NCBI GenBank assembly: GCA_026991135.1
Contig: JALXCD010000153.1
Coordinates: 1-34,741, forward strand
DNA from: Deltaproteobacteria bacterium
GTDB lineage: Bacteria > Desulfobacterota > Dissulfuribacteria > Dissulfuribacterales > QOAL01
Direction: 5' to 3'
Length of the DNA: 34,741 nucleotides
Below the pieces are notes generated by a model. It was not told the DNA's origin and did not search any database. It saw nothing but the letters and a program-made list of their open reading frames with translations. Shown piece by piece: positions 1-34,741 of the stretch (within the stretch, counting starts at the first letter, position 1; each line of letters opens with the position of its first letter). A program made the position numbers and the translations under genes.

Positions 1-78
1 AACAAAAACTTCCCCCAAAAACAAAAAGTCCTTATCTAGATTCCAAATCTACACAAAATATCTATTGAGAAGAATGCC

Positions 79-126
79 TATGACAAAATTTGTCATAAAA
101 CAGGTATTGAAACAAAAGTTTGTCAT
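79..126. repeat. Palindrome plus a third half-site upstream of the aminotransferase gene
   Basis: Positions 79-97 form a perfect 9-base inverted repeat around one central A (TATGACAAA-A-TTTGTCATA). A third half-site, TTTGTCAT, lies at 119-126, with its 5' side (ACAAAA) also kept. The two rightward half-sites start 30 bases apart, close to three helical turns. This layout suits a dimeric transcription factor operator, but the regulator is not identifiable. It lies 150-200 bases upstream of the aminotransferase start and could equally serve a gene to the left of the window. Bases 1-78 hold nothing I can name. Confidence 0.4.
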
Positions 127-198
127 CGCTCTTACATATTTTCTGTCCGTCTCTGTTCAAAATCTTACTTTTGAAAATGCACTTCCTTTTCTTGAGCC

Positions 199-228
199 TT
201 GACATTTATGCCTTTTAGGTGAAAATTC
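199..228 (+). promoter_or_regulatory. Possible sigma-70 promoter for the aminotransferase-serA pair
   Basis: A perfect -35 hexamer TTGACA lies at 199-204. The best -10 candidates at a 17-18 base spacing (222-228, AAAATTC) are poor. It is the only good -35 box in the 276 bases before the aminotransferase, which has a clear ribosome binding site (AAGGGGGAG, about 267-275). The call rests on the -35 box and position only. Confidence 0.3.
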
Positions 229-276
229 ATTCATTTTTATGTTATGAATTAAAAAGTCTTTCCATAAGGGGGAGAA

Positions 277-1416
277 ATGAAAAGATATATCATGGCACCA
301 GGGCCAGTAGCAGTGGATCCACATGTTTTGTCAGTAATGTCTGAACCGTTGATTCATCACAGATCGCCGCAGTTTTCAAAGATACTGACCGAGGTAAGAA
401 AAGATCTGAAATTTTTATACCAGACCAATAACGAATGTCTCATCCTGACATCTTCTGGCACTGGTGGCATGGAGGCCTGCGTTTCCAATCTTTTATCTCC
501 AGGGGACAAGGCCATTTGTGTAGTGGCCGGAAAGTTTGGAGAACGGTGGTCTGAGCTCTGTCAGAGTTTTGGAGTTAAAAATATAGACATTAATATTGAA
601 TGGGGACAGGCGGTAAAACCTGAACAAGTAGAGGATGCCCTTAAAGCTCACCCAGATGCCAAAGCCGTATTTGTCCAGGCCCATGAAACTTCTACTGGCG
701 TTCAGCATCCCATTAAGGAAATTGGGGAAATTGTCAAAAAACGGGAAAATACTGTCCTCGTGGTAGATGCCATAAGCGCCATGGGGGTCTATGACATAAA
801 GACTGACGAATGGGGCCTTGATGTAGTTGTTACAGGCTCTCAAAAATCCCTTTCCCTCCCTCCAGGGCTATCAATAGTCAGCGTAAGCGATAAGGCATGG
901 GAATTTGTTAAAAGGGCGAAGTCTCCGAAATATTACTTTAATTTCTTAAAGGAAAAGAAGGCTGTTGAAAGGGAAACCACTGCCTATACTCCTGCAGTTT
1001 CTTTGATAATTGGACTTAGAGAGGTGCTCAAGCAATTCAGGGAAATGGGGCTAAAAAGGCTTTTTGATCACCATAAGAGACTGTCTGAGGCCACAAAAAA
1101 GGCTGTCAGTGCCATGGGGCTAAATCAGTTTCCAAAGGTACCTTCTCATGCAATCACTGTTATTGAGGCACCTCAAGGCATTAACGGTCAGGATGTGGTA
1201 AAAATTCTTAGAGAGGATTATGGTATCACCATAGCCGGAGGCCAGGCACAGCTTAAGGGAAAAATCTTCAGAATTTCCCATTATGGACACCTTTGCCAAT
1301 GGGACATGATAATTGCCATAGCCGCAATTGAACAGGCCTTAAACAGGCTGGGGTATCAAGTAGAATATGGAAAGGGTGTTTCGGCCGCCCAGAAATACTT
1401 TGCTCAAAATCCATAA
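277..1416 (+). CDS. Class V aminotransferase (serine-pyruvate / alanine-glyoxylate family)
   Basis: This is a 379-residue PLP-dependent fold-type I aminotransferase. The N-terminal APGPVAVDP loop, the SSGTGGMEA phosphate-cup region (about 59-67), the VDAISAMG strand with the PLP Asp (about 163-170) and the Schiff-base lysine in TGSQKSL (K190) are all visible. Length is normal for the alanine-glyoxylate / serine-pyruvate / soluble hydrogenase 42-kDa group. ATG follows a GGGGGAG ribosome site. serA begins 40 bases after its stop, and serA-linked members of this group are usually taken as phosphoserine aminotransferases replacing SerC. Phosphohydroxypyruvate transamination is therefore the likely role, but serine-glyoxylate or alanine-glyoxylate transamination cannot be excluded from sequence. 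Confidence 0.85.
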   Translation: MKRYIMAPGPVAVDPHVLSVMSEPLIHHRSPQFSKILTEVRKDLKFLYQTNNECLILTSSGTGGMEACVSNLLSPGDKAICVVAGKFGERWSELCQSFGVKNIDINIEWGQAVKPEQVEDALKAHPDAKAVFVQAHETSTGVQHPIKEIGEIVKKRENTVLVVDAISAMGVYDIKTDEWGLDVVVTGSQKSLSLPPGLSIVSVSDKAWEFVKRAKSPKYYFNFLKEKKAVERETTAYTPAVSLIIGLREVLKQFREMGLKRLFDHHKRLSEATKKAVSAMGLNQFPKVPSHAITVIEAPQGINGQDVVKILREDYGITIAGGQAQLKGKIFRISHYGHLCQWDMIIAIAAIEQALNRLGYQVEYGKGVSAAQKYFAQNP

Positions 1417-1456
1417 ACCCAAAAAAACAGACAGTAATTTGAAAAGGAAAAAGATT

Positions 1457-3037
1457 ATGAAGGTATTAATTACAAATCCAATAGCAAAAGAAGGAATTGA
1501 AATACTAAAAGAGGCAGGGCTTGAGGTAGAAGAAAAACTCGGGCTTTCTCCTGATGAACTAAAAGAGGCCATAAAGGGTGTTGACGCCCTTGTCATCCGA
1601 AGCAGCACCAAGGTTACAGCGGATCTTCTGGAACATGCAGACAGGCTCAAGGTGGTTGGAAGGGCTGGAACGGGCCTTGACAATGTGGATATCCCTGCAT
1701 GTAACAAGAAGGGTGTGGTGGTAATGAATACACCCGGAGGAAATACCAACTCTGCTGCTGAACACACAATCGCAATGATGATGGCCCTTTCCCGCCACAT
1801 CCCCCAGGCCACAGCATCAATGAAGGCTGGGAAATGGGAAAAGAAAAAATTCATGGGCCAGGAAGTGGCTGGAAAGACCCTCGGTATTATTGGAAGTGGG
1901 CGCATCGGCGGCATTGTTGCCAAGCTTGCCAAGGGTCTTAAAATGAAGGTAGTAGCCTATGACCCTTATATGAACCCCGAAATGGCTGAAAAGCTTGGAA
2001 TTGAGCTTGTAGAGCTTGATGAACTCCTTTCAAGGGCAGACTATGTTTCTGTCCACACTCCCCTTACAGACGAAACTAGGGGAATGCTCAATAAAGAGCT
2101 TTTTGACAAGATGAAGGATGGGGCAATGGTCCTCAACTGCGCAAGGGGAGGGATTGTAAATGAAAAGGATCTTTATGATGCCCTCACCTCTGGAAAACTC
2201 AAGGGTGCTGCCCTTGATGTCTTTGAGGTGGAACCAACCACCCTTGAAAACCCACTTCTTAGCCTTGATAACTTCATATGCACTCCTCATCTTGGGGCTT
2301 CTACAAAAGAGGCCCAAGAAAATGTTGCCGTGGCAGTGGCCCGACAAATTGCAGATTTTCTTATAAAGGGCGAGGTGAGAAATGCAGTAAATGTTCCGTC
2401 TGTTAGCGGGGAAGCCTTAAAGGTCCTTGGGCCGGTACTAAACTTAGCAGAAAAGATGGGGGCCTTTGTCGCCCAAGTAATTGACGGCGCTCTTAAGTCA
2501 GTGGAGATTTCCTATCAGGGGGACCTTTCTGACATTGATACAGCCCCTGTTACTGTAACAATATTAAAAAGTCTTCTTGCCCCTGTCTTAAGAGAAGATG
2601 TCAATTTTGTCAATGCACCTATTATTGCCAAAGAAAGAGGAATAAAGGTAATTGAGTCTAAAAGTGAGACCTGTGAAAACTTCAACAATCTTCTTCAGAT
2701 AAAGGTTTCTACTTCAAGCGGGGAAGAATTGATTGAAGGAACCATTTTCGGTAAAACCAAACCGAGGCTGGTTAGAATAAATGACTTCACCCTTGAAGCA
2801 GTACCTGAAGGGCACATGCTTCTTATCTATAATGAAGACAGACCGGGTGTCATTGGAAGGATTGGTCTTACCTTGGGAGAGGCAGGAATTAATATTGCCA
2901 GGATGCAGGTCGGTCAAGACCCGGGACATCACAGGAATGTGATTCTTCTTACCACTGATGAAAAGGCATCCCAGGAAGTCCTTGAAAGACTGGGGCAGCA
3001 AGATGGCGTCACCAAGGTCATGCCTGTAGAATTATAA
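1457..3037 (+). CDS. serA: D-3-phosphoglycerate dehydrogenase
   Basis: SerA oxidises 3-phosphoglycerate to 3-phosphohydroxypyruvate with NAD+, the first step of serine synthesis, in the cytoplasm. The 526-residue product has the long-form architecture. It shows a substrate-binding half with GRAGTGLDNVD, a Rossmann half with GIIGSGRIGG, the catalytic Arg in NCARGG, Glu in FEVEP and His in HLGAST, then an intervening ASB-type domain and a C-terminal ACT domain (LLIYNEDRPGVIGRIG) typical of serine feedback. The frame stays open 30 codons upstream to 1367, inside the aminotransferase gene. I chose the ATG at 1457 because MKVLITNP is the normal family N-terminus and GGAAAAAG precedes it. It is probably cotranscribed with the aminotransferase. 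Confidence 0.95.
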   Translation: MKVLITNPIAKEGIEILKEAGLEVEEKLGLSPDELKEAIKGVDALVIRSSTKVTADLLEHADRLKVVGRAGTGLDNVDIPACNKKGVVVMNTPGGNTNSAAEHTIAMMMALSRHIPQATASMKAGKWEKKKFMGQEVAGKTLGIIGSGRIGGIVAKLAKGLKMKVVAYDPYMNPEMAEKLGIELVELDELLSRADYVSVHTPLTDETRGMLNKELFDKMKDGAMVLNCARGGIVNEKDLYDALTSGKLKGAALDVFEVEPTTLENPLLSLDNFICTPHLGASTKEAQENVAVAVARQIADFLIKGEVRNAVNVPSVSGEALKVLGPVLNLAEKMGAFVAQVIDGALKSVEISYQGDLSDIDTAPVTVTILKSLLAPVLREDVNFVNAPIIAKERGIKVIESKSETCENFNNLLQIKVSTSSGEELIEGTIFGKTKPRLVRINDFTLEAVPEGHMLLIYNEDRPGVIGRIGLTLGEAGINIARMQVGQDPGHHRNVILLTTDEKASQEVLERLGQQDGVTKVMPVEL

Positions 3038-3060
3038 TCAAAAGAAAAATCCCAAAAGAT

Positions 3061-3090
3061 AAAGGGCCTCTAAACCAGAGGCCCTTTTTT
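3061..3090 (+). terminator. Rho-independent terminator after serA
   Basis: AAAGGGCCTCT at 3061-3071 pairs perfectly with AGAGGCCCTTT at 3077-3087 around a 5-base loop, followed by a T run. It starts 24 bases after the serA stop. The opposite strand also has an A/T-rich tail, so it may also end the convergent carbonic anhydrase transcript. Confidence 0.92.
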
Positions 3091-3110
3091 CGCGCAAAAA
3101 TTAAAGTTCA

Positions 3111-3854
3111 TTATTTGAGGATTGGCCTAGCATTAACGGGTTGTATTGGCCTGTTGTTTGGATGTCCCATAACCTTGGCAAACTTTTCCACCTGTTCCTT
3201 TGAGACAGTCACCGTCTTTTTAAGAACAAACCATCTTACTCCCTCTGAACAGGGTGGAGTGGTTAATGAACCATTAAATCTATAATAATCTCTGTCATTA
3301 GGTAGCAAAGAATAGGGGCTGAAATCTGAAGAAATACTATTTTTATTTCCCGATTTTTCAGGCATCTTTGCCCAAATCTTTTCAATTATCGAATTTTTAT
3401 CTCCATATTCAAACATCAGAGCCACAACTGCAAGGTTTCCGTCTTCATCTGCATGAACAAAGTGGGCCTCCATTGGAAAAGATTTTCCATTTATCAAATT
3501 TTCACTCGGAGTATGAAAATGAAACTGAATGAGATTAAAGACCCTTCCATCTATTTCAATGGAGCTTCCCTTTTCACAATTTACCTGAATGGAATGACCA
3601 TTATTGATTACCTCATGCCATTTGCCAGAATCGATGTATTTTATAGGTGCGAGCTCTGCCTCGATAAAACCAGTAAGATCAATTGGAGATTGGTTTTTAC
3701 CTTTTGAACACATCTCGTAAGCAGGATCAAGAGAACCCCAAAATTCAGGTGCAACATCCCCTTCGTATCCCCAGTGAACACCATGTCCACTGCCAAATGC
3801 CACACCTGCTGACAGAATGACACCGGAAGCCAATGAAGCAATAAATTTTTTCAT
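3111..3854 (-). CDS. Periplasmic alpha-class carbonic anhydrase
   Basis: This enzyme interconverts CO2 and bicarbonate using zinc. The 247-residue precursor begins with a Sec signal (KKF, hydrophobic core, AFGSG), which places it in the periplasm. Alpha-class hallmarks are NQSPIDL (54-60), the zinc ligands in FHFHTPSE (H112, H114) and EAHFVHAD (H131), and the LTTPPCSEGVRW segment with the gatekeeper Thr. Cys49 and the Cys of TTPPC are placed for the usual disulfide. The ATG is preceded by GAGGAGG on the minus strand. It runs convergent to serA and divergent from the gene at 3967, so it is probably a single-gene unit. Periplasmic forms often serve CO2 supply or pH balance, but the specific role here is not shown. 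Confidence 0.95.
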   Translation of the reverse strand: MKKFIASLASGVILSAGVAFGSGHGVHWGYEGDVAPEFWGSLDPAYEMCSKGKNQSPIDLTGFIEAELAPIKYIDSGKWHEVINNGHSIQVNCEKGSSIEIDGRVFNLIQFHFHTPSENLINGKSFPMEAHFVHADEDGNLAVVALMFEYGDKNSIIEKIWAKMPEKSGNKNSISSDFSPYSLLPNDRDYYRFNGSLTTPPCSEGVRWFVLKKTVTVSKEQVEKFAKVMGHPNNRPIQPVNARPILK

Positions 3855-3966
3855 TTAATAATACCTCCTCTTTTTTCTTGATGTTTAATTTTGCCCAATT
3901 AAGTTAATTAAACTCCTTTAAAAGTCAAAGGCTAGAAATTCTAGTAATAATAAATGGCGGATGCTA

Positions 3967-5124
3967 ATGGATTATGAAAAAGGACTAAAAGGCAATCTCT
4001 TGGTAAATACAGGAATTTTGATTGATCCACTGGAAAACTCCCAGATAAAGGCCTGGGCGCTCTTTTTAAAAGATTTTTTAAAAAAGGAGTTATCAAGCCT
4101 ATTTCCACAATTTACCTGGGAATTTAGCCTCCTTGAACGACATGATTTTCCTAAGGCCCTGCCTAAAGATCCGTTGTCACTCTTGGAATTTGGCTCTGAT
4201 ATAAAAATAGAAAACAATTATGATTTTCTTCTTATTTTAACAGCCTTGCCCCTAAAAGCTAGGTTTTCCCAGGGTATAAGTGCAGTTCCATCATCCATGC
4301 TTGAGACAGCGGTAATAAGTCTTTCCAAAATTATGGAGTGCGACAAAGAAGAGGTTAAAAAAATCAGTGTCACAAATCTCATTAAACATACTCTGGGGCA
4401 TCTCTGGGGACTTGATCATAATGATTCATCTGTTATGAAACCCAGAAAATCCTGGTGCCATGAAAGACCTCTTGACTGGACTCCAGAAGAAAAAACACAT
4501 ATTGCAAACTTTTTAAATAGTGTCGCAGATCCAAGGATAGAGGAGACAGTTGTCACAAAGAACACCTTTTTATTTTATCTTCGTGTCTTAATTAAGGAAG
4601 GACCATCTATTTTAAGAGAAATAATCTTTTTTAGATCCTGGAGGATGTTTTTAAATCTTGGCCGTTTCACGGCAGCTACTGCAGTCTCAATTATTTTTTT
4701 ATTCTTAAGTGCTGAGGCATGGGAAATGGGAGCTGCAATCCAGTCAAAATGGCTTGATCTTATACTTTTCCTGGTGATAATTGCATCTACCCTGTCACTA
4801 TACTTTGGACAAAATCTTCAAGGAATAGGAAAATCTGACAAGATGAAGGAACAGGCCGTTAGGTCGCGTATAATACTTTTTGGGACCCTTTTTATAGGCC
4901 TTGCTTCCTTCTGGCTAAATCTTCTTCTTATATCATTTATAATTATAAATCTTTTACCTCAAAAGGTCATAGTAGGATGGGCTGGACTTGGAGGTAACAC
5001 TCTTCCAGTCTTTCACTTTTCAAAGCTCATGGCCACCTTTGGAATTCTGGCATCATCAGTAGGCGGAAATCTTGAAGAAGAGCAAGATATCAAAGCAGTA
5101 TTGATCTATACAGAAGAAACCTAA
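3967..5124 (+). CDS. Metzincin-like membrane protein lacking the catalytic glutamate
   Basis: The 385-residue protein has an N-terminal soluble half containing HTLGHLWGLDH, followed six residues later by the Met of SSVM, and a C-terminal half with about four membrane segments. The motif matches the metzincin / archaemetzincin zinc site (HExxHxxGxxH plus Met-turn) except that the catalytic Glu is Thr, while all three zinc-ligand histidines remain. It may be a zinc-binding but proteolytically inactive domain, or it may use another base. The start could be the ATG at 3961 or 3967; I prefer 3967 because GGCGG (3956-3960) is then correctly spaced. The stop is 13 bases before the ion channel gene, suggesting one transcript. 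The exact family is not recognised and the function is unknown. Confidence 0.6.
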   Translation: MDYEKGLKGNLLVNTGILIDPLENSQIKAWALFLKDFLKKELSSLFPQFTWEFSLLERHDFPKALPKDPLSLLEFGSDIKIENNYDFLLILTALPLKARFSQGISAVPSSMLETAVISLSKIMECDKEEVKKISVTNLIKHTLGHLWGLDHNDSSVMKPRKSWCHERPLDWTPEEKTHIANFLNSVADPRIEETVVTKNTFLFYLRVLIKEGPSILREIIFFRSWRMFLNLGRFTAATAVSIIFLFLSAEAWEMGAAIQSKWLDLILFLVIIASTLSLYFGQNLQGIGKSDKMKEQAVRSRIILFGTLFIGLASFWLNLLLISFIIINLLPQKVIVGWAGLGGNTLPVFHFSKLMATFGILASSVGGNLEEEQDIKAVLIYTEET

Positions 5125-5137
5125 CCATTTCTTTCAA

Positions 5138-6010
5138 ATGGGAATAAAAAGACCTTCAACATTTCAAAAAGTTATCAACCTCACTTTAATAATAGTTATA
5201 ATTTTAAGCTCTATCTGCCTTGTCCTTACAACAGAGCCTGCCCTTGCCAAAAAATTTTCTTTTATATTTTGGTATGTTGAGGTAATATCAAGCTTCATAT
5301 TTTTTGTTGAATACCTTTTTAGACTTTTTACTACAAAAAGTACCCATCCCTTTACTTCTACCATAGAACTCCGAATAAGGTATCTCTTTTCACCACTGGG
5401 ATTGGTGGATCTCTTTTCATTCCTTCCCTTTTTCCTGATCCTTTCCGGATGGTCACAGACCCCTCAATTGATGCTTCTTCAACTCCTGAGGCTTTTTAAG
5501 CTTACAAGATACTCAATGGCATTTCATCTTCTTGCTGATGTATTACGAGATGAGGCAGAATCCCTGATGGTATCTGTAGTCCTTATGTTTATAATATTGA
5601 TCTTTGCCTCTGTGGGTATTTATATCTTTGAACATGATGTTCAACCCGAAGCATTTGGTTCTATTCCCAAGGCCATGTGGTGGGCAATTGTCACCCTTAC
5701 AACTGTTGGTTATGGAGATGTAACACCTGTAACCGTGCAGGGTAAGGTCTTTGCCACCTTTATAACCATTGCCGGGGTGGGGCTTGTTTCATTGCCAGCA
5801 GGTATAATCGCATCAGGCTTTACCGAGCAACTTCGTTTAAGGCGGGAGCGTTTTCAAATGGAGGTTGAAAACCTGATAAAAAGGGATGGCAGGCTTTCGG
5901 CAAAGGATATGGAACAACTTGAAGAAGACAGGCAGGAACTTGGTCTTACCAGGGACAATGCCAGATTAATTATTGATCAGGTTGAGAAAAAGGAGGCCAG
6001 AAAGGCATAA
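5138..6010 (+). CDS. Voltage-gated-type potassium channel (six-TM)
   Basis: This 290-residue protein has the full Kv-like layout: S1 (about 11-31), S2 (43-65), S3 (90-104), an Arg/Lys-bearing S4 (LLRLFKLTRY, 116-125), S5 (142-164), a pore helix, the K+ selectivity filter TVGYGD (189-194) and S6 (204-228). A charged cytoplasmic tail of about 60 residues follows. The filter predicts K+ selectivity, and the thin S4 (R, K, R) suggests weak or no voltage sensing. No obvious ribosome site precedes the ATG, which lies 13 bases after the previous stop, so translational coupling is likely. It acts in the inner membrane. No RCK/TrkA domain is visible in the tail. Confidence 0.92.
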   Translation: MGIKRPSTFQKVINLTLIIVIILSSICLVLTTEPALAKKFSFIFWYVEVISSFIFFVEYLFRLFTTKSTHPFTSTIELRIRYLFSPLGLVDLFSFLPFFLILSGWSQTPQLMLLQLLRLFKLTRYSMAFHLLADVLRDEAESLMVSVVLMFIILIFASVGIYIFEHDVQPEAFGSIPKAMWWAIVTLTTVGYGDVTPVTVQGKVFATFITIAGVGLVSLPAGIIASGFTEQLRLRRERFQMEVENLIKRDGRLSAKDMEQLEEDRQELGLTRDNARLIIDQVEKKEARKA

Positions 6011-6020
6011 AGGAGAAAAT

Positions 6021-6476
6021 ATGAAATTTTCAGAAGAATGGAAAGTACTTGGATTTTATGAACGATTTGAAAAGATAGTCTGTTTGATACTTTCCTTTTT
6101 TGTAGCCCTTGTAATTGTCTGTGCCCTCTATAAGCTAGGGTTTCACCTGTTCCACATGATTATATCCTATGGAGTGGACCCCCTGGAACACAAATCCTTT
6201 AAGGCGATTTTTGGCATGATCATGGTAGTTTTGATCTCCCTTGAGTTTAAACATTCAATTGTAAAGGTAATTGTGAAAAATAAGAGTGTAGTCCAGGTGA
6301 AAACAGTCCTTTTGATAGCCATTCTTGCAATAAGTAGAAAGATGATAATACTTGATACAAAAGCAGTTTCACCTCTAACCATATTTTCACTATCAAGTGT
6401 CTTAGTGGCCCTAGGGATAGTTTATTGGCTTATGAGGCAAAGGGATATTGAAGACGAGTCCGAAGAACAAAAATAG
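6021..6476 (+). CDS. PsiE-like four-TM membrane protein
   Basis: The 151-residue product has four membrane segments and the pattern of the phosphate-starvation-inducible PsiE family: an N-terminal FERFEKIV before TM1, the polar motif LEFKHSIV before TM3, and [11 protein letters not shown]. The biochemical role of the family is unknown. The frame is open 16 codons upstream into the channel gene, but ATG 6021 is preceded by AAAGGAG (6010-6016), which fixes the start. It begins 10 bases after the channel stop and ends 8 bases before trmFO, so it is part of the same run. It stops with TAG. The family call rests on motif and topology resemblance only. Confidence 0.75.
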
Positions 6477-6484
6477 ATTTCATT

Positions 6485-7810
6485 ATGGTAATCAACAAAG
6501 ATAGTAGTGTAATTGTTATTGGTGGCGGGCTTGCTGGCTCGGAAGCGGCATGGCAGCTTGCCAGAAGGGGAATTAAATGCACCCTTTTTGAGATGAAGCC
6601 CCAAAAATTTTCTCCTGCCCACAAGGTCCCTGAACTTGCCGAACTTGTATGCAGTAACAGTCTGCGCTCGGACCTTTTAACATCAGCAATTGGCCTTCTA
6701 AAGGAAGAACTAAGAAGGGCGGGTTCCCTCATCATGGAGGCCGCTGATAAGACCAGAGTTCCAGCTGGAAAGGCCCATGCAGTTGACAGAAAACTTTTTT
6801 CAAAATTCATTACTGAAAAGATTGAATCCGAACCACTTATTGACGTAATCCGTGAAGAGGTAAAAGAAATTCCAGATGAAAATTTCTGTATAATTGCAAC
6901 TGGTCCTTTGAGTTCAAAAAACATAATTGAAAACTTAAAAAAACTCGTTGGAGACGACTTTTTATCCTTTTATGATGCAATTTCACCAATAATTGCAGCA
7001 GATTCTATTGATCTCTCCATTGTATTTAGGCAGTCCAGATACTCCCTGCCTGGGGAAGGTGACTATCTAAATTGCCCCTTGACAAAAGATGAATATGAAA
7101 ACTTTGTAAAAGAGCTTTTAAAGGGGGAAAAGGTCCCGTTAAAGGCATTTGAATCTCCAAAATACTTTGAGGGCTGTCTTCCAATAGAAGTTATGGCGGA
7201 ACGAGGTATTGACACGCTTCGTTACGGCCCTATGAAACCGGTTGGTCTTATTGATCCAAGGAGTGGAAAACAACCCTATGCAGTTGTCCAGTTAAGGGCA
7301 GAAAATAGGGAAGAGACCATGTTCAATATGGTCGGTTTTCAGACAAAACTCAAATGGCCAGAGCAAAAAAGAATTTTTCGAATGATTCCAGGGCTGAAGG
7401 ATGCAGAATTTATCAGATATGGAAGCATCCATAGAAATACATTTGTCTGTGCTCCAAAAATCTTAAATCCTGATCTTTCTCTAAAGGTCAAACCTAATTG
7501 CCACCTTGCAGGGCAGATAACCGGTGTTGAAGGTTATGTTGAGTCAACCGCAATGGGCTTTCTAGCAGGGATAAATATAGCAAGAAAACTACTTGGCAAA
7601 AAACCAGTCACCCCTCCAAAAGAAACTGCCCATGGGGCACTCATTGCACATTTAACAAATGCCAATCCTGAAAGTTTTCAGCCCATGAATGTAAATTTTG
7701 GACTTTTCCCAAGGCTTAACAAGAAAGTCCCTAAAAGAGAGCGCGGCGCTCTTTATGCCAAAAGGGCACTTTTGGCCTGGGATGAGTTTTTAAAGGCTAT
7801 TAATCAATAA
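6485..7810 (+). CDS. trmFO: TrmFO, folate/FAD-dependent tRNA U54 methyltransferase
   Basis: TrmFO makes ribothymidine at position 54 of tRNA using methylene-tetrahydrofolate as carbon donor and FADH2 as reductant. The 441 residues match the usual family length. Visible are the FAD-binding [12 protein letters not shown] (11-22), the signature [10 protein letters not shown] with the Cys that attacks flavin in characterised enzymes (C56 here), [14 protein letters not shown] with the second conserved Cys, and [12 protein letters not shown] near the C-terminus. It is the last gene of the rightward run and is followed by a terminator at 7907. The ribosome site before the ATG is weak, and the 8-base gap to the PsiE-like gene suggests coupling. 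It is a housekeeping tRNA modification enzyme whose neighbours have no obvious link to it. Confidence 0.96.
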
Positions 7811-7906
7811 TACACATTCAAAGAGGAATTTATTTCAGCTCTGTAAAGCAAATATTTCCCTAATTCACTTTTAGTTTTCAAAATCGAGCCTTCTTCCGAT
7901 GAAAAT

Positions 7907-7937
7907 AAAGGGATTTGCTCCCTTTTTTACTTTTTTT
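7907..7937 (+). terminator. Rho-independent terminator after trmFO
   Basis: AAAGGGA (7907-7913) pairs with TCCCTTT (7919-7925) around a 5-base loop, followed by two T runs (to 7937). It separates the trmFO transcript from the sigma-54 type promoter that starts three bases later. The other bases of 7811-7906 show no gene. Confidence 0.85.
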
Positions 7938-7939
7938 AT

Positions 7940-7956
7940 TTGGCAATCCATTTGCA
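7940..7956 (+). promoter_or_regulatory. Sigma-54 (RpoN) type -24/-12 promoter
   Basis: TTGGCAATCCATTTGCA fits the sigma-54 consensus with the GG (7942-7943) and GC (7954-7955) elements exactly 12 bases apart, and both the TTGGCA and TTGCA halves intact. Transcription would start near 7967, just before the AAAGGAGG ribosome site at 7971-7978. The next five genes run rightward with tiny gaps or overlaps. RpoN control is common for flagellar structural genes, including the flgO/flgP locus in Vibrio, which fits the FlgO paralogues downstream. Only about 2 bases lie between the upstream terminator and the promoter, so activator sites would lie in or before the terminator region. Confidence 0.75.
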
Positions 7957-7985
7957 GTAATTCTGGACTGAAAGGAGGTTAAATC

Positions 7986-8381
7986 ATGTTAAAGGTATTT
8001 AAATTAAATAGATTCTTGGGGCTCATCATGGTCGGCCTTTTAATTTTTGCGTGTCAAGGGCAGGCCTTTGCTAAAGAGGGGGTATTACATAGACTTGCTA
8101 GGGCTGTCTTTGCCATTCCAAAGGCAGTCCTTAATTCTATGGAAGGGCCAAGCTGTAGTGAATATACAGAAGATGGACAAAGAATAGACATTCACTTTCC
8201 CTATCAGAGATATACAAGCTATGGACAAAATCTTGGATATATTTCACCAGTGGCCCCTGTAATACCTTCTCCACCAAACTATATTACTTACAAAGTAATC
8301 GTTCCCCAAAAAGCAACTATTGAGCTTAAGGATAATGCAAATGTTCATATCTATAGCAGCATCCCCTTTGAAAACAGATAA
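7986..8381 (+). CDS. Small exported protein, first gene of the FlgO cluster
   Basis: The 131-residue product begins with a positively charged N-terminus (KVFKLNR), a hydrophobic core and ACQGQAFAKE, giving a probable signal peptidase I site after AFA. The Cys earlier in the core makes a lipoprotein possible but the lipobox would be poor. The mature part is short, with Pro- and Tyr-rich stretches (PVAPVIPSPP) and a beta-like C-terminus. I do not recognise the family. AAAGGAGG lies 7 bases before the ATG. It is the promoter-proximal gene behind the sigma-54 site, and its 3' end overlaps the start of the next gene by about 41 bases. Its position suggests an envelope or flagellar accessory role, by association only. 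Confidence 0.75.
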   Translation: MLKVFKLNRFLGLIMVGLLIFACQGQAFAKEGVLHRLARAVFAIPKAVLNSMEGPSCSEYTEDGQRIDIHFPYQRYTSYGQNLGYISPVAPVIPSPPNYITYKVIVPQKATIELKDNANVHIYSSIPFENR

Positions 8382-8985
8382 GGCCAGAAGGATAGGGGCA
8401 TTTTTTTTAATCTTTATGCTTTTTTTGTTTTTCTGTAAGTCAAGCCCTGCCAGTAATGAACCGGCCTTTTTTGACAGTTTTATGGAAAAATTATCTGAAG
8501 AGTTAGTGGAAAATGCCACCTTCGGGAAAGGCCTATCACAGAAAATCCTTTTGACTAACCTTGTTGACCTAGAACAGCTTCACTGCACATCAAAATTTGG
8601 ACAACTCGTCCCTGAACGTCTAATGGGACTTTTACAGGAAAAAGGATGGCGAGTGGTGGAGATAAGAAGGGGAAAGACCCTTAAAATAGAGATCGGAGCA
8701 GGCGACTACATTTTAAGTCAAAGAATTAACGACCTTGCGTCAAAGGTTCACTGCACTGCTGTCCTTACAGGTACATATCTTTTTCATGGCGGTGAGGTAA
8801 TAGTTAACCTTAAACTCATTTCTATCCCAGGAAACGAATTGCTTTCAAGTGCCATAGAAAGGATTAAGGCAGATACCTTCATATCAAGCCTTCTAAAACC
8901 CATTGGATATGGATGTAAAGAACACAAGGCCTTTATAAAACTAAAATCCTTTACCCTGAAAAAAGCCAATGACAATAACACCTAA
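8341..8985 (+). CDS. FlgO-domain exported protein, paralogue 1
   Basis: The 214-residue product has a Sec signal (basic KTDKARR, long Phe/Leu core, KSSPAS) and a C-terminal FlgO-type domain. Domain landmarks are LTNLVDLEQL, TSKFGQLVPERLMGLL, GWRVVEIRR, YILSQRINDLA and AVLTGTYL, all repeated in the next two genes. FlgO in Vibrio is an outer-membrane protein of the flagellar H-ring region. The start is uncertain. The frame opens at a TTG (8320); ATG 8341 is best spaced from TAAGG (8327-8331), and TTG 8368 would give the most typical signal peptide. It overlaps the preceding gene in another frame, so coupling is likely. A Cys ends the hydrophobic core but FFC is not a good lipobox. Confidence 0.82.
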   Translation: MFISIAASPLKTDKARRIGAFFLIFMLFLFFCKSSPASNEPAFFDSFMEKLSEELVENATFGKGLSQKILLTNLVDLEQLHCTSKFGQLVPERLMGLLQEKGWRVVEIRRGKTLKIEIGAGDYILSQRINDLASKVHCTAVLTGTYLFHGGEVIVNLKLISIPGNELLSSAIERIKADTFISSLLKPIGYGCKEHKAFIKLKSFTLKKANDNNT

Positions 8986-8996
8986 GGAGGAATATC

Positions 8997-9917
8997 ATGA
9001 ATTTAAGACTATCGTTTCACAAAAAAATGGCCGTTATTATGGCTTCTTGCTTTATATTGGGCGCATGTTCAAAGGAACCACCTCCTCCTCCACCACCTCA
9101 ACAGCCACCAGTTGTCATAAATTTAACAACAAATAAAGGAACAAATGTTGTTCCCAACAACCAGATAGGTCTAAACCAGCAGACGGCTAATGTGCCTCAA
9201 AATCAAAGGCCCAGTGTAAGGCCACAGAGCAATATTCAGAGACCAACAGTGCAGGGCCAAGCCATGCAGTCTGCGATGCAGCCTCAACCTGCTCCAGTAA
9301 TCCAGACTTCACAACCGGTTTATCATCTGAGTCATACTCAACCTCAAGCCCAAAGGATTTCTTATGAAATGGAAAGCTTAGATGAGGCCTCATTTTTTAA
9401 CACCCAGATACATGAAATGGCCCTTCAGCTTCTAAAAAATTTCAGAGGGGAAGCCGGCCCCAATGGCCCAATTGCGGTTACAACATTTGTTGATCTCAAT
9501 AATCTTTATAAAACATCTCCTTTTGGCAGGTATATTGCAGAACAGCTCATGGGTGAACTTCAAAGAGCAGGCTTTAGCGTAGTAGAAATCAGAAAGACCG
9601 AATCACTGATGTTAAAACCTAAGTTTGGAGAATATGGACTTTCCCGTGACATTCAGGAAATCGCGCGCAGCTCTTCTGCAAGCTATGTTCTCACCGGCAC
9701 TTATATTACAAGGGGACGATTTGTTTTGATAAATGCAAGACTTGTCTCTAATGAGAACAATCTTATCGCTTCATCGGGTTTAAAGATACTTAGAAGAGAT
9801 CCATTTATTGAAAAGATGCTTTGGCCAAGCACCTCACCTGTGACAACTCCGCCAGTAAGAGTACCAATAAAGGAGCTTGGTTCCTTAACTGAGATGAAAA
9901 TTATGTCAGGATCATGA
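8997..9917 (+). CDS. FlgO-domain lipoprotein, paralogue 2, with Pro/Gln-rich linker
   Basis: The 306-residue precursor has a clear lipoprotein signal ending in ILGAC (Cys24), so the mature protein should be lipidated and sent to the outer membrane. Residues 25-115 are low complexity: seven consecutive prolines, then Asn/Gln/Pro-rich sequence, a likely disordered tether. The FlgO-type domain follows (about 155-265), with TTFVDLNNL, TSPFGRYIAEQLMGEL, GFSVVEIRK, YGLSRDIQEIA and YVLTGTYI. The ATG follows AAGGAGGAATATC. The stop lies 7 bases before paralogue 3. It is the longest of the three, and the linker is its special feature. A role near the flagellar basal body is inferred from the domain and the sigma-54 operon. 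Confidence 0.88.
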   Translation: MNLRLSFHKKMAVIMASCFILGACSKEPPPPPPPQQPPVVINLTTNKGTNVVPNNQIGLNQQTANVPQNQRPSVRPQSNIQRPTVQGQAMQSAMQPQPAPVIQTSQPVYHLSHTQPQAQRISYEMESLDEASFFNTQIHEMALQLLKNFRGEAGPNGPIAVTTFVDLNNLYKTSPFGRYIAEQLMGELQRAGFSVVEIRKTESLMLKPKFGEYGLSRDIQEIARSSSASYVLTGTYITRGRFVLINARLVSNENNLIASSGLKILRRDPFIEKMLWPSTSPVTTPPVRVPIKELGSLTEMKIMSGS

Positions 9918-9924
9918 CAAAATT

Positions 9925-10584
9925 ATGACGGACAAAAGGGCTTTTAAAAATATAACAGTCTCATTACTTCTCCTCCTTTCCTTCATATGGTCTGGCTGTG
10001 CCCAAAAAACTCGAGACAATCTTCCTTCCGGGCGTAGCCAGACCTCTCCCCCCGTAAGAACAATTAGGGCAAACTTTGTTCAAAACTCTCCTACCATATT
10101 CATGCTTGCTAGGGACCTTGCAGGCCAACTTAGAACAAACCTGAGAAATGGTCTTCTCAAGGACTGGCCGTTAATTGTCACAACCCTTGTAAATATAGAC
10201 AATCTTAACTCTTCAACTCGGTTTGGTAGAACCCTTTCAGAGGCCCTAAGTGAAGAGATGTTCAAGCAAGGGGCTATAATAAAAGAGGTCCGTTCAGCAA
10301 AAGCTGTTTACCTTAAACCACAAACTGGTGAAATGATGCTGAGCCGGGATGTCAAACTCCTTGCCAAAAATCTTGACGCAAGGGCAGTCATAGTCGGTAC
10401 ATACAGTATTGGTGCACGCTCAGTGGTTGTAAATGTAAAAATGGTGGATATTCGTTCTCAAGATATTATTTCTGTCGCAACCATGGAAATTGCTAGAAGT
10501 ACAACTATAGATGTCCTTTTGGGAGAAAATATGCAGAAAGAAATGGAGGCTGTTCCTACAGCATATGATGAAAACATACTTTAG
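9925..10584 (+). CDS. FlgO-domain lipoprotein, paralogue 3
   Basis: The 219-residue precursor has a signal ending IWSGC (Cys25), consistent with lipidation though Trp at -3 is unusual. The FlgO-type domain includes TTLVNIDNL, STRFGRTLSEALSEEM, YLKPQTGEMMLSRDV and AVIVGTYS. It is more diverged than paralogues 1 and 2: the GxxVVEIR segment reads GAIIKEVR. It starts 7 bases after the previous stop and its 3' end overlaps the next lipoprotein gene by 20 bases. Three tandem diverged copies argue for old duplication with separate roles rather than a recent amplification. The stop codon is TAG. Confidence 0.85.
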   Translation: MTDKRAFKNITVSLLLLLSFIWSGCAQKTRDNLPSGRSQTSPPVRTIRANFVQNSPTIFMLARDLAGQLRTNLRNGLLKDWPLIVTTLVNIDNLNSSTRFGRTLSEALSEEMFKQGAIIKEVRSAKAVYLKPQTGEMMLSRDVKLLAKNLDARAVIVGTYSIGARSVVVNVKMVDIRSQDIISVATMEIARSTTIDVLLGENMQKEMEAVPTAYDENIL

Positions 10585-11200
10585 ACCGCCCTTGTTTCTT
10601 GTTGTGCTTTCTATTTTCATTGCTTCTTGTTCCCAGTCAGCCTTTTTTTCTCCAGATGAAAGATCTCAAAATCCTATTAAACCAGCACCTAAAATAGATG
10701 TGTTCATAATGCCTAAAATCCCTGTGGACCTTAGTCAAAAAAAAGTTTTGATGATACCTGCCTTCATGGCTGGAAATCAGGAAGAAATATGGGGTCCTTC
10801 AGTAACTAGCCTGATACGCTCAATTCTTTTACAAGAACGTATCTTTAAAACCCTGGCCCTTGCAGAAAATAACAATATGGATACAAAGGAAATTTTGAAC
10901 AGGGCCAGAATAAGGGGTTTTGACTACACCCTTGAAATAGTAATGCCAGGTATCCTTGAACCTGCTGGGAACTCACCCGGATGGGTTGGTTTCACACTTT
11001 ATTTGAAAGACACAAAAGAAGGATTTTCTCTTTGGCAGATATATGGAGAGACCCAGCTTCTTCCAAGACCCACATACCACCGTTTCTTTCAAAGGGACGA
11101 TTTTGTCCCTGCCCCCACCGTTGGCCAAGGGATAGAATCAATAACAAGAATAATGGCTAAAATAATCAGAGGACCATTTCAAAATTTAGTAAAAAAATAA
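10565..11200 (+). CDS. Putative outer-membrane lipoprotein at the end of the FlgO cluster
   Basis: The 211-residue precursor has a lipoprotein signal (MMKTYFRPP, hydrophobic core, FIASC). The mature part starts with a Pro-rich spacer, then a strand KKVLMIPAFM, a helix region with SVTSLIRSIL, and FDYTLEIVMPGIL. This layout resembles TolB_N/CsgG-like domains used in envelope lipoproteins, but I cannot name the family. The frame is open upstream to 10511; I chose the ATG at 10565 (or 10568) because it gives a proper signal peptide. It overlaps the FlgO-3 gene by 20 bases. FlgP and FlgT accompany FlgO in Vibrio, but I see no convincing similarity to either, so the flagellar link is contextual. 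It meets aroB tail to tail with a 12-base gap and no clear terminator. Confidence 0.72.
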   Translation: MMKTYFRPPLFLVVLSIFIASCSQSAFFSPDERSQNPIKPAPKIDVFIMPKIPVDLSQKKVLMIPAFMAGNQEEIWGPSVTSLIRSILLQERIFKTLALAENNNMDTKEILNRARIRGFDYTLEIVMPGILEPAGNSPGWVGFTLYLKDTKEGFSLWQIYGETQLLPRPTYHRFFQRDDFVPAPTVGQGIESITRIMAKIIRGPFQNLVKK

Positions 11201-11212
11201 CTCCAAAGAATA

Positions 11213-12349
11213 TCAAATAGCCCTAAGAACTTCCTCATCTGTTACATCGTCCACAATGACAGTCTCCCCCATACCTGTTGAAAGGACAAAATTGACCTTT
11301 CCTCTGTTAACCTTCTTGTCTTTTTTGATATTTAAAAGTACCTCTTCTGGTCTTATTTCCTTTGGAATATCAACAGGAAGTCCAAATCTATTTAGAAGTT
11401 CAACAAGCCTTTCATAGGCTTTCTTTGATAGAAGTCCTCGGCCAACACTTATCTTTCCAACTGCCACCATTCCCATGGCTACTGCTTCTCCGTGTGGAAT
11501 GGTATAATTGGATGCTGCTTCCACGGCATGACCTATGGTATGGCCAAAATTGAGTATCCTTCTGTACCCCCCTTCCCTTTCATCCTTTGAAACCACCTCG
11601 GCCTTTATCTCACATGATCTTTTCACAACACTAGCTGTTACATGGGGCTCAAGATTTAAGACATCCCACCATTTTTCTTCCAAAAGGGTAAAAAACCCTT
11701 CATCCTTTATCATTCCATACTTTACGATTTCAGAAATGCCATTTCTTATCTCAGCTTGGGAAAGGCTTGTTAGCGTTCCAATATCCGCATAAACTGCCCT
11801 TGGCTGTGCAAAGGTGCCGATAAGGTTTTTCCCTTCGGGAAGATCAACACCTGTCTTTCCCCCAACTGAACTATCCACTTGGGCAAGTAGTGTTGTGGGA
11901 AGCTGAATAAAGGGAATGCCTCGCATGTAAATGGATGCCAAAAAACCACAGATATCACCTACAACCCCACCACCAAGGGCAAGTAAAAGAGAGGTTCTGT
12001 CTGCACCCATGTTTACCAGCTCTCTTGCCAGTTTAATGACAGTCTCGATATTTTTTGACCGTTCCCCTGCCTCAAAACTCAATATCTTTGCATCCTTAAA
12101 ACCTTCATCCCTTAAAAAACGGATAAAATCCTCGCCAACAAAATCCCTCACATTTGAATCTGTGATAACAAAGGGGCCAGGGCCGTCATAAACTTCCTTG
12201 AGTCTAGAAGGCACTTCAAGAAGTAGCCCTGGTCCAATAAGAATGTCATAACTTCGTTCACCAAGGGGAACGGTCACCTTTTCCCAAACATGAGAGATGT
12301 CGTTCTTCTCTATCTTACTGCACTGACCAAAACCAAGGGATTCTGACAT
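11213..12349 (-). CDS. aroB: 3-Dehydroquinate synthase
   Basis: AroB converts DAHP to 3-dehydroquinate, the second step of the shikimate pathway (which supplies chorismate for the trp genes in this window). The 378-residue product shows the NAD-binding and metal-site motifs: GGGVVGDICGFLAS, PTTLLAQVDSSVGGKTGVD, NLIGTFAQP and the zinc-ligand NFGHTIGHAVEA. The N-terminus carries about 20 residues beyond the usual start, but AGGAGAAGTTT directly precedes the ATG at 12349, supporting it. It starts 9 bases after the trxC stop, with its ribosome site overlapping that stop, so the two are one transcript. Confidence 0.96.
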   Translation of the reverse strand: MSESLGFGQCSKIEKNDISHVWEKVTVPLGERSYDILIGPGLLLEVPSRLKEVYDGPGPFVITDSNVRDFVGEDFIRFLRDEGFKDAKILSFEAGERSKNIETVIKLARELVNMGADRTSLLLALGGGVVGDICGFLASIYMRGIPFIQLPTTLLAQVDSSVGGKTGVDLPEGKNLIGTFAQPRAVYADIGTLTSLSQAEIRNGISEIVKYGMIKDEGFFTLLEEKWWDVLNLEPHVTASVVKRSCEIKAEVVSKDEREGGYRRILNFGHTIGHAVEAASNYTIPHGEAVAMGMVAVGKISVGRGLLSKKAYERLVELLNRFGLPVDIPKEIRPEEVLLNIKKDKKVNRGKVNFVLSTGMGETVIVDDVTDEEVLRAI

Positions 12350-12358
12350 AAACTTCTC

Positions 12359-12796
12359 CTAAAGCATTGATACCAATTTTGCCCTTATCTGCTCCTTTGG
12401 AGCCGCACCAACAATGGTATCAGACACATTTCCATTTTTAAAGAAAAAGAGGGCAGGAATACTTCGAATCTGATATCTCTGAGCAATCATTGGATTTTCA
12501 TCCACATTGAGCTTTCCTATTAGTGCTCTCTGGCCAAATTCTCTGGCAAGCTCTTCTACAACAGGCCCAACCATCCTGCATGGGCCGCACCAGGGTGCCC
12601 AAAAATCCACTAAGGCCACATCTGCTCTATTTACCATGGAATCAAAATTTGAATCTGTAAGAACTACTGGCCCGGCTGATGTCTTTGGCAGGGGCGACTT
12701 GCATCGTCCACATTTTGGTGTTAGAGATAATTTCTCAATGGGAATCCTATTTTTAATGCCACAAGACGGGCATGTAACAAATATAAAATCTGGCAT
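12359..12796 (-). CDS. trxC: Thioredoxin 2 type (N-terminal zinc ribbon plus thioredoxin fold)
   Basis: This 145-residue protein-disulfide reductase has a zinc-binding N-terminal arm with two CxxC pairs (C9/C12 and C29/C32), then a thioredoxin domain with the canonical active site WAPWCGPCRM and the cis-Pro loop SIPALFF. This two-part layout is that of E. coli TrxC. It acts in the cytoplasm and may respond to oxidative or zinc stress. The ATG follows GAGGAGGTCAAAAG. It is the first gene of a two-gene unit with aroB. A possible promoter on this strand (TTGTCC, 17 bases, TATTTT) falls partly inside the repeats at 12824-12881. Confidence 0.95.
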   Translation of the reverse strand: MPDFIFVTCPSCGIKNRIPIEKLSLTPKCGRCKSPLPKTSAGPVVLTDSNFDSMVNRADVALVDFWAPWCGPCRMVGPVVEELAREFGQRALIGKLNVDENPMIAQRYQIRSIPALFFFKNGNVSDTIVGAAPKEQIRAKLVSML

Positions 12797-12823
12797 CTTT
12801 TGACCTCCTCTAAAAAATATTTG

Positions 12824-12910
12824 CTCAAAAAGATAGGGACAAATTTTTAAAAAACAACTTGACTCAAAAAGATAAGGACAATTATTCTATTCTCAAAATA
12901 AAGGGGTCAA
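12824..12910. repeat. Three imperfect 19-base direct repeats between trxC and the DHH gene
   Basis: Copies start at 12824, 12863 and 12892. The first two (CTCAAAAAGATAGGGACAA type) differ at one base; the third is looser, matching at 13 of 19 positions, and sharing the CTCAAAA start and the CAA end. Spacings are 39 and 29 bases. They occupy most of the divergent intergenic region and overlap the candidate promoters of both genes, so they may be operator copies. They could also be remnants of a dispersed repetitive element. Confidence 0.5.
12859..12888 (+). promoter_or_regulatory. Likely promoter for the DHH phosphoesterase-glgC unit
   Basis: TTGACT (12859-12864) and TATTCT (12883-12888) are separated by 18 bases, each close to the sigma-70 consensus. 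The -35 overlaps the second 19-base repeat. Transcription would start near 12895, about 40 bases before the DHH gene, which lacks an obvious ribosome site. Confidence 0.45.
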
Positions 12911-12935
12911 TAATTTAGGCCTTAATTTTTGATAT

Positions 12936-13976
12936 ATGACTACAAAAAATAGTAAGGAATCTGAAAGCCCCTCAAATAATAAAATTGCAAGGCATATAAA
13001 AAGGCTATCCAATAAAGAACGACTAAAGGCCTTTTTAAGCCTCTTTAAAAGAGAAGACAGAGTCTTAATTATCATTGTAGCTGATCCTGACTCAATGGCC
13101 TCAGCATTTGCTGTAAAGAGGCTTTTAAGTAGAAGGGTTAGTGAAATTACTATTTGTCATCCCAACCAGATTAAACGCCTTAACAACATTGCAATGAGGG
13201 ACATATTAAAAATTCCTCTTCAACCATTCAGAGGCACTAAGAGGGATGAATACTCCAAATTTATCCTTCTTGACTCTCAGCCACCACATAAAAAGGAATT
13301 TTTAAATATCAATTTCGATGCAGTAATCGACCATCACCCTTTAACTGAGGGATGGACTGCCCCATTTATCGACGTTAGAGAAGAATACGGTGCAAATTGC
13401 ACCATGTTACATGAATACCTAAAGGCTGCAAGGATCAAGCCCTCTGCTGCCCTTGCAACTGCCATGTTTTATGGAATTAAGGTTGACACACACAATTTTA
13501 CACATAGGGCTACACCTGCTGACATTCTCTGTTTTCAGACCCTTTTTAAACGGATAAACAAATATTGGTTAAACAAGATTGAACAATCTGACATAAGAAA
13601 GGCAGAACTTAAATATTTCAGGGCAGCCTTTTCAAACCTAAAGGTCAAAAAAAATCGTATCTATTGTCATATTGGAAGGGTTACCAATCCAGACATATTG
13701 GTTGTCATTGCAGATTTCCTGACTCATGTCCACGATATTGGATGGACAATAATATCCGGGCAGGTTGGAGAAAAACTCGTTGTTATATTCCGATGTGATG
13801 GTTACAGAAAAAATGCAGGAAAGCTTGCCCAAAGGGTGCTTGGCCAATATGGGTCGGCTGGCGGACATAAGGAAAGTGCAAGGGCAGAAATCCCAATGAA
13901 AAACCTCCCAGAAAGGCTTTCAAAGGATTTTGATACCAGGCATTTGATAAGACTCTTTATGAAACATTTAGATTAA
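12936..13976 (+). CDS. DHH/DHHA1 family phosphoesterase
   Basis: The 346-residue protein has the RecJ/NrnA-type layout. Motif I is ADPDSMAS (49-56), motif II the Asp of LLDSQ (about D113), motif III the name-giving VIDHHP (D132-H134), and a C-terminal DHHA1 domain carries the glycine-rich GSAGGHKESARAE (306-318). Such enzymes are manganese phosphoesterases that degrade short oligonucleotides or cyclic dinucleotides, or act as nucleases; which one cannot be told here. The N-terminal 35 residues are charged and variable. It starts 140 bases from trxC on the other strand and lies 10 bases before glgC, indicating a shared transcript. The pairing with glycogen synthesis has no obvious mechanistic reason. 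Confidence 0.88.
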   Translation: MTTKNSKESESPSNNKIARHIKRLSNKERLKAFLSLFKREDRVLIIIVADPDSMASAFAVKRLLSRRVSEITICHPNQIKRLNNIAMRDILKIPLQPFRGTKRDEYSKFILLDSQPPHKKEFLNINFDAVIDHHPLTEGWTAPFIDVREEYGANCTMLHEYLKAARIKPSAALATAMFYGIKVDTHNFTHRATPADILCFQTLFKRINKYWLNKIEQSDIRKAELKYFRAAFSNLKVKKNRIYCHIGRVTNPDILVVIADFLTHVHDIGWTIISGQVGEKLVVIFRCDGYRKNAGKLAQRVLGQYGSAGGHKESARAEIPMKNLPERLSKDFDTRHLIRLFMKHLD

Positions 13977-13986
13977 GAGGCCAAAG

Positions 13987-15231
13987 ATGAAGACCTTAGC
14001 AATGATATTGGCAGGTGGGAGGGTTGATGAGCTAGGGATTTTGACCTATTTCAGACCAAAGTCTACTGTTCCATTTGGAAGCCTTTATAGGTTTATAGAT
14101 TTTCCCTTGAGCAATCTAATGTGTTCAGGGATTCAAAGGGTGGGAATTCTAAGCCAATACAGGTCAAGCTCGCTCATTGAACACATAGGAACAGGAGCCT
14201 CCTGGGACATGATAGGCCGCCACAGGGGAATAACACTCCTTCCACCTTTTAAGGCAATGCATGCGTCAGATTGGTACAAGGGGACTGCTGATGCCGTTTA
14301 TCAGAATCTTGATTTTATTGCAAATCATATCCCGGATTATGTGTTGATACTTTCTGGGGACCATGTTTACCACATGGACTATAACGAGCTCATTAAATTC
14401 CATGAAGAGATGGAGGCAGATGCCACAATTGGCTTTGTAAATGTCCCCCTTACAGGCTTATCCCGATTTGGCCTTGGAAAGATTGCTCATGATGACGAAA
14501 GAGGTGGAAGACTATTAGAATATGCTGAAAAACCAGAAAAACCCATTTCCACATGGGCCTCTATGACTGTCTATCTCTTTAACTACAAGATATTGGAAGA
14601 GGTTTTGATTGAAAATGCAAAAGAGGAATCCCATGAGTTTGGAAGAGACATTATACCTTCCCTAGTGTCATCATACAAAGTTTATGGCTATAAATTTAAA
14701 GGTTACTGGGCCTATTGTCGCACAATAGAAGAATATTGGCAGGCAAATATGGATTTAATAGGAGAACATCCAAGAATAGATCTATCTAAATGGTGCCTGA
14801 GAACAAACCTCGATCATGAAGCCATCAGGGACAGGGCACCTGCTATATTTAGTAGTGAATCAGATGGAAAAGGGGGCATTAAAAACAGTAGAATCTATCA
14901 CGGCGTTCGAGTAGATGGCTATGTTGAAAATTCAATACTCTTTCCTGGGGTCCATGTGAGTGAAGGTGCCCAGGTCAAAAATTCCATACTATTTTTTGAC
15001 ACACAGATTGGCCCAGGCACAAAGATCGAGCGGGCCATTTTAGATATTGGAGTTAGCGTGGGAAGGGAGTGTGAAATAGGGAAAAAGAATGGCAGGATCG
15101 TCACCATTGGCATGCATACACAAATTCCAAAGGGAACAGTTCTTGACGAAGGCTGTAGCGTCCAGCCAAAGATGATAGGCTCTTTGTTTAAGGAAAGGTA
15201 TTACCCAAAGGATACCCTTGTCACTCCTTGA
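13987..15231 (+). CDS. glgC: Glucose-1-phosphate adenylyltransferase
   Basis: GlgC makes ADP-glucose, the donor for glycogen synthesis. The 414-residue product has an N-terminal nucleotidyltransferase domain (MILAGG at 7-12, PKSTVPFG, YRFIDFPLSN, GTADAVYQN, LILSGDHVYHMDY, EKPEKP) and a C-terminal left-handed beta helix (NSRIYHGVRV, ENSILFPGV, and further hexad repeats). The nucleotide-binding loop reads GGRVDELGILT rather than the usual GGRGSRLxxLT, so the loop Arg is replaced by acidic residues. It may be a distinct subfamily. AGAGG lies before the ATG. Its last 11 bases overlap the 3' end of the convergent GGDEF gene. No other glycogen gene is present in the window. Confidence 0.9.
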   Translation: MKTLAMILAGGRVDELGILTYFRPKSTVPFGSLYRFIDFPLSNLMCSGIQRVGILSQYRSSSLIEHIGTGASWDMIGRHRGITLLPPFKAMHASDWYKGTADAVYQNLDFIANHIPDYVLILSGDHVYHMDYNELIKFHEEMEADATIGFVNVPLTGLSRFGLGKIAHDDERGGRLLEYAEKPEKPISTWASMTVYLFNYKILEEVLIENAKEESHEFGRDIIPSLVSSYKVYGYKFKGYWAYCRTIEEYWQANMDLIGEHPRIDLSKWCLRTNLDHEAIRDRAPAIFSSESDGKGGIKNSRIYHGVRVDGYVENSILFPGVHVSEGAQVKNSILFFDTQIGPGTKIERAILDIGVSVGRECEIGKKNGRIVTIGMHTQIPKGTVLDEGCSVQPKMIGSLFKERYYPKDTLVTP

Positions 15232-16243
15232 AACATTTTATACAATCCCTTCCTGATCCCTTGGCCTCATAAAGCATCTTGTCTGCTTCCTGTATGATTT
15301 GATTAATGGTCTTTCCACTATTCCATTGAGATGCACCAATGGATGCGGTAAGTTTTATCTTTAACTTTCCTCCATTTGCAGTAAAAACGCTATTCTTTAA
15401 TCTTGTCCGAAAGGCATTTAATTTGGGGATGATCTCGTCCATCCCAAAACCAGGACTTAAGATGGCAAATTCATCTCCCCCATATCTATAAACTGTTCCG
15501 CTACTATCAAATTGTTCTCTGAGAAGTCTTGCAAACTGTTTTAACACTGCATCCCCCACAAGATGCCCGTGGGTATCGTTTATTTCCTTAAACTTGTCAA
15601 GGTCAACTATCACAAGGGTAAAGGTGCCTTCTCCATATGATGATATACTGGCTTCCACCTCTTGTAGGTCCTTGTCCCATGCTCGCCTGTTCATAACCCC
15701 TGTCAAGGGATCTTCATAAACCTGCTTAGTAAGACTTCCAAGAAGCTCTTCTTGGCGACTGATCTGGATAATTACACTGGTCAGATCGCTCATTAACCTG
15801 TTACTGCCATCCTTCAGTAATTTAGCAGAGATCAGGAATGCTTGAATATCATCATGGGGTGTTACTTTTGCAAGATATTCTATTTTCTGAAAGTTGTTTT
15901 CAAGGCCAATAAGCCCGTTTTTTACAGCCTCTTCAAACTGCTTTAAAATATGGTGCGCTTCTCCAACCCTTTTTTTTGCCTTTAAAATGGCCTGCTTAAT
16001 TCTTGAATCCTGTTTCTCATAATCTTCTCTAAGTAATGCTAGGACCTCATCTTTTCCTAAAAGAATCGCAGTCCTTTCAAATTCGTTGGCATAGCACCTG
16101 GGCAGGGGCGGTGTTTTACTGGCAACAATATTATGAAGAGAAATCCTTGCCACTTCACAAATGTCTTTAAGCGCCTCTTTCCAAGTAGGTTTCTTCACAA
16201 ATTGTTTTACTACAGTGTTCCCTTGGATGATGCCTCTAGCCAT
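15221..16243 (-). CDS. GGDEF-domain diguanylate cyclase
   Basis: The 340-residue soluble protein ends in a full GGDEF domain: DPLTGVMNRRAWD (178-190), VDLDKFKEINDTHGH (213-227), and an intact RYGGDEF active site (GGDEF at 255-259). It should therefore make cyclic di-GMP. The RxxD inhibitory site is absent: the residues before RYGGDEF read DSSGTVY, so product feedback is probably missing. The N-terminal 170 residues are helical, without membrane spans or a recognised sensor domain. AAGGAG precedes the ATG. It begins 6 bases after the hydrolase gene and is the last member of the long leftward unit. It could influence motility, in line with the FlgO cluster, but that is inference. Confidence 0.93.
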   Translation of the reverse strand: MARGIIQGNTVVKQFVKKPTWKEALKDICEVARISLHNIVASKTPPLPRCYANEFERTAILLGKDEVLALLREDYEKQDSRIKQAILKAKKRVGEAHHILKQFEEAVKNGLIGLENNFQKIEYLAKVTPHDDIQAFLISAKLLKDGSNRLMSDLTSVIIQISRQEELLGSLTKQVYEDPLTGVMNRRAWDKDLQEVEASISSYGEGTFTLVIVDLDKFKEINDTHGHLVGDAVLKQFARLLREQFDSSGTVYRYGGDEFAILSPGFGMDEIIPKLNAFRTRLKNSVFTANGGKLKIKLTASIGASQWNSGKTINQIIQEADKMLYEAKGSGRDCIKCFKE

Positions 16244-16249
16244 AAAAAA

Positions 16250-17311
16250 TCACTCCTTTAAACTACTCCAAAACTGATCCTGGAAATTTAAGACGTCAAT
16301 TAACTCTTTGGATTTTTTATCGGATTTTTTGAGATTTCCTAAAATTTTTTCCTGATTTTTATCAAAATTCCCAGAAATTGCTGTTATTACACTTGCAACT
16401 CCCTCTTTTAGACCTGTGAGGCTATAACCACCTTCAAGACAAAAAAGGATTCTCCCTTCACAAACATCCTTTGCTATTTGGAACAATTTCCATGAGAGAT
16501 AAAAAAAGCCGTCCTTTGTTACATTCATTCCGCCCAGGGGGTCATCCTTGTATATATCAAAACCTGCTGAAACAAGAATAAAGTCCGGTCTGTATTCCAG
16601 TGCGATGGGTTCTAAAAGAAGATTAAAAATAGCAGCAAAACCAATGTCTCCAACACCTGGTGAAAGGGGACAGTTGACAGTAAAACCCTCGCCCTTTCCT
16701 GAACCGGCCTCCCTGATGGCACCAGTTCCTGGATAATAGGGATATTGATGGGTAGAAAAATAAAGGACATCGCTTCTATCGTAAAAACTGTGCTGAGTAC
16801 CATTTCCATGGTGAAGGTCCCAATCCACTATCAGCACCCTTTTACAGCCCTTTTTATTGATCAGGTAATGGGCCCCAAGTGCAACATTATTAAAGAGACA
16901 AAAGCCCATGGCTCTGTCCCTTTCGGCATGGTGTCCAGGCGGTCTTACAAGGGCAAAACCGTTTCTATAACTTCCATAAAAAATTGCATCTATGGCCTCA
17001 AATACGCCTCCAACTGCAAAACAGGCCGCCTCCCATGATCTTTCAGAAGTTGCAGTATCTGGATCTAGTTGATAGTGGGAAAGCCCCTTTGTTGCCTCTA
17101 TTCGCTCTATATAGGAACCATTGTGATTCCATAAGAGCTCGTCCTTTTTGGCCAATCGAGGTTTAATTACCTCAAAGAATCCCTTTAAATCCTTGTCATT
17201 TAATCGTTCATAAATGGCAATCAGACGGTTGGGAGACTCTGGATGTCCTAGACCAGGGTCATGTTCCAAGAAAATTTTGTCTTTTACTATCAGGGTAGGC
17301 ACTTTTTGCAT
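16250..17311 (-). CDS. Histone-deacetylase / acetoin-utilisation family hydrolase
   Basis: The 353-residue zinc hydrolase has the deacetylase-fold motifs: HPESPNRL near the N-terminus, the catalytic His pair in RPPGHHAE, the metal-site DWDLHHGNGTQ, and ILVSAGFDIYKDDPLG followed by LEGGYSLTGL. Bacterial members remove acyl groups from polyamines or lysine, or are of unknown target; the substrate cannot be assigned. The open frame reaches a TTG at 17317, but the ATG at 17311 sits 9 bases after GAGAGG, so I start there. It overlaps the end of the nuclease gene by 22 bases, implying translational coupling. It stops 6 bases before the GGDEF gene. Confidence 0.92.
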   Translation of the reverse strand: MQKVPTLIVKDKIFLEHDPGLGHPESPNRLIAIYERLNDKDLKGFFEVIKPRLAKKDELLWNHNGSYIERIEATKGLSHYQLDPDTATSERSWEAACFAVGGVFEAIDAIFYGSYRNGFALVRPPGHHAERDRAMGFCLFNNVALGAHYLINKKGCKRVLIVDWDLHHGNGTQHSFYDRSDVLYFSTHQYPYYPGTGAIREAGSGKGEGFTVNCPLSPGVGDIGFAAIFNLLLEPIALEYRPDFILVSAGFDIYKDDPLGGMNVTKDGFFYLSWKLFQIAKDVCEGRILFCLEGGYSLTGLKEGVASVITAISGNFDKNQEKILGNLKKSDKKSKELIDVLNFQDQFWSSLKE

Positions 17312-17943
17312 CGGCAATATCCTCTCATAAATGCATCTTCTCTTTTATAAAAAATAATCATGTTCTTCTTTGAGGTCTTTTTCCCCAAAGAGCACCAGGG
17401 TCTGTGAAACCTCAAAGACCTTTTATTTCCAATATAATAGGGCTCCCTTGTTGTAAAATTTATCCTCCAAATGCCCCTTTTATTTAAAATTGCACTTTTT
17501 TGTGCGCTTAAAAGCCTTCTTGCAAACTTGTCGGGCCTTTCAAAAAAACAGACATGGGCATAGCCTTTTCTAACAAGGATTTCGCTTACAAGCTTTCCAT
17601 TCAATAAAAAACAATGGGCCAAAACCCTTCCAAACCTATCATAGGGTTTGACACTGGAAGGAAGTATTTCAATAACTTTGCCTTTTACAAGGATTTCGTT
17701 TAGCCTTTTTGCCTCAATTCCTAATGGCTCGCCACCCTTTCCTTCATATGGGATCTCTGGCGCATTTATCTCAAGATATCTAACCTTGCGCCCATCGGTT
17801 AAGACTATTGTATCTCCATCTATGACATATTTGCAGATTACTCTTTGTCTGTGAAAGGCATAAACATTAGTACAAAAGCAAAGCTGAATTAATAGAAAAA
17901 AGAGAAGAAAAAAAGGAGACCTTTTTATTACCACCGAATACAT
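17290..17943 (-). CDS. Secreted thermonuclease-like protein with C-terminal Cys/His motif
   Basis: This is a 217-residue SNase-fold protein with an N-terminal signal (KRSPFFLLFFLLIQL, then a core to VYAF). SNase landmarks are VIDGDTIVL, the Arg/Glu loop in VRYLEINAPEIP, and YDRFGRVLAHC with the second catalytic-type Arg. After the domain (about 35-155) comes a tail with FHRPWC, then 28 residues later CRCKKC. This His/Cys layout looks like a zinc or DNA-binding knuckle, as seen in Ada-like tails and other exported SNase proteins. It likely cleaves nucleic acid in the periplasm or outside the cell. AAGGCAG precedes the ATG. It starts 12 bases after purC and overlaps the next gene. Confidence 0.85.
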   Translation of the reverse strand: MYSVVIKRSPFFLLFFLLIQLCFCTNVYAFHRQRVICKYVIDGDTIVLTDGRKVRYLEINAPEIPYEGKGGEPLGIEAKRLNEILVKGKVIEILPSSVKPYDRFGRVLAHCFLLNGKLVSEILVRKGYAHVCFFERPDKFARRLLSAQKSAILNKRGIWRINFTTREPYYIGNKRSLRFHRPWCSLGKKTSKKNMIIFYKREDAFMRGYCRCKKCLP

Positions 17944-17955
17944 TATTAACTGCCT

Positions 17956-18843
17956 TTATAAAAGGTCCCTTCCTGTTATCCTTTTATATGCCTCCAGATA
18001 GCGCTTTCTAGTTTTTTCTATTATTTCATCCGGAAGCTTGGGGGCAGGTGGCCTTTTATCCCAATTAATGGATTCCAGATAATCTCTAACAAATTGTTTG
18101 TCAAAACTTGGCTGTGCCCCCCCCGGGCGATATTCATCAAGGGGCCAAAACCTTGATGAATCAGGGGTCAGCACCTCATCTATAAGACAGAGCTCATTAT
18201 CAATAAAACCAAACTCAAATTTGGTATCGGCAATGATTATTCCTCTTGACAGTGCATATTGAGAGGCCTCTTTATAAAGGGAGATGCTTATATCCCTGAC
18301 CCTTTCTGCCACATCTTTACCAACGATCTCACATGCCCTTTCAAAGTCTATATTTTCATCATGCTCACCAACTTCTGCCTTGGTGGAGGGAGTAAATATC
18401 GGCTCTGGAAGCTTGTCAGACTCCCTTAGACCCTGAGGAAGCCTTATTCCGCAAACCGCACCGGTCTTTTTATAATCTTTCCAACCCGAACCTGAGATAT
18501 ATCCCCTTACAATGCATTCAATGGCAAGGGGTTTTGCCCTTTTTACAAGAACACTTCTTTGATAAAGTATGTCTCGATATCTTTTTAGACCTTCAGGAAA
18601 CCTATCCACATCCCACTCAATGAGGTGATTTGGAACCATGTGTTTGAGTCTGTCAAACCAGAAAAGGGAAAGTTGTGTCAAAACTCTGCCTTTATCTGGT
18701 ATGGGCTCATTAAAGACCACATCAAAGGCAGAAAGTCTGTCAGTTGCAATCATCAAAATTGAACCGTTAACCTCATAAAGATCACGAACCTTTCCCCTGT
18801 TAATTAGCTTTAACTCAGGAATATCTGTCTCAAAAACCGTCAT
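17956..18843 (-). CDS. purC: SAICAR synthase
   Basis: PurC joins CAIR and aspartate in purine synthesis, using ATP. The 295-residue product shows [49 protein letters not shown], and the C-terminal [15 protein letters not shown]. Length and motifs match the longer (about 290-residue) SAICAR synthase type. AAAGGAGGCAAT precedes the ATG. It lies between the polyferredoxin (56-base gap) and the nuclease (12 bases). It is the only purine synthesis gene in the window, and its place downstream of the trp genes is unusual. Confidence 0.96.
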
Positions 18844-18899
18844 ATTGCCTCCTTTAAAAGATGAAAAATATTTTTAACAAAAAGAATCAGGCTCTCCCA

Positions 18900-20252
18900 T
18901 CAGACCATCAAGAATATATACGACCCACCTGTTATAAAAATCAGAAACGATATGGCAACAAACCTCCATTTGGCAATAAGGCCTTCAAACTCATCAAAGG
19001 CCATTTGTAAAAGCACATATTCACAGGCAATGATCGCACTTGCCATAATAAATGAATTCATTGCAGGAAAAAACCAGGACGGAATTTTAAAGGTCAAGAA
19101 ATTTAAAAAGTCAAGGGAAAACTGCCTTGCAATTGTGGGAAAAAAATAGGGCGCATTACGGACTGCATAGTCTAACCTATAGGCCAGCTCACCTGCAAAG
19201 GCCATTGGGACAAATATTGGAACCATTGGAGAAAACTTTCCAAAAAGTTCATCTTCAGTAATACCAAAAAATCGGGCCCCAAGCTTTATCATGAAATGAA
19301 CATAAAAAAAACCAATGGTCAAAAGCCCTGAATAGACAAGCATTGTATAGAGGCTCCCGTTAGCTACTGTCATGGCATAGGAACTTTCTTCAAAAAAACG
19401 GACAAGTTGAGAGCCCATCAAAAAGGGAATTATATAGGAACAGGTAATAAAGCGTCCCTTATTTACCAAAAGCTCCTTAAAGGGGCTTCTGATGTTTAGC
19501 ATTGGAGAATTCTTGTCACAAAGGGCAAGGCAGTGGCCGCAAATAAGACAATCGAGATTATTCCTTACACTAAAGGCACCCAAAAATACAGGACATCCAG
19601 AGCGTCCGTCTATACCCCTTTTGCATGCAAAGCTTTTACATCCTTTACACTTTTCAAGGTCAGGCCGAAACTCCAGCATAGAAAGGGTGGAGCCCACTCC
19701 AATAAGCCTTCCCATTGGACAAAGGTATCTGCACCAGGTCTGTTTTGGGAAAAAGATGGCAGTGATTGTTGCACCAGCCAGGATGGAAAGGATTAAAAGG
19801 GCCGTTCCCCTTGGGGATTCCTTAATACCTGTTGACTCTTCAACCCATATAATTAGGCAAAGAAGGATTACAGAAAGATAAGGCCCATTTTTTTGCAAAA
19901 ATCTGGGAACGGGAAGATCGAGATTCAAACCTAAAGACTGAACAAGGCGCCCAACTCCTGGAAAGGGACAGAAGCCGCACCACATCCTTCCCACAAAAAA
20001 CCAGCTTAACACAATGGTTGGCCACCATAGCCCCCATGAAAGGTAAAGAATACAGTTTCTTTTTGGGTCCTGAGGGCCAAAAAGACCGGCAAGGATTATA
20101 AAAGTAAATGCCAAGTCGCCAATGGTTCTTACAAAGGCATGAAGTTTTCTTCTCTTAAAGAAGTTTTTAAGGCCAGGGAATTCCTGAAAAAGATCTATTG
20201 TATCATAGCGGTCCCTGTCAAAGACTATTCGTAGGAATTTCTTAAATGACAA
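18900..20252 (-). CDS. NapH/NosR-like membrane polyferredoxin
   Basis: The 450-residue protein has several membrane helices and the redox signatures of the 4Fe-4S membrane family: the paired CGFCPF and CRYLCPMGR motifs, then two cytoplasmic clusters in CKGCKSFAC...GCP and CLICGHCLALCDKNSP. Relatives pass electrons across the membrane or support NapGH/NosR/CcoG-like steps; the partner is unknown here. The start is a TTG at 20252, well spaced from AGGAA that overlaps the trpA stop, 9 bases upstream. No better ATG exists nearby. It is probably cotranscribed with trpA. The C-terminal third is mostly membrane helices. No quinol, nitrate or nitrous oxide gene lies nearby to define the pathway. Confidence 0.88.
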   Translation of the reverse strand: MSFKKFLRIVFDRDRYDTIDLFQEFPGLKNFFKRRKLHAFVRTIGDLAFTFIILAGLFGPQDPKRNCILYLSWGLWWPTIVLSWFFVGRMWCGFCPFPGVGRLVQSLGLNLDLPVPRFLQKNGPYLSVILLCLIIWVEESTGIKESPRGTALLILSILAGATITAIFFPKQTWCRYLCPMGRLIGVGSTLSMLEFRPDLEKCKGCKSFACKRGIDGRSGCPVFLGAFSVRNNLDCLICGHCLALCDKNSPMLNIRSPFKELLVNKGRFITCSYIIPFLMGSQLVRFFEESSYAMTVANGSLYTMLVYSGLLTIGFFYVHFMIKLGARFFGITEDELFGKFSPMVPIFVPMAFAGELAYRLDYAVRNAPYFFPTIARQFSLDFLNFLTFKIPSWFFPAMNSFIMASAIIACEYVLLQMAFDEFEGLIAKWRFVAISFLIFITGGSYIFLMV

Positions 20253-20261
20253 GACAGATTC

Positions 20262-21068
20262 CTATCTTCGTGTTGCCTCTTTAAGTTTACCAACAAAGCT
20301 TGCCACTTCCTTTATCGCCTCGTCCTCTCCCTTCTCTTCATAAACCTCTGAAAACATCTTAACAATGGCGCTTCCAATGATTATTCCATCTGCAACATCC
20401 CTTAAACCCCTAACCTGTTCCGGCCTTGAGATGCCAAAACCAACTGCAACAGGCTTTTTTGTGAAGGAATGGACCCTTTCAAGCCCTTTGGAAAGCTCCG
20501 GGGGAAGCTCTGCCCTTGCCCCTGTTATTCCTAAGACAGACACATAGTAAATAAAACCAGTAGATGCCTTGACTATCCTTTTTATCCTTTCACTGGGGGT
20601 ATTGGGGGCAACAAGAAATATATTTGAAATCTCATAGGACCTTGCAACCTTCATCCAGTCAGAGGCCTCTTCAAGGGGAAGATCAGGAATGATGGTCCCA
20701 TCAATACCCGCCTCCTTGGCCCTTTTTGCAAAATCCTCAAGACCAAATTTAAGTATTGGATTGTAATAACCCATTAATACCAGAGGGCAATCGGTCTTTT
20801 TTCGAATCTCCTGGACAATTTCAAAATAAATTCCAGGATTCATCCCGCCTTTAAGGGCCCTGAAACTTGCCGCCTGAATGGTGGGACCGTCTGCAAGGGG
20901 ATCAGAGAAGGGAAGGCCAAGTTCAATTATGTCTGCCCCGTTTTCGGCCATCTCAACAACAAGCCTTTCAGTAATTTCCTTTTTGGGGTCTCCTGCTGTA
21001 ACAAAGGGGATAAGGGCTGCCTCTCCTTTTTTTCTAAGCCTTTTAAATCTCTTTTCTATCCTGTTCAT
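20262..21068 (-). CDS. trpA: Tryptophan synthase alpha chain
   Basis: TrpA cleaves indole-3-glycerol phosphate to indole and glyceraldehyde 3-phosphate within the TrpAB complex. The 268-residue TIM barrel shows PFVTAGDP, the catalytic Glu in DIIELGLPFSDPLADGP (E near 47), the catalytic Asp in AGIDGTIIPDLPLEE, YYVSVLGITGAR, and phosphate-binding VGFGISRPEQV. The ATG overlaps the trpB stop by one base (TAATG), a typical coupled junction giving equal subunits. It ends with TAG. Confidence 0.97.
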   Translation of the reverse strand: MNRIEKRFKRLRKKGEAALIPFVTAGDPKKEITERLVVEMAENGADIIELGLPFSDPLADGPTIQAASFRALKGGMNPGIYFEIVQEIRKKTDCPLVLMGYYNPILKFGLEDFAKRAKEAGIDGTIIPDLPLEEASDWMKVARSYEISNIFLVAPNTPSERIKRIVKASTGFIYYVSVLGITGARAELPPELSKGLERVHSFTKKPVAVGFGISRPEQVRGLRDVADGIIIGSAIVKMFSEVYEEKGEDEAIKEVASFVGKLKEATRR

Positions 21069-22294
21069 TACTCCTTATCCCCCTTAAAGATATCTCTAAC
21101 AGTGGCCACATCCTTATCCCCCCTTCCTGAAAGATTGACTAAAATGGTACTTCCATCCTCAAGTTCAGGAACCAACTTTTCCAAAAAGGCGATGGCATGG
21201 GCACTTTCAAGGGCAGGGATTATCCCTTCTGTTTCTGAAAGAAGCCTGAACCCCTTAAGGGCCTCTTCATCATTAATGGTATAATATTCTGCCCTTCCTG
21301 AATCCTTGTACATACTGTGCTCAGGGCCAACTCCCGGATAGTCAAGGCCTGGGGCCACAGAGTGTGCCCCCTTTATCTGGCCCCATCTATCCTGTAAAAG
21401 ATAACTCATGGTGCCGTGAAGAACCCCAGGCTCACCGCATGTAAGAGTGGCAGAATGATAATCGGTATCAATCCCCTTTCCTGCAGCCTCAACACCAATG
21501 AGCCTTACGTCTTTGTCCTTTGAAAATGGATAAAAAATGCCCATTGCGTTGCTTCCTCCGCCCACACATGCAACCACAACATCTGGGCGGGAAATGCCCT
21601 TTTTTCTAAGCTGTGCCCGAGCCTCTTTTCCTATTACACTTTGAAAGTCCCTTACCATCATGGGGTATGGATGAGGTCCCACCACCGAGCCAATGATGTA
21701 GTGGGTGGTCTCAACATTTGTAACCCAGTCTCTTATGGCCTCATTTATTGCATCCTTTAGGGTCTTTGTGCCCGAATCAACAGGAACCACCTTTGCGCCT
21801 GTAAGCTCCATGCGAAAGACATTCATGGCCTGGCGCACCGTATCCTTTCTTCCCATATAGACTATGCATTCAAGGCCCATTAAGGCTGCTGCCGTTGCAG
21901 TGGCAACTCCATGCTGGCCTGCCCCTGTCTCTGCAATGATCCTTTTTTTGCCCATCCTTTTGGCAAGAAGGATCTGGCCAATTGTGTTGTTTATCTTGTG
22001 GGCACCCGTATGTGTAAGGTCCTCCCTTTTAAGAAAGATTCTGCACCTTCCCCCAAGGGCCTCACCAAGCCTTTTTGCCTCATAAAGTGCAGTAGGCCGC
22101 CCAACATAATCCTTTAAAATCTTCTCAAACTCCCTTTTAAACTCCCTGTCCCTTTTAAATTCCTTGTAGGCGCTTTCAAGCTCCAAAAGGGCTGGCATCA
22201 AGGTTTCAGGCACAAATCTACCGCCAAAGATTCCAAAGTGCCCCCTTTTGTCCGGATTTGTCAAAAAATTTTCCTTTAACACTGCCTTCTCCAT
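21068..22294 (-). CDS. trpB: Tryptophan synthase beta chain
   Basis: TrpB condenses indole with serine using PLP. The 408 residues are the standard TrpB1 type, with [14 protein letters not shown] near the start, the PLP lysine in [24 protein letters not shown], the phosphate-binding [11 protein letters not shown], and [28 protein letters not shown]. Glycine and serine at the expected positions suggest full activity. It lies 21 bases after trpF. Serine supply could come from the serA pair elsewhere in this window. Confidence 0.97.
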
Positions 22295-22315
22295 TTTTGT
22301 AATTAAAATTGGTCC

Positions 22316-22942
22316 TTAAATGCCTTTTAGGGCCATGAAAAATTCCTCCAAAAGCCCGTGATCCTTTACTCCGGGGGCCTTTTCAACTCCAGAGCTTACA
22401 TCTACTCCGTATGGTCTAACTTTTTTTACGGCATCCCTTATATTTTCCGGATTAAGCCCCCCTGCAAGGATAACAGGCACTTCAAAACCCTTTACTATAT
22501 CCCTTGCTATTTTCCAGTTAAAGGTCTTTCCTGTGCCTCCCTTTGCATGTTTTGACCAGGTATCTAGCAATATCCCCCTTACCGAATCCTTATAAGCATG
22601 GATCTCTTCATCCCTGGCCTTATCCCTTATCCTTATTGCCTTTAAGGACCTTGGCATAAGACCCTTACAGAGCTCTGGCGACTCCTCACCATGAAGCTGA
22701 AAAAGGTCTAGGCCGCAAATCTCCCCTATTTCCTTAATATTTTCAGGCTCTTCGTCTACAAATACTCCAACGGTCTTTACCATTGGAGGAAGACGAGAAA
22801 TTATCTTTCTTGCCCTTTCTGGCTCGATAAATCTAGGGCTTTTTTTGTAAAAGATGAACCCAAGGGCATCTGCTCCAAGGATTGCTGCTGCCACTGCATC
22901 TGAAAGGCTTGTTATGCCGCAGACCTTTACCTTTACCTTCAC
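22316..22942 (-). CDS. trpF: Phosphoribosylanthranilate isomerase
   Basis: TrpF performs the Amadori isomerisation of phosphoribosylanthranilate. The 208-residue barrel has the catalytic Cys in KVCGIT (C8) and the catalytic Asp in LLDTWSKHAKGGTGKTFNW, with LAGGLNPEN and VDVSSGVEKAPGVKD forming the phosphate site. Translation starts at a GTG that overlaps the trpC stop as GTGA (22942-22939), so the two are translationally coupled but not fused, unlike in E. coli. Confidence 0.95.
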   Translation of the reverse strand: MKVKVKVCGITSLSDAVAAAILGADALGFIFYKKSPRFIEPERARKIISRLPPMVKTVGVFVDEEPENIKEIGEICGLDLFQLHGEESPELCKGLMPRSLKAIRIRDKARDEEIHAYKDSVRGILLDTWSKHAKGGTGKTFNWKIARDIVKGFEVPVILAGGLNPENIRDAVKKVRPYGVDVSSGVEKAPGVKDHGLLEEFFMALKGI

Positions 22943-23706
22943 CTAATTATAAACTCCCTAAGCTTTGATACCCTGTCCCTTTCTCTCACAAGGCTTTCGC
23001 CAATAAGGGCTGCCTGGATATGATTCTCCTTCAATCTCTTGATGTCATCTCCTGTCTTAATTCCGCTTTCGCTAACAACAGGTATTTCAGGAGGAATCAT
23101 ACTTCTTACCCTAAAGGTTGTCTCAAGGCTTACTGTAAAATCCTTAAGATTCCTGTTATTTATTCCAATAAGATCTGCCCCTGCCAAAATTGCCCTTTCT
23201 GCCTCTTTCTCATCATGGACCTCCAAAAGGCAATCCATTGAACGTTCCTTTGCATGGTCCAAAAGCTCCTTTAAAAGGATATCATCAAGGATTGCACAGA
23301 TGAGAAGTATTGCATCTGCCCCGAAAATATCTGCCTCTTCAACCTGGATATGATCAATAATAAAGTCCTTTCTTAAAAGGGGGAGTGAAACTGCATTTTT
23401 AATGACTGGGATAAATTCTATATCGCCCTTAAAAAATTCCCTATCTGTAAGGACAGAGATGGCGCTTGCACCACCCCTTTCATAGTCCTTTGAAATCCTT
23501 ACCGGGTCAAAATCCTTGCAAATAAGGCCCTTTGAAGGAGAAGCCCTCTTTACCTCAGCTATTATGGAAACCATGTCTTCCTCCAAAAGGGCATCCCTAA
23601 ATCCCCTTTTTGGCCCTGGCTCAATATCTGGCTCTTTTAACCCCTTTACCTTTAAGGAGGCCACTTCATTCCTTTTATGTTCTACTATCCTATCTAGGAT
23701 GTGCAT
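22939..23706 (-). CDS. trpC: Indole-3-glycerol phosphate synthase
   Basis: TrpC closes the indole ring from carboxyphenylamino-deoxyribulose phosphate. The 255-residue barrel shows IIAEVKRASPSKG with the catalytic Lys, LTDREFFKGD, LLRKDFIIDHIQVEEA, and IGINNRNLKDFTVSLETT with VSESGI. The ATG at 23706 lies inside the end of trpD (13-base overlap), and the stop overlaps trpF. Confidence 0.96.
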   Translation of the reverse strand: MHILDRIVEHKRNEVASLKVKGLKEPDIEPGPKRGFRDALLEEDMVSIIAEVKRASPSKGLICKDFDPVRISKDYERGGASAISVLTDREFFKGDIEFIPVIKNAVSLPLLRKDFIIDHIQVEEADIFGADAILLICAILDDILLKELLDHAKERSMDCLLEVHDEKEAERAILAGADLIGINNRNLKDFTVSLETTFRVRSMIPPEIPVVSESGIKTGDDIKRLKENHIQAALIGESLVRERDRVSKLREFIIR

Positions 23707-24731
23707 CTATTTGAAAATTCCCTTAACTCATTTAGCTTTTTTAAGGCCCTTTTTTCATCAATACTCCTTCTTGAAAGTTCAAGGGCCTCATTAAAGTCCT
23801 CTGCCCTTCCGGAAACAAGGATTGCTGCAGATGAATTTAAGAGGACCGCATCCCTTTTTGGGCCAAAATCCTTTCCCTCCAATATACCAAGGGTTATTTT
23901 GGCATTTTCTTCTGGGTCCTTACCCTTTATCTCTTCAGGTTGACAAAGAGTAAATCCATATTTTCTCGGATCAAACTCAAACTCCCTTATTTTTCCATCT
24001 ATAACCTCAGCCACAAGACTCTTTTCACATGGGCTTATCTCGTCCATTCCGTCAAGACCGTGGACCACCCAGGCCCTTTTTATGCCAAGAATGGAAAGAG
24101 CCCTTGCCAGAACACCTACAAGATCCTTGGAAAATACACCAAGGACCTGACAATTTGCCCCTGCCGGATTTGTCAAAGGTCCAAGGCAGTTAAATATAGT
24201 CCTTATGCCAAGCTCTCTCCTTGGCCCAATTACATTTTTCATGGCAGGGTGAAGATTAGGTGCAAACAAAAAACCTATGCCCACTTCCTCAATGGCCCTT
24301 TTCACATCTTCCGTTGAGAGGGAAATATTTATTCCAAGAGCCTCCAAAAGGTCAGCACTTCCAGAGCGGCTTGACACTGACCTGTTACCATGCTTTGCCA
24401 CCTTTATCCCAGCCCCTGCCACCACAAAGGCAGAGGTTGTTGATATGTTAAAGGTATTTGCCCCGTCCCCCCCTGTTCCGCAGGTATCGACAAGGGGCTC
24501 TCCTTCTGAAAGCCTCGGCTTTATCCTTATGGCCTTATCCCTCATGACCCTTGCGGCCTGGCCTATCTCCTGGGGAGTCTCTCCCTTCATCCTCAATCCC
24601 ACCAAAAGGGCGCCTATCTGGGCCTGGGTGGCCTTACCCTCCATAATGGCGTACATGACATCTGCCATCATGGAAAAAGAAAGATCCTGCCCCTTAACAA
24701 GCTGCCCTATTGCCTCTTTTAAGATGTCCAC
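23694..24731 (-). CDS. trpD: Anthranilate phosphoribosyltransferase
   Basis: TrpD transfers phosphoribose from PRPP to anthranilate. The 345 residues include the PRPP loop DTCGTGGDGANTFNIST, KHGNRSVSSRSGSAD, and the magnesium-site residues in HGLDGMDEIS. Translation starts at GTG 24731, 8 bases after GGAGG; this start gives the normal family N-terminus. It lies 3 bases after trpG, as a separate gene and not fused to it. Confidence 0.96.
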   Translation of the reverse strand: MDILKEAIGQLVKGQDLSFSMMADVMYAIMEGKATQAQIGALLVGLRMKGETPQEIGQAARVMRDKAIRIKPRLSEGEPLVDTCGTGGDGANTFNISTTSAFVVAGAGIKVAKHGNRSVSSRSGSADLLEALGINISLSTEDVKRAIEEVGIGFLFAPNLHPAMKNVIGPRRELGIRTIFNCLGPLTNPAGANCQVLGVFSKDLVGVLARALSILGIKRAWVVHGLDGMDEISPCEKSLVAEVIDGKIREFEFDPRKYGFTLCQPEEIKGKDPEENAKITLGILEGKDFGPKRDAVLLNSSAAILVSGRAEDFNEALELSRRSIDEKRALKKLNELREFSNRCTS

Positions 24732-24734
24732 TTT

Positions 24735-25298
24735 TTATGCCTCCAAAAAATTCCTAAGTAGCCTCTTTCCCTCTGGAGTAAGGATAGATTCAGGGTGAAA
24801 CTGAACCCCTTCAACAAAAAATTCCTTGTGCCTAATACCCATTAGCTCATCCTTTTCAGACCAGGAAGTTGCATAAAGGCAGTCGGGAAGGCTTTTTTCA
24901 TCGACTATTAGGCTGTGATATCTCATGGCCTCAAAGGGATTTGAAAGCCCTTTAAAGACCCCCTTTCCATCGTGCCTTATCATGGATGTCTTTCCATGCA
25001 TGAGCCTTTTGGCACGAACAACCTTGGCCCCAAAGGCATAGCCAATGGATTGATGCCCAAGGCAAACTCCAAGAATTGGTATCTTTCCGGAAAATGCCCT
25101 TATTGCCTCAACACTTATTCCAGCTTCCTTTGGGGTGCATGGCCCTGGAGAGATGAGAAGGTGGCTGGGTGAAAGCCTTTTTATCTCCTCTGTTGTAACC
25201 TCATCATTTCTAAAGACCTTAAGCTTTGCCCCAAGCTCTCCAAGGACCTGGACCAGGTTGTATGTAAATGAATCGTAGTTATCGATTAGGACTATCAT
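24735..25298 (-). CDS. trpG: Anthranilate synthase glutamine amidotransferase subunit
   Basis: TrpG hydrolyses glutamine to feed ammonia to TrpE. The 187 residues contain the class I amidotransferase triad: nucleophile Cys in [16 protein letters not shown], and the His/Glu of [13 protein letters not shown], plus the TrpG-typical [11 protein letters not shown]. The frame is open 14 codons upstream to 25340 within trpE. I chose ATG 25298 because [15 protein letters not shown] is the canonical start and AGGG precedes it. It might also act in folate synthesis as PabA, as in some bacteria with a single copy. Confidence 0.94.
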
Positions 25299-25314
25299 CT
25301 TTTTTCCCTGTTTC

Positions 25315-26790
25315 TTAAGTCTGGCTTTGGACCTCTTCAATTGCCCTCATAAGGGCCTTGCCCTTATTTATTGTCTCCTGCCACTCATTTTCAGGCACTG
25401 AATCTGCAACAATTCCTGCCCCTGCTTGAAGATAGAGCCTGTCTTCCTTTTGACAAAGGGTCCTTATGGCAATGGCAAGGTCCATGCTCCCATTAAAGCC
25501 AAGGTATCCAACAGCACCTGCATAGGGCCCCCTTCGGGCATGTTCAAGCTCTTCTATTATCTCCATGGCCCTTATCTTTGGGGCACCTGAAACGGTCCCT
25601 GCAGGAAAGCAGGCCTTAAATACATCAAACATATCAAGGCCCTTTCTAAGCCTTCCTGTGACACTACTTACAATATGCATGACATGGGAATACCTTTCTA
25701 TCACCATGAATTCGTCCACCTTTACTGATCCCATCTCTGCCACTCGTCCAACATCATTTCTGCCTAGATCCACCAGCATGACATGCTCTGCCCTTTCCTT
25801 TGGATCCGAAAGAAGCTCTTTTTCAAGGACCTTGTCTTCCTCTTCTGTTTTACCCCTTGGACGCGTGCCTGCAATTGGCCTTACTTCTATTAAATCCCCT
25901 GTTAGACGAACAAGTATCTCAGGAGAGGAACCAATAAGGGTCTCATCACCAAGCCTTAAATAATAAAGATAGGGAGAGGGATTGATACGTCTTATTGCCC
26001 GGTAAAGCTCAAAGGTGGGGATATTTGACCTTCCCGAAAACCTCTGAGACAGTACCACCTGGATGATATCCCCTGCCCTTATGTACTCCTTGGCCCTTTT
26101 TACAATAGCCTTAAAGCGCTCTTTTGAAACCTCGGGCTCAAGGCGGGTAAGGCCGAAATTTTCAAGCTCAGGCTCAGGATAATCAATGCCCCTTTTTATT
26201 CTTCTTATGATATTTTCAATAAGGCCTGTGGCCTTTTCATAGGAGGCTTCAGGGGAAATATCTTTATCCTTTATGCAGTTTACAATTATTTTTAGGGACT
26301 GTTTGAGATTATCAATGCAGAGAATACATTCAGGAAACATAAAATGGGAGTCATAAAAACCAGCCGTATCTTCCAGTTCATCTGGAAGCCTTTCAATAAA
26401 TCTCACCATATCATAACCAAGATACCCAACAGCACCTCCTGAAAACCTGGGAAGCCCGGGAATATCTGCCATACGGTTTCCCTTCATGAGGGATTTTAAA
26501 AAATCAATGGGATTTTCAACTTCCCTTTGCTCTTCTCCTCGGGCATCTTTTATATAGACCCTTTTCCCACTGGTTTTTATTAGCAAAAAGGGCCTTATGC
26601 CAATGAAACTAAACCTGCCCCATCTTTCACCTCCCTCTAAGCTTTCAAGCAAAAAGGCATACGGAGAGCTGGCGACCTTGGAAAAAAGGGAAACAGGTGT
26701 GTCAAAATCGATTGGAATCTCCCGATAAACTGGGACTATATTGTAATTTTCAAAGAATTTTTTGAAGGTATTAAAATCCGGAGTAGTCAT
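25315..26790 (-). CDS. trpE: Anthranilate synthase component I
   Basis: TrpE makes anthranilate from chorismate. The 491 residues include the N-terminal [18 protein letters not shown], which carries the LLES element involved in Trp feedback, and the catalytic half with [42 protein letters not shown] and [18 protein letters not shown] lies just before the ATG. It is the first structural gene of trpEGDCFBA and is preceded, 20 bases upstream, by a terminator that is part of the attenuator described separately. The 3' end lies 16 bases from trpG. Confidence 0.97.
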
Positions 26791-26809
26791 ATATGCTCCT
26801 TAAATTTAA

Positions 26810-26841
26810 AAGGCCGTGTACAGCAAGGTGTCCACGGCCTT
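26810..26841 (-). terminator. trp attenuator terminator (3:4 hairpin)
   Basis: On the minus strand AAGGCCGTG (26841-26833) pairs perfectly with CACGGCCTT (26818-26810). The stem extends past one mismatch by three more pairs (ACA/TGT), leaving a 6-base loop. TTTTAAATTT follows, a broken but real U tract, ending just before the trpE ribosome site. The upstream arm is also used by the 2:3 antiterminator. Confidence 0.8.
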
Positions 26842-26900
26842 CTTACTCTAAAGCTAATATAGATCAGAAGGGTGGACCACTAAATTTTGAAAATGGCCAC
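26810..26900 (-). promoter_or_regulatory. trp attenuator: mutually exclusive 1:2, 2:3, 3:4 pairing
   Basis: Segment 1 GTGGCC (26900-26895) can pair with segment 2 GGTCCAC (26878-26872, one bulged T). Segment 2 CCACCCTTCT (26875-26866) can pair with segment 3 AGAAGGCCGTGG (26843-26832): CCAC with GTGG and CCTTCT with AGAAGG, with two C bulged. Segment 3 also forms the terminator with segment 4 (26818-26810). The only leader Trp codon lies inside segment 1 and the leader stop codon abuts segment 2. Stalling at Trp would free segment 2 to form the antiterminator; completion would cover segment 2 and allow termination. The logic is that of the E. coli trp attenuator. Confidence 0.78.
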
Positions 26901-26953
26901 AATCGATTTGTTAGAATAAACACATTTTTTTCAAGATTACTAAGTTCTCCCAT
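26864..26953 (-). CDS. trpL: trp leader peptide, trpL-like (29 aa, one Trp codon)
   Basis: The reading frame is ATG, 28 further codons and TGA (stop at 26866-26864). AGGACAGGA lies 6-7 bases before the ATG. The peptide contains RLWPFSKF, with the single Trp at codon 19 (26899-26897), in segment 1 of the attenuator, and ends in SGPPF within segment 2. Classical trp leaders have two or three adjacent Trp codons, so a single one is unusual and may give a weaker response; four Phe codons are also present. It starts 34 bases after the restriction-gene stop. Its function rests on the fit of frame, Trp codon and stop to the RNA segments. Confidence 0.7.
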   Translation of the reverse strand: MGELSNLEKNVFILTNRLWPFSKFSGPPF

Positions 26954-26984
26954 AAATTTTCCTGTCCTATTTTTTGAAATCTGC

Positions 26985-27013
26985 CTTTTAAACATCTATT
27001 CCAATAATTACAA
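26985..27013 (-). promoter_or_regulatory. Possible trp operon promoter inside the restriction-gene 3' end
   Basis: On the minus strand TTGTAA (27013-27008) and TAAAAG (26990-26985) are 17 bases apart, each matching about four of six consensus positions. The start would fall near 26978, shortly before the leader peptide. The -10 overlaps the stop codon of the restriction gene. No terminator separates the restriction-modification genes from trpL, so read-through could also supply transcripts. Confidence 0.35.
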
Positions 27014-27599
27014 GAGGAACGGCAGGAACACCGCGACCTTGTCTAATTACATTATATAACTTACCTTCATAATAGGCTACACCTGAACTCATTTGAGATT
27101 GAAGAGACTTCATTGGCAAAATTTCAATTCCCACATCTATCTTATCACCTACAAAAAAGGCAAGATGTTTTACAAAAAGATCATAAGCAACAAATGGATA
27201 TTTCCCAAATTGAACCTCAATGGCAACCCTTTCCTTAACAAAGTCTGTTTGATTGTAACTGAAAATGGGAGAAAAACCCATCTCTTCAATTTCTCTTTTT
27301 TGTTCATCTGGTGGTAAGGTCATTGTCTTCCGAATCAATGACACATCTTTTGTAACCCAGTAACTTACTCTGCTCTCTTCCTATTTTTTATCAGAAAGAA
27401 GCCTTTTAAAGGATTTGTTCATCTCAATAGGGCTAAAGAGTAAACGCCCCTTCATCCTTTTTTCTTTAGAAACCTTTGTCTTGCACGCATACCCATCTAC
27501 TTTATTTATTACTTCTTTTATTTCCTCCCATAATTTTGGCTTATGGACAAGAAGAAATTCCAGCCCATTTAAATGAGAATAGAATTCTACTAACCTCAC
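26988..27599 (-). pseudogene. BstYI/BglII-family restriction endonuclease, interrupted by one amber codon
   Basis: Residues 1-72 (from the GTG at 27599, sequence RLVEFYSHLNGLEF) and residues 74-203 lie in the same frame, separated by a single TAG at 27383-27381. The joined length of 203 equals that of BstYI as I recall it, and the sequence is collinear. The catalytic residues of the family (D-x8-E-x-Q) are present as D119, E128 and Q130 in TDFVKERVAIEVQFGKY. After the stop the frame reads EESRVSYWVTKD, matching BstYI where KGWKESR stands, so TAG replaces a conserved Trp (TGG to TAG). The predicted target is RGATCY. It starts 9 bases after the methyltransferase stop. Other genes here end in TAG, so recoding is unlikely. 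A sequencing error remains possible. Confidence 0.85.
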
Positions 27600-27608
27600 A
27601 ATGTATCC

Positions 27609-28550
27609 CTAATTTTCAAACAATTTTAACTGGTGAACCTTTTCATCAGCGATGTCTTCTGAAAAGATACTGATTCGATTTATCTGTTTAGGCTGATACT
27701 TTGGTTTATTCATCGGCCTAATCTTTATTGTCCCTTCCAATGTCCTTTTAATTCTATCACGTGCTATGTCTATATATTTGCCTACAATCTCTGCTCCAGC
27801 CCCTCGCCTTCCATGTATAATAGCGGCAATAATAGAGGTTCCTGTTCCTAAAAAGGGATCCAGAACCCAATCACCTTTATTGGTCATTGATAAGACCAGT
27901 CTTTCAACCAATTCCACCGGAAATTGACAAGGATGTTCAGTTTTTTCAACATGATTGCACTTCACATTAGGTATATCCCAAACATCTCCAGGATTTTTTC
28001 CCAATGGGTTACATGAATACTGCCCCTTTTTGGGCCCCTTGAAGTACTTCTTCAATGGATATTTTTGAGGGATCCTTACTGGATCAAGATTAAATAGATA
28101 ATGTTTTGTATCTCTGGTAAACCACATTATAGTCTCATATCTTCCAGAAAACCTTTTTGAGCAGTGAAGCCCATGTTCAAAATGCCAGATGATACGATTT
28201 CTCATCACTAGCCCAAGGCCCTTGAATATGGGATATAAAATTGTATCAAGTGGAATGATTGCCCCTTTATCAACATAATTTCCAACTTGCCAGCATATAC
28301 TACCTTTTTCAGATAGAACACGTACACATTCTTCTATAACCAGTGCCTGTTGACTTATATATTTGTCTATATTTATTCTCTTGTCGTATTCTTTACCAAT
28401 ATTGTAGGGAGGTGATGTAACAATTAACTGAATTGATTTTTCTGGAATATCTTTTAAAAGTTCAAGACAGTCACCATGAAAGACAACAATATTCGCATCA
28501 GTAGTAAATCGATCTGAAATGTCAATATTTTGTCCAAATAAATTTCTCAT
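27609..28550 (-). CDS. DNA methyltransferase of the BstYI-like system
   Basis: The 313-residue amino-methyltransferase has motif IV TSPPYN (45-50) ahead of the SAM-binding motif I LDPFLGTGTS (230-239), the beta-class order. TSPPY is typical of N4-cytosine enzymes, and partners of BglII-like endonucleases often modify the C of GATC-containing sites, so N4-methylcytosine in RGATCY is likely but not certain. The target region lies between the motifs and near the C-terminus. No strong ribosome site precedes ATG 28550. The gene is intact while its endonuclease partner is broken, so the enzyme would act as a solitary methylase. Codon use is more relaxed than its neighbours, consistent with acquisition by transfer. 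Confidence 0.92.
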   Translation of the reverse strand: MRNLFGQNIDISDRFTTDANIVVFHGDCLELLKDIPEKSIQLIVTSPPYNIGKEYDKRINIDKYISQQALVIEECVRVLSEKGSICWQVGNYVDKGAIIPLDTILYPIFKGLGLVMRNRIIWHFEHGLHCSKRFSGRYETIMWFTRDTKHYLFNLDPVRIPQKYPLKKYFKGPKKGQYSCNPLGKNPGDVWDIPNVKCNHVEKTEHPCQFPVELVERLVLSMTNKGDWVLDPFLGTGTSIIAAIIHGRRGAGAEIVGKYIDIARDRIKRTLEGTIKIRPMNKPKYQPKQINRISIFSEDIADEKVHQLKLFEN

Positions 28551-28626
28551 TTAAGTCGTCTAAGCTGTCTATTTGAATAAATTTTAATTATCTTACGATA
28601 AAAAAACACCCTTTTCAACAAATGAA

Positions 28627-28657
28627 AATATATCAATACCCTCCAGGATATAGTCAA
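28627..28657 (-). promoter_or_regulatory. Possible promoter for the restriction-modification pair
   Basis: On the minus strand TTGACT (28657-28652) and TATATT (28632-28627) are 19 bases apart. This gives a leader of about 70 bases before the methyltransferase. The 189-base gap to bioD (28551-28739) holds no gene and must contain both divergent promoters; I could not place a good one for bioD. Confidence 0.35.
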
Positions 28658-28739
28658 AATCCACAAAAACCAAAATTACAAAATGCAATGTCTTTGTTTT
28701 TCCATTAGTATAGCCCTTTAAATAAAAGAGGTGGCACCA

Positions 28740-29432
28740 ATGAAGTTATTTGTTGCGGGGACTGATACCGGGGTCGGAAAGACATTTGTCACGACAGCCA
28801 TTACAGACATCCTTTTAAAAAAAGGCAAAAAGGTTGGTCTTATTAAATGGGCAAGTACCGGTGCTTCTAAAAAAAGTCTTGACATCGAATATGTCACGGG
28901 CTGCCTTAAAGATGCGTTTGGAGATGATATATTGAAAAACCTTGAAATTTCTTCTCCCTATTGTCTCTCTTTTCCTGCTTCTCCCCACCTTGCAGCAGAG
29001 CTTGAAGGAGTGGAAATAGATACAGGAAAAATCCTCGACGAGACAAGAAAACTAGAAGAAAAAAACGATTTTTTGATAATCGAAGGGGTTGGAGGGCTCA
29101 TGGTTCCCATAAAAAGGAATTTGTTATTAATTGACCTATTAAAAAAGTCCGGTGCCACGGTTGTCCTTGTTGCAAGGGCAGGTCTAGGGACACTGAACCA
29201 TACCCTTTTATCCATAGAGGCCCTGAACAAAAGGGGCATACCACTTTGTGGAATAGTACTTAACAACAATCAACCCGTAGATGAAGATGATAGAGGACTT
29301 TCTCCCATCATCGAAGACAACAAGAGGACAATTTCAGAATTTTCTGGCTTAAAGGTCATTGGCCCATTACCGTTTTGTCATTCTCCCTTGGACAACAAGG
29401 TAACTTCAATCGTAAATTCACTGTTTCAGTAA
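28740..29432 (+). CDS. bioD: Dethiobiotin synthetase
   Basis: BioD carboxylates diaminopelargonate to dethiobiotin with ATP, the penultimate biotin step. The 230 residues show the P-loop GTDTGVGKT (7-15), IKWASTG in place of the common KPVxTG lysine region, IEGVGGLMVPI, and VVLVARAGLGTLNHTLLS. The frame is open to a GTG at 28731, but ATG 28740 gives the family N-terminus and GAGGTG is 6 bases upstream. No other biotin gene lies in the window. It is followed 6 bases later by cobJ. Confidence 0.94.
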   Translation: MKLFVAGTDTGVGKTFVTTAITDILLKKGKKVGLIKWASTGASKKSLDIEYVTGCLKDAFGDDILKNLEISSPYCLSFPASPHLAAELEGVEIDTGKILDETRKLEEKNDFLIIEGVGGLMVPIKRNLLLIDLLKKSGATVVLVARAGLGTLNHTLLSIEALNKRGIPLCGIVLNNNQPVDEDDRGLSPIIEDNKRTISEFSGLKVIGPLPFCHSPLDNKVTSIVNSLFQ

Positions 29433-29438
29433 GAGGAC

Positions 29439-30218
29439 ATGGATAAGAAAATTTCACCCAAAGGTTATCTCAAGGTTGTTGGAATTGGCCCTGGAAGCAG
29501 GGAATGGATGAGTGAAAGGGCCATAGATGAAATAAAGAACGCCCAGGTTGTATGTGGCTATAAGACATACATAGAACTTTTAAATGGACTTATTTCTCCC
29601 CATCAAAAAACGGTCCAGACAGGCATGACACAGGAACTCGAACGGGTAGAGGCTGCAATAAGGCTTGCCCTTTCAGGGAAAAGGGTGGTCCTTGTATGTA
29701 GCGGGGACCCTGGCATCTACGGCTTGAGCGGACTTGTTTACGAGGTCCTTAAAAGGGATGGAATATCAAAAAATGAACTTCATGTTGAGGTTATCCCAGG
29801 TATGCCTGCACTTTCTGCATGTGCTGGAATCCTTGGAGCCCCTCTTGTCCATGACTTTTCGGTAATAAGCCTTAGCGATCTTTTAACGCCTTGGGAGCTT
29901 ATAGAAAAACGAATAGAAGGGGCGGCAATGGCAGATTTTGTAATTGTCCTTTATAACCCAAGGAGTAAAAAGAGGAAAAGACATCTTCCAAGGGCACTCG
30001 AGATTGTATCGAGTTTTAGATCAGGGGATACTCCAGTCGGAATCGTAAAAAAGGCCATGAGAGCCGGACAAAAAGAGATCGTTTCAATCTTGGAAAAAGC
30101 TTTAAAGGACAACGAACTTGTTGATGAAGTAGATATGCAAAGCCTTGTGATTATTGGAAACTCAAAAAGTTTCATATGGGAAGGTAAGATTATCACACCA
30201 AGGGGATATGACATTTAA
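29439..30218 (+). CDS. cobJ: Precorrin-3B (cobalt-precorrin-3) C17-methyltransferase
   Basis: CobJ/CbiH methylates C17 and contracts the corrin ring in cobalamin synthesis, using SAM. The 259-residue tetrapyrrole methylase has VVGIGPGS near the start, the SAM-site SGDPGIYGL, IPGMPALSACAGILGAPLVHDF, and VLYNPRSKKR. In an anaerobe the name cbiH would also fit. It overlaps the following adaptor gene by 11 bases and follows bioD, so these are probably one transcript. No other cobalamin gene is in the window. Confidence 0.93.
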   Translation: MDKKISPKGYLKVVGIGPGSREWMSERAIDEIKNAQVVCGYKTYIELLNGLISPHQKTVQTGMTQELERVEAAIRLALSGKRVVLVCSGDPGIYGLSGLVYEVLKRDGISKNELHVEVIPGMPALSACAGILGAPLVHDFSVISLSDLLTPWELIEKRIEGAAMADFVIVLYNPRSKKRKRHLPRALEIVSSFRSGDTPVGIVKKAMRAGQKEIVSILEKALKDNELVDEVDMQSLVIIGNSKSFIWEGKIITPRGYDI

Positions 30219-31110
30219 TAAAAAAACATCATTTGGCCTATTTTTAGTTTTGATCATTATTTTGAGTCAACTTACTTTGTTGGGAAAGGTCTTTCCACAG
30301 GATTTTAATAAAAAACCTGCCTTTTCTCCATCGTCCTGTAAGGACAGAATAGTTGTTTCCAGTGTTTATTCCCCATACAAAAGAATACTTTTAAAGTCAG
30401 AGGTTTCAGGAAGGGTTTTAAAAATAAATGCCAAGGAAGGTGAGATTCTTTCAAAAGGAACTCCCATTATGGAACTTGACTGTGCTCCTCCTTTAAAAAA
30501 GGAGCTAGATATTTCAAAGGGGGTGCTTTCTTCTCTTGAAAATGCAGATACTATTCTAAACGAAAATCTCCTTTTACTAAAAAAGAAATACGGTCGCTAT
30601 TTAAGACTTCAGAAAAAGGGACACCTTGATGAACAAAGTGTTGAGGACCTTAAAAGAAACCTTAACGCCGCTAGTCTTTCACTTATAGAAAACAGGCAAG
30701 CCATCCTTAAAACCAAACAAAATATCATTGAACTTAAGGATAAGATTAAAAAATGCGCACCTTTTTTTGAAAAAGACCTCTATATATCAAAAAATTTCAA
30801 GGAGCTTTATGAATCGGCAGTCCCCGGAGAAAAGCTTTCAAAGCTTCTGGATACATCCAGGGCTAAGGTAAAAATTGTCCTTCCACTGGAATGTTTTAGC
30901 ATCATTAGAAAAAGGCTTAAAGAAAAGTCTTTCATTCCTTTTAAATTGATATTGTCGGATGGAAAAATATTTAATCTTAAAGGAAAAGTGGAAAAGATTA
31001 AAACCGATGTCCTTCAGGACTATTTGTATAGTTATGGCTTTGAACTGGTATTTGAACCCATAAAAGGGCTTTTATGGGGCCAGGTGGTCACAGTTGAGAT
31101 AGATATTTAG
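30208..31110 (+). CDS. RND efflux periplasmic adaptor (membrane fusion protein)
   Basis: The 300-residue protein has an N-terminal signal or anchor (FGLFLVLIIILSQLTLL), a biotinyl-lipoyl-like half (SEVSGRVLKINAKEGEILSKG and LDCA), a coiled-coil stretch of about 90 residues with many Lys/Leu/Asn, a second lipoyl half that is short, and a beta-barrel (VKIVLPLECF, FKLILSDGKIF). The frame is open 18 codons upstream to 30154, but ATG 30208 gives a proper signal peptide. It overlaps the cobJ stop. It should connect the pump to an outer-membrane channel, which is not encoded here. It ends in TAG, 9 bases before the pump gene. Confidence 0.85.
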   Translation: MTFNKKTSFGLFLVLIIILSQLTLLGKVFPQDFNKKPAFSPSSCKDRIVVSSVYSPYKRILLKSEVSGRVLKINAKEGEILSKGTPIMELDCAPPLKKELDISKGVLSSLENADTILNENLLLLKKKYGRYLRLQKKGHLDEQSVEDLKRNLNAASLSLIENRQAILKTKQNIIELKDKIKKCAPFFEKDLYISKNFKELYESAVPGEKLSKLLDTSRAKVKIVLPLECFSIIRKRLKEKSFIPFKLILSDGKIFNLKGKVEKIKTDVLQDYLYSYGFELVFEPIKGLLWGQVVTVEIDI

Positions 31111-31119
31111 CCCAAGTTA

Positions 31120-34100
31120 ATGAAACTTAAGGAAACTAAAAAGGGTGATTTTGCACTTGGCATTATATCTTTTTTTGTAACAAGAAGGCCCTTTGCCCAC
31201 ACGCTGACCCTGCTTTTTGTCCTGACGGGCATAATTTCCTACTTTCAGTTACCCCAGGAAATCTTTCCACCAATCCCCACCAACAAAATAGAAATTACGG
31301 CCTTTTATCCAGGGACTTCCGCAGACACCTTTGATGACATTATTACAAGCCGCATAGAAGATGAAGTCCAAAATATAGAGGGGGTTAAAAGGGTTGAGTC
31401 CATCACAAGAGATGGCTCGTGCCTCATAACCATAACTCTAGACGATTCAACCTCTGTGGAGGATACCCTTTTTAAAGTGAGAGACGCCATTGATATGGTA
31501 AAGCCGGACTTCCCAGAAGATATGGATGACCCGCAAGTCTATAGAAAGATTGAAAAGTACCCGCTTCTTACACTTTCTATTGCTGGGGCAAATGAAACCG
31601 TTCTTCAAGACGTTGCCGACTCCATCAGGAAGGAGATTGAAAGAATCCCTGACATTTCAAAGGCAACTATAAATGGTAAAGCAAAAAGGGAGGTTCATAT
31701 TTATTTTAAAAATGACGTGCTTGAAGCACTGGGAATTTCACCTAATGAAGTTGAAAAGTTAATAAAGGCCTGGGTGAATAACAGCCCTCTTGGGGAAATA
31801 AAAAGAGAAGGGAACCACATCTTTATTACAACCCCCGGTGGAAGGCCAGATGTATCCTTCTGGAGGTCAATCATCCTTCACATCAACGGTAAAAAGGTCT
31901 TTTTGTCACGAATAGCCTCAATAAAGGTGGAGCTTTCTGAGTTAAAAACCCTTTCCCACTTTGACGGAAAAAGAAATATATCCCTAACCATCTTTAAGAC
32001 TGCCAAGGGCTCATCCATAGATTTATCCAAAAGGATTAGGGAAATGATTCCTAAGTGGGAAAAACGTTACACAGGTCTTAAATTTTCAGTCTATAGCGAT
32101 CTTTCTGTGTATATCAAAAACAGGCTTAATACAGTAAAGTCATCCGCAGTTGTAGGGCTCATCCTAGTTTCCATATCTTTATATCTTTTTCTAAATATTA
32201 GGGTTTCCCTGACAGTCCTTTTGGGTATCCCCACTGCCTTTCTCATATCCTTTATCTATCTTTACTACCAGGATAGAACCATAAACATGCTCTCTCTGTT
32301 CTCGTTTTTGATGGCCCTTGGAATGGTGGTGGATGACGCCATAGTAATTGGAGAAAATATATATAGAAAAATGGAACAGGGCCTTACCCCCTTTGAGGCT
32401 TCAACCTTAGGAACAAGGGAGGTCTTTTGGCCCATATGTGCCGCCACCTTCACTACTGTTGCCGCATTCTTACCCCTTCTCATGGTAGGTGGTGATATTG
32501 GAAAATTTCTTGCTATTATCCCCATATTTGTAAGCACTGTTCTTCTTGCATCCCTTTTTGAGGCCCTTTTTATTCTGCCAGTCCATGCCTTTGAGCTTTA
32601 TAAAACCGGGGTGGGCAAAAGCCCTTTTTCTAACTGGGAACCTCTAAAAAATATTTACAAAAAAATCCTTGGAGTCCTTGTGTCACATAAGGGGAAAACC
32701 ATTCTCTCTGCAGTTGGCATATTCATATTGGCCCTTTTAGCAGCAAAGACCTTTTTATCCTTTGTCCTTCTGCCCCAGTTTGACACAGACCAAATCTATA
32801 TTAGGGGAAAACTTCGCTCCAACTACGGGATAGAAGAGACAGAAAAGGTGGTTTCAATAATAGAAAATAGAATAAAAGAGGCACTTTCAAAAGAGGACCT
32901 TGATTCCATATCTACCCATATTGGCACCTCGTTTAATGACAAGATGGAATTTGACATTGGGGAAGACCTTTTTCAGATATTTGTAAATCTGAAAAAACCT
33001 GCCCCACAAAACTGGCTCGAAAGATATGTTTATCCATTGGTCATGTTTGGAACCTATGAAACTGGTACCAGAAAACATACGGCCATGGAGCTTGCAGCCC
33101 TTTTGCAAAAAAGGCTTAATGACATAAATATCCAAAGGCTTACGGTAACAAAACCAAAGGCTGGGATAGTCAGAGCCGATATTGAAATCTCTCTTTTTAA
33201 GGAAAAAGGGAGCAAAAAAGAGATGTTAAGATCTGTAGTTTCAGCAAGTAACATGCTTAAAAGGGCACTTACCAGACAAAAGGGTGTAAAAAATATTGCT
33301 GACAACTATGACCCCGGAAAGATAGAGCTTGAACTAAAAATTAACAAAAGGGGAAAAGAACTTGGTTTTACTGAAAGCTATCTGGCATCTAGTATAATCC
33401 CCTATTATTTGAACTTAAAGACTGCCAGAATAATGAAAGATGTAAAGGATGATTACGTGGTAAGGACGTACATAGAGGATAGAAGAGATATCGAGAGGTT
33501 TTTAAGGCTTAAAATCAAGGTTCCGGGCACAGATGTTCTTGTATACCTCAAGGATATCTGTGACATCATTTCAAAACAAGGTCTTTCAAGGATATGGAAG
33601 GAAAATGGCATTAGGCAGATAACAGTTACTGCCTCTATTGATAAAACTATCACAACAAGCAGGCAGGTAATGAAAAATATGACACCTATTTTTCAAAAAA
33701 TAAGGTCAAAGGGCGTAGGTATTGAAATAAAGGGTGAAAAAAAGGTGGCAGACAGGACATTAAGAGACCTCATGATGGCCGGAATTGTGGCCATTCTGGG
33801 AATCTTTTTGGTTCTTTTGCTTCAGTTTAATTCCTTTGGAGATTCATTGATTGTATTGTCATCGGTCCCATTTGCCTTTGTAGGGGTAGTTTTCGGGCAC
33901 ATTGTCATGGGAAAGCACCTTGCCATACCTTCTCTTCTGGGCTTTGTAGGGCTTTCTGGAGTTGCCGTCAATGATGCAATAATAATGGTTGATTTTCTAA
34001 AAAGACACAGGGCTGAAAATAAGGAGAAAAAGGCCTTTTTAGATGCTGCTTCAATCAGATTGAGACCAATAATCCTTACATCAGTCACAACAATTTTAAG

Positions 34101-34257
34101 CCTTGTTCCACTTATCTTTTTTGCAACAGGCCAGGCCATGATCCTTAGCCCAATGGCAGTATCCTTTGGTTATGGCCTTTTGGCAGCAACCTTTTCAAAT
34201 CTTCTCCTTGTCCCAGCCCTTTATTGCTTGGTTCACAGAATAGAATTTTCAAAATAA
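31120..34257 (+). CDS. RND family inner-membrane efflux pump
   Basis: The 1045-residue protein is a full AcrB-like resistance-nodulation-division transporter with 12 membrane segments and two large periplasmic loops. The first segment follows FFVTRRPFAHTL, and the proton-relay pair in TM4 is visible as VVDDAIVIGE (D405, D406). The second repeat carries VNDAIIMVDFLKR and the terminal helices FGYGLLAATFSNLLLVPAL. It would export hydrophobic or metal substrates using the proton gradient with the adaptor upstream; the substrate cannot be assigned. The start is ATG 31120, 9 bases after the adaptor stop. A hairpin begins right at the stop. Confidence 0.93.
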   Translation: MKLKETKKGDFALGIISFFVTRRPFAHTLTLLFVLTGIISYFQLPQEIFPPIPTNKIEITAFYPGTSADTFDDIITSRIEDEVQNIEGVKRVESITRDGSCLITITLDDSTSVEDTLFKVRDAIDMVKPDFPEDMDDPQVYRKIEKYPLLTLSIAGANETVLQDVADSIRKEIERIPDISKATINGKAKREVHIYFKNDVLEALGISPNEVEKLIKAWVNNSPLGEIKREGNHIFITTPGGRPDVSFWRSIILHINGKKVFLSRIASIKVELSELKTLSHFDGKRNISLTIFKTAKGSSIDLSKRIREMIPKWEKRYTGLKFSVYSDLSVYIKNRLNTVKSSAVVGLILVSISLYLFLNIRVSLTVLLGIPTAFLISFIYLYYQDRTINMLSLFSFLMALGMVVDDAIVIGENIYRKMEQGLTPFEASTLGTREVFWPICAATFTTVAAFLPLLMVGGDIGKFLAIIPIFVSTVLLASLFEALFILPVHAFELYKTGVGKSPFSNWEPLKNIYKKILGVLVSHKGKTILSAVGIFILALLAAKTFLSFVLLPQFDTDQIYIRGKLRSNYGIEETEKVVSIIENRIKEALSKEDLDSISTHIGTSFNDKMEFDIGEDLFQIFVNLKKPAPQNWLERYVYPLVMFGTYETGTRKHTAMELAALLQKRLNDINIQRLTVTKPKAGIVRADIEISLFKEKGSKKEMLRSVVSASNMLKRALTRQKGVKNIADNYDPGKIELELKINKRGKELGFTESYLASSIIPYYLNLKTARIMKDVKDDYVVRTYIEDRRDIERFLRLKIKVPGTDVLVYLKDICDIISKQGLSRIWKENGIRQITVTASIDKTITTSRQVMKNMTPIFQKIRSKGVGIEIKGEKKVADRTLRDLMMAGIVAILGIFLVLLLQFNSFGDSLIVLSSVPFAFVGVVFGHIVMGKHLAIPSLLGFVGLSGVAVNDAIIMVDFLKRHRAENKEKKAFLDAASIRLRPIILTSVTTILSLVPLIFFATGQAMILSPMAVSFGYGLLAATFSNLLLVPALYCLVHRIEFSK

Positions 34258-34258
34258 A

Positions 34259-34289
34259 AAAGGTCCTTCTAGATAAACAAAGGACCTTT
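34259..34289 (-). terminator. Hairpin with a U tract on the minus strand, after the RND gene
   Basis: AAAGGTCCTT (34259-34268) pairs perfectly with AAGGACCTTT (34280-34289) around an 11-base loop. Read leftward, the stem is followed by TTTTTTATTTT, a strong U tract, so it is mainly a terminator for a leftward transcript. Read rightward the tail is poor, though it could still help end the RND message. It lies 28 bases after the second stop codon of the leftward reading frame at 34317. Confidence 0.75.
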
Positions 34290-34316
34290 CAATACAAAAT
34301 TGTAAATTTCAGATTC

Positions 34317-34514
34317 TCAAGAGATACTGGAATCATTAATTGTTAAAATAATCTTACCGCTTTCTTCCTTTTTTTGGCTTTTTGTTTTGGTCTTCATCAC
34401 CCTTACCTTCTTTTTGGCCCCATCCGAACTGACGGGTATACTTATTCCTCATGAAAAACCCAAGCCTGGAGCTGATAGTATTGTAAAGGTCAATAACAGT
34501 GTTACCCACTTCAT
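34317..34514 (-). pseudogene. Small exported-protein reading frame interrupted by TGA
   Basis: On the minus strand AAAAGGAGG lies 7 bases before ATG 34514. The frame encodes 21 residues of signal-peptide character (KWVTLLLTFTILSAPGLG) and reaches TGA at 34451-34449. It then stays open in the same frame for 43 more codons (GISIPVSSDG, Lys-rich middle, IILTINDSS) to TGA 34319-34317, and a minus-strand terminator follows. The arrangement suggests a real small secreted protein of about 65 residues with one internal TGA (nonsense mutation, sequencing error, or, less likely, selenocysteine). Another minus frame (TAA, ending GKGDEDQNKK and a basic tail) is also open across this stretch but has no start codon, so this call is tentative. 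The rest of 34258-34741 shows only the two hairpins and a structured-looking leader. Confidence 0.45.
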
Positions 34515-34649
34515 CCCGATGCCTCCTTTTGTTGTTTATAACTATGACTCATATAACATGCCAAAAGGTTTAAAAAATTCTTAGGTACTCCACGCACTTT
34601 TCAGGATATTTTGCGTCCTTTTTTGAACTTCAAGGATCCCGAAGCGAAA

Positions 34650-34681
34650 AAATGGCCATCAGAGACAATTTTTGGCCATTT
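34650..34681 (-). terminator. Hairpin with U tract upstream of the small leftward frame
   Basis: AAATGGCCA (34650-34658) pairs with TGGCCATTT (34673-34681) around a 14-base loop. Read leftward the stem is followed by a run of T (TTTTTTCG). It is either the terminator of a gene beyond the right edge or an attenuator in the leader of the small frame at 34514. Confidence 0.65.
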
Positions 34682-34741
34682 ATTATGGATATATAATTAC
34701 AATTTAGTTATTAAAATTTGTTTTTTTGACACAAAAGTAAA

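What the first reader, a model, noticed from the sequence alone, without database searches (positions are those of the whole stretch)
26810..26953. Complete trp attenuator with a single-Trp-codon leader peptide
The minus strand ahead of trpE holds a 29-codon leader with a good ribosome site, a terminator 20 bases before trpE, and three mutually exclusive pairings: 1:2 (GTGGCC with GGTCCAC), 2:3 (CCACCCTTCT with AGAAGGCCGTGG) and 3:4 (AAGGCCGTG with CACGGCCTT). The sole Trp codon sits in segment 1 and the stop abuts segment 2, exactly as the enterobacterial model requires. Known attenuators use tandem Trp codons, so a working single-codon version would be unusual, and trp attenuation is not well described in this kind of organism.
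Basis: partly seen in the sequence, partly recalled or inferred. Interest (0 to 1): 0.8.

Follow-up and report, generated by a model that had tools for sequence, protein, structure and literature searches.

The report
Trp attenuator rewired by restriction-modification insertion
The stretch in front of the tryptophan genes is a real RNA switch of the classical ribosome-controlled kind, shared by many relatives that use two or three tryptophan codons; here a DNA-restriction gene pair has landed between its promoter and its leader, the first half of the leader has been replaced, and one of two tryptophan codons has been lost.

Summary
In detail: a 29-codon leader, three competing pairings and a terminator just before trpE are present at 26808-26953 (-). 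The attenuator is conserved. A model built from it finds 17 genomes in the 46-genome class, all directly upstream of trpE, with antiterminator and terminator both supported by pair conservation. Rfam's Trp_leader model does not recognise them.

The "single-Trp" feature is not the family's design. Fifteen of the 17 leaders carry two or more clustered Trp codons, and the nearest relative (96% TrpE) has RWW exactly where the window has RLW (TGG to TTG). The cause lies next door. Compared with that sister, 1668 nt holding a BstYI-like restriction-modification pair stand in place of 46 nt that held the ancestral leader's ribosome site, start and first codons. The predicted trp promoter is stranded upstream of the R-M genes, and the leader is a chimera: codons 1-14 new, 15-29 ancestral.

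Most likely it still works as ribosome-mediated transcription attenuation, with reduced sensitivity (simple kinetics: about 2.4-fold slower Trp decoding needed). A partly decayed attenuator is the main rival. New member of a known kind, with an unusual evolutionary rearrangement. No expression data exist.

The parts
26864..26953 (-). chimeric leader ORF, 29 codons, MGELSNLEKNVFILTNRLWPFSKFSGPPF*; codons 15-29 align with the sister genome, codons 1-14 do not
26897..26899 (-). the only control Trp codon (TGG, codon 19); 36 nt to the end of the stop codon, the same spacing as in 9 of the 16 relatives
26900..26902 (-). TTG (Leu) where the sister has TGG (Trp): the lost second control codon
26894..26900 (-). 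segment 1 (GTGGCCA), pairs with segment 2 (1:2, pause-type hairpin)
26866..26877 (-). segment 2 (GTCCACCCTTCT), overlaps the last codons and the first base of the stop
26830..26843 (-). segment 3 (AGAAGGCCGTGGAC), shared by antiterminator 2:3 and terminator 3:4; the most conserved part of the family
26808..26818 (-). segment 4 and U-tract (CACGGCCTTTT), completes the intrinsic terminator
25315..26790 (-). trpE, first gene of trpEGDCFBA (20262-26790)
26914..28581 (-). 1668-nt stretch absent from the sister, standing in place of 46 nt of the ancestral leader
27609..28550 (-). type II DNA methyltransferase of the inserted R-M pair
26988..27599 (-). BstYI/BglII-family restriction endonuclease gene, interrupted by an in-frame TAG at 27381-27383 (fragments 27381-27599 and 26988-27344)
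28590..28618 (-). predicted sigma70-type promoter TTGAAA-17-TAAGAT, identical in the sister where it lies directly before the leader; probably the ancestral trp promoter
   Evidence: consensus match plus conservation; not tested

Best explanation
A classical ribosome-mediated transcription attenuator of the trpEGDCFBA operon, inherited from an ancestor with tandem Trp codons, and altered by insertion of a BstYI-like R-M cassette. When charged tRNA-Trp is plentiful, the ribosome runs to the stop codon, covers segment 2, and terminator 3:4 forms before trpE. When it is scarce, the ribosome stalls at the one remaining Trp codon over segment 1, segment 2 pairs with segment 3, and RNA polymerase reads into trpE. 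The R-M cassette sits between the ancestral promoter and the leader, so the trp genes are now probably transcribed together with, and downstream of, the R-M genes, and the new sequence supplies the leader's ribosome site and start codon. Loss of the other Trp codon should leave regulation working but less sensitive. Shown: sequence parts, pairings, their conservation, the insertion, the TGG to TTG change. Inferred: transcription from the old promoter, translation of the new leader, retained regulation.
For: Model R1 hits 17 genomes of the class, each directly upstream of trpE. Antiterminator pairing 84.8% of cells against at most 54% when slid, 8 cells with changes on both sides, 0/500 shuffles reach the covariation score; terminator 96.7%, 2 pairs with double changes. 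Window 2:3 duplex -17.8 against shuffle mean -9.8, p 0.004. Fifteen of 17 leaders have clustered Trp codons, and last-Trp-to-stop is 36 nt in 10 of 17 including the window. After the junction only 5 of 124 nt differ from the sister and none lies in segments 2, 3 or 4. R-M insertion between colinear flanks of 96.5% and 94.7% identity. Competition model after Elf and Ehrenberg (PMC1183508): half read-through needs a Trp decoding rate about 2.4-fold lower with one codon than with two (RNAP rate and step number assumed).
Against: No expression, RNA or translation data. The conserved promoter candidate lies about 1.6 kb upstream of the leader. The new ribosome site and start are sequence predictions. 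The U-tract is short. The split between window and sister is too recent for strong evidence that selection has kept the single-codon form. The contig comes from a draft assembly, although both flanks match the same relative.
Confidence: 0.72

Rival explanations
1. A decaying attenuator: terminator and antiterminator remain because the insertion is recent, but the chimeric single-Trp leader no longer regulates usefully. Termination is then constitutive, or expression is set by read-through from the R-M operon.
For: Leader first half, ribosome site and start replaced; one Trp codon lost; promoter moved 1.6 kb away; the R gene next to it is already broken. The other same-genus genomes with sequence upstream of trpE lack the attenuator, so loss is tolerated.
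Against: Frame, stop position, 36-nt spacing and all paired segments are intact, and an open frame with ribosome site and start reads into the conserved part. Constitutive termination before trpE would threaten tryptophan synthesis.
Confidence: 0.2
2. A nascent-peptide sensor of free tryptophan, TnaC-like: one Trp and a Pro-Pro-Phe-stop end stall the ribosome at the stop codon when Trp is high.
For: One Trp about nine residues before GPPF*; PPF* also in G002, G013 and G011.
Against: The PPF* codons are segment 2 itself. The peptide end changes freely among relatives (PRF*, RVCSF*, CPHL*, API*, DTTT*) while RNA pairing is kept. Most relatives have tandem Trp codons.
Confidence: 0.03
3. The apparent insertion and the chimeric leader are an assembly artefact of the draft genome; the real locus resembles the sister.
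For: Draft assembly of 164 contigs; no read data available here.
Against: Both flanks are equally close to the same sister in the same order, the R-M genes occur in no other same-class genome except as a fragment, and the Trp-codon change lies 12 nt inside the conserved side. An artefact needs two precise joins.
Confidence: 0.05

Closest known systems
Enterobacterial trp attenuator (E. coli trpL; Rfam RF00513 Trp_leader)
   Same: Leader peptide with Trp codons in segment 1, stop at segment 2, exclusive pairings 1:2, 2:3, 3:4, terminator before trpE
   Different: No sequence match over the Rfam cut-off in the class; leader about twice as long as E. coli's 14 codons (from memory); one Trp codon in the window; R-M genes between promoter and leader
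Actinobacterial trp attenuators (Corynebacterium, Streptomyces; PMC1262725)
   Same: Classical type, predicted comparatively, outside the Enterobacteria
   Different: Those leaders have double or triple UGG codons (PMC1262725); the window has one
E. coli tnaC leader (nascent-peptide Trp sensor, from memory)
   Same: Single Trp in a short leader
   Different: TnaC acts through the peptide and Rho; here RNA pairing and an intrinsic terminator are conserved and the peptide end is not

Membership tests
Ribosome-mediated trp attenuator (classical type) | Short translatable leader ORF with cognate (Trp) codons upstream of a trp biosynthesis gene | tested here: met
   29-codon ORF with ribosome site, one Trp codon, trpE downstream; translation itself not tested
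Ribosome-mediated trp attenuator (classical type) | Tandem or clustered control codons (usual, not strictly required) | tested here: not met
   One Trp in the window; 15 of 17 family members have two or more. Usual but not logically required; lowers expected sensitivity (PMC1183508)
Ribosome-mediated trp attenuator (classical type) | Intrinsic terminator 3:4 ahead of the structural gene | tested here: met
   Hairpin -19.7 kcal/mol, z -5.3, TTTT; 96.7% of cells paired in 17 genomes
Ribosome-mediated trp attenuator (classical type) | Antiterminator 2:3 exclusive with 3:4, exposed by stalling at the control codon and covered by a ribosome at the stop | tested here: met
   2:3 -20.5 kcal/mol, z -4.0; covariation; position relative to Trp and stop codons
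Ribosome-mediated trp attenuator (classical type) | Read-through rises when charged tRNA-Trp falls | not testable with these tools
   Needs reporter or RNA-seq
Rfam RF00513 Trp_leader | Covariance-model score above gathering cut-off | tested here: not met
   No hit in the window; 0 of 46 genomes over cut-off, E. coli control positive
TnaC-type nascent-peptide sensor | Conserved C-terminal peptide sequence | tested here: not met
   Peptide end varies across the family

The most novel reading that the evidence does not exclude
A mobile R-M cassette captured the trp promoter and rebuilt the leader, giving a working one-codon trp attenuator whose ribosome site and start come from the cassette, with the R-M genes expressed upstream of the switch and trp genes downstream: a natural experiment in how few control codons an attenuator needs.
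Probability: 0.4. Interest if true: 0.6.

Novelty: new member of a known kind. Interest (0 to 1): 0.42.

Why it matters
It extends classical trp attenuation, with comparative support, to an uncultured Desulfobacterota-like lineage where Rfam's model sees nothing. It also gives a matched natural pair (sister RWW, window RLW, terminator and antiterminator segments 2-4 identical) for measuring what the number of control codons does, a quantity that kinetic theory says sets sensitivity (PMC1183508). The insertion shows that an attenuator can be cut at its leader start and re-supplied with a new one.

Tried and rejected
Rfam scan of the window: nothing at gathering; the permissive scan gave only chance-level hits. 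A TGGTGG pattern search of genomes was uninformative. Horizontal transfer of the trp operon from a neighbouring genus was considered because TrpE is 76-78% identical to genus g3 against 70-75% for full-length matches within its own genus (sister apart), but a neighbouring gene (76-77% own genus, 74-75% g3) and TrpD show no clear contrast, so it is left open. A 9-nt direct repeat AAAATTTAT near both insertion borders could be a target duplication but is about what chance gives in AT-rich DNA. The TnaC-like reading was rejected on the variable peptide end. The combined p of the 2:3 test is overstated because the sequences are related.

Full report
Observation. The minus strand ahead of trpE holds the leader ORF 26953-26864, MGELSNLEKNVFILTNRLWPFSKFSGPPF*, with AGGA 6 nt before its ATG. 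The three pairings exist. Folded alone, 1:2 gives -9.8, 2:3 gives -20.5 (z -4.0) and 3:4 gives -19.7 kcal/mol (z -5.3). The terminator ends at 26808, 17 nt before trpE. The downstream genes are trpE, trpG, trpD, trpC, trpF, trpB and trpA.

Relatives. The window lies in a 2.3-Mb draft genome whose nearest named relatives are metagenome assemblies titled Deltaproteobacteria. The exact class is not named by the tools. Upstream regions of trpE in relatives show the same architecture. A covariance model built from nine of them finds 17 of the 46 genomes in the class at E up to 0.01, and each has a hit directly upstream of trpE. Rfam RF00513 is over its cut-off in none of the 46, while its E. coli control is positive. 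The terminator core AAGGCCGTG/CACGGCCTT and the antiterminator GTCCAC..CCTTCT/AGAAGG..GTGGAC are kept in 96.7% and 84.8% of cells. Several compensating changes occur, and sliding the partner by 1-3 columns lowers pairing strongly. The sequences are related and some pairs never vary, so the counts are support, not a probability.

Control codons. Of the 17 leaders, 12 have adjacent Trp codons (WW or WWW), three have WxW or WxxW, and two have a single Trp: the window and G017 (WRSMDTTT*). The last Trp codon to the end of the stop is 36 nt in 10 of 17, including the window. Stalling at the window's Trp would therefore leave segment 2 free, and a ribosome at the stop would cover it; this is inference from ribosome size.

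What happened here. The sister genome (L003/L019, TrpE 96%) has leader MYKTDSCNYTSIINRWWLFSKFSGPPF* directly after a TTGAAA-17-TAAGAT promoter-like sequence. Aligned to the window, sister 1-2831 matches window 31412-28582 at 96.5% and sister 2878-7473 matches window 26913-22320 at 94.7%. Between them the sister has 46 nt and the window 1668 nt. The extra DNA encodes a type II methyltransferase and a BstYI-family endonuclease (186 bits to 1sdo) broken by an in-frame TAG at 27381-27383. Within the class only a fragment of the methyltransferase gene is seen elsewhere (G033), so the pair was probably acquired. The 46 nt held the sister's ribosome site, start and first leader codons. In the window those functions come from the new sequence, so the leader is a chimera. 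Twelve nt inside the conserved side, sister TGG TGG CTA reads TTG TGG CCA. The single Trp is thus derived from a tandem state, not a family design. Because the sister and most relatives have the undivided arrangement, insertion in the window's lineage is the simplest order of events.

How it works now. Termination and antitermination segments are unchanged from the sister (5 differences in 124 nt, none in segments 2-4), so I take retained attenuation as most likely. In a two-process competition model after Elf and Ehrenberg (PMC1183508), one control codon instead of two lowers the Trp-decoding rate for half read-through about 2.4-fold over all parameter sets tried. The absolute numbers depend on assumed rates. 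The trp genes are probably now the distal part of an R-M plus trp transcript: no terminator-like site was found between them on this strand. An in-frame ATG overlapping the endonuclease stop (26995) would allow translational coupling. These steps are untested.

Loss is tolerated in this genus. The other same-genus genomes with sequence upstream of trpE (G001, G003, G006, G007, G008) lack the attenuator and share a CATTGAA...CATATTATTA element instead. This is the main reason to keep the decay rival at 0.2.

Literature. In the open-access library no paper described trp attenuation in Deltaproteobacteria or Desulfo- genera. Actinobacterial trp leaders have double or triple UGG (PMC1262725). Absence from this library is weak evidence.

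Noticed in passing
L152, L153, L154: Elsewhere in the phylum the same kind of attenuator (Trp-rich leader plus CCGTGG terminator) precedes a TrpB-like gene (G178, G204) and a gene whose start resembles indolepyruvate:ferredoxin oxidoreductase alpha (G260, leader ...MGRKQWTFWGWWWWNNQGGEVCP*). Gene names are from reading the start of the translation, not a family search.
   Followed up: partly
L005-L009, upstream of trpE: Same-genus genomes without the attenuator share a conserved CATTGAA...CATATTATTA element before trpE, perhaps a promoter or operator.
   Followed up: no
27381-27383: BstYI-like endonuclease gene has an in-frame TAG between two well-matched halves: probably a broken gene beside an intact methyltransferase.
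   Followed up: partly
L016 (G017), upstream of trpE: A second, apparently independent single-Trp leader (WRSMDTTT*) with weaker antiterminator pairing (p 0.37).
   Followed up: partly
L024, L026, L033, upstream of trpE: WWW-type leaders with similar terminators in assemblies titled Desulfobacterales or Deltaproteobacteria, suggesting that trp attenuation is wider in the phylum.
   Followed up: partly
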